From: Haemophilus influenzae
GTDB taxonomy: Bacteria; Pseudomonadota; Gammaproteobacteria; Enterobacterales; Pasteurellaceae
Assembly (NCBI RefSeq): GCF_001457655.1
Contig: NZ_LN831035.1
Location: 1,364,001-1,428,000 of the forward strand
Reading direction: 5' to 3'
Length of the DNA stretch: 64,000 nucleotides
Within the stretch, counting starts at the first letter, position 1. The number at the start of each line of letters is the position of its first letter. Under the pieces are notes generated by a model that worked only from the letters and a program-made list of their open reading frames with translations, had not been told where the DNA came from and ran no database searches. Of this stretch, positions 1 to 64,000 are shown piece by piece. Both the position numbers and the translations under genes were made by a program.

Positions 1-750
1 GCCGGAGTATGGCTCGAGCATTTCGACAATCAGGGAAACGATGGATTTCGGCGTGAAATATTGCCCGCCGCGTTTGCCTTCGGCTTGGGCAAAGCGACCG
101 AGGAAGTATTCGTAAACATGGCCGAGTATGTCTTTTGCACCTAAATGTACGGGCTCGCCGTTGTAAGTCGGGCGGGTAAAGTTAGTATCGGAGAAGAGGA
201 TAATCAGCCCGCGCAGGGTGTCTTCGTTTACGGCATAGCCGCTGATGCGTTGGAGGACGCCTTTGAGTTTTTCGTTGTCTTTTTCAATGGCATCAAAGGC
301 ATCATCAATCAGTTTTGCCACGCCTGAGAATTTACCACCCCAAGGTAATTCTGCACCAGTGTTGAGAATAGAGACTTCTTGTAAGGCTTGCCAACGTGCA
401 GAAGCGGGCACCCAAAATACGTTATCCGCGGTGTAATAATCACGGTTTTCTAGTTCTGCGGTTAAAGCTTCTTGATATTCTTCTTCAGTATCAAAAAAAG
501 TGCGGTCAAGATAGAGGGGATTTTCAGCATCAGAAAGTTCTGCCTGAATTTTTTCCTGTTGATGAGTGAAATTATCAGAAATGTATTTTAAGAAGATGAG
601 ACCAAGAACGATATGTTTATAGTTGGCGGCATCAAGTTGTTGGCGGAGTTTATCCGCAGATGACCAAAGTTTTTCGTCTAAATCGTTTAAAAATGCTTGT
701 TGTAATGTGTGATTTTCATCGACAATCTTGGTGTCTCGTCTCGCTTGCAT
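1..750 (-). CDS. hsdM: Type I restriction-modification methyltransferase subunit HsdM, N-terminal 250 residues (cut by window edge)
   Basis: Translating the minus strand from the ATG at 748-750 gives an open frame to base 1. It contains the HsdM N-terminal helical domain (about residues 20-60, including LDAANYKHIVLGLIFLKYIS) and the conserved block GGQYFTPKSIVSLIVEM near residue 235, which precedes the SAM-binding domain. The catalytic NPPF motif lies outside the window. HsdM methylates adenine as part of an HsdR2M2S complex; hsdS and hsdR are expected further left. It is divergent from rbfA, with 164 bp between the starts. Codons 3-6 contain two tandem copies of GAGAC, a rotation of the pentanucleotide GACGA that makes this gene phase-variable in some H. 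influenzae strains (from memory). The frame is open here. Confidence 0.93.
   Translation of the reverse strand, partial: MQARRDTKIVDENHTLQQAFLNDLDEKLWSSADKLRQQLDAANYKHIVLGLIFLKYISDNFTHQQEKIQAELSDAENPLYLDRTFFDTEEEYQEALTAELENRDYYTADNVFWVPASARWQALQEVSILNTGAELPWGGKFSGVAKLIDDAFDAIEKDNEKLKGVLQRISGYAVNEDTLRGLIILFSDTNFTRPTYNGEPVHLGAKDILGHVYEYFLGRFAQAEGKRGGQYFTPKSIVSLIVEMLEPYSG
733..743 (-). repeat. Residual pentanucleotide tract (two units) in hsdM
   Basis: On the minus strand the fourth base of codon 3 onward reads CGAGACGAGAC, two units of GAGAC plus one base. Only two copies remain, so slippage should be rare and the gene effectively locked on. This is a very short repeat and could be chance. Confidence 0.4.
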
Positions 751-914
751 AAATTATGCCCTCTGTAAAGTGATTTTTATCGGAAGTTTGAATATTCAAA
801 CAAATTATCAGGTGTCATTCTATCGAAAAACAGTATCGGGTTGAAAGGGATTTTTGCGTGCTAAATTCAATGATTTCCAGTAGAATGAGGTGCTTTTATA
901 AATAAGGAATAACT

Positions 915-1301
915 ATGGCAAGAGAATTTAAACGTAGCGATCGCGTCGCTCAAGAAATACAAAAAGAAATAGCAGTCATTTTACAACGCGAAGTGAAAGA
1001 TCCCCGTATTGGGATGGTGACGGTTTCTGATGTGGAAGTGTCGAGCGATTTATCTTACGCAAAAATCTTTGTGACTTTTTTATTCGATCACGATGAAACG
1101 GCAATTGAGCAAGGCATGAAAGGCTTAGAAAAAGCATCGCCTTATATTCGTTCATTACTAGGCAAAGCGATGCGTTTACGTATCGTGCCAGAGATTCGCT
1201 TTATTTATGATCAATCCTTAGTGGAAGGGATGCGTATGTCAAATCTTGTGACAAATGTTGTGCGTGAAGATGAGAAAAAACACGTTGAGGAAAGCAACTA
1301 A
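915..1301 (+). CDS. rbfA: 30S ribosome-binding factor A
   Basis: 128 residues, the usual RbfA length. It is a single KH-type domain beginning [20 protein letters not shown], with the family block [27 protein letters not shown] split over about residues 30-57. RbfA binds 30S precursors and helps mature the 5' end of 16S rRNA, notably in the cold. AAGGA lies 8 bases before the ATG. The stop codon shares one base with the truB start (TAATG), so the two are translationally coupled. In most gammaproteobacteria rbfA follows infB; here its upstream neighbour is a divergent type I restriction locus, so it needs its own promoter within 751-914. Confidence 0.97.
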
Positions 1302-2221
1302 TGTCTAGACCTCGTAAACGCTGGCGTGATGTTGATGGTGTGTTTTTGTTGGATAAACCACAAGGCATGTCATCAAATGACATTATGCAAAAGGTGAAGC
1401 GTTTATTTCAAGCGAATAAAGCAGGGCATACAGGTGCGCTCGATCCGTTGGCTACGGGAATGTTGCCAATTTGCTTGGGTGAAGCAACTAAGTTTTCACA
1501 ATTTTTGCTTGATGCCGATAAGCGTTATCTTGTTACGGCAAAATTAGGCGAACGTACCGATACTTCCGATGCGGAAGGGCAAGTCGTGGAAACTCGTGAA
1601 GTTCATGTTGAAACTCAGCAAATTTTGACCGCACTTGAACAATTTCGTGGCGATATTTTGCAAGTGCCGACCATGTTTTCCGCACTAAAACATAACGGTA
1701 AACCGCTTTATGAATATGCGCGTCAAGGTATTACGGTTGAGCGTGAGGCACGTCCAATTACGATTTTTGAACTTAATTTTATTGAATATCACGCACCTTT
1801 TTTAACCTTAGAAGTACATTGTTCAAAAGGCACTTATATTCGCACCTTAGTCGATGATTTGGGTGAAGTGCTAGGTTGTGGCGCACATGTGACAATGTTA
1901 CGCCGTACAGCCGTAGCGGATTACCCCGTAGCAGAAATGATACCAATCAATGAGTTACAACTGCTCGCTGAAAGTTTTCCATTAAGTGAATTAGATCGTC
2001 TATTACTGCCAACCGATACCGCAGTAAGTAAATTGCCCGCTTTGCATTTGGATGTAGAGCAGAGTAAAGCCATTGGTTTTGGTCAGCGAGTGAAATTTGC
2101 TAATGAACAGCAATTAGGTGGCCAAGTGCGGTTATTTTCAGCGGAGAATTTATTCTTAGGCGTGGCATTAATCGACGGGAATATTATTCGCCCACAACGG
2201 TTAATTACACAATCTGCATAA
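1301..2221 (+). CDS. truB: tRNA pseudouridine(55) synthase TruB
   Basis: 306 residues, matching the bacterial TruB length. It converts U55 in the T-loop of tRNAs to pseudouridine. The catalytic motif [12 protein letters not shown] is at residues 42-53 with the nucleophile Asp48; the further TruB motif [15 protein letters not shown] is near residue 175. A PUA-like C-terminal region follows. The start overlaps the rbfA stop by one base. Pairing of rbfA with truB is the conserved ribosome/tRNA maturation order. Confidence 0.97.
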
Positions 2222-2226
2222 CTTCA

Positions 2227-2255
2227 TTGCCTTTCTTATAAAATTCTAGTAATCT
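2227..2255 (+). promoter_or_regulatory. Candidate sigma-70 promoter of tyrA
   Basis: TTGCCT at 2227-2232 and TAATCT at 2250-2255 are separated by 17 bases. Transcription would start near 2262, inside the first TyrR box. Each hexamer matches consensus at four of six bases, so this is a weak prediction supported mainly by its position. Confidence 0.35.
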
Positions 2256-2259
2256 CATC

Positions 2260-2300
2260 TGTAATTAATTTTTTACAATATATGTAAACTAAATTTTGCA
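2260..2300 (+). promoter_or_regulatory. Two tandem TyrR boxes upstream of tyrA
   Basis: The TyrR consensus is TGTAAA-N6-TTTACA. Box 1 at 2260-2277 reads TGTAAT-TAATTT-TTTACA (11 of 12). Box 2 at 2283-2300 reads TGTAAA-CTAAAT-TTTGCA (11 of 12). They are five bases apart (centres 23 bp apart) and end 10 bases before the tyrA ATG at 2311. TyrR represses aroF-tyrA in Escherichia coli in response to tyrosine; paired boxes over the start region fit repression here. Confidence 0.7.
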
Positions 2301-2310
2301 GGTGGGTTTT

Positions 2311-3435
2311 ATGGAAGTCCTTAAAGATTTACGTTCTGAAATTGATTCGCTTGATCGCGAACTTATCCAACTTTTTGCTAAACGTCTTGAGTTGGTTTCT
2401 CAAGTCGGTAAAGTGAAACATCAACATGGATTACCTATTTATGCGCCAGAGCGTGAAATAGCAATGCTCCAAGCACGTCGTTTAGAGGCTGAAAAAGCAG
2501 GCATTTCAGCCGATTTAATTGAAGATGTTCTACGCCGTTTTATGCGTGAATCCTATGCCAATGAAAACCAATTTGGTTTTAAAACTATCAATTCTGATAT
2601 TCACAAAATTGTTATCGTGGGCGGTTATGGTAAATTAGGTGGCTTATTTGCCCGTTATTTACGTGCATCTGGCTATCCAATTTCTATTTTAGATCGCGAA
2701 GATTGGGCGGTGGCTGAAAGTATTTTAGCGAATGCTGATGTCGTGATCGTTTCCGTCCCCATCAATATTACTTTGGAAACGATTGAGCGACTAAAACCTT
2801 ATTTAACAGAAAATATGTTGCTTGCAGATTTAACTTCTGTTAAGCGTGAACCGCTAGCGAAAATGCTTGAAGTTCATTCTGGTGCAGTTTTAGGTTTACA
2901 TCCAATGTTTGGTGCAGACATTGCAAGTATGGCAAAACAAGTGGTTGTACGTTGTGATGGACGTTTTCCTGAACGTTATGAATGGTTACTTGAGCAAATT
3001 CAAATTTGGGGCGCAAAAATTTATCAAACCAATGCCACAGAACACGATCACAATATGACTTATATACAAGCCTTGCGCCATTTTTCGACTTTTGCGAATG
3101 GTTTACACCTTTCCAAACAGCCCATTAATCTCGCTAATTTATTGGCGCTTTCTTCTCCTATTTATCGCTTAGAACTTGCGATGATCGGTCGCTTATTTGC
3201 GCAAGATGCAGAGCTTTACGCAGATATTATTATGGATAAGCCAGAAAATTTAGCGGTAATTGAAACGCTAAAACAAACTTACGACGAAGCCTTAACTTTC
3301 TTTGAAAAGAATGATCGTCAAGGTTTTATTGATGCTTTCCACAAGGTGCGTGACTGGTTTGGCGATTATTCTGAACAATTCTTAAAAGAAAGCCGTCAGC
3401 TATTACAGCAGGCAAATGATTTGAAACAAGGGTAG
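2311..3435 (+). CDS. tyrA: T-protein: chorismate mutase / prephenate dehydrogenase
   Basis: Bifunctional enzyme of tyrosine biosynthesis: chorismate to prephenate, then NAD-dependent oxidation to 4-hydroxyphenylpyruvate. An AroQ-type chorismate mutase helical domain fills about residues 1-90 ([19 protein letters not shown], then [17 protein letters not shown]). The dehydrogenase follows, with the dinucleotide motif [10 protein letters not shown] near residue 105 and [13 protein letters not shown] place the start at ATG 2311 rather than the in-frame TTG at 2296: AGGTGGG at 2300-2306 is a good ribosome site for it, the TTG lies in an operator, and 374 residues matches the E. coli enzyme (373). 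Two TyrR boxes precede it. Confidence 0.96.
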
Positions 3436-3440
3436 AGAAA

Positions 3441-3469
3441 AGTGCGGTGAAATTTCACCGCAGTTTTTT
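3441..3469. terminator. Terminator between tyrA and queF built from uptake-signal arms
   Basis: A perfect ten-base inverted repeat, TGCGGTGAAA (3443-3452) and TTTCACCGCA (3453-3462), is followed by a T run on the plus strand. The left arm is a full AAGTGCGGT; the right arm is one base off (ACCGCAGTT). It lies between convergent genes. On the minus strand the A-rich flank GAGAAAA also gives a short T tract, so it can probably stop both. Confidence 0.85.
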
Positions 3470-4307
3470 ACTGTCTCGCCAATCTTAAATTTTCAGGTAA
3501 ATTCTCAAAATTAGAGCGGAATGGATTAATGTCTAATCCGCCACGACGAGTATAGCGTGCGTAAACGGTGAGTTTTTCTGGTTTTGCGTAGTGCATTAAA
3601 TCGCAAAAAATACGTTCGACACATTGTTCGTGGAATTCATTATGCTGACGGAACGATATAACGTAACGCAATAATTTTTCGTGATTGATTTTTTTACCAA
3701 CATAGTGAATATGCAAGGTGCCCCAGTCTGGCTGATTGGTAATGAGGCAGTTAGATTTCAATAAATGGCTGACTAATTTTTCTTCGACAATTTCATCCGA
3801 TACGCAATCTTTCAGCCAATTAGCGTTAAATTCGTAGCTAGTAATTTCAATATCTTGTTCATCAATGCAATCGCCTTGTAAATGCTCAATTTTTTGAGCA
3901 TCATAAACTGCCACTGGATTTAACCGCACTTTTACATCGCCTTGCGCACATTCGATTAAATCGCGTTGCATAGTTTGTTGAACGGCGTTGAAGTCGGTAA
4001 ATTTGCTTTGGTTAAAGCTATTTAAATAAAGTTTAAAACTTTTTGATTCAATCAAATTTTGGCTTTGATAATCCAGATAAATATCTGCGATAGCCACTTG
4101 CGGTAAGCCTTTTTCGTTGAGCCACGAGATTTCATAAGCCGTCCAAATATCTGCACCGATAGTAAATGGTTGGTTTTGAGTAATGCCCAATCCATCACGA
4201 TTTAAGGCGCGTGGCACAGGCTGTAATAAAGTGCGGTCATATTGAGAGGCGTATTCCGTTTTTTGACCGAGTTTTAAGGATTTTAAGCTGTTGTCTTGGT
4301 AATTCAT
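3468..4307 (-). CDS. queF: NADPH-dependent 7-cyano-7-deazaguanine (preQ0) reductase
   Basis: 279 residues, the two-lobed (YqcD-type) QueF length of enterobacteria. It reduces the nitrile of preQ0 to the aminomethyl group of preQ1 in queuosine synthesis. The QueF signature [11 protein letters not shown] is at residues 87-97 in the N-terminal lobe. The catalytic Cys187 is in [11 protein letters not shown] with the general acid Asp194. It is last in a minus-strand cluster, 126 bp after the zinc-ribbon gene, and the gap holds a dispersed repeat. No preQ1 riboswitch is recognisable before it. Confidence 0.96.
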
Positions 4308-4341
4308 TTATTTTTCCCTTATATGTTAAAAAATAATTTTG

Positions 4342-4389
4342 CCTTCCCTTGCTTGCGGGGGAAGGTGGCGCGAAGCGTCGGAAGGGGGT
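4342..4389. repeat. Palindromic intergenic repeat element upstream of queF
   Basis: CCTTCCC (4342-4348) pairs with GGGAAGG (4359-4365), followed by GTGGCGCGAAGCGTCGGAAG and a G run. The G+C-rich composition stands out in this AT-rich intergenic space. It resembles dispersed hairpin elements found between genes in many Gram-negative bacteria, but I cannot name the family. It would lie in the queF leader if the cluster is cotranscribed. Confidence 0.45.
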
Positions 4390-4433
4390 TAAGACTTTAT
4401 CATTCCAACAGAGAGTTGAGGCATGGACTTAAA

Positions 4434-5219
4434 TTACAAAAAATTCCACGATAGATTCGAAACTAATCGACAGGTATCGCATTTAAAATGAAAGGTATCA
4501 AAAATCGCATTTTTTAACGCCCAATTTGCACCACAAGAAGGGCAGCAACGGGATTTTTCAGATTCTAAAGATTGCCCACCTACACGATATAAATAATAGT
4601 AAGTCGGTATGCCAGTTTCTTTTTCTATTTCTTGAGCTAAATATCGTCCGTGTTTTGAAAGCGTACTTTGATGATCGGAAATTTCTGCCAAAGATTGTTG
4701 TTCTAATACCGCACCATTCATTTGTAGTTGATCGCAGGCTTGCCAATTTTCTTGCCATTTAATCAGATCTTGGCTTAAGTGCGGTTGATTTTTCAACTGT
4801 TTATACAAAGGGATGGGCGCGAAATTTTCTCCACTATGAATCGGCGAGCAACTTTGTAAATGGGTTGTGTAAAGCACTTGCCAAGTTGGCGATGTATTTT
4901 CAGCCGTTTGATCTGAATTGAAATCATCGCCCACAAGTTGAAAACCATCAAAAATTACACCGCACTTTTCGGCTTCTTGTAATGTGCGATTCACTTCTGC
5001 GTTATTATTTTGCGGGAAAAGACTATCTTGCTCTGGGCAAATGACACGCATAGCAAAGCCTTGTGCACCATCTTCTTCCGCTAAATATAAAGGAATTTCA
5101 CGTCCGATAATTTGCCCGTTATACCGCCATTGATCGATCACTGCATTGAGTAAACGACTTTGTGATTCAATATTATTTTCGAGTGCAGTCAGGCGAAAAT
5201 AGGTTTCGATTAAATACAT
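4434..5219 (-). CDS. Zn-ribbon protein, DUF2310 family
   Basis: 261 residues with a C-terminal zinc ribbon: CPSC at 226-229 and CDTC at 247-250. The rest has no motif I can assign. It resembles the DUF2310 family, described only as zinc-ribbon, possibly nucleic-acid-binding proteins. The start overlaps the end of csdE by 10 bases, implying translational coupling. Its place between a cysteine desulfurase pair and queF hints at a role in sulfur, iron-sulfur or tRNA modification chemistry, but that is inference from context only. Confidence 0.75.
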   Translation of the reverse strand: MYLIETYFRLTALENNIESQSRLLNAVIDQWRYNGQIIGREIPLYLAEEDGAQGFAMRVICPEQDSLFPQNNNAEVNRTLQEAEKCGVIFDGFQLVGDDFNSDQTAENTSPTWQVLYTTHLQSCSPIHSGENFAPIPLYKQLKNQPHLSQDLIKWQENWQACDQLQMNGAVLEQQSLAEISDHQSTLSKHGRYLAQEIEKETGIPTYYYLYRVGGQSLESEKSRCCPSCGANWALKNAIFDTFHFKCDTCRLVSNLSWNFL

Positions 5220-5590
5220 AAATTTTTTAATTGCTGTCCGATTTGGTTTAAGCCGTTTAAACGCGTTTCACTTAAATGTTGTGAAATGCCGAGTTCGCTA
5301 AAAAATACAGTAATATCAAATGTATTCAATTCATCCGCTGTTTTGCCATTGATTTTATTGAATAAAATCCAAAGTAAGCCATTCATAATTCTGGCTTCGC
5401 TAAATCCGCTGAATTGAAAAGTGCGGTCATTTTTAGGCATAATTTGAAACCACATTTGTGCTTCGCAGCCAGTAATAGGCTGCATTTGAGCAAGTTCATC
5501 ATCGCTTGGGCGAGGTAAATTTTTGCCTGCTTGAATAATCAGGCGATAGCGATCTTCCCAATTTTTAGCTTGTTTTAATTGTTCTATCAT
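5210..5590 (-). CDS. csdE: SufE-family sulfur acceptor CsdE
   Basis: 126 residues, a typical SufE fold protein. The conserved acceptor cysteine is Cys42 in PITGCEAQMW, which takes persulfide sulfur from the partner desulfurase. It follows csdA with a four-base overlap (5587-5590) and overlaps the DUF2310 gene downstream. Adjacency to a CsdA-type desulfurase and absence of suf genes nearby favour CsdE over SufE. Confidence 0.9.
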   Translation of the reverse strand: MIEQLKQAKNWEDRYRLIIQAGKNLPRPSDDELAQMQPITGCEAQMWFQIMPKNDRTFQFSGFSEARIMNGLLWILFNKINGKTADELNTFDITVFFSELGISQHLSETRLNGLNQIGQQLKNLCI

Positions 5591-6786
5591 TGTAATAAAT
5601 CCAATGCTTTATCTAAGGCGGTAAAAAATGTCTCTACATCTTTTTGCGTATTATAAGGGGCAAAAGAAAGACGCAATGTGGTGCGTTCGCCTAAGCGTGC
5701 TAAATAAGGCTGGGCACAATGTTCGCCCACACGAAGCGCAATATTTTGTTCGCTCAAAAGTGTAGAAAGATCGGAACAGTCAATGCCATCAAATACAAAG
5801 CAAACAACGGTGCTAGGTTGAGGGGAATCGAATAATCGGCAATTCTCGTAAGATTTTAACCGCACTTTGACGGATTCAGCCAAGGATATAGCGTGCTGTT
5901 CTGCTGCGGTAAAATCCCATTTTTGTAGCCAATTTAGTATGGCATTAAATCCAATAACCCCAGCAATATTGGGTGTGCCAGCTTCTAAACGATAAGGCAA
6001 TTCGGCAAAAGTAATACGATTATTTGACACACGATCAACCATTTTTCCACCAAAAAAGAGCGGTTGAAGTTGAGAAAGTGCGGTTAATTTTCCTGTTAAA
6101 ACGCCAAGTCCATTTGGGCCATAAATTTTATGGGCAGAAAATGCGAGAAAGTCTGCATCTAAATCTTGTAAATCAATTTTAATATGACTAATCGCTTGTG
6201 CAGCATCTACTAAAACCAACGCATGACTATGTTTTCTAATAAGTTGAATTAGTCGTTTAATCGGCTGTTCTGTGCCAGTGACATTTGAAACAAAATTCAG
6301 TGCAACGAGTTTTGTTTTTTCAGAAAGGGCTAAAATCAGTGCATTTTCATCAATTAGCCAATTATCTAAAATCGGTAAAACTCGAATTTTTGCACCGCAC
6401 TTTTTCGCCGTTTCATGCCAAGTGACAAAATTAGCATGATGATCTGCTTGGCTAATCAGAATTTCATCTTCGGCGTTTAATTGCGGCATCAATCCATTTG
6501 CCACTAAGTTAATCGCGTGAGTTGTACCCGAAGTCCAAATAACAGTGCGTTTATCTTCCGCATTAACCCATTCTTTAACCTGTGTGCGAGCCTGTTCATA
6601 TTGCGTAGTTTGGGCTGCATCATATTGGCTGCGATGCACCGAACCTGCCGAAGCATAAAATTCAGCGGTGCGATCAATTAACTCTTGAGGTTTCAACGCA
6701 GTGGCGGCGTTATCTAAATAAACAACCGCATCTTCACGTTGGAAATAGGGAAATTCTTGACGGAACGTTTGATAATCAAAAGCCAT
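5587..6786 (-). CDS. csdA: Cysteine desulfurase CsdA (class V aminotransferase fold)
   Basis: PLP enzyme that removes sulfur from cysteine and forms a protein persulfide. I choose ATG 6784-6786 (MAFDYQTFRQEFPYF), giving 399 residues against 401 in E. coli; a longer frame begins at 6900 but overlaps the upstream gene. Lys220 in FSAHKIYGP is the PLP lysine; Cys357 in RVGEHCAQP is the active-site cysteine; THAINLVAN near residue 89 is the family N-terminal motif. The ATG lies one base after the stop of the nuclease gene, and the next gene is csdE, its sulfur acceptor. Confidence 0.95.
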   Translation of the reverse strand: MAFDYQTFRQEFPYFQREDAVVYLDNAATALKPQELIDRTAEFYASAGSVHRSQYDAAQTTQYEQARTQVKEWVNAEDKRTVIWTSGTTHAINLVANGLMPQLNAEDEILISQADHHANFVTWHETAKKCGAKIRVLPILDNWLIDENALILALSEKTKLVALNFVSNVTGTEQPIKRLIQLIRKHSHALVLVDAAQAISHIKIDLQDLDADFLAFSAHKIYGPNGLGVLTGKLTALSQLQPLFFGGKMVDRVSNNRITFAELPYRLEAGTPNIAGVIGFNAILNWLQKWDFTAAEQHAISLAESVKVRLKSYENCRLFDSPQPSTVVCFVFDGIDCSDLSTLLSEQNIALRVGEHCAQPYLARLGERTTLRLSFAPYNTQKDVETFFTALDKALDLLQ

Positions 6787-6787
6787 A

Positions 6788-7270
6788 TTAATTTTTCTCT
6801 TGTCTGCGCCATTGACTTGGTTCAATCGGATTATTGTCTGCCCAAAGACCAATTCCTTTGGCTTGTGCATTTTCTTGCGCTTGAAGATAAATCGGATCAT
6901 GGGAATATTGCTTATAAGCCCATGCCATACCCTGTTTAACCATTTCTAAATTAATATTTTGTTTTTGATAATAAACCACCGCTAAGGTGCGTTGATAGCG
7001 ATCTTTTCCTTTTCGCGCAAGGCGAACATTTTTTTGATAAACCAGATCAGACAAGGTTTTTTTCGATTTTTGCCCAAAGGCTTGAGATTTTTCTGGCGCA
7101 TCAATTTCGGCTAAACGAACTTTAATGGATTTATTGCCTTTAGTGAGGCAAGTGAGCGTATCGCCATCACTAATTTTAACCACACGACAAGTATTTTTTT
7201 CGCGAGAACAAGCAGAAAGTACGGTAAAAATAAGTAATAAACTCGTCAATAGTATTTTTCGATTTATCAT
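6788..7270 (-). CDS. Predicted lipoprotein nuclease, staphylococcal nuclease (SNase) fold
   Basis: 160 residues. The N-terminus is a lipoprotein signal with lipobox LSAC, Cys21 being the predicted lipidated residue. The SNase-like domain starts near residue 28, and the catalytic set of Staphylococcus nuclease is present: Asp35/Asp37 in DGDT, Arg52, Asp57, Glu60 (VRLAEIDAPE) and Arg94. It should be an envelope-anchored calcium-dependent nuclease. It is the first gene of the minus-strand cluster, one base before csdA. A role in scavenging extracellular DNA is possible in a naturally competent species but is inference. Confidence 0.88.
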   Translation of the reverse strand: MINRKILLTSLLLIFTVLSACSREKNTCRVVKISDGDTLTCLTKGNKSIKVRLAEIDAPEKSQAFGQKSKKTLSDLVYQKNVRLARKGKDRYQRTLAVVYYQKQNINLEMVKQGMAWAYKQYSHDPIYLQAQENAQAKGIGLWADNNPIEPSQWRRQEKN

Positions 7271-7384
7271 TTTGCAAAGTTTTTGATCTAAGTCTGGTTA
7301 TTTTACCGAAAAAATGGCTCAAGTTAGCAAAAAAAAGCGTAAAATAATTTTGAAATATTATGAAAATAGTTGAAAAGGTTGTAT

Positions 7385-7807
7385 ATGATTCAAAAATTAT
7401 TTTTATTAGTTCGTTCGTTGGTCATTTTATCTATTATGTTATATCTCGGAAATCTTATTGCTTATTACATTCCATCAGGTGTTCCAGGAAGTATTTGGGG
7501 ATTGTTATTGCTCTTTTTAGGTTTAACAACACGAGTGATTCATTTAAATTGGATTTATTTAGGCGCAAGTTTGCTAATTCGTTTTATGGCGGTGCTTTTT
7601 GTACCAGTGAGCGTGGGAATTATCAAATATTCTGATTTATTGATAGAGCAAATTAATATTTTGCTTGTTCCTAATATTGTGAGTACTTGTGTCACTTTAC
7701 TTGTTATAGGATTTTTAGGTCATTATTTGTATCAGATGCAATCTTTTACACATAAACGCAAAAAAGTAATAAAACGTAGAGAAAATCAGGTAAAACAAGC
7801 GAATTAG
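7385..7807 (+). CDS. LrgA/YohJ-family inner-membrane protein (UPF0299)
   Basis: About 140 residues with four hydrophobic segments and the family motif [16 protein letters not shown] near residue 30. LrgA/CidA proteins are holin-like and act with LrgB; YohJ/YohK is the E. coli pair. The start at ATG 7385 has AAAAGG eight bases upstream; an in-frame TTG at 7370 is less likely. The C-terminus is strongly basic and probably cytoplasmic. The lrgB-like gene follows after 18 bases. Confidence 0.88.
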
Positions 7808-7825
7808 TATGTTAGGAAAGTTTAT

Positions 7826-8521
7826 ATGCAGCAGTACATTATTTATCTTTATACATTTTTAACAATTTTTGGGTTTTGGCTCGCACTACAAATTAGCAAA
7901 CGTTGGAAGTCAATGATTTTTAATACTTTTGTTTTAACAGTATTAATTTTGGCGGCGATTTTAGTGATAGGAAAGATTCCTTATGATGATTATATGGCAG
8001 GAAATGCACCTATTAATAATTTACTTGGTTTGAGTATCGTTGCTCTCGCATTGCCTCTTTATGAACAACTTCGCCAAATTGCCAAACAATGGAAAATTAT
8101 TCTTTCAACGGTGGTTATAGCCTCTTTTTTGGCGATGTTAAGTGGCGGGCTTTTAGCATTTCTTTTAGGCGCAACGCCCGAAATGGTCGCTACGGTTTTA
8201 CCTAAATCCATCACAATGCCTATTGCGATGGAAGTTTCCCGTCATTTAGGCGGCATTCCTGCCGTAACTGCAGTTGGTGTTGTGGTTGCAGGTTTGCAAG
8301 GATCGATATTTGGTTATCTTGTATTAAAAAAATTGGGTGTTAAACATCAAGAAGCTATTGGGCTTTCTGTTGGTTCGGTTTCTCACGCGCTCGGTACAGT
8401 AAGTTGTATGGAAACGAATCCAACAGCGGGAAGTTACAGTTCTATTTCTCTTGTGCTTTGTGGGATTATTAGTTCTATTCTCGCACCATTTGTATTTAAG
8501 CTGATTTATTTCTTTGTTTAA
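7826..8521 (+). CDS. LrgB/YohK-family inner-membrane protein
   Basis: 231 residues, the usual LrgB length, with six or seven hydrophobic segments. Conserved family stretches are visible: PKSITMPIAMEVSRHLGG near 130 and GLSVGSVSHALGT near 180. Partner of the upstream LrgA-like protein; the pair has been linked to murein hydrolase control and to export or uptake of small metabolites in other bacteria, and the function here is not established. A terminator follows. Confidence 0.9.
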   Translation: MQQYIIYLYTFLTIFGFWLALQISKRWKSMIFNTFVLTVLILAAILVIGKIPYDDYMAGNAPINNLLGLSIVALALPLYEQLRQIAKQWKIILSTVVIASFLAMLSGGLLAFLLGATPEMVATVLPKSITMPIAMEVSRHLGGIPAVTAVGVVVAGLQGSIFGYLVLKKLGVKHQEAIGLSVGSVSHALGTVSCMETNPTAGSYSSISLVLCGIISSILAPFVFKLIYFFV

Positions 8522-8537
8522 ATATCAATAAAAATTC

Positions 8538-8596
8538 AACCGCACTTTATTCATTTTAGATTGTGTTTGTTATAGATAAAGTGCGGTTGTTTTTTG
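8538..8596 (+). terminator. Terminator after the lrgB-like gene (inverted uptake-signal pair)
   Basis: AACCGCACTTTA (8538-8549) and its complement TAAAGTGCGGTT (8577-8588) form a 12-base stem with a 27-base loop, followed by GTTTTTTGC. Both arms are complete Hin-type uptake signals. Confidence 0.75.
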
Positions 8597-8613
8597 CGCT
8601 AAATGATTAGATA

Positions 8614-9999
8614 ATGCAGAAAAACGAAATAAAACAAAGCGATATGAAACCACTTATCATTGATTCTTCTTGGACAGAACGTTTTCTTCCTGATCCTCCA
8701 CGCGAAAAAGATAATCGTCCACCATTTCGTCGTGATCGTGGGCGAATTTTACATTCTGCTGCTTTTCGTTGCTTACAGGCGAAAACTCAAATTCACGCAA
8801 TTGGCGAAAATGATTTTTATCGCACTCGCTTAACCCATTCTTTAGAAGTCGCTCAGATTGGCAGTAGTCTCGTTGCACAACTTAAATTTTTAGAAACCTT
8901 TGAAAGCCTTTCGCAAACATTAAATATTGATAAAAACGAGTTGCAAAAACAATTAAAACCTTTATTGCCGAGTAACGATCTTATTGAGAGTTTGTGTTTT
9001 GCTCATGATATTGGGCATCCGCCTTTTGGGCATGGTGGCGAAACGGCATTAAATTATATGATGGCAGAGCAGGGCGGTTTTGAAGGCAATGCGCAAACCT
9101 TTAGAATTTTAACGAAACTTGAGCCTTATACTGAAAATGCAGGGATGAATCTAACGCGTAGAACACTATTGGGTGTCGTGAAATATCCTGCGTTGTTAGA
9201 TGTGGCTTCGCCTCAATATGCAGAACTTAATTTTTCTCGCAATATTGATCCTCGTTTTGTGCGTATTCACGATTGGATTCCAGGAAAAGGCATTTTCCGT
9301 GATGATTTAAAAATGTTTAATTGGTTGCTGGAAAATCTTTCTGAAAATGACCGCACTTTATTCTGTCAATTTAAAAAAGTGCGGGAAAATCCTGCGGAAT
9401 TTTTACAGACGAGCTTTAAATCTTTGGATTGCAGCATTATGGAATTGGCAGATGATATTGCCTATGGCGTACATGATTTAGAAGATGCCATTGTGACTGG
9501 CGTGGTAAATCCTCATCAATGGCAAGCGGCACATTCCGCATTGAAACAAATTCCTTCAGCTTGGTTGCAAGAAAATATTGATTCAATTAGCCAACGACTT
9601 TTCTCTGATAAACATTTTGAACGAAAACAAGCCATTGGTGCATTGGTGAACTTTTTTATTACTAATGTGCGGTGGAAATTAACGGCAAATTTTGATGAAC
9701 CTTTGTTACGTTATAACGCAGAGTTGTCACCTGAAGTGATTATTGCACTTGGTGTATTTAAAAAATTTGTTTGGGATTATGTTATTCGCAATGTGGATAC
9801 TCAACGAATCGAATATAAAGGGCAGAGAATGCTAACAGAAATGTTCCAAATTTTTGAATCTGATCCAGAGCGTTTATTACCGAGAAATACTGCAAATCGT
9901 TGGCGTAATGCCCCTGAAGAAAGGAAGAAGCGGATTATTTGCGATTATATTGCAGGTATGTCGGATGCACACGCATTGCGGGTATATCAACAAGTTTGA
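8614..9999 (+). CDS. dgt: Deoxyguanosinetriphosphate triphosphohydrolase-like protein (HD domain)
   Basis: 461 residues, the longer dGTPase-like family. It is predicted to hydrolyse dGTP (or other dNTPs) to the nucleoside and triphosphate. HD-domain metal ligands are His75 in [10 protein letters not shown] and His131-Asp132 in [15 protein letters not shown]. The N-terminal block [17 protein letters not shown] is also typical. ATG 8614 is used; ATG 8644 is an in-frame alternative. Substrate range cannot be judged from sequence. A hairpin terminator follows the stop by 10 bases. Confidence 0.9.
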
Positions 10000-10009
10000 T
10001 TTAAGAGAG

Positions 10010-10036
10010 AATCCCATCGAATTGATGGGATTTTTT
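10010..10036 (+). terminator. Terminator of the dgt-like gene
   Basis: AATCCCATC (10010-10018) and GATGGGATT (10024-10032) form a perfect nine-base stem with a five-base loop, followed by TTTTAT. Confidence 0.85.
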
Positions 10037-10092
10037 ATGCAAACCGTATAGAATAGTGCGGTTAATTTTCACTGAATTTTTATGGGGCAGTT

Positions 10093-12036
10093 GTGGCATT
10101 AATTAGTTTAACCAATGGATATCTTTCCTTTAGCGATGTGCCTTTGTTAGATCACGCAGAACTACATATTGAACCGAATGAACGTGTTTGTTTAGTTGGG
10201 CGTAACGGCGCAGGTAAATCAACTTTATTGAAAATCATCGCAGGCGATGTGCTTATGGATGATGGCAAAATCCAATACGAAAAAGATCTTGTGGTTTCTC
10301 GTTTAGAACAAGACCCACCGCGTAATGCACAAGGCAATATTTTTGATTATGTCGCAGAAGGTGTAGGGCATTTAACGGATTTATTGAAAGAATATCATCA
10401 TATTTCTGTTCAATTGGAAGAAAATTACAGTGATCAAATTTTAAGTCAATTAGAGCAAGTTCAGGCTAAATTAGAACACGCTGATGGCTGGCGATTTGAA
10501 AATAAAATCAATGAAGTATTGTTAAAACTAGGTTTAAATCCAAACACAAAATTATCCGCACTTTCGGGCGGTTGGTTACGCAAAGCGGCACTAGCACGTG
10601 CATTGGTGTGCGATCCTGATGTGTTATTACTCGATGAACCAACTAACCACTTGGATGTGGAAGCTATTGAATGGCTGGAAAATTTCTTACTGGATTTCCA
10701 AGGTAGTATTGTATTTATTTCCCATGACCGTTCTTTTATTCGCAAAATGGCAACACGCATTGTGGATTTAGATCGCGGTCAATTGCAGTCTTATCTAGGC
10801 AATTACGATTTATATTTAACCACGAAAGAAGAAAATCTACGCGTTGAAGCCTTGCAAAATGAATTATTTGATAAACGTCTAGCACAGGAAGAAGTATGGA
10901 TTCGCCAAGGTATCAAGGCTCGCCGCACAAGAAATGAAGGGCGAGTGCGAGCATTAAAAGCGATGCGTGAGGAACGCCGCCAACGCCGTGATGTAATGGG
11001 AATAGCCAAATTACAGTTAGATACCTCAAGTCGTTCTGGCAAAATTGTCTTTGAAATGGAAGATGTGAGCTATGAAATCGCAGGAAAAACCTTGTTAAAA
11101 GATTTTTCAACAACGATTTTACGTGGAGACAAAATTGCACTTGTTGGGGTAAATGGCTGTGGGAAAACCACGTTCATTAAATTATTGCTGGGTGAAATTC
11201 AGCCAACATCAGGCAAAATTCGTTGTGGTACTAAATTAGAGATTGCTTATTTTGACCAATACCGTGCTGATTTAGATCCCGAAAAAACCGTAATGGATAA
11301 TGTGGCGGATGGTAAACAAGATATTGAAGTCAATGGTGTAAAACGCCATGTACTAGGGTATTTGCAAGATTTCTTGTTCCCACCCAAACGTGCAATGACC
11401 CCAGTTAAAGCCTTATCGGGGGGAGAACGAAATCGTTTATTGCTCGCAAAATTATTACTCAAACCAAATAATTTATTGATTCTTGACGAACCAACCAATG
11501 ACCTTGATGTAGAAACATTGGAGCTTTTAGAAGAAATTTTGACTGATTATCAAGGCACATTGTTAATTGTGAGCCACGACCGTCAATTTATCGATAATAC
11601 TGCCACAGAATGTTATTTATTCGAAGGTGAAGGGCGTTTGAATAAGTATGTGGGAGGATTCTTTGATGCGAAACAGCAACAAGCCAATTTCTGGGCAAGT
11701 AAAGCAGTGGAAGAACAGGCTAAAGCGAAGAAATCTGAACCACTAAAAGAAGAAAGTGCGGTGAAAAGTGACCGCACTTCTAAGCCGAAATCCGTGAAAC
11801 TTTCTTATAAAGAACAACGAGAGCTAGAACAACTTCCACAACTATTGGAAGAGTTGGAAACTAAAATCACCGTACTTCAAGCTGAAATAGCCGATCCAGC
11901 ATTTTTCCAACAGGCTCACGATATTACCGACGCTAAATTAAAAGAATTGGCGGATACTGAAGCCGAATTAGAAACAGCATTTTTACGCTGGGAAGAATTG
12001 GAAGAAAAGAAAAATTTGACTGACGGTAAAGCTTAA
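10093..12036 (+). CDS. uup: ABC-F family ATPase Uup
   Basis: 647 residues with two ATP-binding cassettes and no membrane segments. Cassette 1 has Walker A GRNGAGKST at 36-44 and signature LSGGWLRKAALARAL; cassette 2 has GVNGCGKTT near 353 and LSGGERNRLLLAKLL. Both have LLLDEPTN or LILDEPTN Walker B sequences. A charged coiled-coil C-terminal domain, the Uup hallmark, begins near residue 575. Uup influences transposon excision and acts at ribosomes or branched DNA in E. coli. The start is GTG (GTGGCATTA) with GGGG 6 bases before it. An inverted uptake-signal pair lies in the linker before the C-terminal domain, encoding SAVKSDRT. Confidence 0.95.
   Translation: MALISLTNGYLSFSDVPLLDHAELHIEPNERVCLVGRNGAGKSTLLKIIAGDVLMDDGKIQYEKDLVVSRLEQDPPRNAQGNIFDYVAEGVGHLTDLLKEYHHISVQLEENYSDQILSQLEQVQAKLEHADGWRFENKINEVLLKLGLNPNTKLSALSGGWLRKAALARALVCDPDVLLLDEPTNHLDVEAIEWLENFLLDFQGSIVFISHDRSFIRKMATRIVDLDRGQLQSYLGNYDLYLTTKEENLRVEALQNELFDKRLAQEEVWIRQGIKARRTRNEGRVRALKAMREERRQRRDVMGIAKLQLDTSSRSGKIVFEMEDVSYEIAGKTLLKDFSTTILRGDKIALVGVNGCGKTTFIKLLLGEIQPTSGKIRCGTKLEIAYFDQYRADLDPEKTVMDNVADGKQDIEVNGVKRHVLGYLQDFLFPPKRAMTPVKALSGGERNRLLLAKLLLKPNNLLILDEPTNDLDVETLELLEEILTDYQGTLLIVSHDRQFIDNTATECYLFEGEGRLNKYVGGFFDAKQQQANFWASKAVEEQAKAKKSEPLKEESAVKSDRTSKPKSVKLSYKEQRELEQLPQLLEELETKITVLQAEIADPAFFQQAHDITDAKLKELADTEAELETAFLRWEELEEKKNLTDGKA
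11754..11779. repeat. In-frame inverted uptake-signal pair inside uup
   Basis: AAGTGCGGT (11754-11762) and ACCGCACTT (11771-11779) lie within the coding frame and encode SAVKSDRT. Similar coding pairs are at 20610-20635 (cmoB, SAVKSDRT on the minus strand) and 32458-32483 (glgX, SAVENNRT). Confidence 0.95.
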
Positions 12037-12041
12037 AAAAT

Positions 12042-12064
12042 AACGCCCGAAAGGGCGTTTTTAT
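12042..12064 (+). terminator. Terminator of uup
   Basis: AACGCCC (12042-12048), loop GAAA, GGGCGTT (12053-12059), then TTTAT. Compact GNRA-type tetraloop terminator six bases after the uup stop. Confidence 0.9.
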
Positions 12065-12116
12065 TTAGAGGAAATATTGCACAGAATCAGATTTTAATTC
12101 TTTGCTAATAGATCAA

Positions 12117-13199
12117 TTATTTTGCTGCTTTTAATTCTTGATAATATTGTTCATAGAATTGAATTGCATCGCCAACGTCATCTTGCCAGTGACTATTTTT
12201 TAATATATCAGCTGACGGATAAATCGCTGGATCTTCAGTGATTTCTTTTGGTAATGCTTTTTTCGCTTCAATATTTGAGGTTGGGTAACCGATAGCTAAG
12301 GTTAATTTTTCAGCTGTTTTTTTCCCTAACATGTAGTTAATCAGCTTGTGTGCGCCTTCAGGATTTTTAGCTGTTGCAGGAATTGCAAGAGTATCAACCC
12401 AAAGTACAGGACCCTCTTTTGGGAATACCATATTTAAAGGTGCTTTTTCTTTTTTAGCAATACGTACCGAACCATTCCATAATTGACCCACTTCCACTTC
12501 GCCTGAGATGAACGAGTTAGCTGGGTTATCGGAATTGAAAGAAAGTACATTTGGACGTAATTTCAATAATTCTTCATAGGCTTGTTTGATAATGGCTGGA
12601 TCTTGAGTATTTGGATCTTGACCAATTTTCAATAAAGCGATGTTGAATACTTCACGCGCATCGTCTAATAATTGAACTTTGTTTGCAAATTCAGGTTTCC
12701 ATAAGTCTGCCCAAGAAGTGAATTCTTCGCCTTTGTAAGTGTTGGTATTGAATGCGATACCCGGCGCACCTAAAAGTTGCGGAAGAGAGTATTTGTTACC
12801 TTTATCATAAGGTTTATTGAGCCAATCAGGATCTAATTCTTTAAGAACAGGTAATTTGCTGTGATCAAGTTCTTTTAACATTCCTTCGCGTGCCATTTTA
12901 GAAACGAAGTAGTTAGAAGGTGCGATAACATCATAGCCACCAGACTCGCCTTGAGTTTTGAGTTTAGCGTACATTGTTTCGTTTGATTCTAGGCTTGAAA
13001 CGATAACTTTGATGCCAGTTTCTTTAGTAAACTCATCTAAAAGACCATCTGGTACATATTCAGTCCAAGTGTAGAGATACACAGTGTCATTAGCAGCAGC
13101 CGTAGCTTTTGCAGTTTCTTGCTTAGCATCTTTATCGTTGCAAGCGGTTAAAGTTGCAGCTACGAAGCTGGCAGTAATTAAACCTGCAAATTTTTTCAT
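12117..13199 (-). CDS. potD: Spermidine/putrescine-binding periplasmic lipoprotein PotD
   Basis: Solute-binding protein of the PotABCD importer. I place the start at ATG 13197-13199 (MKKFAGLITASF), giving 360 residues, because AGGAG lies 12 bases upstream and a signal sequence follows directly; a longer in-frame extension to 13283 is read through the intergenic terminator. The lipobox LTAC puts the lipidated cysteine at residue 20. The mature protein opens with VYLYTWTEYVPDGLLDEF, typical of polyamine-binding proteins. It is the last gene of the cluster and is separated from potC by a strong terminator-like hairpin. Confidence 0.95.
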   Translation of the reverse strand: MKKFAGLITASFVAATLTACNDKDAKQETAKATAAANDTVYLYTWTEYVPDGLLDEFTKETGIKVIVSSLESNETMYAKLKTQGESGGYDVIAPSNYFVSKMAREGMLKELDHSKLPVLKELDPDWLNKPYDKGNKYSLPQLLGAPGIAFNTNTYKGEEFTSWADLWKPEFANKVQLLDDAREVFNIALLKIGQDPNTQDPAIIKQAYEELLKLRPNVLSFNSDNPANSFISGEVEVGQLWNGSVRIAKKEKAPLNMVFPKEGPVLWVDTLAIPATAKNPEGAHKLINYMLGKKTAEKLTLAIGYPTSNIEAKKALPKEITEDPAIYPSADILKNSHWQDDVGDAIQFYEQYYQELKAAK

Positions 13200-13257
13200 T
13201 TTTGTTTGTTCTCCTGTTAAAGAGTCGTAAAAAAACCACCTGCCGAATGACAGGCAT

Positions 13258-13288
13258 AAAAAAACGCCTTGATTGTGCGTCAAGGCGT
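13258..13288 (-). terminator. Terminator/attenuator between potC and potD
   Basis: On the minus strand ACGCCTTGA (13288-13280), a seven-base loop and TCAAGGCGT (13272-13264) form a perfect nine-base stem followed by a run of T (13263-13258). It should end most transcripts after potABC, leaving potD to read-through or its own promoter. Confidence 0.85.
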
Positions 13289-13329
13289 ATTCTATTTTAA
13301 ATTCAAAGGTTTGTGAAACCTTTTGTTAA

Positions 13330-14100
13330 TTAATGGTTATTTTTTCGTGTAATTAGCTGGCTTAAAACGACAAGAGCTAATGAAAGCACGATCATAATCG
13401 TTGCTAAAGCATTAACTTCAGGTGTTACACCAGTTTTCACTAGAGAGAATATTCTCAATGGTAAGATTTCATAACTTACACCGCTGACAAATGATGAAAC
13501 CACAACATCATCTAATGAAATAGTGAAACTTAATAACCAACCAGATACAACTGCAGGTAATGCTAAAGGAAGGATAATTTTACGTAAAATAGTCACTTCG
13601 CTTGCACCTAAGTCTTTCGCCGCTTCTAACATTCTGAAATCAAAGCCATTTAAGCGAGAGAAGATAGTTACGGTCACATACGGTAAACAGAAAGTTACGT
13701 GGGCAAGTAGTAAAGACCAGAAGCCCAATGAAATACCCACAACCATAAATAATGCAAGTAAAGATACTGCCATTACAATATCTGGAGACATCATAACGAT
13801 AAATAGCATACCGCTTACTGCTTGTTTACCGCGGAATCGATAGCGATAAAGTGCGATTGCAGTTAATCCACCTACAATAGTAGCTAGGGTAGCCGCAAAA
13901 AATGCAATAGTTACCGAATGAATCGCAGCTTGTATTAAGGTGTCGTTATTAAATAAACGCTCGTACCAGTTCCAGCTAAAACCTTTCCAACTCAAACCAT
14001 AACGATCTTTGTTAAAGGAATTAGTGACTAAAATAATAATTGGGATATACAAATAAGCGTATACCACAAACATAAATGCATTACGTAGTAAACGACTCAT
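13330..14100 (-). CDS. potC: Spermidine/putrescine ABC transporter permease PotC
   Basis: 256 residues, a MetI-like ABC permease with six membrane segments. The EAA loop that docks onto PotA is visible as EAAKDLGASEVTILRKIILP near residue 160. Forms the channel with PotB. Its ATG shares one base with the potB stop, so the two are coupled. Confidence 0.95.
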   Translation of the reverse strand: MSRLLRNAFMFVVYAYLYIPIIILVTNSFNKDRYGLSWKGFSWNWYERLFNNDTLIQAAIHSVTIAFFAATLATIVGGLTAIALYRYRFRGKQAVSGMLFIVMMSPDIVMAVSLLALFMVVGISLGFWSLLLAHVTFCLPYVTVTIFSRLNGFDFRMLEAAKDLGASEVTILRKIILPLALPAVVSGWLLSFTISLDDVVVSSFVSGVSYEILPLRIFSLVKTGVTPEVNALATIMIVLSLALVVLSQLITRKNNH

Positions 14101-14960
14101 TATTCTAACTCCACTTTCTTATTCAATAGTTTATTCGCGCGGTAGTACACGAAAATCAACAATGCCATTAGAACAGTTAAACCAATACTGACTGCAGAAC
14201 CAAATGGCCAGTTACGAGAAATTAAGAATTCGCTCTTAATTACGTTACCAACAAGCAAGACTTTTGCTCCACCGAGTAGGTCTGCTACATAAAACATTCC
14301 CATTGCTGGCAATAATACCAATAAACAACCTGCGATAATACCAGGCATAGTCAATGGTAAAATCACTCGGAAGAAACGTTGGAACGTATTTGCTCCTAAA
14401 TCTCGTGCTGCTTCTAATAAACGATTATCTAGTTTTTCAATGGCAGAGTAGAGTGGCAAAATCATAAATGGCAATAGTAAATAAACTAAGCCAATGATTA
14501 CCGCAATTTCGGTATTCAAAATACGAATTGGCGCACTCAAAATTCCCATATCAATTAACATCGTGTTAAGTATGCCTTTCACGCCAAGAAACACTTTCAT
14601 TCCATAAATACGAATTAACGAGTTTGTCCAAAATGGTAAAACCACAAGGAACAATAAGAGCGGTCGATATTTAGGATGAATTTTACTCATCATAAAAGCA
14701 AATGGATAACCTATTAGTAAGCAAATAATGGTGGCGATGCCCGACATAGACAATGAATTCCACACAACTTGTGCATAAAGCGGATTAAACAAGTTTGTAT
14801 AGTTTTCAATAGTAATTGGGAATGCATAAAAGTTGCTACCATCTCGAGTCAGAAAACTTACGGCAAGTACCAATAAGTTTGGAATCAGCACAAAGAAGAT
14901 TAGCCAACTGAAGATAATCGCAACAGTAATTTTCTGGAATTTATTATTGATTATCTTCAT
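14100..14960 (-). CDS. potB: Spermidine/putrescine ABC transporter permease PotB
   Basis: 286 residues from ATG 14958-14960, which has GGAGG about ten bases upstream; an in-frame TTG at 14972 lies on top of that site and is rejected. MetI-like permease with six membrane segments and the EAA loop [20 protein letters not shown] near residue 190. It overlaps the 3' end of potA by 17 bases. Confidence 0.95.
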
Positions 14961-16062
14961 CGTTGAGTACAACCTCCCAGCCTTCGTGCCATGTGATACC
15001 TACGCGTTGTCCTATGCTATGATCCATATGTGGATCATCTTCATTAAAGAATTCACTTACAAGGACACGCATTCCGTTATGATCAAACTCTACCGTTGAT
15101 TCTAATGTCATTCCTTTATAAGTGCGGTCAATAATATGACCGATAATTGCTTTAGAATGTTCATTTTCATCTAATTCTTCAATCACAATATCTTCAGGGC
15201 GAAGGAGTACTTGAAGTTTTTGATCTTTTTCCACAGGCATATCCGTATAAATATCACAAATACGACCTTCAACATTTGCCAGTACAACTTGTTCTGATTT
15301 TCGTTCAATCACAGTGGCTTCAAATACGTTAATTTCGCCAATGAAACGAGCAACGAATAAGTTAGCTGGATCTTCATAGATTTCACGTGGAGAACCATCC
15401 TGTGCGATTTTACCTTTACGCAATAATACAATACGATCAGACATTGTAATCGCTTCTTCTTGATCGTGGGTGACAAAAATAAAGGTAATGCCAAGCTGAC
15501 GTTGTAACATTTTGAGTTCTTGTTGCATTTGTTTACGCAATTTGTAATCCAATGCAGATAAAGACTCATCAAGTAACAACACTTTTGGTTTATTTACTAC
15601 GGCACGAGCGATAGCAATACGTTGTTGTTGTCCGCCAGAAAGTTGAGTTGGCTTACGATCAGCCATTTCTTCTAGTTGTACCATACGCAAGGCTTCTAAA
15701 ACACGCGGTTTAATTTCCTCGTTTGGTACTTTTTGCATACGCAAACCGAAAGCCACGTTCTCAAAAATTGTCATATGTGGAAATAGCGCATAGCTTTGGA
15801 ATACCGTATTAATATGACGTTTTTCCGCTGGCACATTGGTGATATCTTCACCATCTAAAATAATGCTACCTGAATCCAATTCTTCTAAGCCTGCAAGTAA
15901 GCGTAAAACTGTGGTCTTACCACAGCCTGAAGGGCCAAGAATAGTGACAAACTCACCGTTATTAATTGCAAGATTGAAATCGTTAATAATGGTGTTAGAA
16001 CCATAGGATTTTTTGATTGAACGAAGCTCAATAATAGGCTTGTTTTGAGGCTGATTTTCCAC
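14944..16062 (-). CDS. potA: Spermidine/putrescine ABC transporter ATPase PotA
   Basis: 372 residues. Walker [10 protein letters not shown] near residue 44, Q-loop [10 protein letters not shown], signature [14 protein letters not shown] near 140, Walker [13 protein letters not shown] and switch VTHDQEEA are all present. A TOBE-type regulatory domain follows (RPEDIVIEE). I use the GTG at 16060-16062 (GTGGAAAATCAG) because conserved sequence begins there and GGGAG lies upstream; the longer frame to 16125 has no family-like sequence. First gene of potABCD. Confidence 0.94.
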
Positions 16063-16287
16063 TAGCTTTGGTTTTCTCCCTAATTTCACCAATGATTTGG
16101 TACTGAGTAGAAATAAAACCTGCAAGACTGCAGGGGCGACATATAAAAATAGACGCCTATGATATAGTGAATTGTTAATAATGAAAAGGACTTAATACCT
16201 TAGAAAGTAAAAAAACTGCCGTTCATAAAAATAACGAGAAATTTAACCGCACTTTCGATGAATTTTACTTCGTTAATTTTATAAATA

Positions 16288-16301
16288 TTGTTATATATCA
16301 A
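16288..16301 (+). promoter_or_regulatory. Candidate FNR box upstream of pepT
   Basis: TTGTT-ATAT-ATCAA matches the FNR consensus TTGAT-N4-ATCAA at nine of ten bases, 57 bases before the pepT ATG. pepT of Salmonella is a classic FNR-dependent anaerobic gene, so the site is in the expected place. The 16126-16358 intergenic region also holds one uptake signal (16247 onward) and no gene. Confidence 0.6.
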
Positions 16302-16358
16302 GATGTTTTCTATTTTTCTCGTTAAACTAAAAAAGATATTTTTAAAAGGAGCGAGAAT

Positions 16359-17597
16359 ATGATTTCTCAAATAGATAAAGCAGAACTTTTAGAACGATTT
16401 TTACATTATGTGTCTTTTCACACCCAATCAAAACCTAATGCGAAGCATTCCCCCAGCTCTGTTGGGCAAATGAAGTTAGCCATGCAGTTACAAAAAGAAT
16501 TAATCCAACTTGGTTTGGAGAATGTTGAAGTAAGTAAATATGCAGTGGTAACAGCATTTTTACCCGCTAATGATCCTAACTTAACGAAAACCATTGGTTT
16601 AGTTGAGCATCTTGATACATCTCCGCAATGTAGTGGTAAAAATGTACGTCCAGAAGTGATAGAAGAATATCGTGGCGGAGATATTGCATTAGGTATTGGC
16701 GAGGAATTTATTAGCCCTGTTTATTATTCTTTTATGCAAAAATTAGTCGGACAAACGCTTATTGTTACTGATGGAACCACTTTGCTTGGGGCGGATAATA
16801 AGGCAGGAATTGCAGAAATTATGACCGCACTTTCCATTCTTCAAAAAGAGAATATTCCCCATTGCAATATTCGTGTTGCTTTTACGCCTGATGAAGAAAT
16901 TGGTTTGGGAATCCATTATTTCCCAATGGAAAAGTTTTCCTGTGATTGGGCATATACCATTGATGGGGGAGAGGTAGGGGAATTAGAATACGAAAACTTT
17001 AATGCTGCAACGGCAAAAGTGCGGTTTTTCGGGCGAAATATTCACACAGGTTATGCAAAAGGAAAAATGCTGAATGCGCTGACTTTAGCTTGTGAATTTC
17101 AGCAAGTTTTTCCTGTTGATGAAGTACCAGAAAAAACCGATGGGAAAGCGGGCTTTTATCATTTAGAAGATTTTTCTGGCGATATTGAGCAAGTAGAGCT
17201 TACCTATTTGATTCGTGATTTTGACGAACAGAATTTCGCACAAAGAAAAGCTTTTATTAAAAATCAGGTGGAAAAATTTAATGCTAAAAAAGGTTTGAAA
17301 AAGCCTATAGAGTTAGAAATTCAAGATAGCTACCAAAATATGTATGATGTGGTAAAAAACGTTCCTCAATCAATTGAACTTGCTGATCGCGCAATGAAAG
17401 CGGTGGGAATTAAACCAAATCATAAGCCGATTCGAGGCGGTACAGATGGGGCATTTTTAGCCTCTAAAGGTTTAGCATGCCCAAATATTTTTACTGGCGG
17501 CTATAATTTCCATAGTAAACACGAGTTGGTTTCTTTACAAGGCATGGAAAATACTGTCCAAGTAATTATCGAAATGCTGAAATGTAAAGATTTGTAA
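16359..17597 (+). CDS. pepT: Peptidase T (tripeptidase)
   Basis: 412 residues, standard PepT length, M20 zinc aminotripeptidase of the cytoplasm. Metal-binding and catalytic blocks are in order: EHLDTSPQ near 79, GADNKAGIAEI near 140, TPDEEIG near 174, IDGGEVGELEYENF near 196 and the C-terminal NFHSKHE near 380. AAAGGAG lies seven bases before the ATG. Preceded by an FNR-like box; likely induced without oxygen. Followed by a promoter/terminator pair that may define a small RNA. Confidence 0.97.
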   Translation: MISQIDKAELLERFLHYVSFHTQSKPNAKHSPSSVGQMKLAMQLQKELIQLGLENVEVSKYAVVTAFLPANDPNLTKTIGLVEHLDTSPQCSGKNVRPEVIEEYRGGDIALGIGEEFISPVYYSFMQKLVGQTLIVTDGTTLLGADNKAGIAEIMTALSILQKENIPHCNIRVAFTPDEEIGLGIHYFPMEKFSCDWAYTIDGGEVGELEYENFNAATAKVRFFGRNIHTGYAKGKMLNALTLACEFQQVFPVDEVPEKTDGKAGFYHLEDFSGDIEQVELTYLIRDFDEQNFAQRKAFIKNQVEKFNAKKGLKKPIELEIQDSYQNMYDVVKNVPQSIELADRAMKAVGIKPNHKPIRGGTDGAFLASKGLACPNIFTGGYNFHSKHELVSLQGMENTVQVIIEMLKCKDL

Positions 17598-17616
17598 AGA
17601 AATGTAAAGATTTTTC

Positions 17617-17645
17617 TTGCTATTCTTTAGATTACTCAATATAAT
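17617..17645 (+). promoter_or_regulatory. Strong sigma-70 promoter in the pepT-dps gap
   Basis: TTGCTA (17617-17622), 17-base spacer, perfect TATAAT (17640-17645). It begins only 20 bases after the pepT stop and points right, where no protein-coding frame exists. Confidence 0.55.
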
Positions 17646-17651
17646 GGTGGC

Positions 17652-17743
17652 GTTTTATCGAGATTCCTTTGATGAAGCTAAACTTTAGAGATTTTATTCA
17701 TAAATTCCTTTTTAATGCCCCTAATTATTTAGGGGCTTTTTTT
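17652..17743 (+). ncRNA. Candidate small RNA of about 92 nt
   Basis: Starts about seven bases after the TATAAT at 17640 and ends at an intrinsic terminator: GCCCCTAA (17717-17724), loop TTAT, TTAGGGGC (17729-17736), then seven T. No open frame with a ribosome site is visible between. The terminator could simply be that of pepT, but the well-formed promoter between the two argues for an independent transcript. I do not recognise the sequence as any named small RNA. Confidence 0.42.
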
Positions 17744-18168
17744 ATCTAATTGGACAAGAAATAATAAAATAGCTAACAAATTTAATATTTCTTCATTTTA
17801 AATTATTTTTTATCCTATTAATTTAACTCTAAATTCTCAAGAATATATTTTATCAACTAAAAAAATAGTTAATAATCAAAATTTTTAACGCTCTACAATA
17901 TTTATTTCTATAGATTTATTTACTGATTTAAAAAACGTTAAATTTAGTGGCTAAATTAACTAAATTAGTTTAAAGAGATCACTGTGAATAATAGGTATAA
18001 GAGTTTCCTTTATTCAGACTGAATTTGACATTCTTATTCTAAATAGGAAACTCTTACTTTTGAGGTAATTTGCTGGATCAAATTTAATCTTAGACAAATT
18101 AAATTAATCTAACTTTATTGAGTTAGATTAATTGCAGGTTAGTTTTCGTTAGCGTTGAAATTTATTCA
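17744..18168. other. AT-rich intergenic region with hairpins, no gene seen
   Basis: Very AT-rich. Contains an inverted repeat, TAAGAGTTTCC (17998-18008) and GGAAACTCTTA (18046-18056), whose 37-base centre holds a second palindrome TTCAGACTGAA. Then the probable dps terminator at 18102-18133. No coding frame with plausible start and ribosome site. Confidence 0.6.
18102..18133 (-). terminator. Probable dps terminator
   Basis: AATTAATCTAACT (18102-18114) and AGTTAGATTAATT (18121-18133) form a perfect 13-base stem with a six-base loop, 36 bases after the dps stop. On the minus strand it runs into TTAATTTGTC, a weak T tract. Confidence 0.5.
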
Positions 18169-18651
18169 TTAATTATGGCAAGTTTGGCACGCTGCTTGGA
18201 ACATCCATACTAATTTTTCTTGTTCTTTAATATAGTCACTCATTTGTGATGCAGTACCTTCATCATTAGCGTTATTTGCAAAAGCAAGAATTTCACGTTG
18301 TTGATCTAGTAATGTTTTTAGACCTTGTAATGTGCCTGATAAACATTCTTGTGCCTCACTTACTGCAATATCTTCTTTAATTCGAGATATTTTTAAGTAT
18401 TGGCTGTAAGCATTATTTGGTGTGTAACCTAAAGTTAAAATACGTTCAGCCACCTCATCTACTCTAGCAACTAAATTAGTATAAATTTCTTCAAATTTTG
18501 CGTGTAATGCAAAGAAGTTTACGCCTTTAATGTTCCAGTGGTAGCCCCGCACATTAGTATAGAAAACTTGGTAGGTTGCAAGTAATTCGTTAAGTTTATC
18601 GGCTAATTCTGCTGATTGAACTTTATCTAGTCCGATTGATGTTTTTGACAT
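18169..18651 (-). CDS. dps: Dps-family DNA-protection ferritin-like protein
   Basis: 160 residues, a four-helix ferritin-like subunit that forms a 12-mer storing iron and quenching peroxide. The intersubunit ferroxidase ligands align with E. coli Dps: His38 (YHWNIKG), His50, Asp65 and Glu69; Glu54 stands where E. coli has Asp67. A short N-terminal tail without the lysine-rich DNA-binding stretch of E. coli suggests weaker DNA binding (inference). AAGGAAA lies about nine bases before the ATG. The 18652-18924 gap to cdd holds both promoters. Confidence 0.93.
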   Translation of the reverse strand: MSKTSIGLDKVQSAELADKLNELLATYQVFYTNVRGYHWNIKGVNFFALHAKFEEIYTNLVARVDEVAERILTLGYTPNNAYSQYLKISRIKEDIAVSEAQECLSGTLQGLKTLLDQQREILAFANNANDEGTASQMSDYIKEQEKLVWMFQAACQTCHN

Positions 18652-18811
18652 AATAATTTCCTTTTTCTAGTTGAATAATTGAGCTAATGCCCTCCCTTTG
18701 ATATGGGTATTATACCTTTCTATAATTTGAAGTGAAATTGTTCTATTCAATATAATTGATAGCCTTAGTCTTATTTGTTAAGAAATTGTAATAAATAGAA
18801 GCTATCAAATA

Positions 18812-18827
18812 AGTGATCAAGATCACA
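18812..18827 (+). promoter_or_regulatory. CRP site upstream of cdd
   Basis: AGTGA-TCAAGA-TCACA matches the CRP consensus TGTGA-N6-TCACA at nine of ten bases, 98 bases before the cdd start. cdd is a CRP target in E. coli, so position and function agree. Confidence 0.65.
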
Positions 18828-18924
18828 ATTTTAATGAATATTTAATCAAACTATCGCAGCTAACAATAAATTTTGATTTAATAAGTACAGTTATAATTTT
18901 TAATATTTTTTCTAAGGATATGTT

Positions 18925-19803
18925 ATGCAAGAACTTATTAAGCGCACCTTGCCACAAGATGATGCACTTAATCAAGCTATTGTGAATGAACTTCGTTCAC
19001 AAAATTGGGCTGGTTTTTTAAATTATTCCCAAGTGCAGCAGCTTTGTCATAATTTTGAACTTACCCCACTAAAATTGGCTATGCACTTGTTGCCACTTGC
19101 TGCAAGTTATAGTCATACTGCTATTTCTCATTTTAATGTGGGGGCAATTGCTATTGGCGAACAAGGGGATTTTTATTTCGGCGCGAATCAAGAATTTGCT
19201 AATTCAGCCATTCAGCAAACGATTCACGCGGAACAAAGTGCAATTTCTCACGCTTGGTTGCGTAATGAACGCCGTATTTCAGATATGGTGGTCAATTACA
19301 CGCCGTGCGGACATTGTCGTCAATTTATGAATGAATTGCACGGTGCTGAAAAAATTTCAATTCATTTGCCGCATAGCCAAAATAATCCATTACATTCTTA
19401 TTTACCGGATGCGTTTGGGCCAAAAGATCTCGATATTGCAGCACATCTTTTGGCGGAAGAAAATCATGATTTAGTTGCTGATCATCAAGATGATTTGGTT
19501 AATCAAGCTATTTTAGCGGCAAATCAATCTCATTGTCCTTATTCAAATAGTCCGCACGGCATTGCGATTTTATTTAAAAATGGTGATGTGGTGACAGGAC
19601 GTTATGCAGAAAACGCCGCATTTAATCCGAGTTTGCCAGCGTTGCAAACCGCACTTAATTTTGCGTATTTAAATGATAAAAAATTGAGTGATATTGAGCG
19701 AATTGTGATGGCTGAAAAAGCATTAAAATTGAGCCATAAAACGATGGCTGAAACCTTATTATCCACATTAACTTCAGTAGAATTAGAGTATTATTCTTTG
19801 TAA
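18925..19803 (+). CDS. cdd: Cytidine deaminase
   Basis: 292 residues, the long dimeric form (294 in E. coli). Deaminates cytidine and deoxycytidine to uridine forms in pyrimidine salvage. Zinc and proton-shuttle residues: His101 and Glu103 in [12 protein letters not shown], Cys128 and Cys131 in PCGHC. The C-terminal half is the degenerate second deaminase domain. AAGGA lies 9 bases upstream of the ATG. Preceded by a CRP site. Confidence 0.96.
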
Positions 19804-19823
19804 ATATGAAACGCGAGTAAAAT

Positions 19824-19848
19824 AAAAAGGAAATAATTTCCTTTTTTA
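19824..19848. terminator. Bidirectional terminator between cdd and cmoB
   Basis: AAAAAGGAAA (19824-19833) and TTTCCTTTTT (19837-19846), loop TAA, flanked by T on both strands, between convergent genes. Confidence 0.75.
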
Positions 19849-20811
19849 TTTATTTGCTAAAATTACCGCTCTTTTCGGTGCTTGATAGCCTTCAATGGTT
19901 TTACTGTGATCATTTGAATCTAAAAAATCAATCAGGCTTTCATTTTCCAACCAATCAGTTTTACGCTGTTCTTCTAATGTAGTTGTCGCTACATCCACAC
20001 AACGTACGTTGGTAAAGCCAACTTTTTCTAGCCAGTTAATTAGTGCGGCGACAGAGGGGATAAAATAAACATTTTTCATTTTCGCATAGCGATCTGCTGG
20101 TATGAGCACAGTATTTACATCGCCATCCACCACTAATGTTTCTAATACCAATTCACCACCTTTTACCAATTGATTTTTCAATTGGCTTAAATGATCTAAT
20201 GGGGATTTACGATGATAGAGTACGCCCATTGAAAATACAGTGTCAAATGCCGCTAATGGTTGCATTTGCTCAATACCAAGTGGGATAAGATTTGCTCGAC
20301 GATCATTATTAAGCAGTTTGCGTACAGCTTCAAATTGGCAAAGGAAAAGCTCGGTAGGATCAATCCCTACCACCATTTTTGCGCCTTCACCTACCATTCT
20401 CCACATATGATAACCGCTGCCACAGCCCACATCTAAAATAGTGCGACCTTGCAGTGGAGCTAAATGAGGAAGAACACGATCCCATTTAAAATCTGAACGC
20501 CATTCACAATCTACATGAATGCCGAAAAGATGATAAGGTCCTTTTCGCCACGGCATTAATTGTTTTAAATGATGGATAATTCGTTGTTTTTCACCTTCTG
20601 AAAGGGGAAAAGTGCGGTCAGATTTCACCGCACTTTTTAGATCGATTTCATCAGCATGTAAATCTGGTAGAAAATCAACAATTTTGCTCCATTTCGCATA
20701 ATCGCCATGAGTTTGAGTTTCCCATTCTTTCAATTGGAGTGGTAAGGTTTCTAACCAGTCCGATAAATTTGTAGTAGCAATTTGTTGATAAAAAGGGCGA
20801 AAGTCGATCAT
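19846..20811 (-). CDS. cmoB: tRNA U34 carboxymethyltransferase CmoB
   Basis: 321 residues. Transfers the carboxymethyl group of carboxy-SAM to hydroxyuridine 34 of tRNA, making cmo5U. SAM motif [10 protein letters not shown] is at about 126-135, followed by [12 protein letters not shown]. The N-terminal helical region carries an inverted uptake-signal pair (20610-20635) encoding SAVKSDRT at residues 60-67, the same octapeptide as in Uup. The ATG overlaps the putP stop by three bases (ATGA), so it is coupled to the proline transporter gene. No cmoA is nearby. Confidence 0.94.
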
Positions 20812-22322
20812 TTTGCTTCCTTATAAGCCTTTTCTGCTTTATCAAAGGTATTAAGAATATCTTGTTCTGGTTTATTGGAAAGTAATGAAATAACAATAAT
20901 TGCAAGGCTGGCGAAAGCAAAGCCTGGGATCATTTCATATACTTTAAACCAATCAGTATCAGCTGGAACAACTTCTTTCCAAGCAAATACTGTCACTGCG
21001 CCTACAAGCATACCGGCCATTGCGCCCGATGATGTCATTCGTTTCCAGAAAAGAGAGAAAAGTACCACAGGGCCAAACGCACTACCAAAACCAGCCCAAG
21101 CAAATTCTACAAGTTTTAATACTTTGCTGTTTTCATCTTGTGCGATCCAGATAGCAAGTGCGGCAATAACTAACACCATTATTCTGCCAAGCCATACGAG
21201 CTCTTTTTCTGAAGCCTTAGGGCGAATAAAACCTTTGTAGAAATCTTCTGTGATTGAGCTTGAAGAAATTAATAATTGAGCACTTAATGTACTCATTACA
21301 GCGGCTAAAATAGCGGAAAGTAATATGCCCGCGATCCAAGGATTAAATAAAAGTTTAGCTAATTCAATAAATACTTGCTCTGGTTCATTATTGACTGTGC
21401 CTGCAATAGCTGGATTGGCAAAGAAATACGGAATAGCGAATAAGCCAATGCCAATTGCGCCTGCTAAGCAAAGCACCATCCAACCCATACTAATACGGCG
21501 TGCTTTGATAAGTGATTTGACAGAATCCGCAGCCATAAAGCGTGCTAAAATATGCGGTTGCCCGAAATAGCCTAATCCCCAAGCCGCAAGACTTAATAAA
21601 CCAAGTGGTGTGGTAGAAGTAAATAAATCCGTGAAATCTTTATTTACGGCAGCCTCAGCTTGTTCTAGTACTGCGGAAAATTGAGCGGTATCGGCGAAAC
21701 TCAATAACACAAAAACAGGGGTTAAAATTAATGCAAAAATCATTAATGTGGCTTGAATGGTATCTGTCCAGCTTACCGCAAGGAAACCTCCGATGAACGT
21801 GTAAGCAATGGTTGCCGCTGCGCCGTACCAAAGTGCGGTGGAATATTCCACAGAAAATATATTTTGGAATAATTTTGCGCCAGCCACGACACCAGAAGCA
21901 CAATAAATAGTAAAAAACACTAAAATAATAGTGGCAGAAACAAGTTTTAATAATTTGTGTGATGAACCAAAACGATTGTGAAAATATTCTGGGAGAGTGA
22001 GCGCATTATTATTTAATTCTGTATAAACACGCAAACGACCAGCCACTAAAAGCCAGTTAAAATAAGCCCCGATAGTTAAACCAATAGCAATCCAGCCTTC
22101 AACTAAGCCTGATAAATATACCGCACCAGGTAAGCCCATTAAAAGCCAACCAGACATATCTGACGCACCTGCAGACATTGCAGTAACAAAACTGCCTAAA
22201 CGACGTCCACCGAGAATGTAATCTGATAAATTATTCGTGTAATAATAGGCGAGTACGCCAATCAGCAACATCCCGAAAATATAAATAGTAAAAGTAATAA
22301 GACTTGGGTCGAATCCAAACAT
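20808..22322 (-). CDS. putP: Sodium/proline symporter PutP
   Basis: 504 residues, sodium:solute symporter (SSS) family with about 12-13 membrane segments. Family stretches [26 protein letters not shown] are split over residues 38-63, with the Na-binding serine region typical of Put[15 protein letters not shown] lies near 350. Imports proline with sodium. First gene of a two-gene unit with cmoB. Confidence 0.94.
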
Positions 22323-22437
22323 TATATAAGTCCAAAATGGGTTAAAAATTTCAGAAAGGGTGCATTTTACCTTATTTCGGGCTATTATTCTATTTAGACT
22401 AAATATTTGATGAAATTTAAGAAATTAGGAATATAAA

Positions 22438-23913
22438 ATGGATGCTGTCGAGTTATTGATGAACGTAACGCCTAACGAAACACGCATTGCGCTAGTAGAA
22501 ACAGGAATGTTGCGCGAAGTGCATATTGAACGCCAAGCTAAACGAGGAATTGTCGGAAACATTTATAAAGGTCGTGTCACTCGAGTGTTACCAGGAATGC
22601 AGTCGGCTTTTGTTGATATTGGTTTGGAAAAAGCGGCTTTTTTACACGCTGCGGACATTGTATCCCATACAGAATGTGTAGATGAAAATGAACAAAAGCA
22701 ATTTAAAGTTAAGAGCATTTCAGAATTAGTACGAGAAGGGCAGGATATTGTTGTACAAGTGGTGAAAGAGCCGCTAGGTACAAAAGGTGCACGTTTAACA
22801 ACGGATATCACATTGCCATCGCGTCATCTTGTTTTTATGCCTGAAAATAGCCACGTAGGCGTTTCACAACGCATTGAAAGCGAAGAAGAACGCGCCCGTT
22901 TAAAAGCATTAGTTGAACCTTTTTGTGATGAACTCGGCGGTTTTATTATTCGTACCGCCACAGAAGGGGCAAGCGAAGAAGAATTACGTCAAGACGCTGA
23001 ATTTTTAAAACGCTTATGGCGTAAAGTTTTAGAACGTAAATCTAAGTACCCAACCAAATCAAAAATTTACGGCGAGCCAGCACTTCCACAACGTATTTTG
23101 CGCGATTTTATCGGCACAAACTTAGAAAAAATTCGTATCGACTCTAAACTTTGCTTTGGCGAAGTAAAAGAGTTTACCGATGAATTTATGCCTGAATTAA
23201 GCGATAAACTTGTTCTTTATTCTGGCAATCAACCTATCTTTGATGTGTACGGGGTTGAAAATGCGATCCAAACAGCCTTAGATAAACGTGTTAATCTCAA
23301 ATCGGGCGGCTATTTAATTATCGAGCAAACAGAAGCCATGACCACCATTGATATTAATACAGGCGCATTTGTGGGGCATCGTAATCTAGAAGAAACCATC
23401 TTCAATACCAATATTGAAGCAACTAAAGCCATTGCACAGCAACTCCAACTACGTAATCTTGGTGGCATAATCATTATTGATTTTATTGATATGCAAACAG
23501 ATGAACATCGCAATCGAGTATTGCAATCTTTATGTGATGCGCTTTCTAAAGATCGTATGAAAACTAATGTGAATGGCTTTACGCAATTAGGCCTTGTAGA
23601 AATGACTCGTAAAAGAACCCGCGAAAGCCTTGAACACGTGCTATGCGATGAATGTCCAACTTGTCATGGACGTGGTCGGGTGAAAACTGTTGAGACAGTT
23701 TGCTACGAAATTATGCGTGAAATTATTCGGGTGTATCATTTATTCAGTAGTGAACAATTTGTTGTTTATGCCTCGCCAGCAGTTTCAGAATATCTTATTA
23801 ATGAAGAATCTCACGGTTTACTGCCAGAAGTGGAAATGTTTATTGGAAAACGAGTAAAAGTAAAAACAGAACAGTTTTATAACCAAGAACAGTTTGATGT
23901 GGTTGTAATGTAA
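22438..23913 (+). CDS. rng: Ribonuclease G
   Basis: 491 residues against 489 for E. coli RNase G; the C-terminal degradosome scaffold of RNase E is absent. An S1 RNA-binding domain spans about 38-120 (GNIYKGRVTRVLPGMQSAFVDIG). The DNase I-like catalytic part has the magnesium ligand regions TTIDINTGAFVG near 303 and IIIIDFIDM near 345. The zinc-link CDECPTC is near 402. Processes the 5' end of 16S rRNA and degrades some mRNAs. A terminator of uptake-signal arms follows. Confidence 0.95.
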   Translation: MDAVELLMNVTPNETRIALVETGMLREVHIERQAKRGIVGNIYKGRVTRVLPGMQSAFVDIGLEKAAFLHAADIVSHTECVDENEQKQFKVKSISELVREGQDIVVQVVKEPLGTKGARLTTDITLPSRHLVFMPENSHVGVSQRIESEEERARLKALVEPFCDELGGFIIRTATEGASEEELRQDAEFLKRLWRKVLERKSKYPTKSKIYGEPALPQRILRDFIGTNLEKIRIDSKLCFGEVKEFTDEFMPELSDKLVLYSGNQPIFDVYGVENAIQTALDKRVNLKSGGYLIIEQTEAMTTIDINTGAFVGHRNLEETIFNTNIEATKAIAQQLQLRNLGGIIIIDFIDMQTDEHRNRVLQSLCDALSKDRMKTNVNGFTQLGLVEMTRKRTRESLEHVLCDECPTCHGRGRVKTVETVCYEIMREIIRVYHLFSSEQFVVYASPAVSEYLINEESHGLLPEVEMFIGKRVKVKTEQFYNQEQFDVVVM

Positions 23914-23926
23914 ACTCTATTTCAAT

Positions 23927-23967
23927 AAAGTGCGGTAAAAATTTTTGAGACTTTCACCGCACTTTTT
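23927..23967 (+). terminator. Terminator of rng (inverted uptake-signal pair)
   Basis: AAAGTGCGGT (23927-23936) and ACCGCACTTT (23956-23965) form a ten-base stem followed by T-rich sequence. Confidence 0.8.
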
Positions 23968-24033
23968 ATTTATAAAAACAATATTTCCTTTATATTTTAT
24001 CTATATGACGTAAAATTAGGCAGCTTTAGTTGA

Positions 24034-24135
24034 TACGCCTCCCTCCACTACATCACATTAAAAAGCGGTATCGCCGTGAATGCAGGCAAAAACAGCAAAA
24101 TTTCCTATCAAATGGGGGCTGGCTGGGTTTGGTAA
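24034..24135 (+). pseudogene. 3' remnant of a lost gene, possibly an outer-membrane protein
   Basis: The 419-base gap between rng and glnS contains a frame open from a stop at 24031 to TAA at 24133-24135. It reads ASLHYITLKSGIAVNAG then NSKISYQMGAGWVW. The alternating polar/hydrophobic strand pattern ending in an aromatic residue resembles the last beta strands of an outer-membrane barrel or trimeric autotransporter anchor. It has no usable start and is followed by its own terminator at 24180-24208. I infer a decayed gene; the family is uncertain. Confidence 0.35.
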
Positions 24136-24179
24136 GCTAAACTGCCAAAAAACTTACCGCACTTTTTGCATTTATACAT

Positions 24180-24208
24180 CGCCACGATAATTTCGTGGCG
24201 GTTTTTTA
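24180..24208 (+). terminator. Orphan terminator upstream of glnS
   Basis: CGCCACGA (24180-24187) and TCGTGGCG (24193-24200) form an eight-base stem, followed by GTTTTTTAT. No intact gene precedes it (rng already has a terminator), which supports a lost gene in this gap. Confidence 0.85.
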
Positions 24209-24332
24209 TGGCAAGTTTTTACAATCTTTTATTTAAATCCAGTATTTCTATGGCAAGAACAAGAGATGAACCTTTATTTTCCCTTAGATTTGTATAGAAT
24301 AGCCAAACATTTTTTTATTTTAACGAGAGAAA

Positions 24333-26000
24333 ATGATGACAGAGACATCTTTGGGTGCTGAAAATACTCGCACTCACAATTTTATTACCCAAATTATTGA
24401 TGAAGATTTAGCTTCGGGTAAACATAAAAGCGTTCATACCCGTTTTCCGCCAGAGCCGAATGGCTATTTGCATATTGGTCACGCCAAATCGATTTGCTTA
24501 AACTTTGGCTTAGCAAAAGAATATCAAGGTTTATGTAACCTACGTTTTGATGACACCAATCCAGTGAAAGAAGATGTGGAATATGTAGATTCCATTAAAG
24601 CCGATGTGGAATGGTTAGGCTTTAAATGGGAAGGCGAACCGCGTTATGCGTCTGATTACTTCGATGCACTTTATAGCTATGCCATTGAATTAATTAAAAA
24701 AGGCTTGGCTTATGTGGATGAACTTTCGCCAGATGAAATGCGTGAATATCGTGGCACATTAACTGAAGCAGGTAAAAACAGCCCATATCGTGACCGCACT
24801 ATTGAAGAAAACTTAGCTTTATTTGAAAAAATGAAAAATGGCGAATTTGCCGAGGGTAAAGCAAGTTTACGCGCAAAAATTGATATGGCATCGCCATTTA
24901 TGGTCATGCGTGATCCTGTAATTTATCGCATTAAATTTGCCAGCCATCATCAAACAGGCGAAAAATGGTGCATTTATCCAATGTACGATTTTACTCACTG
25001 TATCTCTGATGCCATTGAGCGTATTACTCACTCGATCTGTACATTAGAATTCCAAGATAACCGTCGTTTATATGACTGGGTGTTGGAAAATATTAGTATT
25101 GAACGTCCATTACCGCATCAATATGAATTCTCACGTTTAAATTTAGAAGGCACATTGACGTCTAAACGTAAGTTATTGAAATTAGTAAACGACGGCATTG
25201 TAGATGGTTGGAATGATCCTCGTATGCCAACCATTTCAGGTTTACGCCGTCGTGGTTATACATCTGCTTCGTTACGTGAATTCTGCCGTCGTATTGGTGT
25301 GACGAAACAAGATAACGTGGTGGAATATTCTGCACTTGAAGCCTGCATTCGTGAGGATTTGAACGAAAACGCACCACGCGCAATGGCAGTGATTGATCCT
25401 GTTCGTGTGGTAATTGAAAACTTTGAAGGCGTGGAAGTTTTAACTGCCCCAAATCATCCAAATCGTCCAGAATTAGGCGAGCGTCAATTGCCGTTTACTA
25501 AAGAGCTTTATATTGATCGAGCAGACTTCCGTGAAGAAGCAAACAAACAATATAAACGCTTAGTGTTAGGCAAAGAAGTGCGTTTACGTAACGCTTATGT
25601 GATTAAAGCTGAACGTGTCGAAAAAGATGCAAATGGTGAAATCACCACGATTTTCTGTACTTATGATCCTGAAACCTTAGGTAAAAATCCAGCAGATGGT
25701 CGCAAAGTAAAAGGGGTTATTCACTGGGTTTCTGCTACGCATAATCATCCAGCTGAGTTCCGTTTGTATGATCGCTTATTTACCGTGCCAAATCCAGGGG
25801 CTGAAGATGATATTGAAAGCGTATTAAATCCAAATTCTTTAGTGATAAAACAAGGTTTTGTAGAGCAAAGCTTGGCTGCGGCAGAAGCAGAGAAAGGTTA
25901 TCAATTTGAACGTGAAGGTTATTTCTGTGCGGATAGTAAAGATAGCCGTCCTGAACATTTGGTATTTAACTTAACAGTAAGCTTAAAAGAAGGCTTCTAA
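24333..26000 (+). CDS. glnS: Glutaminyl-tRNA synthetase
   Basis: 555 residues, class I synthetase. HIGH motif in [16 protein letters not shown] near residue 45; the KMSKS equivalent is [11 protein letters not shown] near 275 (Thr where E. coli has Met). The C-terminal anticodon-binding beta-barrels follow. Two adjacent ATG codons (24333, 24336) are both possible; GAGAG lies 4-8 bases upstream. Charges tRNA-Gln with glutamine. Confidence 0.97.
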
Positions 26001-26012
26001 TTTTAATTAACC

Positions 26013-26054
26013 AAGTGCGGTCAAAATAAATGTGATTTTGACCGCACTTTTTAT
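26013..26054 (+). terminator. Terminator of glnS (inverted uptake-signal pair)
   Basis: AAGTGCGGTCAAAAT and ATTTTGACCGCACTT form a 15-base perfect stem, followed by TTTTATTTG. Confidence 0.85.
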
Positions 26055-26065
26055 TTGTATCAACT

Positions 26066-26530
26066 ATGCAATCCAATATGCAACTTGAACCCAATTTCTG
26101 GCAAACAAAATCCCTGCTTGAAATGACTGAATCTGAATGGGAAGCCTTATGTGATGGCTGCGGCAAATGCTGTTATCGCAAATATATTCAAGGGCGAAGT
26201 AAACGCCAAAAACTCTATTACACCCGAATTGCTTGTAATCTTTTAGATGTGGAAACAGGAAAGTGCGGTAATTATTCAGAGCGTTTTAACATTGAAACCG
26301 ATTGCACCAAACTCACCAAAAAGAATTTACCTGATTTTCATTGGCTGCCTGATACTTGCGCCTATCGTTTGCTTTATGAAGGAAAAACACTACCTGAATG
26401 GCATCCGCTTATTTCTGGCTCTCCCCATTCTGTAAAAAATGCGGATATTTTGATTAAAAATGGTATCCACGAACGCGATGTGATTGATTGGTTTGAATTT
26501 ATTATTGACGAAGATCACACTTTTAAATAA
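26066..26530 (+). CDS. UPF0260 (YcgN-like) cysteine-cluster protein
   Basis: 154 residues. The cluster CDGCGKCC at about 29-36 and later cysteines at about 67, 80 and 98 match the zinc/iron-chelating (YkgJ-type) domain. A small conserved protein of unknown function in enterobacteria and Pasteurellaceae. It starts 11 bases after the glnS terminator and ends 71 bases before malQ. No strong ribosome site is visible before its ATG. Confidence 0.85.
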   Translation: MQSNMQLEPNFWQTKSLLEMTESEWEALCDGCGKCCYRKYIQGRSKRQKLYYTRIACNLLDVETGKCGNYSERFNIETDCTKLTKKNLPDFHWLPDTCAYRLLYEGKTLPEWHPLISGSPHSVKNADILIKNGIHERDVIDWFEFIIDEDHTFK

Positions 26531-26536
26531 AGCCAG

Positions 26537-26564
26537 TTGTCATCAATTTCAGCTTAGCTATAAT
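26537..26564 (+). promoter_or_regulatory. Promoter of the malQ-glg cluster
   Basis: TTGTCA (26537-26542), 16-base spacer and perfect TATAAT (26559-26564), about 30 bases before the malQ start region. Confidence 0.55.
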
Positions 26565-26591
26565 CCCTAACAATAGTTATACAGTTGTCAT

Positions 26592-28691
26592 GTGGTGTCT
26601 ATGCAAATCTCGGATTCTCTCAAACAAAAAGCAGAAAAATGCGGTATCGCGCTTTCTCACTATGATATTGATGGGCATCTTATTTTTGCGGATGAAAAGA
26701 CGGTTTTAACTTTTGTTGAGCTTTTGCAGCCTCCGCCAAAAGCGAAAGGACAGTTTGACGATGTACTGGCTGCATTTGAAAATGAACCGATTGATTATCG
26801 ACTCAATCGTCTAGATCTCCCACCATCTGCGGAATATCGTTATCAGCTGATTGATGAATCTAATGCTATTCTGTTAGAAAAAATACTTTCAAATTTATCC
26901 GCACTTTCTTTGCCTCCACTTCCTTTTGGCTATTATCAATTATCTATTTTTTCTGACACTGAACAGTATCGCGTTCGTTTACTTATTTCTCCTAAAACAG
27001 CTTTTCAACCATCCGTATTAAAAAATAAAAAAGTGTGGGGCGTGAATGTGCAACTTTACAGTTTACGCTCAGAACAAAACTGGGGGATTGGCGATTTTGG
27101 CGATTTGGCTGCTTTGATTGAACAAAGTGCAAAACAAGGGGCGGATTATGTGGGAATTAATCCATTACATTTGCCATATCCTGCTGTGCCAAATTGGGCT
27201 AGTCCTTATAGTTCATCCTCTCGTCGTTGGTTGAATTTCTTATATTTGGACATTCCTGATTTACCCGAATTTAAGCGTTGCCGTTCAGTACAAAATTGGT
27301 TTAAGCGTGAGGATATTAAAGCAAAAATTGCTGCTTTACGTGAAAGTGATTGCGTCGATTATTCTTCAATTTTGGCTTTAAAATTAACCGCACTTGAGTC
27401 CCTGTTTTATTTCTTTCAGCGTAGTCAATCCGTTGAAATTGTGACACGTCGAAAAATCTTTGCTGATTATTTAAAAAGCAAAGGGGAACCTTTGTTGTTA
27501 CAGGGCTTATTTAATGTCTTGGATTTACAAGAACACGCTGACCATCAAGCAGAAGAAAATACCATTGGTTGGCTTGGCTGGCGTAAGGAATGGCAGCATT
27601 TAAGTGCGGCAAAAAGAAAAGCCCTATTAAAAATACACCATGAGCAAATCCAATTTTTTGCTTGGTTGCAATGGCTTACAGAAGAACAACTTTCCGCATT
27701 ACAAAATCTTTGTAAACAGTCTGGCATGAAGTTGGGTATTTATGGCGATTTAGCCGTAAATAGTTCTCGTGGCAGTGCTGATGTATGGAGCGATCCTGAT
27801 TTATATTGTGTAAATGCCTCTATTGGTGCGCCACCTGATCCGTTAGGCCCAGTCGGGCAAAATTGGAATTTGCCACCTTATAATCCAACAGTGCTAAAAG
27901 CACGTGGCTTTACACCATTTATCGATATGCTACGTGCCAATATGCAATATTTCGGTGTGCTACGCATCGATCATGTTATGGGCTTATTCCGTTTGTGGTG
28001 GATTCCAAAAGGAAAAACCGCGGCTGACGGTGCTTATGTGCATTATCCTTTTGATGAATTAATGGCGATTCTTGCCATTGAAAGTGTACGCAATGAATGT
28101 TTGATTATTGGTGAAGATCTCGGCACTGTGCCTGATGAAGTGCGGTGGAAATTAAACGAGTTTCAAATTTTCTCTTATTTTGTATTGTATTTTGCCCAAC
28201 GAAATGGCGAATTTCCTCGTATATCTGATTATCCTCGAAATGCTTATGCCACTATTGGTACACATGATGTTCCCTCATTACAAAGTTTTTGGCATTGCCG
28301 TGATTTAGAATTATTTAATCAACTCGGTATTCTGAATGGGGAAGTGCTCAAGCAAAAATATGATCAACGTGTTATGGATAAACAAGCCTTATTAAATAGT
28401 TTACATCGTGATAATTATTTACCGCCGCATTATGAAGGTGATGCACTTTCTATGGCGATGCACGATTATTTAAATCGAATGATCCATTATTATTTAGCGG
28501 AAAGTAACAGCCGATTGATTGGTGTGCAATTAGAAAATTTACTTAGCCAAGAAATCAGTTCTAATTTACCGGGCACCTCAAATGAATACCCAAACTGGTG
28601 CAAGAAACTTGCTCAACCGTTAGCGTTTATTTTTAGCAATGAAGCTTTAAAAACGTTCTTTGTGCAAATTAACCAAGGGCGAAATGTATAA
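26592..28691 (+). CDS. malQ: 4-alpha-glucanotransferase (amylomaltase)
   Basis: 699 residues, GH77 family. Transfers glucan segments between maltodextrins. Family blocks: YSLRSEQNWGIGDFGDL near 155, GIYGDLAVNSSRGSADVWSD near 385, the FGVLRIDHVMGLFRLWW region near 455 with the nucleophile Asp, and IIGEDLGTVPDEV near 507 with the acid/base Glu. Possible starts are GTG 26592, GTG 26595 and ATG 26601; none has a clear ribosome site. It heads the glycogen cluster and is 9 bases before glgB. Confidence 0.94.
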   Translation: MVSMQISDSLKQKAEKCGIALSHYDIDGHLIFADEKTVLTFVELLQPPPKAKGQFDDVLAAFENEPIDYRLNRLDLPPSAEYRYQLIDESNAILLEKILSNLSALSLPPLPFGYYQLSIFSDTEQYRVRLLISPKTAFQPSVLKNKKVWGVNVQLYSLRSEQNWGIGDFGDLAALIEQSAKQGADYVGINPLHLPYPAVPNWASPYSSSSRRWLNFLYLDIPDLPEFKRCRSVQNWFKREDIKAKIAALRESDCVDYSSILALKLTALESLFYFFQRSQSVEIVTRRKIFADYLKSKGEPLLLQGLFNVLDLQEHADHQAEENTIGWLGWRKEWQHLSAAKRKALLKIHHEQIQFFAWLQWLTEEQLSALQNLCKQSGMKLGIYGDLAVNSSRGSADVWSDPDLYCVNASIGAPPDPLGPVGQNWNLPPYNPTVLKARGFTPFIDMLRANMQYFGVLRIDHVMGLFRLWWIPKGKTAADGAYVHYPFDELMAILAIESVRNECLIIGEDLGTVPDEVRWKLNEFQIFSYFVLYFAQRNGEFPRISDYPRNAYATIGTHDVPSLQSFWHCRDLELFNQLGILNGEVLKQKYDQRVMDKQALLNSLHRDNYLPPHYEGDALSMAMHDYLNRMIHYYLAESNSRLIGVQLENLLSQEISSNLPGTSNEYPNWCKKLAQPLAFIFSNEALKTFFVQINQGRNV

Positions 28692-28700
28692 GGAGTAAAT

Positions 28701-30893
28701 ATGACAACCGCAGTAACACAAGCAACTATTGATGGTTTTTTTGATGCGAGCAATGGTGATCCTTTTGCTACGCTTGGTATGCACGAAACCGAGCAAGGAA
28801 TTGAAATCCGTACGTTATTGCCAGATGCCAATCGAATGGTGGTGATTGAGCGTGAAAGTGGTAAAGAAATAACGGAACTGGATTGTGTCGATGAGCGTGG
28901 ATTTTTTGTTGGTGTTATTCCAAATTGTCGTCAATTTTTTGCTTATCAATTACAGGTTTTTTGGGGTAATGAAGCACAAATTATCGAAGATCCTTATCGT
29001 TTTCATCCAATGATTGACGATTTAGAACAATGGCTACTTTCTGAAGGATCTATGCTTCGCCCATATGAAGTGCTTGGTGCACATTTTATGGAATGTGATG
29101 GTGTGAGCGGGGTGAATTTCCGCTTGTGGGCACCTAATGCAAGACGAGTTTCTATTGTAGGCGATTTCAACTATTGGGATGGTCGCCGCCACCCGATGCG
29201 TTTCCACCCGAAAAGCGGTGTGTGGGAATTATTCCTGCCGAAAGCCAGCCTTGGTCAGCTCTATAAATTTGAATTGATTGATTGCTATGGCAATCTTCGT
29301 TTGAAAGCGGATCCTTATGCCTTTAGTTCGCAACTTCGCCCTGATACAGCTTCACAAATTAGTGCATTACCAAATGTGGTGGAAATGACGGAACAACGTC
29401 GTCAAGCAAATCAAGCAAATCAACCGATTTCTATTTATGAAGTGCATTTAGGATCTTGGCGTCGTAATTTAGAAAACAATTTTTGGCTAGATTACGATCA
29501 AATTGCTGATGAATTAATTCCTTATGTAAAAGAGATGGGCTTTACCCATATAGAATTTTTACCGCTTTCTGAATTTCCGTTTGATGGTTCTTGGGGCTAT
29601 CAACCACTTGGGCTTTATTCGCCAACCAGTCGTTTTGGCTCACCTGAGGCATTTCGCCGTTTAGTAAAACGTGCTCACGAAGCAGGCATCAACGTGATTT
29701 TAGATTGGGTGCCAGGGCATTTCCCAAGTGATACCCATGGTTTAGTCGCATTTGATGGCACAGCCTTGTATGAACATGAAGACCCTCGCGAAGGCTATCA
29801 TCAAGATTGGAATACCTTGATTTATAACTATGGACGCAACGAAGTGAAAAATTTCCTGTCCAGCAATGCCCTTTACTGGCTTGAACGCTTTGGCGTAGAT
29901 GGTATTCGCATGGATGCTGTGGCTTCAATGATCTACCGCGATTACAGCCGTGCGGAGGGCGAGTGGATTCCAAACCAATACGGCGGACGTGAAAATTTAG
30001 AAGCCATTGAGTTTTTAAAACACACCAACTGGAAAATTCACAGCGAAATGGCGGGAGCAATTTCTATTGCGGAGGAATCTACCTCTTTTGCAGGCGTAAC
30101 CCACCCAAGCGAAGACGGCGGCTTGGGCTTCAATTTCAAATGGAATATGGGCTGGATGAACGATACACTGGCTTATATGAAGCTTGACCCCATTTACCGC
30201 CAATATCATCACAACAAAATGACCTTTGGAATGGTATATCAATACAGCGAAAATTTTGTTCTACCACTTTCTCACGATGAAGTGGTTCACGGTAAATATT
30301 CACTTCTTGGCAAGATGCCAGGCGATACGTGGCAAAAATTCGCTAACTTGCGTGCATATTACGGTTATATGTGGGGCTACCCAGGCAAAAAATTGCTCTT
30401 TATGGGGAATGAATTTGCCCAAGGTCGTGAGTGGAATTATGAAGAAAGTTTGGACTGGTTCTTGCTTGATGAAAATATTGGCGGAGGTTGGCACAAAGGC
30501 GTATTGAAGCTGGTTAAAGACCTCAATCAAATTTATCAAAAAAATCGACCGCTCTTTGAGCTCGACAACTCCCCAGAGGGTTTCGATTGGCTTGTCGTTG
30601 ATGATGCGGCAAATTCTGTGTTCGCCTTTGAACGTCGCAGTTCAAACGGAGAACGTATTATTGTCGTCAGTAACTTTACCCCTGTGCCTCGCCACAATTA
30701 CCGCATCGGCGTGAATGTTGCAGGAAAATACGAAGAAATTTTAAATACCGATTCGATGTATTACGAAGGTTCAAACGTGGGCAATTTTGGTTGTGTCGCA
30801 AGTGAAAAAATCGAAAGCCACGGACGAGAAAATTCGATTTCAGTGTCCATTCCGCCGTTAGCAACAGTTTATTTGAGATTGAAGGCGAAATAA
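28701..30893 (+). CDS. glgB: 1,4-alpha-glucan branching enzyme
   Basis: 730 residues. An extra N-terminal domain (about 1-110), a CBM48 module ([19 protein letters not shown] near 135) and a GH13 barrel. Catalytic regions: [10 protein letters not shown] near 335, [16 protein letters not shown] near 403 with the nucleophile Asp, the [15 protein letters not shown] block near 450 with the acid/base Glu, and [10 protein letters not shown] near 522. Cuts alpha-1,4 chains and rejoins them as alpha-1,6 branches. AAGGAG lies 6 bases before the ATG. The second half is visibly richer in G+C than the first (32 of 60 bases at 30061-30120). Confidence 0.97.
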
Positions 30894-30907
30894 TCCGAAT
30901 AGATAAA

Positions 30908-30978
30908 TTGTAGGGGCGAATTACATTCGCCCTGATAAACCACCGATGTTTTTGGGCAAATGTCATTTGCCCCTACAA
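30908..30978. repeat. Palindromic dispersed-repeat-like element between glgB and glgX
   Basis: Outer arms TTGTAGGGGC (30908-30917) and GCCCCTACAA (30969-30978) are exact inverted repeats. Each side also holds a smaller palindrome: GGGCGAATTACATTCGCCC on the left and GGGCAAATGTCATTTGCCC on the right. The element of 71 bases nearly fills the 98-base gap. The structure resembles a small miniature inverted-repeat element or REP-like sequence, and the transcript would form a long hairpin between glgB and glgX. Confidence 0.65.
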
Positions 30979-30991
30979 AAGCGATAAAAAT

Positions 30992-32968
30992 ATGTTCAAA
31001 ATCTACAACAACGGCAATCCTATTCCAATGGGATACTCACAAGCGGTCGAAAACAACGTGCAAATTACCAATTTCGCCCTGTTTTCCGCTGCGGCAATAG
31101 GCGTAGAACTTTGCCTTTTTGACGAACAAAATCAAGAAACACGCTTGCCGATGGTGCGTACTAAAAATGTGTGGCATTTGGCGGTAACTGGCGTGAAAAC
31201 TGGTACGGAATATGGATTTCGTATTCACGGCGAATTTGCCAACCCGAATAAATTAATGCTCGATCCCTATGCGAAAGCCGTAAATGGTAAACCTGATTTA
31301 AGTAGCGAAGAAAGTTGTTCTTGGTTCTTGCTTTCGGATAATCGCGACAACGCGCATCTTGCCCCAAGAGCGGTTGTGATTTCGGAAGATTTTAATTGGG
31401 AAAATGATACTTTACCCAATACGCCTTGGGCTGAAACCATTGTGTATGAATTACACGTTAAAGGGTTTAGCCAGTTAAACGAGAAAATCCCTGCGGCGTT
31501 GCGTGGTACTTATACTGGATTAGCACATCCTGTGAATTTGGCGTATTTGAAAGAATTAGGCGTAACTGCGGTGGAGTTGCTGCCTGTAAATTTCCATATA
31601 AATGAACCGCACTTACAGGCACGAGGCTTACAAAATTATTGGGGATACAATCCCTTAGCGATGTTTGCGGTGGAACCTAAATATGCGGCAACAAATAATC
31701 CATTAGCTGAATTTAAAGCGATGGTAAAGGCGTTTCACAATGAGGGTATTGAAGTTATCTTAGATGTGGTGTTTAACCATTCTGCAGAATCAGAGCAAAC
31801 TTACCCAACATTCTGCCAGCGTGGTATTGATGATCAAACTTACTATTGGCGCAACGATCAAGGGCGTTATATCAATTGGACAGGCTGCGGCAATATGCTC
31901 AATTTATCCTCTGATGTAGGGCGAAAGTGGGTGGTGGATTGCCTGCGTTATTGGGTGGAGCAATGCCACATTGATGGTTTCCGTTTTGATTTAGCCTCCG
32001 TGCTTGGTCGTGATACACCAGATTTTAATTCGTCAGCTCAGCTTTTTACTGACATAAAAAATGAGCCAAGTTTACAAAATATTAAATTGATTGCCGAGCC
32101 TTGGGATATTGGACATTACGGTTATCAAGTCGGCAATTTCCCAAGTTATTTTGCCGAATGGAACGACCGATTCCGTGATGATCTCTGCCGTTTCTGGCTA
32201 TGGAAAAGTGGCGAAATCGGTGCATTTGCAGAACGTTTTGCAGGCTCTATCGATTTATTTAAGAAAAATGACCGCTTGCCACATACTACACTTAATTTTA
32301 TTACCGCTCACGATGGTTTTACGCTTAAAGATTTAGTGAGTTACAACCAAAAACATAATGAAGCGAACGGCGAAGAAAATCACGACGGCAGAAACGAAAA
32401 TTACAGTTACAACCACGGAGTAGAAGGTTCTACAGAATCCCTTTCTGAACCGCAAAAAAGTGCGGTGGAAAATAACCGCACTTTTGCACAAAGTGGATTA
32501 TTAATGAGTTTATTGCTGGCGAATGGCGCACCTATGCTTTTGGCGGGCGATGAGTTCGGCAACACTCAATATGGTAACAATAATGCTTATTGCCAAGATA
32601 ACGAGATTACTTGGCTGAAATGGGCAAATTTTAACGAAGAATTATTTGAACTGACCAAGCAAACGATCGCACTCCGCAAAAGAATGGGCAGTTTAAACCA
32701 AGATCAATGGTGGTCGGATGAGAATGTGCAATGGCTTAACATTGCAGGCGAACCGATGACAGTTGAAGATTGGCAAAATCAACAAACCAAAGCATTACAG
32801 GTGGTTTTAGACAATCGTTGGCTTTTGTTGATTAATGCCAAAGCCGAAGGTCAGGTGTTTCACTTGCCTAATGGGAAATGGAAGCCCCAAATCGGCACAC
32901 ATAATGTAACCCTTGAAGAACAAGCCGAACTTAGTTCAATGGGCTTTTGTATGCTGAATGACGAATAA
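30992..32968 (+). CDS. glgX: Glycogen debranching enzyme
   Basis: 658 residues (657 in E. coli), isoamylase-type GH13. A CBM48 module occupies about 15-110. Catalytic regions: VILDVVFNHSAE near 251, DGFRFDLASVLGRDT near 331 with the nucleophile Asp, LIAEPWDIG near 367 with the acid/base Glu, and FITAHDGFTLKDLV near 433. Removes alpha-1,6 stubs from phosphorylase limit dextrins. An Actinobacillus-type uptake signal ACAAGCGGT is at 31039 near its start; a Hin-type inverted pair at 32458-32483 encodes SAVENNRT. No strong ribosome site before ATG 30992. Confidence 0.96.
   Translation: MFKIYNNGNPIPMGYSQAVENNVQITNFALFSAAAIGVELCLFDEQNQETRLPMVRTKNVWHLAVTGVKTGTEYGFRIHGEFANPNKLMLDPYAKAVNGKPDLSSEESCSWFLLSDNRDNAHLAPRAVVISEDFNWENDTLPNTPWAETIVYELHVKGFSQLNEKIPAALRGTYTGLAHPVNLAYLKELGVTAVELLPVNFHINEPHLQARGLQNYWGYNPLAMFAVEPKYAATNNPLAEFKAMVKAFHNEGIEVILDVVFNHSAESEQTYPTFCQRGIDDQTYYWRNDQGRYINWTGCGNMLNLSSDVGRKWVVDCLRYWVEQCHIDGFRFDLASVLGRDTPDFNSSAQLFTDIKNEPSLQNIKLIAEPWDIGHYGYQVGNFPSYFAEWNDRFRDDLCRFWLWKSGEIGAFAERFAGSIDLFKKNDRLPHTTLNFITAHDGFTLKDLVSYNQKHNEANGEENHDGRNENYSYNHGVEGSTESLSEPQKSAVENNRTFAQSGLLMSLLLANGAPMLLAGDEFGNTQYGNNNAYCQDNEITWLKWANFNEELFELTKQTIALRKRMGSLNQDQWWSDENVQWLNIAGEPMTVEDWQNQQTKALQVVLDNRWLLLINAKAEGQVFHLPNGKWKPQIGTHNVTLEEQAELSSMGFCMLNDE
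31039..31047 (+). repeat. Actinobacillus-type uptake signal ACAAGCGGT in glgX
   Basis: ACAAGCGGT followed by C, the Apl-subclade core, in a genome whose signals are otherwise AAGTGCGGT. Related copies: 32271-32279 (GCAAGCGGT, minus strand), 35860-35868 (minus), 35882-35890, and the extended form at 35974-36005. Confidence 0.75.
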
Positions 32969-32990
32969 CAATAAGACTATGGAGATCCTT

Positions 32991-34292
32991 ATGAAATCTG
33001 GCGACCTTAACAAATATGATTTAGTTAAAAACACTTTGGTGCTTGTACTTGCAGGTGGACGTGGTTCACGTTTACACGAATTGACAGATAAACGTGCAAA
33101 ACCAGCGCTTTATTTTGGTGGTAATCGTCGCATTATTGATTTCGCACTTTCTAATTGTATTAACTCAGGTTTAAACCGAATTGGGGTCGTGACTCAATAT
33201 GCGGCACACTCCTTGCTTCGTCATTTGCAAACAGGATGGTCTTTTTTACCACAAGAGAGAGGGGAATTTGTCGATATGTTGCCAGCTCGTCAGCAAATTG
33301 ACGATTCTACTTGGTATCGTGGCACGGCGGATGCGGTATATCAAAATATGGCTATTATTAAAAATCACTATCGCCCGAAATATATTTTGATCTTAGCGGG
33401 CGACCATATTTACAAACAAGATTACAGCGTGATGTTAATGGATCACGTCAATAGTGGGGCAAAATGTACTATTGGTTGCATTGAAGTGCCCCGTTCTGAA
33501 GCACACGAATTTGGCGTAATGGCTGTAAACGAAAACTTGAAAGTAAAAGCTTTCGTGGAAAAACCAAAAGATCCGCCAGCAATGGTGGGTAAACCTGATG
33601 TTTCGCTTACTTCAATGGGGATTTATGTGTTTGATGCGGATTATCTTTACAAAATGTTAGATCGTGAAGTTGGCACCCCGAACACCAGCCACGATTTCGG
33701 TAAAGATGTATTGCCAAAATGTTTAGAAGAAGGCGCGCTTTATGCTCACCCATTTAGCCGTTCTTGCATGGGACGCAACACCGAGGGCGAAATTTACTGG
33801 CGTGATGTAGGGACACTTGATAGCTTCTGGCAATCTAATATCGACTTAGTCTCTGAAAATCCACAATTAGATATTTACGACCAAAGCTGGCCAATTCGTG
33901 GTAATCCGGTTCAGGCTTATCCGTCTAAATTCTTCTATAAACACTCTAACGTGCACCCAGTAGATAACTCATTGATTGGCGGGGGCTGTGTGATTACCGA
34001 TGCATCGATCAGCAATTCCGTGCTTTTTGATCGCATTAAAATTGATTCCTTTTCAAAAGTCGATCACTGCGTGGTGTTACCACAAGTTAAAATCGGTAAA
34101 AATTGCGTGTTGAAAAATTGTATTATCGACCGCGAATGCGAAATTCCTGATGGTATGCAAATTGGTGTGGATATGGAAGAAGATAAAAATCGCTTCCGTA
34201 TTAGCTCAACAGGCAAAGTCATTCTTGTAACCCCGAAAATGCTAAAGATACTTGAGGGACACGAGATTGGCGAAGAAGGTCATTTAGATTAG
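32991..34292 (+). CDS. glgC: Glucose-1-phosphate adenylyltransferase
   Basis: 433 residues (431 in E. coli). Makes ADP-glucose from glucose-1-phosphate and ATP, the committed step of glycogen synthesis. Nucleotidyltransferase motif LAGGRGSRLHELTDKRAKPA starts near residue 21; FVEKP near 195 is the sugar-phosphate site; a left-handed beta-helix forms the C-terminus. I choose ATG 32991 because GGAG at 32981-32984 fits it; in-frame ATGs at 32958 and 32979 are upstream, the first overlapping glgX. Confidence 0.95.
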   Translation: MKSGDLNKYDLVKNTLVLVLAGGRGSRLHELTDKRAKPALYFGGNRRIIDFALSNCINSGLNRIGVVTQYAAHSLLRHLQTGWSFLPQERGEFVDMLPARQQIDDSTWYRGTADAVYQNMAIIKNHYRPKYILILAGDHIYKQDYSVMLMDHVNSGAKCTIGCIEVPRSEAHEFGVMAVNENLKVKAFVEKPKDPPAMVGKPDVSLTSMGIYVFDADYLYKMLDREVGTPNTSHDFGKDVLPKCLEEGALYAHPFSRSCMGRNTEGEIYWRDVGTLDSFWQSNIDLVSENPQLDIYDQSWPIRGNPVQAYPSKFFYKHSNVHPVDNSLIGGGCVITDASISNSVLFDRIKIDSFSKVDHCVVLPQVKIGKNCVLKNCIIDRECEIPDGMQIGVDMEEDKNRFRISSTGKVILVTPKMLKILEGHEIGEEGHLD

Positions 34293-34298
34293 TTAGGA

Positions 34299-34351
34299 AA
34301 AGTGCGGTCAAAATTAACCGCACTTTCTGAATCCCTCTTTAGCAAAGAGGG
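34299..34351 (+). repeat. Uptake-signal inverted pair plus GC-rich hairpin between glgC and glgA
   Basis: AAAGTGCGGT and ACCGCACTTT (34299-34326) form one hairpin; CCCTCTTT-AGC-AAAGAGGG (34333-34351) forms a second, followed by more G. Neither has a T run, so they are probably not strong terminators; the second resembles dispersed palindromes of the kind seen before queF. Confidence 0.55.
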
Positions 34352-34399
34352 GGGGCTGATCGAGCATTATTCATATTTATAGGGAAAATAAAAAACTCA

Positions 34400-35830
34400 A
34401 TGAAAATACTACACGTTTGTTCGGAACTCTATCCGCTCTTAAAAACAGGCGGGCTTGCCGATGTTTTAGGGGCATTACCCCAAGCACAGAACCAAATTGG
34501 GCTAGATGCTCGCGTTTTATTGCCTGCTTATCCCGCAATTATAGCAGGCATTCAGAATACTCAAGTGGTTGCCGAATTTGACAACTTCGCTGGGCACGTG
34601 GTGTTGCGTTATGGAGAATATAATGGTGTCGGGATCTATTTGATTGACGCACCGCACTTATACGGTCGCGAAGGCAATCCTTATCACGATGCCTATTACA
34701 ACGACTACGGCGACAACTACAAACGTTTTGCTTTGCTCGGTTGGGTGGGGGCAGAATTAGCCACAGGTTTAGATAGCTGGTGGCGTGCAGAAGTGGTACA
34801 CGCTCATGATTGGCACGCAGGTTTGTGTGCAGCATATCTGTTCAACAAAGGTCGCCCTGCGAAATCGGTGTTCACCATTCACAACTTGGCATATCAAGGG
34901 CAGTTTTCTTATCATCATTTGTATGAAATCGGCTTGCCGACAGGGATGTTCCACGTAGAAGGCTTGGAATTATTTGGGCAGATTTCTTACTTGAAATCAG
35001 GTTTGTTCTATTCTGATGCAAGCACGGCAGTTAGCCCAACTTATGCAGAAGAAATCACGACACCAGAATTTGCCTACGGTTTGCAAGGCTTGCTTTCTGG
35101 CTTAAAAGCTCAAGGTCGTTTGGTGGGGATTTTAAATGGTGTGGACGAAAATATTTGGCATCCGAACGTGGATCAATACATTCCGCACCATTACAAGCTC
35201 AAATATATGGCAGGCAAAAAGAAAAACAAAGCCGAACTGCAAGCCTATTTCAATTTGCCACAAGATGAATCTGCCTTGGCATTTGTGATGGTTACCCGTT
35301 TAACCGAGCAAAAAGGTGTTGATTTATTAATCGAAAGTGCAGACGAAATCGTCAAACAAGGCGGTCAGTTGATGATTTTAGGTTCAGGTGCACCGCACTT
35401 TGAACAAGGTATTCGTGAGCTTGCTGAACGTTATCCGCAAAATATTGCGGTAAAAATCGGCTACGATGAAGCCCTTTCGCATTTAATGGTGGCAGGTGGC
35501 GATGTGATTTTAGTGCCAAGTCGTTTCGAGCCTTGTGGCTTAACCCAACTTTATGGTTTGCAATATGGCACACTGCCACTTGTTCGTAAAACAGGTGGTT
35601 TAGCGGATACGGTGGTGGATAGCACTTCAGAAAGCATCAAAGCTCGCACCGCAACAGGTTTTGTGTTTGAAAGTGCAACGCCTGAAGCTCTCCGCCATTG
35701 CTTGCAACGTGCCTTTGCCTTATGGCAAAAACCGCGTGCATGGGCGATGGTTCGTACAGATGCAATGGAACAAGACTTCAGCTGGCGTAAGGCTGCAGAG
35801 CAATATAGAACACTTTATGAACGCTTGTAG
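34400..35830 (+). CDS. glgA: Glycogen synthase (ADP-glucose)
   Basis: 476 residues (477 in E. coli), GT5 family. The N-terminal KTGGLADVLGALP motif (residues 15-27) binds ADP-glucose; HDWHAGL near 137; the C-terminal GT-B lobe has SRFEPCGLTQLYGLQYGT near 374 with the catalytic Glu. Extends alpha-1,4 chains. G+C is locally raised (32 of 60 bases at 34801-34860). GGGAAAA precedes the ATG. A terminator of Actinobacillus-type arms follows. Confidence 0.97.
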   Translation: MKILHVCSELYPLLKTGGLADVLGALPQAQNQIGLDARVLLPAYPAIIAGIQNTQVVAEFDNFAGHVVLRYGEYNGVGIYLIDAPHLYGREGNPYHDAYYNDYGDNYKRFALLGWVGAELATGLDSWWRAEVVHAHDWHAGLCAAYLFNKGRPAKSVFTIHNLAYQGQFSYHHLYEIGLPTGMFHVEGLELFGQISYLKSGLFYSDASTAVSPTYAEEITTPEFAYGLQGLLSGLKAQGRLVGILNGVDENIWHPNVDQYIPHHYKLKYMAGKKKNKAELQAYFNLPQDESALAFVMVTRLTEQKGVDLLIESADEIVKQGGQLMILGSGAPHFEQGIRELAERYPQNIAVKIGYDEALSHLMVAGGDVILVPSRFEPCGLTQLYGLQYGTLPLVRKTGGLADTVVDSTSESIKARTATGFVFESATPEALRHCLQRAFALWQKPRAWAMVRTDAMEQDFSWRKAAEQYRTLYERL

Positions 35831-35856
35831 TTTTATTCGTAAACTTTCTTAACAAT

Positions 35857-35909
35857 CACACCGCTTGTGAAAGAATATTTTGCAAGCGGTGTGGTTGTGC
35901 TTGTTTTTT
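35857..35909 (+). terminator. Terminator of glgA built from Actinobacillus-type uptake-signal arms
   Basis: CACACCGCTTG (35857-35867) and CAAGCGGTGTG (35883-35893) form an exact 11-base stem, then GTTGTGCTTGTTTTTT. The arms contain ACAAGCGGT and GCAAGCGGT, the Apl-type core, where every comparable terminator elsewhere in the window uses the Hin-type AAGTGCGGT. Confidence 0.8.
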
Positions 35910-35941
35910 GCAAAGATAAGCATAAAATTCGAACTACTTTT

Positions 35942-36038
35942 GTAGGCTGTGTAAACAACATTCACGCATTCAAAGAGCGGTCAAATTTTGATTGATTTTT
36001 GCAAACGTGCGTGAATTTTGAAAATTCACACACCCTAC
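35942..36038. repeat. Inverted-repeat element between glgA and glgP
   Basis: GTAGGCTGTGTAAA (35942-35955) is matched by the complement of TTCACACACCCTAC (36025-36038) at 12 of 14 bases. Inside are a long palindrome around 36006-36034 and an Apl-type extended uptake signal (AGAGCGGTCAAATTTTG at 35974, then TTTTTGCAAA up to 36005). Looks like a small mobile or REP-like unit. Confidence 0.5.
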
Positions 36039-36076
36039 GTTAATCATTTCTTAGCATTCTAATAGAGGTTTTACCT

Positions 36077-38542
36077 ATGATAATGGATAACTTTGATTCT
36101 CCATTCCAATATAATCGTCCTGAAATGACCGTTGAAGCGATTAAAAAATCAATCGTTTACAAACTTATTTTCTTAATCGGTCGCTCTCCACGTGAAGCCA
36201 GCCAACGCGATTGGCTCAATGCAACACTTCACGCTGTGCGTGATTTAGTAACAGAGGGTTGGATCACTACTGCTCGCCAAACTCGAGCAGAAGATTCTCG
36301 CCGTGTTTACTACCTTTCAATGGAATTTTTAATCGGGCGTACGCTATCTAATGCAATGATTGCAGAAGGCATTTATGGATTAGCACAGGAAGCACTTTCT
36401 GAATTAAATGTGGATTTAGAAGAAGTTTTAGAAAAAGAAGTAGATCCTGGCTTGGGCAATGGTGGTTTAGGTCGTTTAGCCGCTTGTTTTATGGATTCTA
36501 TTGCGACCCTTGGTTTACCGGGTATGGGCTACGGTATTCGTTATGAATATGGTATGTTCCGCCAAAAAATTGAAAATGGTCAGCAAGTCGAGCGTCCTGA
36601 TGCATGGCTTGAAAAAGGAGCACCTTGGGAATTTATTCGTCCATCTAAACGCTTTACCGTAGAATTTGGTGGAAACATTCATTTCGAAGGCAAAAAATGT
36701 ATTTGGCAAGATACCGAAAAAGTAACCGCACTTGCTTACGATCAAATGATCCCAGGTTATCAAAATAATTCTGCAGCAACATTACGTTTATGGTCGGCAC
36801 ACGCAGGCGAAGTGTTTAACCTTGCCGACTTCAACCGTGGCGAACATTTAGCCGCATTAGAAGAGCACTCCGCAAATAAAAATTTATCACGTGTACTTTA
36901 CCCTGATGATTCTACTTGGAATGGTCGCGAATTGCGTTTACGTCAAGAGTATTTCTTAGTCTCTGCATCGCTTCAAGATATTTTACGCCGTCACAAACGC
37001 ACCCACGACAGCCTTGAAAACTTGGCGGATAAAGTGGCGATCCACTTAAATGATACCCACCCAGCGTTAGCGATTCCTGAATTAATGCGTATTTTAGTGG
37101 ACGATGAAGGTTTCGAGTGGAAAAAAGCGTGGGAGATGACGCGTAACATTTTCTCTTACACCTGCCATACTTTAATGTCCGAAGCGTTAGAAACTTGGCC
37201 TGTGGAAATGATGGCAAAAATCTTGCCACGTCATTTACAGATGATTTTTGAAATTAACGATCACTTCTTAGAATATGTCCGCACTTATGTAACGACTGAC
37301 AACGATTTTATCCGCCGTGTTTCTCTTATCGAAGAAGGCTACCAACGCAAAGTGCGTATGGGATGGCTATCCGTAGTAGGTTCACACAAAATCAACGGGG
37401 TTGCCGAAATTCATTCCGATTTAATGGTAACTTCAACCTTTGCAGATTTTGCTCGTATTTTCCCAGAACGCTTTACCAACGTAACAAACGGTATCACACC
37501 GCGTCGTTGGTTAGCCGTGGCGAACCCACAATTAGCCGCATTGTTTGATAAATATATCGGTTCAGAATGGCGTTGTGATTTAAGTCAAATCGAAAAACTT
37601 AAACCATTTACGCAAGAAAAAGCATTTAAAGAGGCTGTTGCTGACATTAAATTTGCTAATAAAGTGAAATTAGCGGAATACGTAAAACGCGAGTTAGGGG
37701 TAGAGCTTGATCCGCACGCCTTATTTGACGTGCAAGTAAAACGTATTCACGAATATAAACGCCAAATGTTGAACGTATTACATATTATCGCTCGCTACAA
37801 TGAAATGCTTGCCAGCCCTGAAAAAGATTGGCAACCGCGCGTATTTATTTTAGCAGGTAAAGCAGCTTCGGCTTACTATGCTGCGAAACAAACGATCCAT
37901 TTAATTAATGATGTTGCTAATGTCATCAATAATGATGAGCGTTTGAAAGGCCGTTTAAAAGTTGTATTTATTCCAAATTACAGCGTAAGCCTTGCGCAGT
38001 TGATTATTCCTGCAGCAGATATTTCTGAGCAAATATCCCTTGCTGGTACTGAAGCATCAGGCACCAGTAATATGAAATTTGCCTTAAATGGAGCATTGAC
38101 ACTCGGTACACTTGACGGTGCGAACGTAGAGATCTTGGAAAACGTGGGTGAAGATAACATCTTTATTTTCGGTAACACAGTGGAACAAGTTGAACAACTT
38201 CGTCGAGAAGGGTATCGATCATTTGAATACTATCAAAACGATGCTCAATTACGCACAGTCGTGGATCAAATTATTGAGGGTAAATTCTCACCCGAAGATC
38301 CTCAACGTTATCATCAATTATTACAAGGCTTGCAATACCACGATTATTATCAAGCTTTTGCTGATTTCCGTAGTTATGTAGAAACTCAAAAAGCCGTAGA
38401 TGAAAAATACAAACAACGCGACCAATGGATTGAAAGCACTATTCAAAATATCGTGAATATGGGCTTCTTCTCGTCTGATCGCACAATTAAAGAGTATGCG
38501 GAGAGAATTTGGAAAGTTGAGCCTGTTCAATTAGATGATTAA
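36077..38542 (+). CDS. glgP: Glycogen phosphorylase
   Basis: 821 residues, GT35 family. Releases glucose-1-phosphate from alpha-1,4 chains. Visible family blocks: the [15 protein letters not shown] stretch near 134, [15 protein letters not shown] near 330, [14 protein letters not shown] near 555, and the PLP site [20 protein letters not shown] near 660 with the Schiff-base lysine in NMKF. AGAGG lies 9 bases before ATG 36077; a second ATG is two codons on. It has its own upstream region after the glgA terminator. Confidence 0.97.
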
Positions 38543-38555
38543 TAATAAAATTAAA

Positions 38556-38589
38556 AACACCACAAGTTTTTTACTTGTGGTGTTTTTTT
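38556..38589 (+). terminator. Terminator of glgP
   Basis: AACACCACAAG (38556-38566) and CTTGTGGTGTT (38574-38584) form an 11-base stem followed by TTTTT. Confidence 0.9.
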
Positions 38590-38635
38590 ATGGAAAGTGC
38601 GGTAAATTTTTGAGATGTTTTTATGTGGGATTTTT

Positions 38636-38651
38636 CGTGATCCCTATCACA
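38636..38651 (+). promoter_or_regulatory. Candidate CRP site upstream of pntAB
   Basis: CGTGA-TCCCTA-TCACA matches the CRP consensus at nine of ten bases, 152 bases before pntA. The distance is on the long side and CRP control of pntAB is not something I know to be established. Confidence 0.4.
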
Positions 38652-38802
38652 ATATCTTGTAAAACCACTTAAAAACGTTACCTATTTTCATTCAATTAAT
38701 GATACATTTGCATCCGTTTGACTTTTTGTCATTTTAACGATGAATAGGCGAAGGTTTGTTCATTAATTTCATTAACCCAATCATCAATCAGAGGGAAACA
38801 GT

Positions 38803-40341
38803 ATGTTAATTGGTGTACCTAGAGAGCTGCTTGAGAATGAGAGCCGTGTGGCGGCAACGCCGAAAACGGTTCAGCAAATATTGAAATTGGGCTTTGACGT
38901 GATCGTGGAACACGATGCAGGTTTTAAAGCTAGTTTTGAAGATCAAGCATTTTTAGACGCGGGCGCGAAGATCGGTACGTCGGCTGAAATTTGGCAATCG
39001 GATATTATCTTCAAAGTAAATGCACCGACAGATGAAGAAATCGCTCAAATGAAGGAAGGCGCAACGCTTGTGAGCTTTATTTGGCGCATGCAAAATCCTG
39101 AGTTAATGAAAAAACTCACCGCGAAGAAAATTAATGTGTTAGCAATGGATGCGGTGCCTCGTATTTCTCGTGCGCAAGCATTGGATGCGCTTTCTTCTAT
39201 GGCGAATATTTCTGGTTATCGTGCTGTCATTGAAGCTGCGCATGAATTCGGTAGCTTCTTTACTGGGCAAATTACTGCTGCAGGTAAAGTTCCACCAGCA
39301 AAAGTGTTGGTTATTGGTGCGGGTGTGGCTGGTTTGGCGGCAATTGGTGCAGCAAATAGCCTTGGGGCGATTGTTCGTGCTTTTGACTCTCGTCCTGAAG
39401 TGAAAGAGCAAGTTCAGAGTATGGGCGCGAGCTTCTTAGAAATTGATTTCAAAGAAGAAGGTGGCAGTGGCGATGGTTATGCGAAAGTGATGTCGGAAGA
39501 ATTTAACCGTCGTGCGATGGAGCTTTATGCAGAACAAGCTAAAGAAGTCGATATTATTATTACTACGGCAGCCATTCCGGGTAAACCAGCGCCTCGTTTA
39601 ATCACCAAAGAAATGGTGGATTCAATGAAACCAGGTTCGGTGATTGTGGATTTAGCAGCTGCAACTGGCGGTAACTGTGAATATACACAAGCAGGGAAAG
39701 TTGTTACAACTGAAAACCAAGTGAAAGTGATTGGTTATACAGATTTCCCAAGCCGTTTACCGACGCAATCTTCTCAACTTTATGGCACAAACTTAGTCAA
39801 TTTATTAAAACTTTTGTGTAAAGAGAAAGATGGCAATATCAATATTGATTTTGAAGATGTGGTTCTTCGTGGTGTAACTGTTGTTCGTGATGGGGAAGAA
39901 ATTCCACCAGCACAAATTCAAGTGTCTGCACAACCAAAACAAGAAACCAAAGCTGCACCAGTGGCAGAGAAAAAAGAGTCTAAACCAACAGATCCTCGTG
40001 TGAAATACGGTGTGATGGCTGGTGTTGGCGTGTTATTCCTTTGGTTAGCTTCTGTGGCGCCCGCTGCATTTTTATCACATTTCACCGTATTTGTTTTAGC
40101 TTGTGTGGTAGGTTATTACGTGGTTTGGAATGTTAGCCATGCACTTCACACACCATTAATGGCAGTAACAAATGCAATTTCAGGCATTATTATTGTAGGT
40201 GCATTATTACAAATTCGTCAGCCAACAGGCAATCTATTTATCGATGCGTTAGCTTTTGTGGCGATTTTGGTGGCAAGCATCAATATTTTTGGTGGTTTCC
40301 GTGTCACACAACGTATGTTAGCAATGTTTAGAAAAGGTTAA
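38803..40341 (+). CDS. pntA: NAD(P) transhydrogenase subunit alpha
   Basis: 512 residues. The soluble NAD(H)-binding domain I fills about 1-380, with [21 protein letters not shown] near 168 and an N-terminal alanine-dehydrogenase-like fold ([20 protein letters not shown]). A proline/lysine-rich linker precedes four membrane segments from about 405. Proton-pumping transhydrogenase reducing NADP with NADH at the inner membrane. GAGGGAAA lies before the ATG. pntB follows after 10 bases. Confidence 0.97.
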
Positions 40342-40351
40342 GGAGCGCACA

Positions 40352-41776
40352 ATGTCTGAAGGTTTAGTACAGGCTGCGTATATTTTAGCAGCATTACTTT
40401 TCATTATGAGCTTGGCAGGACTTTCTAAACATGAAACTGCTAAAGCAGGTTGTTGGTTCGGTATTGTTGGTATGACCATTGCCCTTATCGCAACCATTTT
40501 TGGCCCTCATTCTGAAGGAACATTTTGGATCATTATTGCGATGATCATTGGTGGAGTAATCGGTGTTCAACGTGCATTAAAAGTAGAAATGACTGAAATG
40601 CCAGAACTTGTGGCGATTCTTCACAGTTTCGTTGGTTTAGCGGCTGTACTCGTTGGCTTTAATAGCTATGGTTTACACCATGAGGCATTAATGCCAGAAG
40701 GGTTAGATGCAGCAGCACAAGCCGCATTTGTAGCTGAACAAGCAGTATTAACGAATATTCATAATGTCGAAGTATTTTTAGGTATTTTTATCGGTGCAGT
40801 CACTTTCACTGGTTCTGTTGTCGCATTTGGTAAATTAAGCGGAAAAATTAATTCAAAAGCATTAATGTTACCGCATCGCCATAAATTAAATTTAGCCGCA
40901 CTTGTGGTATCTGCATTATTGATGGTTGCATTCTTGAATAATCCAGAAAGCATTTTCCCTGTGTTATTAATGACAGCGATTGCGCTTGCATTTGGATGGC
41001 ACTTAGTGGCATCAATCGGTGGGGCAGATATGCCAGTTGTGGTATCAATGCTTAACTCATATTCTGGTTGGGCAGCAGCTGCAGCAGGTTTTATGTTGAA
41101 TAATGATTTGCTCATCGTTACAGGTGCGCTTGTTGGTTCTTCTGGTGCAATTCTTTCTTACATTATGTGTAAAGCGATGAACCGTTCATTTGTGAGCGTC
41201 ATTGCTGGTGGTTTTGGTAACGATGTTCAAGTTTCTTCAAGCGAAGAACAAGGCGAACACCGTGAAACTACAGCGGAAGAAGTGGCTGAATTGTTGAAAA
41301 ATGCAAGTTCTGTGATTATCACGCCGGGATATGGTATGGCTGTTGCACAAGCACAATATCCAGTCGCTGATATTACGGCAAAATTGCGTGAACGTGGTGT
41401 GAACGTTCGTTTTGGTATTCACCCTGTTGCAGGACGTTTACCGGGCCACATGAACGTGCTTTTAGCTGAAGCGAAAGTACCTTACGATGTTGTACTTGAA
41501 ATGGATGAAATCAATGATGATTTCGCTGATACCGATGTGGTATTGGTTATAGGTGCGAACGATACGGTAAACCCAGCGGCGATGGAAGATCCAAATAGCC
41601 CAATCGCGGGAATGCCAGTGTTGGAAGTATGGAAAGCACAAAATGTGATAGTGTTCAAACGTTCAATGGCAGTGGGTTACGCTGGCGTACAAAACCCATT
41701 ATTCTTCAAAGAGAATACGCAAATGCTCTTTGGTGATGCAAAAGATCGCGTTGAAGATATCTTAAAAGCATTATAA
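40352..41776 (+). CDS. pntB: NAD(P) transhydrogenase subunit beta
   Basis: 474 residues. Eight or nine membrane segments in the first 270 residues include [23 protein letters not shown], the proton-path region. The NADP(H)-binding domain III follows, with [16 protein letters not shown] near 324 and [25 protein letters not shown] near 350. AAGGAG lies 9 bases before the ATG. Partner of pntA. Confidence 0.97.
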
Positions 41777-41790
41777 AAAACACGCATAAA

Positions 41791-41830
41791 AATAACCGCA
41801 CTTTGGGTTGCTTAAGTGCGGTATTTTTAT
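41791..41830. terminator. Terminator between pntB and the LysR gene (inverted uptake-signal pair)
   Basis: TAACCGCACTT and AAGTGCGGTATTTTTAT: arms at 41795-41803 and 41814-41822, ten-base loop, T tract on the plus strand and an A-rich left flank giving T on the minus strand. Confidence 0.8.
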
Positions 41831-41839
41831 TTATAGCAT

Positions 41840-42757
41840 TTAAATATTATCTTCATGATTTTCCAAAATTTCTGAACACAAGCCCAATCCAGATAAAAAT
41901 TCAATAAATGCCCGTACTTTTATTGGTAAATGTCTTCTGTTTGGATAGACCACATGAATTTCTAATTTTTGTTGTTTATATTCTGGCAATATTTCAATAA
42001 GCTCGCCTTTTTCAAAGGCTCTACCTAAAATAAATTTTGGTAAATTAGCAATACCGAGTCCCGCTTTTGCCATATTTAATAAGGCAAAACCGCTATTACT
42101 TACCACTTTGGATTGGATTTTGAAACGTTGGGTTTGATTTATACGTGAACCAACCCAATTTACCTGATTCATTGCATTTTTATAAAGTAAGCCATTGTGA
42201 TGTTCTAAATCATCAGGCGTTTGTGGAATACCATTCGTTTCAAGATAATTAGGCGACGCTGCAAAATGAACAGTAGTAGTTCCTATTTTACGTGAAACCA
42301 ACGAGCTATCTTCCATATAACCAATACGAAGAGCAAGATCATAGCCTTCGGATAATAAATCGATTTTCTTATCATTAAATTCAACTTCAATATGCAAATG
42401 AGGATGCTTAGCCATAAAAGTGGGTAAATTTGGTGCAATAAAAAGTAAACCAAAATCACGAGGAACGGAAATCAGTAAATTTCCTTGTAATGAACTGGTA
42501 AGCTGAGTAATGCTGGAATCTGCTTCATCTAAATCAAGCAAAATGCCTTGACAGCGTTGGTAATACATCATTCCAGCTTCAGTAGGCATAATTTTTCTGG
42601 TGGTACGTTGTAACAATCGTGTTTTTAAATGTTCTTCTAATTGTGAAACTAATTTGCTTGCCATCGCCACAGAAATATTTTGTTGCTTTGCTGCCAATGT
42701 AAAACTTTGGGTTTCAATGACTTTGCAGAAAATAGAAATCGCGTTGAGTTTATCCAT
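41840..42757 (-). CDS. LysR-family transcriptional regulator
   Basis: 305 residues, full LysR length. N-terminal winged helix-turn-helix (ISIFCKVIETQSFTLAAKQQ, then SKLVSQLEEHLKTRLLQRTTRK), then a substrate-binding domain. It resembles the AaeR/CrgA-like subgroup. Divergent from topA with 95 bases between starts. The effector and targets cannot be inferred; no catabolic or transport gene is adjacent. The nearest unpaired candidate target is azoR, 3 kb away. Confidence 0.9.
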   Translation of the reverse strand: MDKLNAISIFCKVIETQSFTLAAKQQNISVAMASKLVSQLEEHLKTRLLQRTTRKIMPTEAGMMYYQRCQGILLDLDEADSSITQLTSSLQGNLLISVPRDFGLLFIAPNLPTFMAKHPHLHIEVEFNDKKIDLLSEGYDLALRIGYMEDSSLVSRKIGTTTVHFAASPNYLETNGIPQTPDDLEHHNGLLYKNAMNQVNWVGSRINQTQRFKIQSKVVSNSGFALLNMAKAGLGIANLPKFILGRAFEKGELIEILPEYKQQKLEIHVVYPNRRHLPIKVRAFIEFLSGLGLCSEILENHEDNI

Positions 42758-42852
42758 TTATAGACCTTTTTTGAAAAAATGCTTGATTTTGCCAACATAA
42801 CTTTGCACTATACCGCCAATTTTACAAAATTCTAGTAATATTAGGTAATCAA

Positions 42853-45459
42853 ATGAGTAAATCCTTGGTGATTGTGGAGTCGCCAGCAAAAGCAAAAACT
42901 ATTAATAAGTATTTAGGTAGCCAATATGTCGTGAAATCGAGCGTGGGACATATTCGTGATTTGCCGACGGTTGGTTCTAGTACAGGTGAAAAAGCTAAAC
43001 CAATTTCAACCAAAGGTATGGATGCCGAAGAAAAAGCAAAAATTAAGGCAGAAAAGGAACGTAACGCCTTAGTTAAACGTATGGGGATTGATCCTTATCA
43101 CGATTGGAAAGCAAATTATCAGATTCTGCCTGGTAAAGAAAAAGTGGTTTCCGAATTAAAGTCGCTTGCTAAAAAAGCAGATCACATTTATCTCGCAACC
43201 GACTTGGATAGAGAAGGGGAAGCGATTGCGTGGCATTTACGTGAAGTGATTGGTGGTAACGATGATCGTTTTAGTCGCGTGGTGTTTAACGAAATCACTA
43301 AAAATGCCATTAAACAGGCTTTTGAAAAGCCTGAACAATTAAATATGGATCGTGTTAATGCTCAACAAACTCGTCGTTTTTTAGATAGAGTAGTGGGCTT
43401 TATGGTGTCGCCATTACTTTGGAAAAAAGTGGCACGCGGGCTTTCTGCTGGTCGAGTTCAATCAGTTGCGGTTAAATTATTAGTCGAACGCGAGCGTGAA
43501 ATTAAAGCTTTCCAGCCTGAAGAATATTGGGAAGTTGCCGTCCTTACGAATAATCAAAATAAACAAGCTATACGCTTGGATGTTACGGATTATAAAGGCA
43601 AGAAATTTGATCCAAAAAATCAAAAAGAAGCACAAAGTGCGGTAGATTTTCTGAATGTTTCAGATTACGTTGTCACAGATTTAGAAACTAAGCCAACAAG
43701 TTCTCGCCCTCGCGCACCATTTATTACATCAACACTTCAACAAACTGCAAGTACTCGTTTGGGATTTGGCGTTAAGAAGACAATGATGTTAGCCCAACGT
43801 TTATATGAAGCGGGTTACATTACTTATATGCGTACGGATTCAACCAATTTGAGTCAAGATGCGCTTAATATGGCGCGTAGCTATATTGAAAATCATTTTG
43901 GTGCACAATATTTACCAGAAAAACCAAATTTCTATTCTAGTAAAGAAAATGCGCAAGAGGCTCATGAGGCTATTCGTCCATCAGATATTCGAGCATTGCC
44001 TGAATCCTTAGAGGGAATGGAAAAAGACGCAGTACGCCTTTATGATTTAATTTGGCGTCAATTTTTAGCATGTCAAATGCCGCCAGCACAATATGATAGT
44101 AGTACATTGACAGTTACCGCTGGCGATTATACCTTGAAAGCAAAGGGAAGAATTTTACGTTTTGATGGTTGGACAAAAGTATTGCCACAGATAGGTAAAA
44201 ATCCTGAAGATCAAGAATTGCCTTCAGTTACTGTGTCAGAAAAACTTGCTTTAAAAGAAGTGCAACCAACACAACACTTTACCAAACCACCTGCTCGTTT
44301 TACTGAAGCGGCTTTAGTAAAAGAATTGGAAAAACGTGGTATTGGCAGACCTTCCACTTATGCGGCAATTATTTCCACCATTCAAGAACGTGGTTATGTT
44401 CGTACTGAAAATCGTCGTTTCTATGCAGAAAAGATGGGCGAAATTGTGACTGATCGCCTCAATGAGTCTTTTGGCGAATTAATGAATTACGATTTCACCG
44501 CGAATATGGAAGATACTTTAGATAAAATTGCCTCTGGTTCAGTAAATTGGAAAACTGAATTGAATCAATTCTTTAAGGATTTTTCTAGCCAGCTTTCTAA
44601 AGCTGAATTAGATGAACTTGAAGGCGGTATGCGTCCGAATAATCTCGTGGAAACCGATATTAAATGCCCAACCTGTGACAGAAATATGGCCATTCGTACG
44701 GCAAGTACGGGGGTATTTTTAGGATGCTCGGGTTATGCATTGCCGCCAAAAGAGCGGTGCAAAACAACGATTAATTTAATTCCTGAAGCGGAATTATTAA
44801 ATGTTTTAGATGAATCTTCAGAAACTAAAGCATTAATGGATCGTAAACGTTGCACAAAATGTGGAACGGCAATGGACAGCTATGTAATCGATGCACATCG
44901 TAAAATCCATATTTGCGGTAATAATCCAAATTGTGATGGATATTTAATTGAAGAAGGCTCATTCAAAATTAAAGGTTATGATGGCCCTGTTGTTGAGTGT
45001 GATAAATGCGGTGCGGATATGCATTTAAAACTTGGTCGTTTTGGCAAGTATATGGGATGTACAAATTGTGATAACACGCGCAAAATTTTGAAAAGTGGCG
45101 AGGTCGCACCACCGAAAGAAGAGCCAGTACATTTCCCTGAGTTAAAATGCGAAAAATCTGATGCATATTTTGTATTGCGTGATGGTGCGAGTGGGGTATT
45201 TATGTCAGCACATAACTTCCCAAAATCCCGCGAAACACGCCCAGTTAAAATCGCTGAACTTGTGCAATATCGCGAGCGTTTACCTGAAAAATTAGCTTAT
45301 TTAGCCGATGCTCCACAAAAAGACCCAGAAGAGAATGAAGCGATTGTTCGTTTTAGTCGCAAAGAGAAAAAACAATATGTCACTTCTGAAAAAGAGGGAA
45401 AAGCGACTAAATGGATTGTTGATTTCACCAATGGAAAATGGGTTGAACGAAAGAAATAA
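42853..45459 (+). CDS. topA: DNA topoisomerase I
   Basis: 868 residues (865 in E. coli). Toprim domain at the N-terminus ([18 protein letters not shown], then [17 protein letters not shown]). The active-site tyrosine is in [13 protein letters not shown] near residue 320. C-terminal zinc-finger repeats begin with CPTC near 603, then CTKCG, CDKCG and CTNCD. Relaxes negative supercoils. Begins 95 bases from the divergent LysR gene. Confidence 0.97.
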
Positions 45460-45463
45460 GAAG

Positions 45464-45494
45464 AAAAGTGCGGTAAAATCACCGCACTTTTTTG
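45464..45494 (+). terminator. Terminator of topA (inverted uptake-signal pair)
   Basis: AAAAGTGCGGT (45464-45474) and ACCGCACTTTT (45481-45491), six-base loop, followed by TTTG. Confidence 0.85.
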
Positions 45495-45535
45495 TTTTTA
45501 ATACATTTTCTTATATTTTTTAGATTATCTGAGGA

Positions 45536-46120
45536 TTAAAGGGCTGCTACAATTTCATTAATTTTATTTTTTGCGGACGCTTGGGCTTTTTCAATCGCCT
45601 CTGGCCCGAATCCAATGCCTTGTGCATAAACAAATTGCACATCTGTGATGCCAATAAAACCTAAAATTGATTTCATATATTGTGTCACTAGATTTTCTTC
45701 ATCATACAATCCACCAAATGCACATAACACAATGGCTTTTTTGCCTTTTAATAAACCCTCAGAGCCGTTTGCTGTATATTGGAAAGTAACGCGCGGACGT
45801 GCGATAAAATCAAAATAGCTTTTTAATTGTGTTGGAACGTTTAAATTATACATCGGCGCACCAATTATCAATGTTTGTGCGTTTTTTAATTCTTCGATTA
45901 GTTTATCAGACAACGCCAGAAGTTGTTTTTCTTCTGTTGTTTTTGGTTCTCCACGCACAGCAATTGCAGCTGCGGTATCAAAATATGGAAGAGGTTGTTG
46001 GGATAAATCGCGTACTACAATGTTATTACCTTGTAATTTTTCGATAACATAATCAGCTAATTGATTAGTTTGCGAGTTATTTCCTGAAATGCTAGATTTT
46101 AATACTAATACGTTGCTCAT
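45536..46120 (-). CDS. azoR: FMN-dependent NADH-azoreductase
   Basis: 194 residues, flavodoxin-like fold. The FMN phosphate loop is [17 protein letters not shown] near residue 8, and [23 protein letters not shown] near 88 is the family core. Reduces quinones and azo compounds with NADH; formerly called AcpD. Convergent with topA. Confidence 0.93.
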
Positions 46121-46362
46121 TTTTATTCCTTGCTACCTAGTTAAAAGTGCGGTTATTCTAGTCTTTATTTTTAAGAGATAAAGCCTTTAGTCAGAAAAAC
46201 ATTATTTCCTTTTTGTAAAATATGGGCATTTATTTAACAATACTTCAAGAAAGTGATAGAATTCGCCACGCATTTTTTGCCTAATTTCGCTCGTTCAATG
46301 GTAGGAATGAAGCCAAGTAGGGCAAAAGTGCGGTTAATTTTGATAGAATTTTAAATGAACAC

Positions 46363-46383
46363 GTCACCTTTCGTATGGGTGAC
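46363..46383 (+). promoter_or_regulatory. thrS leader hairpin mimicking the tRNA-Thr anticodon arm
   Basis: GTCACCT (46363-46369) pairs with GGGTGAC (46377-46383, one G-U pair), leaving a seven-base loop TTCGTAT. This is an anticodon loop: U at positions 32 and 33, anticodon CGU (a threonine anticodon) and A at 37. E. coli ThrRS represses its own translation by binding such an operator upstream of thrS. The hairpin ends 20 bases before the ATG, with AAGGA between. Confidence 0.72.
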
Positions 46384-46403
46384 CACTGTATAAGGAAAAA
46401 ACA

Positions 46404-48335
46404 ATGCCAATTATTACTTTACCTGACGGTTCCCAACGTCAATTCGATCGTCCTGTTTCTGTTCTTGAAGTCGCACAAGATATTGGTGCGGGTCTTGCTA
46501 AAGCCACTATCGCAGGCCGTGTAAACGGAGAACGTCGCGATGCGTGCGATGTTATCGAGCAAGATGCAACGTTAGAAATTATTACTGCAAAAGATGAAGA
46601 CGGTTTAGAGATTATCCGCCATTCTTGCGCTCACTTGCTCGGACACGCTATTAAACAATTATTCCCAGATGTAAAAATGGCAATTGGTCCAACTATTGAA
46701 AACGGCTTCTATTATGATGTAGATTTAGATCGCTCTTTAACCCAAGAAGATATTGATGCAATCGAAAAACGTATGTTGGAATTGGCAAAAACAAATTATG
46801 ACGTCGTGAAAAAACGTGTTACTTGGCAAGAAGCGCGTGATACCTTTGAAAAACGCGGCGAGCCATACAAAATGGCAATTTTAGATGAAAACATTGAACG
46901 TACTGCAACGCCTGCGTTATATCATCACTTAGAATATATTGATATGTGCCGTGGACCACACGTGCCAAATATGCGTTTCTGTCAGCATTTCAAATTACAA
47001 AAAGTCGCTGGTGCGTACTGGCGTGGCGACAGCAAAAACAAAATGTTACAACGTATCTATGGTACGGCTTGGGCGGATAAAAAACAACTTGCTGAATATT
47101 TAACACGCTTAGAAGAAGCGGCAAAACGCGATCACCGTAAAATTGGTAAAGCATTAGATTTATATCATATGCAAGAAGAAGCACCAGGTATGGTGTTCTG
47201 GCACAATGATGGCTGGACAATTTTCCGTGAGCTTGAAACGTTCGTGCGTACTAAATTAAAACAATACGATTATCAAGAAGTAAAAGGCCCATTTATGATG
47301 GATCGCGTATTGTGGGAAAAAACAGGTCACTGGCAAAATTACGCAGATTTAATGTTCACAACTCAATCTGAAAACCGTGAATACGCAATTAAACCGATGA
47401 ACTGCCCTGGCCACGTTCAAATTTTTAATCAAGGTTTAAAATCTTACCGTGATTTACCAATCCGTATGGCGGAATTTGGTTCTTGCCATCGTAATGAACC
47501 ATCAGGTTCTTTGCACGGTTTAATGCGTGTTCGTGGCTTTACTCAAGATGATGCGCACATTTTCTGTACTGAAGATCAAATTGAGAGCGAAGTAACTAGC
47601 TGTATCAAAATGGTGTACGACATTTATAGCACCTTTGGTTTCACTAATATCGCAGTGAAACTTTCTACTCGTCCGGAAAATCGTATCGGTTCAGATGAGA
47701 TGTGGGATCGAGCGGAAGCAGGTCTTGCAGCAGCATTAGCACACAACGGTCTTGAATATGAAATCCAAGAAGGTGAAGGCGCATTCTATGGTCCGAAAAT
47801 TGAGTTTGCACTACGAGATTGTTTAGGTCGTGAATGGCAATGTGGTACAGTGCAATTAGACTTCGCATTACCAGGTCGTTTAGATGCAACTTATGTGGCA
47901 GAAGATAATAGCCGTAAAACCCCTGTCATGATTCACCGTGCGATTTTAGGTTCTATTGAGCGTTTCATTGGTATTATTACTGAAGAATATGCAGGTTTCT
48001 TCCCTGCATGGTTAGCACCAACCCAAGCGGTTGTAATGAATATTACCGATAGCCAAGCTGACTATGTACAGAAAGTTGCAAAACAGCTTTCCGATGTAGG
48101 TTTACGCGTGAAAACTGATTTACGTAACGAAAAAGTGGGCTTCAAAATTCGTGAGCATACTTTACGCCGTGTGCCTTATATGCTCGTTTGTGGCGATAAA
48201 GAAATCGCAGAAGGCAAAGTGGCAGTACGTACCCGTAAAGGTGCTGATTTAGGTACATTTACAGTGGAAGAATTTGCGGAAATCTTGAAAAATCAAGTAA
48301 GAAGCCGTGAATTAACGTTATTGAATGAAGAGTAA
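46404..48335 (+). CDS. thrS: Threonyl-tRNA synthetase
   Basis: 643 residues (642 in E. coli). TGS domain (1-62), editing domain with HxxxH-type ligands [15 protein letters not shown] near 73 and CRGPHVP near 182, then class II catalytic core with zinc Cys in [10 protein letters not shown] near 333 and motif 2 [20 protein letters not shown] near 357. The C-terminal anticodon-binding domain starts near 535. Charges tRNA-Thr and probably represses its own mRNA through the leader hairpin. Confidence 0.97.
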
Positions 48336-48384
48336 TACTTTTCGAAAATAACCAATATAATTTACTGTTTAAATAGTGAGTTCA

Positions 48385-48418
48385 AACGGTGATCGTTTAA
48401 GCGATCACCGTTCTTTTT
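48385..48418 (+). terminator. Terminator of thrS
   Basis: AACGGTGATCG (48385-48395) and CGATCACCGTT (48402-48412) form an 11-base stem with a six-base loop, followed by CTTTTT. Confidence 0.9.
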
Positions 48419-48453
48419 ATCTATTTCATATCTATTGAGATTTAATTTATTTT

Positions 48454-51234
48454 CTAATAAGAAGCTGCTTTTAATATGCTGACAAATCTGCCTGATTTTT
48501 TTAGAGCTTTTTGCGCCAACGCATCTATTGTGGCTTTTGTCGCTAACTGATCTAAATGTTGATAGGTATAAATGGCATCTGGATTATCTTGTTGCCAGTA
48601 ACTTTCTTCAATAATCGAAGCAACTGAAACTAAAGAATCAAATTCACGTCGAATCTGAGTATGTTGTTCCGCTAGTTTTTTACGTAATAAATTTTCATCA
48701 ATGCCATTTTTTACAATATCATCTAGCACCTGATTTGTAAGATGCGTAAGTTCTTCTACTCGCTTAGGATCGCAACTAAATTCAATTTTTCCCTCAATTT
48801 GTGGTGTATGAACATCTTGCATAAACCAACTATTTACAGAATAAATCCCTGAAACTTTTTCACGTAGAATTAAGCGTAATTTTTCTTGCACAATATCAGC
48901 AAGAATATTGAATAAATATTTTTGTTCCGCTCGCCAAGTATTATCTGCGGTAAGGTATATTTCTACATCAGCTCTCGGTTCTTTCAAGCCATTCATAATA
49001 AATGATTGAGTTGGTGTATGAATAATAGTTGGGACAAAGTGACGTATCTGAGTTTTTGATTCAACTGAAGCTAAATAACGTTCTGCCAATTTCTTTACTT
49101 GATTAAGTTCAATATCGCCAATAATAAAATAGGTAAAATCTGTTTTATTTAAAATATAACGTTGATAAGCGTTACTTAATTGGTTTTTATCAAATGCTAA
49201 TTGCTGTGCTTGTTTTTGACTATAGACAGTTTCAATATTTGGAAAGCGTAGTTTTGAAACGGCTTGCATAAATTGTGTTTCTAAATCAATTTGTTTGAAA
49301 TAATCACGGGTTTCACGTCGATATTTTTCTAAGGCAAGATCGGATATAGGCGAAGAACGTAATTTTAAGCGGAACAATGTCAGTAAATTTTCCAAATCTT
49401 TAGGTTTAGATACACCAGTAAAACCTTGTTTATCATCATCAATCACAGTTGCAATTACCAATGGATCACGCGAAAAAATTTGATTAACTGCAGAAAGAGA
49501 AAGTTCTCCAACACCTGTTTCATCAACTACACTAACGGCAGCACGCAATAAGTGATAGTCCTTATCTGGGATAGAACGTAAACCACCTTTAGTAACAGCA
49601 CGAAAATGTACTTGATTTGGAGTTTTGTCACTATAGTGATAGATCAATTTACTTCCGTTACTTAAACGAAATTCATAAATATCGCCGCGATCCCAGTATT
49701 TTTCTTGGGAAAGTGAGCCTGTGTTAAATGTTAAGTGCGGTAATTTTTCGAGTTGTTTTTTTTCATCCCATTGATGTTGTTGCATTTTCATTGCATTGTT
49801 CCAACGAGTTTCTATTTCTACTACATCAAAAGGCAAGGCTTTTTGTGGCAAAGGTTGAGTGATTAATAATAATTTTGCTTTTAATACTAAGGTTTGATTT
49901 AACGTTCGTTGTAAATCAGCTAATGTAATTTGAGATAAAAAACGTTTATTGAGTTCATAACGATCATTTACGCTCAATACTACTTGCTTATTTGCCACAG
50001 AAGTAATGAGATCATCGGCAATTTTTAAACTACCAGAACGAATATTTAATTGTTTTTCATTGAGTTGAGTTAAGCGTTTAATCTCGCCGTTTAATTCATT
50101 TTGAGTAAAACCTTGTTGTTTTATACTGGCAATAAAGGCAAATAATTTATCTATCGTTTTTGAATATTGTGTATCTATAAGCTGGAGAGAAAAAATGCTT
50201 TGTAGTGTTTCTTTACCTAAATGAGTACGATAAAAATTTGCAGAATCTACGCCATTTTCTGTTTCCTTTTCCCATTTCTGTAAACGTAAGTTAAGCAATC
50301 GAGTGGTAATTTGCTGAATTAATTCTTGTTTATAACTCGCTAATGTATTGGTTTCAATTGTATTTTCAAAAAAACTTAATTCAATACTTGGAATTGTTGT
50401 GCCTTGTTCAGAAATAGAATCTAATCGCCACTTGTTGATAAGCGGAATATTAAAATCAATTTTTTCCAATGTTGTTTTAGTAATTGGGTTTTCTTGGGAT
50501 AGGTTTTGTTTTAATAGTTTTACTACTTGTTTTGTATCAATATCGCCTACAATAATTACTGACATATTATCTGGTCGATACCATTTGTGGTAAAAATCAG
50601 CGACGCGTTTAGCTGAAATTGTTTTAATAATATCCATATCTCCAATAGGATCACGCAATACATAACGAGATCCTGCCATTTCAATAGCACTTTTCTTATT
50701 GCCAATACGTAACATTGGGCTTAAACGTCTCCGCCATTCTTCTTGTACTACACCACGTTCGCCATCCACATCTTTAGGTAAAAAAGTAATATTATTCATC
50801 CATTCATTGATGACATCAAAAGCTAATTCTAATTTTTGCTGATTATTGCTATCTAAATTTAAAGTATAGACTGTATTTTCAAAATCGGTGAAAGCATTAA
50901 TATCTCGTGCAAATTTCATTCCAAGTTTTTCTAACGCATTAATAATTTGATTTTCTGGATATTTCTTTGAGCCATTAAATGCCATATGTTCAACTAAATG
51001 GGCAATGCCTTTTTGATCATCATCTTCGTGCATTGAGCCTGCATTAATTACTAATCGAATATAAACGCGTTCTTTGGGTTCAGTATTTTTTAATACAAAG
51101 TATTGCAAACCATTTGATAGTTTACCGTGCTGAATATTTGGATCAAAAGGTAAATCACTATTGGGCGATAGTTCCAAGGATTGACAAGCAATTAGTGAAA
51201 AGATAAGCAAAAAAAATGCGGTTGTTTTTTTCAT
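48454..51234 (-). CDS. M16-family zinc protease, predicted lipoprotein (PqqL/FusC-like)
   Basis: 926 residues, the size of two tandem M16 pairs. The N-terminus is a lipoprotein signal with lipobox LIAC, Cys17 lipidated. The inverted zinc motif HLVEH is at 79-83 (GIAHLVEHMAFNGSKKYP), and the distal Glu ligand lies in GERGVVQEEWRRR near 158. The C-terminal half is the inactive partner repeat, with FTYFIIGDIEL near 695. M16 enzymes cut unfolded or small proteins inside a closed clamshell. It sits downstream of a TonB-dependent receptor, as FusC does beside FusA, so cleavage of an imported protein is a reasonable inference. CTAGGT is its only ribosome site candidate, just after a hairpin. Confidence 0.9.
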   Translation of the reverse strand: MKKTTAFFLLIFSLIACQSLELSPNSDLPFDPNIQHGKLSNGLQYFVLKNTEPKERVYIRLVINAGSMHEDDDQKGIAHLVEHMAFNGSKKYPENQIINALEKLGMKFARDINAFTDFENTVYTLNLDSNNQQKLELAFDVINEWMNNITFLPKDVDGERGVVQEEWRRRLSPMLRIGNKKSAIEMAGSRYVLRDPIGDMDIIKTISAKRVADFYHKWYRPDNMSVIIVGDIDTKQVVKLLKQNLSQENPITKTTLEKIDFNIPLINKWRLDSISEQGTTIPSIELSFFENTIETNTLASYKQELIQQITTRLLNLRLQKWEKETENGVDSANFYRTHLGKETLQSIFSLQLIDTQYSKTIDKLFAFIASIKQQGFTQNELNGEIKRLTQLNEKQLNIRSGSLKIADDLITSVANKQVVLSVNDRYELNKRFLSQITLADLQRTLNQTLVLKAKLLLITQPLPQKALPFDVVEIETRWNNAMKMQQHQWDEKKQLEKLPHLTFNTGSLSQEKYWDRGDIYEFRLSNGSKLIYHYSDKTPNQVHFRAVTKGGLRSIPDKDYHLLRAAVSVVDETGVGELSLSAVNQIFSRDPLVIATVIDDDKQGFTGVSKPKDLENLLTLFRLKLRSSPISDLALEKYRRETRDYFKQIDLETQFMQAVSKLRFPNIETVYSQKQAQQLAFDKNQLSNAYQRYILNKTDFTYFIIGDIELNQVKKLAERYLASVESKTQIRHFVPTIIHTPTQSFIMNGLKEPRADVEIYLTADNTWRAEQKYLFNILADIVQEKLRLILREKVSGIYSVNSWFMQDVHTPQIEGKIEFSCDPKRVEELTHLTNQVLDDIVKNGIDENLLRKKLAEQHTQIRREFDSLVSVASIIEESYWQQDNPDAIYTYQHLDQLATKATIDALAQKALKKSGRFVSILKAASY

Positions 51235-51249
51235 TATTTTTACCTAGAA

Positions 51250-51286
51250 AAAAGAAAACTCTACGCTAAATAAAATAAGCGTAGAG
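51250..51286 (-). terminator. Hairpin terminator/attenuator between receptor and protease genes
   Basis: On the minus strand CTCTACGCT (51286-51278), a ten-base loop and AGCGTAGAG (51267-51259) form a perfect nine-base stem, followed by TTTTCTTTTTTC. It lies 51 bases after the receptor stop and 25 bases before the protease ATG. Receptor transcripts should mostly end here, with some read-through into the protease. Confidence 0.75.
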
Positions 51287-51337
51287 TAGGGCTGGTGGAT
51301 ATTTCAAAAGCCCACAAGCCCTATACATTGAAAAAAA

Positions 51338-53827
51338 TTAGAATTGATAGCCAATTTCTAGCCAAAATTCACGCCCAGGCGTATAAACACCATATTCATC
51401 GTTGGTGGAAATAGTAGTGACTTTATTTTTACGTGTTTTATTGAGAACATTTAAAATATCTACTTGCAAATAGACACTATGTTTACCACGAATGGTGGGT
51501 TGCCAACGAATGCTACTATCCCATTGTGTATGTCTGCCATAGTGATAGCTACGGAAACGTGAAATATCATCATTATTATTATCGCTATCAAGTTCTTCAT
51601 AGCTACGAATTGGTGCTTTCATATACACTTTATTTGACCAAGTAATATCGTAATCTGGTATCGTCATATCAATACCTAGACGAGCAATCCAATCTTCCGT
51701 GTTACTATTAACTTGTTGTAGCATTTGACTACGAGTCATTAATTTTCCGTCTAAATAGACGGGTTCATTTGGATTAAATTCATTACTTACATCAGCTCGT
51801 TTTGTATTTAACCAATCAAAACCAAGTGACGTAGTCCAATAAGTTTTACCTAATTTCCAAGGTTCTATATTGTTAAGCTGGAAAGTATAAATATCAACAC
51901 CGAATGGACGCCCATTAATATAACTACTTTTCTTTATTCCCCTTACAGTCTCTCCTCGTTTCAATATGATACGATTTTTATTATCACGATGAATATAACC
52001 GAGTTTCAGTGCTAAATTACCCATATTTTGGTCAAAACTTAAACTTAATTCATCTGCATAAGGGCTTTTTAGAGATGAAAAGTTTTGATGCTGACGTGTT
52101 GAATCATCATTAATCTTTAAGATTCTATTGGCTAATTTTAAAGAAGCAAAAGAACGACCATAATAACGATTTAAACCTAGTGTAAATCCTGTATCATCCC
52201 AAGGGTGATAACGTGCAACAAAGCGCGGGGCGATATTATTATTTTTTAAATAATCATCACGTTCAATGCGAATGCCTGGTCGAAACTCAAATTTACGCCA
52301 TTTAATTAAATCTTCAGCGTAAATACCGATATTTTGATAGCTGGTTTTAACACGACCTTTTGATGTTGTGCTTTCTGATAAAGAAAAAGGATCTATAGTC
52401 CCATCATTTTTCAAAGTAGATAATATTATTTTTGAATGAACATCCTGTGGACGATAGAATTGATATTTAGTTGCCTGATAAATTCCACCAATAGAAATAG
52501 AATGCTCGGTAGAAGCTAAATAAAAAGGATCCATCACATATTCAGTAGAAAAATGTAAATTATCTTGGGTTAAACGGCTATTACCATACCCGCCTTTTTC
52601 GAAATTATACAGTGGCTCACCATCTTGATTTGACACAGATGTTGTTTCAACATTATTTGAGGATGATTTACGCTTATCTTTAAAACGATCGTATGCTAAA
52701 GTATTTGTCCAAACGCCAGAGTCAAATGAATGCACCCAAGCAAGCGTTGATCCCAATGCTTGATGATAATCGCTTACATTGTTACCTATATTTTCCTTGA
52801 AATATTTCAATTCTTTATAATTTGAATAACGTAAACCGAGTTCAATACGTTCTTTTTCTTGCGGTGTCCAATTGAAATTTAATAAAAGATTATCGGAAAG
52901 TCGTTGATGATTTTGTTTGTCTAGTTGCGCTTTGTTATTGGCATTTTTATCAAAGCCAATTAAACGATTTTGTTCAATAGATGATGTTCTGCGACTATAG
53001 CCAAAAACCATTCCTAAATTATCATTTAGTCTTTTTTCAGCCAAAATATTGAATGTTTGTTTATTGTATTTAGGTTGTAACTCTGCCGCACCAGAATCAT
53101 CGGGTCTTACTTGTTTAAGTATTTTTTGTACTGAGTCTCCAGCTTCCATTTTTGCCCAAGAGGAATTTGTCGTGCGATATTTAAGTTTTATGCTATCAGT
53201 GCCGCTATATTGTTTTGTTTTGGCGATAACTGCCCCTCCCATAAATCCCCCTAAGCTAGCAGAAATATTACTATCTTGTACTTCTACTTTAGAAAGCATA
53301 GTCGCATCAAAAAAATAAGCTTGAGTGTGACTAATTCCTGGCACAACTTGCATAGCACCGTCAAAAATACTGCTATCAATAGCAAGATCATTATTTATAT
53401 TGACATTATCAACAAAGTAGGCGGTTTGATTTGGATCGGCGCCGTTAATTGAAATATTTTCAGGCTTGATTTCACCACGTTGAAAACCATTTTGGTCGCT
53501 ATTTTCATAACGAATATGGGGATTAGAACGAAGGTAATCAGTGATATTACCATTTGATGTAGGCGTTTTACTTATCTCGTCAGAAGAGAGCGTTTTAACG
53601 GAAGAAAGCGATTTATTATTGTCGCCATAAACAACAATTTCGGGCAATATATTTTTGTTGGTTGTTGGTTGTTGGTTGTTGGTTGTTGGTTGTTGGTTGT
53701 TGGTTGTTGGTTGTTGGTTGTTGGTTGTTGGTTGTTGGTTGTTGGTTGTTTCAGCAGTTTGCCCCATAATAAATGGACTGGCAAATGTTGAGCAGAATAA
53801 CAACATTAATGGCTTTTTTTGATACAT
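51338..53827 (-). CDS. TonB-dependent outer-membrane receptor, phase-variable
   Basis: 829 residues. Signal peptide [19 protein letters not shown] with probable cleavage near 22-25; a QQPTTNN repeat at about 26-58; a TonB-box-like EIVVYG at 63-68; a plug domain (about 70-220: [40 protein letters not shown]); and a 22-strand barrel ending [10 protein letters not shown], with the terminal Phe expected for BAM insertion. The substrate is unknown; there is no heme-receptor motif I can point to. A Fur box lies 32 bases before the ATG. The repeat is encoded by a heptanucleotide tract, so copy number sets the frame; it is in frame here. An M16 protease gene follows. Confidence 0.93.
53655..53750 (-). 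repeat. Heptanucleotide tract, 13 full copies, in the receptor gene
   Basis: On the plus strand TTGTTGG is repeated 13 times from 53655 to 53745, then TTGTT. On the coding strand the unit is CAACCAA. Because 7 is not a multiple of 3, gaining or losing one unit shifts the frame; three units change the protein by seven residues. The tract lies between signal peptide and TonB box, where length changes should be tolerated. Confidence 0.97.
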
Positions 53828-53858
53828 AGTATAGTTCCCTAAAATAAAAGATAGAAAT

Positions 53859-53877
53859 AAGAATGATTATCATTATA
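53859..53877 (-). promoter_or_regulatory. Fur box of the TonB-dependent receptor
   Basis: The minus strand reads TATAATGATAATCATTCTT, 16 of 19 matches to GATAATGATAATCATTATC. It is 32 bases upstream of the receptor start, where it should block transcription when iron is plentiful. Confidence 0.85.
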
Positions 53878-53938
53878 TTTTTAAAATTTATGAATACAAG
53901 GGGGATTCGACTTAAAATAGGTATCAAAGAAATAAAAA

Positions 53939-53962
53939 AACCGCACTTTTAAAAGTGCGGTT
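53939..53962 (-). terminator. Terminator of mop (perfect uptake-signal palindrome)
   Basis: AACCGCACTTTTAAAAGTGCGGTT is a perfect 24-base palindrome of two Hin-type signals (given here as two 12-base halves joined: AACCGCACTTTT and AAAAGTGCGGTT). The minus strand continues TTTTTTTATTTC. It insulates mop from the receptor promoter. Confidence 0.85.
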
Positions 53963-53989
53963 ATATTCAATTCTGTTTTATGGAAGAAA

Positions 53990-54199
53990 TTATTCTACCC
54001 CAACCATTACAGAAGTTGCTTTGATGATCGCGTATGCTTCTTTACCAACTTCTAAGTTTAATTCTTTAACTGCTGCTAAAGATACAGTAGAAGAAAGCAC
54101 GTTACCGCCACCGATATCAATGTGAACGATTGCATTTACCGAACCGTTTCCGATTGAAACAACTTTACCTTTTAATTGGTTTCTTGCACTAATTTTCAT
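53990..54199 (-). CDS. mop: Mop-type molybdate-binding protein (molbindin)
   Basis: 69 residues: one TOBE/Mop domain (ISARNQLKGKVVSIGNGSVN, then VHIDIGGGNVLSSTVSL, then AYAIIKATSVMVGV). Molbindins form hexamers that store molybdate in the cytoplasm. AAGGAAATG-type spacing with the ribosome site directly before the start. No ModE-like operator is evident. It is 107 bases downstream of tusE. Confidence 0.9.
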   Translation of the reverse strand: MKISARNQLKGKVVSIGNGSVNAIVHIDIGGGNVLSSTVSLAAVKELNLEVGKEAYAIIKATSVMVGVE

Positions 54200-54306
54200 A
54201 ACATTTCCTTGTTAGTTAGGGTTTAAAAGAGCCTGTGTTTTACCTTACAAAAAACAAGTCGTAAATAAACTAAGCGTTTAAAACTTTTAAAAAATTGACC
54301 GCACTT

Positions 54307-54636
54307 TTATAGGCATTTTGCAGGTTTCGGCAAACCTGCTAATTTTGTGGCTTGTTTTGCAGGGCCTTCAGGAAATAAGCGTTGCAAATAACGACTGTTA
54401 CCTTTATCTGCACCCAGTTTTTCAGCCATGGCTTTTACCAACATACGGATGGCTGGGGAGGTGTTATATTCTTGATAAAAGTCTCGTACAAAGTAAATCA
54501 CTTCCCAATGGGCATCTGTTAATTCGATACTTTCCAGCTGTGCAATAGAGCGAGCGACATCTTCGTTCCATTGTTGGCTATTAAGCAAATAACCGTCTTT
54601 GTCAGTTTCAACTTCAATTCCATTGATATTCAACAT
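54307..54636 (-). CDS. tusE: Sulfurtransferase TusE (DsrC family)
   Basis: 109 residues. DsrC-fold protein with the conserved C-terminal arm ending PAKCL; Cys108 is the penultimate sulfur-carrying residue. TusE takes sulfur from TusBCD and hands it to MnmA for 2-thiouridine at tRNA position 34. It follows ttcA, another tRNA thiolation gene, with one base between, so they are probably cotranscribed. Confidence 0.94.
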
Positions 54637-54637
54637 A

Positions 54638-55579
54638 TTAATTCACTTCTTTAAAGTTAATCATTTCGTTGTTTGAAAAATCAGTTTGATCTTCGTCCTC
54701 AAATTGCATTGGCGTGATTTGTTCTTCATCAAATGCGGTATCGCCTTCAATCCCATTAATCATTTGTCCGTGTTTGATTCCTTTGAAATCAAATAATTTT
54801 GGATCACTCATATGTGACAATGTAATGTTTTGCATTGCGCTGAACATAGTTTCTAAGCGTCCAGGATATTGGCGATCCCAAGTATTGAGCATTTCTTTTA
54901 CAACTTGGCGTTGAAGATTTGGTTGTGAGCCACATAGATTACAAGGAATAATCGGAAATTCTTTCGCGATGGCATATTTCTCAATATCTTTTTCTTTGCA
55001 GTAAGTAAGCGGACGAATCACAATTTGTTTGCCATCGTCAGAAATTAATTTAGGTGGCATTGATTTCATTTTGCCGCCATAAAACATATTTAAAAATAGC
55101 GTCGCTAACATATCGTCTCGGTGGTGTCCTAAAGCGATTTTGGTTGCACCAAGTTCTGTGGCAGTACGGTATAAAATTCCACGGCGTAGGCGAGAGCAGA
55201 GCGAACAAGTGGTTTTTCCCTCTGGAATTTTTTCTTTCACAATGCCGTAAGTATTTTCTTGTACAATTTTGTAATCTACGCCAATACTTTCCAAATATTC
55301 AGGCAATACGTGTTCTGGAAACCCTGGTTGTTTTTGATCAAGGTTCACCGCAACAATATCAAATTTAATCGGCGCACTTTGCTGTAAATTCAACAAAATA
55401 TCGAGAAGCGTATAACTGTCTTTGCCTCCGGATAAACACACCATGACTTTATCGCCATCTTCAATCATCCCAAAATCCGAAATAGCGTTGCCTACGTTAC
55501 GGCGAAGACGTTTTTGTAATTTATTGAAATTATAGCTTTGTTTTTTCTCTTGTTGGGCTAACTGGGTTAATTCGCTCAT
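54638..55579 (-). CDS. ttcA: tRNA 2-thiocytidine(32) synthetase TtcA
   Basis: 313 residues. PP-loop SGGKDS at 50-55 for adenylation of C32; iron-sulfur cysteine pairs CSLC (125-128) and PCNLC (213-216), the latter two providing cluster ligands in the family. Inserts sulfur at C32 of selected tRNAs. Divergent from mukF (about 150 bases between starts) and coupled to tusE. Confidence 0.96.
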
Positions 55580-55728
55580 TCTGTTATCTTTGGTTATTCA
55601 TGAAAGGCGCACATTATACGTGAAAAATAGGAAAAGTGCGGTCAATTCAAAAGAAGATTTTTAAGATCCGTAAAAAATCCTGTATAATCTTTCCAATTTT
55701 TTGTTCAATTTTAACGCTTTGCAATTCA

Positions 55729-57063
55729 ATGATTGAAACATCCCAAACTATTCCTGAACTCGTCTCTTGGGCAAAAGATCGCGAGTTTTCTTTGAATTTA
55801 CCTACCGAGCGCTTGGTTTTCCTGCTGGCGATTGCAATTTATAACAACGAACGTTTAGACGGCGAAATGTTAGAAGCCGATCTTGTGGATATTTTCCGCC
55901 ACACGATGAATGCTTTTGAGCAATCCACGGATGCCATTGCAACACGAGCGAATAATGCAATTAATGAATTAGTGAAACAACGTTTGTTAAACCGTTTTAG
56001 TAGCGAATTTACTGAGGGCTTGGCGATTTATCGTTTAACGCCATTAGGTGTTGGCGTATCTGATTATTACATTCGTCAGCGTGAATTTTCCGCATTGCGT
56101 CTTTCTGTACAACTTTCCATTGTGGCAGATGAAATTCAACGCGCTTCTGATTCAGCAGAAGAGGGCGTGGAGAATAACGAAAGCGAACATTTTTGGCGTC
56201 GTAATGTGTTTGCACCATTAAAATATTCCGTTGCAGAGATTTTTGATAGCATCGATCTTTCACAACGCATTATGGATGAAAACCAGCAAAGTATTAAAGA
56301 TGAAATTGCAGAGCTTCTTACTAAAGATTGGCAAGCGGCAATTTCAAGCTGTGAACGTTTATTAGATGAAACATCTGGGAATTTGCGCGAATTGCAAGAT
56401 ACGCTAAATGCGGCAGGGGATAAACTTCAAGCGCAATTATTGCGTATTCAAGATTGTGTGATTGGGCGTGATGACTTGTACTTTATCGATCAGTTGATTA
56501 CGGATTTACAATCTAAACTTGACCGTATTATCAGCTGGGGGCAACAAGCCATTGATTTATGGATTGGTTATGACCGCCATGTGCATAAATTTATTCGTAC
56601 TGCCATTGATATGGATAAAAATCGCGTGTTCTCACAACGTTTACGTAATTCTATTCATCATTATTTTGATCATCCTTGGTTCTTGTGGACGGCGCAAGCC
56701 GAGCGTTTAGTTGATCTGCGCGATGAAGAAATGGTGTTGCGTGAAGATGATGCTTTAGGTGAATTACCAGAAGAATTGCAATACGAATCCCTTTCTGATT
56801 TACACGATCAAATTGTAGAGCATATGCAAGGCTTACTGATTGCTTATCGTGAAAATAACCGTCCGATTGATTTGAGTTTAGTGTTAAAAGAACAACTGGA
56901 AAATTATCCACTTTCTCGTCATTTTGATGTGGCTCGAATCATTGTTGATCAAGCAGTACGCCTTGGTATGGCGAATGATGATTTATCGGGTATTTATCCA
57001 GATTGGCAAGCAATTAATAAACGTGGTGCTGAAGTGCAAGCGCATGTGATTGATAAGTATTAA
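55729..57063 (+). CDS. mukF: Chromosome partition protein MukF (kleisin)
   Basis: 444 residues from ATG 55729 ([18 protein letters not shown]), close to 440 in E. coli; the frame continues upstream to a TTG at 55636 but that part is not family-like. N-terminal winged-helix dimerisation domain (1-115), a helical middle region and a C-terminal winged helix that binds the MukB head. Joins MukE and MukB in the condensin complex. Normally followed directly by mukE; here a methyltransferase and a nuclease gene lie between. Confidence 0.95.
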
Positions 57064-57075
57064 TTAGTAATAAGT

Positions 57076-58032
57076 ATGAAAGAATATAAAACAATAGATT
57101 TGTTTGCTGGAATTGGTGGCATTCGTCTAGGTTTTGAAGCATTTGGATGTAAAAACGTATTTTCATCAGAATGGGATAAGTATGCTCAAAGTATGTATGA
57201 AGTAAATTTTGGCGAAAAACCTTTTGGAGATATTAATGATATATCTCCTAGCGATATACCAGATCATGATATTTTACTTGCTGGATTTCCTTGCCAACCA
57301 TTTAGTATTGCTGGTAAAGGATTGGGCTTTGCTGATACTAGAGGAACATTATTTTTTAATATAGAAGCAATTTTGAAAGCTAAAAAACCAAAAGCTTTTT
57401 TGCTGGAAAATGTAAAAATATTAACAACACATGATAATGGTAATACATTTAAAGTTATTAACGATAAATTAAATAAGTTAGGATATACGGTATATCATAA
57501 AGTATTAAATACCCTTGATTTTGGATTACCACAAAAAAGAGAGCGAATTTACATTGTGGGTTTTTTAGATAAATTGCATTTTGAATTTCCAAAGCCTATA
57601 GGAAAGTATGAAGAACTTTCTAATATATTAGAGAGTGATGATGTTGTTCCTAATAATTATTTTCTTTCAGATGAACTAAAACGGAAAAGATTAAGTTCAA
57701 TTACTAAAGATGTGCCTTATCCTTCAATTTGGCATGAAAATATTTCAGGAAATGTTTCTGCTCTTCCATACTCTTGTGCATTAAGAGCTGGGGGAAGTTA
57801 TAATTATCTAGTTGTAAATGGGGTACGTCGATTAACTGGGCGAGAAATGCTAAGATTGCAAGGATTTCCAGATACTTTTGAAATTAATATACCTTATTCT
57901 CAGGTACGTAAAGTTGCTGGCAATTCAGTTAGTATTCCTGTAATTAGGGCTATTGCTGGTTCAATGATTAATAGTTTAAATATGGCAACGCCTAAAATAA
58001 ATCAAGCAATTCAACTTTCATTATTGGACTAA
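57076..58032 (+). CDS. DNA (cytosine-5) methyltransferase of a type II R-M system
   Basis: 318 residues with m5C motifs in canonical order: I DLFAGIGG (8-15); IV GFPCQPFS (70-77) with catalytic Cys73; VI ENV (111-113); VIII QKRERIYIVGF (153-163); IX RRLTGREMLRLQGFP (251-265); X GNSVSIPV (282-289). The target-recognition region (about 164-250) is short, suiting a single short target. It begins 12 bases after mukF. I suspect RGCGCY (HaeII-type) specificity from protein sizes and location, by recall rather than comparison. AT-rich, with no uptake signals. Confidence 0.93.
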   Translation: MKEYKTIDLFAGIGGIRLGFEAFGCKNVFSSEWDKYAQSMYEVNFGEKPFGDINDISPSDIPDHDILLAGFPCQPFSIAGKGLGFADTRGTLFFNIEAILKAKKPKAFLLENVKILTTHDNGNTFKVINDKLNKLGYTVYHKVLNTLDFGLPQKRERIYIVGFLDKLHFEFPKPIGKYEELSNILESDDVVPNNYFLSDELKRKRLSSITKDVPYPSIWHENISGNVSALPYSCALRAGGSYNYLVVNGVRRLTGREMLRLQGFPDTFEINIPYSQVRKVAGNSVSIPVIRAIAGSMINSLNMATPKINQAIQLSLLD

Positions 58033-58034
58033 AA

Positions 58035-59093
58035 ATGAACGATATTCAAGTAGCAAAAGAATCTTTAGATAAAATTATAAAGAAAGCAAGAGTACATTTA
58101 TACAAGCCTATACAAATTGCTGAAATTCTTTATCAAGATAGAGTTAATAAAAATATTAATTTATTAGATAAAGAAACATATCGAAATATTTCTAAAAAAT
58201 GGCGGGATGTTATTTGTATCCGTTTTTTAGGAAGAGTATCAACATCGTCAGCTAAATATCAAGACGATTTATTTAATGATAACGCTATGCCTCCCAAACA
58301 TTTAAATATATTAGGAGAAATGAATAGAAAAACAAATGGTGGAGTAGAAAGTTATATTTATAAAAAGTTTTTTGAACGCTTTAATCAGATGTCATCAGCC
58401 TTAGAGTATAGTTATTCTCGTACTCCAGATAATTTTCATCTAAGTGAATTTCTTGCTCTTTTTTGGTTAGAACCCGGTTTAAAACGAAGTATTGATAAAG
58501 TTTATGAAATAGTTGTTTATGCGTTGTTTTCATCTTTAATAGAGGCTTTAGGCGTTAAAGTAAAAATTGATTTAGATTTATCGAATATTGATTTGTTAAA
58601 GGAGTTTGAAGATTTTACTCGTCAAATTATTTCTCTTGATAGTGAGAATACTAGTTTGGAACTTAATGCAAAAATTAATAGAGTTGGTGTAACAAATGCT
58701 TCAGATCGGGGTTTGGATATGTGGGCTAATTTTGGTATGGCAATTCAAATAAAACATTTATCATTAACTGAAGAATTAGCTGAAAACATTGTATCTTCAG
58801 TTTCATCTGACCGAATAGTTATTGTATGTAAAGAGAGTGAAGAAAAACTTATTTTGTCTTTATTAAATCAAATTGGTTGGCGTTCTAAGATTCAGAGTAT
58901 TATCACTGAGGCAGATCTAATAAAATGGTACGATAAAGCATTGCGCGGGAAATCTGCATATTTAGTGGGAAGCAAGATATTAGAACATATCAGAAATGAA
59001 ATAAGTTTAGAATTTCCTGCAACCGATATAGTAGATTTCAATCACTTTTTTCATGAATGTGAATACAATAAAGCATTAGATATTGAGAAATAA
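58035..59093 (+). CDS. Putative type II restriction endonuclease (HaeII-like)
   Basis: 352 residues, two bases after the methyltransferase gene, so tightly coupled. A plausible PD-(D/E)xK active site is GLD228 followed nine residues later by Q238-I-K240 (DRGLDMWANFGMAIQIKHL), the Q variant seen in several restriction enzymes. Pairing with an m5C methyltransferase makes it the cognate endonuclease. Length and location fit my recollection of HaeII, not checked. Low G+C, no uptake signals, intact. mukE starts three bases after its stop. Confidence 0.75.
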   Translation: MNDIQVAKESLDKIIKKARVHLYKPIQIAEILYQDRVNKNINLLDKETYRNISKKWRDVICIRFLGRVSTSSAKYQDDLFNDNAMPPKHLNILGEMNRKTNGGVESYIYKKFFERFNQMSSALEYSYSRTPDNFHLSEFLALFWLEPGLKRSIDKVYEIVVYALFSSLIEALGVKVKIDLDLSNIDLLKEFEDFTRQIISLDSENTSLELNAKINRVGVTNASDRGLDMWANFGMAIQIKHLSLTEELAENIVSSVSSDRIVIVCKESEEKLILSLLNQIGWRSKIQSIITEADLIKWYDKALRGKSAYLVGSKILEHIRNEISLEFPATDIVDFNHFFHECEYNKALDIEK

Positions 59094-59096
59094 CCT

Positions 59097-59831
59097 ATGA
59101 CAGACAACCTTCAAGATGTAATTTCCCCAAAACTCGCTGTGGCGATTGCAAATCCAATATTTCCAGCGGTAGATAGTCTATTGCGCTCGGGTCGCCATAT
59201 CAGCACGGAGCATTTAGATAATCACGCATTTTTAATGGATTTCCAAAATGAATTAGACGGATTTTATCGTCGCTATAACGTGGAACTAATTCGTGCGCCA
59301 GAAGGATTCTTCTATCTTCGCCCGAAAGCAACGACATTAATTGCACGTTCAGTACTTTCTGAGTTGGAAATGCTTGTTGGTAAAGTGCTTTGTTATCTTT
59401 ATTTAAGCCCAGAACGTTTAGCCCAACAAGGTATTTTTAGCACGCAAGAAGTGTATGATGAATTATTAAATCTTGCTGATGAAGGAAAATTATTAAAAGC
59501 AGTTAATCAGCGTTCAAGTGGTTCTGACTTAGATAAACAAAAATTGGCAGAAAAAGTGCGAGCTGCAATTGGTCGTTTACGTCGTTTAGGTATGATTCAA
59601 ACCGTTGGCGAACAAAATAGTGGGAAATTTACTATTTCTGAATCTGTATTTCGTTTTGGGGCGGAAGTGCGTAGCGGAGATGATCCATTAGAGGCCCAAG
59701 CTAGACTCATTCGTGATGGGGAAGCGGCAACACCTGAATCCTTATCGTTGGAAAAACAAGCACAATTAGTGGAAAACGATACAGAAAGTGCGGATGAAAT
59801 TGACGAAGAATTTGACGGAGAACAAGAATAA
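59097..59831 (+). CDS. mukE: Chromosome partition protein MukE
   Basis: 244 residues. Two winged-helix domains ([20 protein letters not shown] near 10, [17 protein letters not shown] near 158) and an acidic tail. MukE dimers bind MukF and regulate MukB. Its ribosome site now lies within the end of the nuclease gene. The stop shares one base with the mukB start (TAATG). Confidence 0.96.
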
Positions 59832-62800
59832 TGTCTGATGTTTTTGAATTAGAAAATGAAATCGAATTAGAGAGCGATGAAGTCATTATGGAAAATGAAA
59901 ACGTCGAAGAAATCGTTGACGCACCTATGCCTTTTAGCATGACGACAAATAATGGTGTAGAGCGTGGTAAATTCCGTTCTTTAACCTTAATTAACTGGAA
60001 TGGTTTTTTTGCCCGTACTTTCGATTTAGATGAATTAGTTACCACGCTTTCTGGTGGTAACGGTGCAGGTAAATCAACCACAATGGCTGGATTTGTGACC
60101 GCATTAATTCCCGATTTAACCCTTTTACATTTCCGTAATACAACAGAGGCTGGCTCCACAGGCGGTTCTCGCGATAAAGGTTTACATGGTAAATTGCGTC
60201 CAGGTGTTTGTTACGCGGTATTAGATACCATTAACTCACGTCATCAACGTATTCTTGTCGGTGTGCGTCTGCAGCAAATTGCGGGTCGTGATAAAAAGGT
60301 TGATTTAAAAACGTTTTCAATTCAAGGTGTAGAATTATCTCAAAATCCGACCGCACTTTTCACAGAAACCGTGGGCGAACGTCAAGCTCGCGTCCTTAAT
60401 TTAAACGAACTCAAAGATAAAATTGAAAATATCGGTGCACAATTTAAACAATATCATTCCATCACCGATTATCACGGCATGATGTTCGATTTAGGTATTA
60501 TTCCGAAACGTTTACGTTCAGCATCAGACCGAAGCAAATTCTATAAACTTATCGAAGCATCTTTATACGGCGGTATTTCCAGTGCAATCACACGCTCTTT
60601 ACGTGACTATTTATTGCCAGAAAATTTAGGTGTGCGCAAAGCTTTCCAAGATATGGAAAGTGCATTGCGTGAGAACCGTATGACTTTAGAGGCGATTAAG
60701 GTCACGCAATCAGATCGCAATTTATTTAAACATTTAATTACTGAAACCACTAATTATGTTGCTTCGGATTATATGCGTAATGCGAATGAACGCCGTGGCA
60801 ATATTGAGGCTGCATTAGAATCTCGTCGCGAGTGGTATAAAGCAAAAGCAGAGCAGAATTTATCTCAACATCGTTTAGTTGATTTAAGTCGAGAAGCGGC
60901 TGAATTGGCAGAAAATGAACGTACTTTAGAAGTTGATCACCAAAGTGCGGTTGATCATCTTAACTTAGTGTTAAACGCTTTGCGTCACCAAGAAAAAATC
61001 ACGCGCTATCAAGAAGATATTGCAGAACTCACCGAGCGTTTAGAAGAACAAAAAATAGTGGTTGAAGATGCGAATGATGCGTTAGAAGAAAGCCAAGCCC
61101 AATTTGAGCAAACTGAAATTGAAATTGACGCTGTACGAGCGCAATTAGCAGATTATCAACAAGCATTAGATGCCCAACAAACTCGCGCACTTCAATATCA
61201 ACAAGCCATTACTGCACTCGAAAAGGCTAAAACCTTGTGTGGCTTAGCTGATTTAAGTGTTAAAAATGTAGAAGATTATCACGCAGAATTTGAAGCCCAT
61301 GCTGAAAGTTTAACGGAAACTGTGCTTGAACTTGAGCACAAAATGTCTATTTCTGAAGCGGCAAAATCTCAGTTCGATAAAGCGTACCAATTAGTATGCA
61401 AAATTGCCGGCGAAATTCCACGCTCGAGCGCGTGGGAAAGTGCGAAAGAATTATTACGTGAATATCCAAGCCAAAAATTGCAGGCACAACAAACGCCACA
61501 ACTTCGCACAAAATTACATGAACTTGAGCAACGTTATGCACAACAACAAAGTGCGGTCAAATTACTTAATGATTTTAATCAACGTGCTAATTTAAGTTTA
61601 CAAACGGCAGAAGAATTAGAGGATTATCACGCAGAGCAAGAAGCGTTGATTGAAGATATTTCAGCAAGACTTTCAGAACAAGTGGAAAACCGTTCTACGC
61701 TTCGTCAAAAACGTGAAAATTTAACCGCACTTTATGATGAAAATGCGCGTAAAGCACCAGCATGGCTGACAGCTCAAGCTGCATTAGAACGTTTAGAGCA
61801 ACAAAGTGGCGAGACGTTTGAACATAGCCAAGATGTGATGAACTTTATGCAATCACAACTTGTGAAAGAACGTGAACTCACGATGCAACGTGATCAACTT
61901 GAACAAAAACGTTTGCAATTAGATGAGCAAATTTCTCGTTTAAGTCAGCCAGATGGTTCAGAAGATCCGCGTTTAAATATGCTGGCAGAACGTTTTGGTG
62001 GTGTACTGCTTTCAGAGCTTTACGATGACGTAACCATTGAAGATGCGCCTTATTTCTCCGCACTTTACGGACCTGCACGTCATGCTATTGTTGTGCGTGA
62101 TCTCAATGCAGTGCGTGAACAACTTGCGCAATTAGAAGATTGCCCTGATGATTTATATTTAATTGAAGGCGATCCTACCGCATTTGACGACAGCGTATTA
62201 TCCGCACAAGAACTTGAGCTAGGTGTTGTCGTGCAAGTTTCAGATCGTGAATTACGCTATTCAAGATTCCCTGAAATCCCGTTATTTGGACGCGCAGCAC
62301 GTGAAAAACGTTTAGAAGAATTACAAATTGAACGTGATGAAGTGGCAGAACAACATGCCCAAATTGCATTTGATGTACAAAAATGCCAACGTTTACACGA
62401 ACATTTCAGCCAATTTGTTGGGTTGCATTTGTCACTTGCGTTCCAGCCAAATCCAGAAGCGTTAATGTCTGAAATTAATCGCGAACGCAATGAAATTGAT
62501 CGTGAATTAAATCAATTCAATAACGGCGAACAACAATTACGCATTCAATTAGATAATGCAAAAGAAAAACTACAGTTACTCAACAAGTTAATTCCACAGC
62601 TCAATGTATTGACTGATGAAGATTTAATTGATCGTATTGAAGAATGTCGCGAGCAATTAGATATTGCAGAGCAAGATGAATATTTTATTCGTCAGTATGG
62701 CGTAACGTTGTCACAATTAGAGCCGATTGCCAATAGTTTACAAAGTGATCCAGAAAATTACGAAGGCTTAAAAAATGAATTAACTCAAGCGATTGAGCGT

Positions 62801-64000
62801 CAAAAACAAGTTCAACAACGTGTATTTGCGTTAGCTGATGTTGTACAACGTAAACCGCATTTTGGTTATGAAGATGCAGGGCAGGCTGAAACTTCTGAAC
62901 TTAACGAAAAACTTCGCCAACGTTTAGAACAAATGCAGGCTCAGCGAGATATGCAACGTGAGCAAGTTCGCCAAAAACAAAGCCAATTTGCTGAATATAA
63001 CCGCATATTAATTCAGTTACAAAGTTCTTACGATAGTAAATATCAGCTTTTAAATGAATTGATTGGTGAGATTAGCGATCTTGGCGTGAGAGCTGATGAT
63101 GGTGCTGAAGAACGCGCGCGTATCCGTCGTGATGAATTACATCAACAACTTTCAACGAGCCGTCAGCGTCGGTCTTATGTAGAAAAACAACTGACATTAA
63201 TTGAAAGCGAAGCGGACAACTTAAATCGTCTAATCCGCAAAACTGAACGCGATTATAAGACTCAACGTGAATTAGTGGTGGCAACGAAAGTGAGTTGGTG
63301 TGTAGTTTTACGTCTATCACGTAATTCTGATATGGAAAAACGCCTCAATCGTCGAGAGCTCGCTTATTTATCTGCAGATGAATTACGTTCAATGTCGGAT
63401 AAAGCCTTAGGGGCATTGCGTACAGCGGTGGCAGATAATGAATATCTACGTGATAGTCTAAGAGTGTCTGAAGATAGTCGTAAACCTGAAAATAAAGTGC
63501 GGTTCTTTATTGCGGTGTATCAGCATCTACGTGAACGTATTCGTCAAGACATCATTAAAACCGATGATCCAATTGATGCCATTGAACAAATGGAAATTGA
63601 GCTTTCTCGTTTAACGGCTGAATTAACTGGCCGTGAGAAAAAATTGGCTATCAGTTCTGAAAGTGTTGCAAATATTATGCGTAAAACGATTCAGCGTGAA
63701 CAAAATCGTATTCGTATGCTCAATCAAGGTTTGCAAAACATCTCGTTTGGTCAAGTAAAATCTGTTCGTTTGGTAGTGAATATTCGTGATACCCATGCCA
63801 TGTTGTTGGACGCACTTTCTGGTCAGCAAGATGAATATCAAGACTTATTTAACGACAACTGCATCACCTTTTCTGAAGCTATGGCGAAGCTCTATCAACG
63901 TATCAATCCACATATTGATATGGGACAACGCACAGCACAAACAATCGGCGAAGAATTGTTAGATTACCGTAATTATCTTGAACTTGAAGTGGAAGTATTC
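59831..64000 (+). CDS. mukB: Chromosome partition protein MukB, first 1390 residues (runs off window)
   Basis: Open frame to the last base (1390 codons). SMC-like condensin ATPase: Walker A in [13 protein letters not shown] near residue 78, then long coiled coils, a hinge around 680-750 (region of [20 protein letters not shown]), and the start of the C-terminal head with the block [21 protein letters not shown]. The missing end should hold Walker B. Residues 1-47 are an acidic extension before [20 protein letters not shown], where E. coli MukB begins with MIERGK. Five uptake signals lie inside the frame. Confidence 0.96.

Follow-up and report, generated by a model that had tools for sequence, protein, structure and literature searches.

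A FusA/YddB-type receptor and a predicted lipoprotein M16 protease of Haemophilus influenzae as a probable protease-associated import system

The window analysed here, a stretch of 64,000 nucleotides of the Haemophilus influenzae genome, carries on its minus strand a gene for a TonB-dependent receptor and, after a gap of 103 nt, a gene for an M16 protease. The receptor gene comprises the following features:

51338..53827, minus strand: FusA/YddB-family TonB-dependent receptor of 829 aa with a Pfam Plug match (8.1e-10)
53234..53617, minus strand: plug domain, residues 71-198 (Pfam)
53624..53641, minus strand: TonB-box-like motif EIVVYG, residues 63-68, retained in most of the Pasteurellaceae sequences aligned
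53655..53750, minus strand: tract of 13 heptanucleotide units (AACAACC as read on the coding strand), which leaves the frame open (ON), from the tandem-repeat search

The original prediction had proposed a TonB-dependent receptor with plug and barrel, and both parts are present, the plug by its Pfam match and the barrel in a structural model (pLDDT 74.6, a moderate value) that contains the plug region and about 22 strands by count. The EIVVYG motif is presumably the TonB box. FRAP and NPNL are marks of heme receptors, and neither motif was found when looked for in the receptor sequence. A sequence search of the PDB, with E-values up to 1 admitted, matched the receptor only to YddB (5.5e-62) and FusA (5.4e-46), and Foldseek with the receptor model placed the same two at the head of its list by a wide margin; the proposed relation to FusA thus holds in sequence and in predicted fold. 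FusA was also the best match in VIA, by whose Z YddB came only 24th, amid BtuB and siderophore receptors. The PqqU structure 9c4o appeared in 25th place in the Foldseek list; import of PQQ was dropped as a specific rival, as PqqU corresponds to YncD and not to YddB.

The tract is a perfect 7-bp tandem repeat of 13.7 copies, with a repeat score far above any other in the window, and it lies within the receptor ORF with the signal peptide on one side and the TonB box on the other. The frame is open at 1, 4, 7 and 13 units, and the receptor is probably switched by slippage of the tract. The original prediction had not included this feature. From its neighbours and the repeat, the receptor is taken as the orthologue of HI1369, whose heptanucleotide repeat is described in a passage of PMC2651432, and the protease is taken as that of HI1368 (pqqL).

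Upstream of the receptor, two further features were recorded:

53859..53877, minus strand: Fur-box-like site, 16/19 match, beginning 50 nt before the ATG of the receptor gene
53866..53894, minus strand: possible sigma-70-type promoter, weak (9/12), overlapping the Fur box (promoter scan)

The Fur box previously described at this position is the sole match with at most three mismatches in the window, where the expected mean was 0.06 and 5 of 100 shuffles had at least one. Promoter-like sites showed no excess in the region (30, against 27.8 expected from shuffles). Among the loci compared, Fur-like sites lie upstream of 12 of the 18 receptors and of none of the 17 proteases. HI1369 is iron/heme-repressed in the published data passages, whereas for HI1368 the arrays of two strains were not significant and qPCR was mixed. 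The iron regulation initially proposed is thus indicated for the receptor, on which Fur would be the likely regulator and which alone has a Fur-like site. Iron control of the protease is weakly indicated, given the HI1368 array and qPCR results and the terminator-like hairpin in the intergenic gap.

This gap contains two hairpins:

51288..51323, minus strand: upstream hairpin, AGGGCT..AGCCCT (fold of the gap)
51248..51287, minus strand: terminator-like hairpin ACTCTACGCT/AGCGTAGAGT with T-run, just upstream of the protease start (fold of the gap)

The 116-nt stretch around the gap has a fold z-score of -5.6, its stable inverted repeat being accompanied by a T-run; a general scanner limited to loops of 3-8 does not list this hairpin, whose loop is 10. 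The hairpin was likewise no part of the original prediction. A terminator-like hairpin is found in 14 of 18 receptor-protease gaps (0.28 expected), being missing by the rule used in H. seminalis, H. quentini, H. somni and C. flavescens, and the E. coli yddB-pqqL gap also has a GC-rich hairpin. Simple silencing of the protease by a terminator was rejected, because the E. coli hairpin sits in the same gap and yet PqqL is iron-induced; for this reason attenuation is claimed instead, in that the hairpin probably holds the protease below the receptor and loosens their co-regulation.

The protease gene shows these features:

48454..51234, minus strand: M16 protease, predicted lipoprotein, 926 aa (Peptidase_M16 2.9e-38, M16_C 2.3e-50)
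51184..51195, minus strand: lipobox LIAC with Cys17 and Gln at +2 (motif in the translation)
50986..51000, minus strand: zinc motif HLVEH, residues 79-83 (motif in the translation)
50737..50739, minus strand: Glu166, counterpart of the PqqL third zinc ligand E167 by alignment with PqqL, invariant across the protease alignment

All elements first read from this gene, that is, a 926-residue M16 protease with LIAC and HLVEH, are in place, and its claimed kinship with FusC and PqqL was confirmed by sequence and structure searches, in which the nearest full-length relatives were PqqL, a P. gingivalis M16 protein and FusC. The enzyme is a single-chain, full-length M16 protease of the PqqL/FusC type with HxxEH and a distal Glu; E167 is among the PqqL zinc ligands tabulated in a passage of PMC12731061. 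The lipobox cysteine occurs in 20 of 20 named orthologues and E. coli PqqL has none, and the sequence predicts that the protease is lipid-anchored in the outer membrane, on its periplasmic side. Of 11 distant M16 proteins (P0230-P0240), 6 have lipobox-like motifs as well; such an anchor is thus no peculiarity of the receptor-protease pair.

One further feature spans both genes:

48424..53931, no strand assigned: block with both genes, missing as one unit in two related genomes (G002 and G004)

A survey of gene co-occurrence had been suggested along with the original prediction, and where inspected close receptors and proteases were never apart: counted from receptor matches (sets of 20/20, 31/31 and 10/10), the protease gene adjoins the receptor gene in each of the 40 genomes of the family whose receptor match reaches about 49% identity or more. 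Among divergent receptors, 3 of 10 were without an adjacent M16 gene. In two genus copies (G005 and G001 C15) the receptor frame is open and the adjoining protease gene is fragmented with stops, meaning that the receptor may work without the protease or that the gene is decaying. For neither protein did any NCBIfam model reach its cut-off. The adjacency in all 40 of these genomes, the coming and going of both genes as one block, the nearness of YddB and FusA by sequence and Foldseek, and the lack of the heme-receptor motifs in the receptor all speak against an ordinary heme or siderophore receptor with an envelope housekeeping enzyme as its neighbour by chance. This explanation is considered unlikely, even if HI1369 was postulated to mediate the uptake of free heme redundantly (in a passage of PMC2627913), HI1368 is not clearly iron-regulated in the published passages, the terminator-like hairpin splits the two genes, and many small-ligand receptors equal YddB by VIA's Z.

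The whole genome gave a single match in a search with PF03544 (TonB_C), located outside the window at C1:811210-811434; by this model no dedicated TonB homologue was found beside the pair, and no transporter was found among the ORFs flanking it. The YddA homologue of the genome, which we take to be HI0036, is unlinked to the pair and adjoins an mreB-like gene. As a specific partner this ABC transporter was rejected, since it is present in 10 of 10 genus genomes, three of them without the pair, and no Fur-like match better than 13/19 precedes it; the published modulon passages include HI0035 and not HI0036. In Vibrio, Shewanella, Photobacterium and several Pasteurellaceae, YddA-like transporters (SbmA_BacA Pfam match; nearest solved structure 6tqe) do lie in the cluster. 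Such clustering would fit the import of a non-iron peptide or cofactor carrier that the protease trims and a YddA/SbmA-type transporter delivers to the cytoplasm, with Fur control reflecting the host niche and not iron in the cargo. This is however quite unlikely, considering the Fur-like sites upstream of two-thirds of the receptors (12/18) and, in Haemophilus, the lack of a linked transporter and the indifference of the unlinked one to the presence of the pair.

In summary, the pair probably constitutes the Pasteurellaceae form of the protease-associated import systems of the FusA/FusC and YddB/PqqL kind, with a phase-variable, Fur-controlled receptor and a processing protease anchored to the outer membrane. 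In this scenario, iron or heme limitation would make Fur leave the receptor promoter, while slippage of the 7-bp repeat would flip receptor synthesis ON or OFF. Powered by the single TonB found, the receptor would import its cargo, a small protein or a large peptide, which the lipid-tethered protease, probably made in smaller amounts and less tightly co-regulated owing to the gap hairpin, may catch and cut beside the receptor exit. Cleavage of the cargo would release iron or a cofactor, and the products would pass the inner membrane by a separate route.

A bolder version, which must be regarded as doubtful, sees the pair as a phase-variable importer of whole proteins in a bacterium restricted to humans, with the tethered protease belonging to the outer-membrane machine and sitting at the periplasmic mouth of the receptor. 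There the protease would grip the incoming polypeptide directly and fill the pulling or capture role that FusB has in the Fus system, and the repeat tract would both switch the receptor and extend, in seven-residue steps, a flexible link between the mature N-terminus and the TonB box. A Brownian-ratchet role of the protease was discarded because FusC is reported, in the passages concerned, not to facilitate import, and capture at the membrane is accordingly kept only within this bolder version. Very improbable is the idea that the protease guards a wide-bore receptor by destroying hijacking bacteriocins or phage proteins, with no part in food processing. Receptor differences among close relatives do fall in predicted outer loops, as expected under surface attack or antibody pressure, and published passages on the ferredoxin uptake system state that pectocins parasitise it. 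Against a mere guard, these passages also state that FusC is needed for effective iron gain from ferredoxin, and we know of no bacteriocin directed at this receptor.

Returning to the favoured import system, the clade-wide predicted lipid anchor offers testable ground for expecting receptor and protease in one place, at the membrane. The frame rule of the tract would make the ON/OFF state of the receptor readable from genome data. To our knowledge, a protein cargo is known for only one importer of the FusA-type family, the system by which plant pathogens take up ferredoxin. The Haemophilus pair is homologous, belongs to a human-confined bacterium and shows strong expression in the infected ear of animals, which narrows the substrate question to proteins of the host or of resident microbes.

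Among known systems, the HgpA, HgpB and HgpC hemoglobin receptors of H. influenzae are phase-variable through a CCAA tetranucleotide tract after the TonB-receptor signal peptide and have no protease partner; the pair is like them in the tract after the signal peptide and unlike them in repeat unit, receptor family and partner. With the Fur-controlled yddA-yddB-pqqL operon of E. coli, as published, it shares a receptor and protease related in sequence and fold, gene adjacency and a gap hairpin, and probably control by Fur. In E. coli, by contrast, yddA is linked and YddB has no repeat tract ahead of its plug (N-terminus compared). Two published statements on E. coli speak against the import reading: YddB and PqqL, as one heading puts it, 'do not support growth during iron limitation in LB media', and neither ferredoxins nor globins of human origin were cleaved by PqqL. 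The Pectobacterium Fus system (FusA-FusC-FusB-FusD) has a receptor and an M16 protease from the same families, FusA being the top VIA match; unlike the Haemophilus pair, it has a known cargo (ferredoxin), a linked TonB homologue (FusB) and a linked ABC transporter (FusD). The lipid anchor by which the original prediction set the protease apart from its soluble relatives is retained in this comparison, with a lipobox predicted by motif at Cys17 here, a published soluble PqqL that is not in the outer membrane, and a FusC predicted to be periplasmic with an ordinary signal. HI1369/HI1368 and the 'Haemophilus' cluster of Grinter 2019 are taken as the same locus, repeat unit, pqqL neighbour and iron/heme regulation being in agreement in the published passages. 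Import was already proposed for that cluster, listed there among such systems, and for bacteria that live obligately on humans the likely cargo was suggested to be a host protein; the idea of protein import by the Haemophilus pair is thus largely published. The passages concerned handle the repeat, the regulation and the import idea separately, and those on HI1369/HI1368 and the 'Haemophilus' cluster make no mention of the lipid anchor or the gap hairpin. What looks distinctive of the Haemophilus version is the combination of a membrane tether with a repeat tract that would switch the receptor on and off and a hairpin in the intergenic gap.

The receptor and protease genes lie on the same strand, together with two further features:

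53859-53877, minus strand: Fur-box match (16/19), starting 50 nt before the receptor ATG
53655-53750, minus strand (coding strand of the receptor): AACAACC tract, 13 units
51338-53827, minus strand: receptor gene (829 aa; Pfam Plug)
48454-51234, minus strand: M16 protease gene (926 aa; Pfam M16 and M16_C), 103 nt downstream of the receptor gene

Database matches carrying a name start with H. influenzae at 95% identity or less, preceded by 23 closer matches. We identify the pair as the probable HI1369 (receptor) and HI1368 (pqqL, protease) of Rd KW20 from three features: its repeat unit, pqqL as the neighbour, and a gene order read with the locus numbers of the adjoining genes. HI1369 and HI1368 are numbered as in excerpts of PMC2627913 and PMC2651432. 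The protease N-terminus reads MKKTTAFFLLIFSLIAC-QS and HLVEH occupies residues 79-83; E166, invariant in an alignment of 17 chosen full-length proteases, aligns with PqqL E167, the third zinc ligand in the ligand table of PMC12731061.

A lipobox-like cysteine was found by eye in 20/20 named protease orthologues (as an unusual LVQC in Muribacter), followed by Asp in none, and Cys17 is invariant in the 17-sequence alignment. Among the wider protease matches, P0123, P0138, P0139, P0161, P0214 and P0228 lack the N-terminus or have another start; a lipobox-like motif is also present in 6/11 distant proteins (P0230-P0240). In E. coli, the residues following the lipoprotein cysteine indicate the destination membrane, and those after Cys17 point to a predicted location of the protease at the outer membrane. 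The cleavage site of E. coli PqqL lacks a cysteine of this kind; the protein is described as soluble and not associated with the outer membrane in parts of PMC6793856, and a 25-residue signal is predicted for FusC (excerpt of PMC6071955). The word "lipoprotein" is absent from the main text of both papers and of a 2025 M16 review (PMC12731061), and among open-licence papers listed for HI1368/HI1369, pqqL and M16 no title or abstract opening reports the anchor.

The signal-peptide-like start before the AACAACC tract and the TonB-box-like EIVVYG after it are both kept in related proteins, so the true receptor start lies upstream of the repeat, and the seven-base unit shifts the frame whenever a unit is gained or lost. 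A count covering 11 sequences gave 13 units in the window and 4, 7, 4 and 1 in four other genomes, all with open frames (L008, L009, L027 and L029 depart from the start pattern and carry no tandem tract; L001 is the window; the receptor stretch of L028 equals that of L006). In 120 database proteins the linker is usually 0 to 4 NNQQPTT copies long, with an odd residue in at least six (P0008, P0016, P0025, P0030, P0032, P0041); these proteins were found as near-full-length, such that off alleles escape the count. H. seminalis and H. quentini have no tandem tract, nor do the other genera examined. The unit was described earlier by Power et al. 2009. Passages of that paper (PMC2651432) give 1 unit in Rd and R2846, 7 in R2866 (ORFs full-length in Rd and R2866), 13 within HI1369 in 22.4.21 and 8 with a frameshift in R3655. 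Open frames at 1, 7 and 13 units and a closed one at 8 fit a rule in which 1 mod 3 is ON, and the receptor probably undergoes phase switching. The 6 units reported near a TonB receptor gene of 86-028NP, taken to be HI1369, would be off by this rule; the same paper traces the break in that ORF to a frameshift that has nothing to do with the repeat. In an alignment of the window receptor with the 120 (121 in all), 571/763 columns are invariant and six stretches are variable (288-303, 394-411, 461-491, 621-638, 680-691 and 740-763; cut-off 0.45 bits per 10-residue window). By our strand count on a predicted model all six fall in outer loops; the variable set does not include the long loop near 557-589.

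The receptor Fur box is the only match with three or fewer mismatches in the window (0.06 expected). Parts of PMC3879429 report HI1369 as iron/heme-repressed in five strains (array values -10.65, -1.56, -7.02, -8.04 and -1.70); in two strains its expression rises about 30-fold in the chinchilla ear. For HI1368, PMC2627913 lists 'ns' for the R2866 and 10810 arrays; one table gives qPCR values for these strains of +1.67 and -1.60, a second +2.24 and +1.29, and Rd has -1.86 and -2.42, meaning higher expression under limitation. A stretch of 116 nt around the gap folds much more stably than its shuffles (z -5.6), and its hairpin and T-run lie just before the protease ribosome-binding region. By one rule, a terminator-like hairpin, differing in sequence, is present in 14/18 Pasteurellaceae gaps, near-duplicates included, versus 0.28 expected. 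Moreover, a Fur-like site (at least 14/19, with p no higher than 0.02 against mononucleotide shuffles) precedes 12/18 receptors versus 0/17 proteases (best 13/19), leaving out receptors L026, L036 and L043 (unclear start) and protease L037. Hairpin and Fur asymmetry offer a reason in the DNA for the unclear iron response of HI1368. Because the E. coli yddB-pqqL gap likewise has a GC-rich hairpin, the element more likely sets the receptor/protease ratio than cuts the link. At L145 and L146 the gap reaches 215-274 nt, with long inverted repeats resembling small inserted elements.

Genome contigs were searched with a protease profile, and the best 80 of 583 relatives were examined. Each of the 20 closest (at least 39% identity; Pasteurellaceae, Vibrio, Shewanella, Photobacterium) is preceded by a receptor homologue in the same orientation; the other 60 M16s, far more distant and some with short flanks, show a receptor match beside one, on the opposite strand. 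Within the genus, both genes occur in 7/10 genomes and neither in 3/10. Across the family, a receptor match at E 1e-3 occurs in 68/140 genomes, low-complexity matches and distant paralogues included. In 40 of the 68, most of the receptor is matched at roughly 49% identity or higher (two pieces in G082), and all 40 have the protease next, in the same orientation (41 loci, of which 31 were judged from 1.5 kb beside the receptor and 10 from fetched stretches); G024, with a 103-residue receptor fragment, is additional. Family proteases without a receptor were assessed solely through the profile search. Divergent receptors make up about 32 rows at E 1e-57 to 1e-30; ten fetched ones have 22-27% identity (tblastn), and an M16 gene adjoins seven and none lies beside three. 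These (L168-L177) represent a second, divergent FusA-like receptor class in Pasteurellaceae, with a YddA-like gene after the M16 in five of the seven.

The two genes come and go as a unit, since two genomes lacking the pair have the thrS side (48423) joined to 53932 across a 27-nt filler. A third has a surface-adhesin-like gene after thrS instead. At L154 (same-species G006, without the pair) the frame after thrS resembles a trimeric autotransporter adhesin's extended signal region, and the site seems to exchange cargo. Elsewhere in the window, a cytosine-5 DNA methyltransferase-like frame and a 352-aa frame (57076-59093), after a mukF-like gene, are presumably a restriction-modification pair.

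Some loci look damaged. The protease gene is in pieces beside the receptor at G005:C1:1603904-1606680, G001:C15:48638-51416 and L166, through either assembly error or decay. At L026 (H. haemolyticus M19501, about 3918-4190) the first third of the receptor is missing from the match and the frame runs into unrelated sequence, with the protease intact; G001 resembles it and, with two pair copies and 6% contamination, may mix strains. In L036 and L178 (Histophilus somni and a similar genome) the receptor match is in two pieces, which suggests a frameshift, and the gap is nearly absent, with no hairpin before the protease.

A YddA-like ABC transporter gene lies between receptor and protease in the Vibrio, Shewanella and Photobacterium loci; in E. 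coli, yddA adjoins yddB. Such a match occurs in 9/20 fetched family stretches, several cut by the stretch end: after the protease on the same strand in seven (two with close receptors, L165 and L167, five with divergent ones; short in L172) and facing it in two. The window has no YddA-like gene, and the single full-length homologue in the genome lies away from the pair and is general to the genus. A TonB_C profile search of the whole genome gave one match, with no FusB-like second TonB.

The analysis shows the parts, their order, their conservation and the frame; phase switching, the outer-membrane position of the protease, import, cleavage and iron release are inferred. Iron/heme regulation and the behaviour of FusA/FusC and PqqL are already published, as excerpts of PMC3879429, PMC2627913, PMC7593965 and PMC6793856 indicate. 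The present analysis adds the clade-wide anchor, the frame rule with the tract position, the gap hairpin with the Fur asymmetry, block gain or loss, and the trio loci (receptor, protease, YddA-like). In passages of Grinter 2019 (PMC6793856), the four largest clusters of FusA accompanied by FusC homologues include Haemophilus, a cluster to which the window locus probably belongs, and host proteins are expected as cargo in obligate human species. Since FusC is reported not to facilitate import, yet iron is gained effectively only with it (excerpt of PMC7593965), the Haemophilus protease would act after substrate entry, at the membrane.
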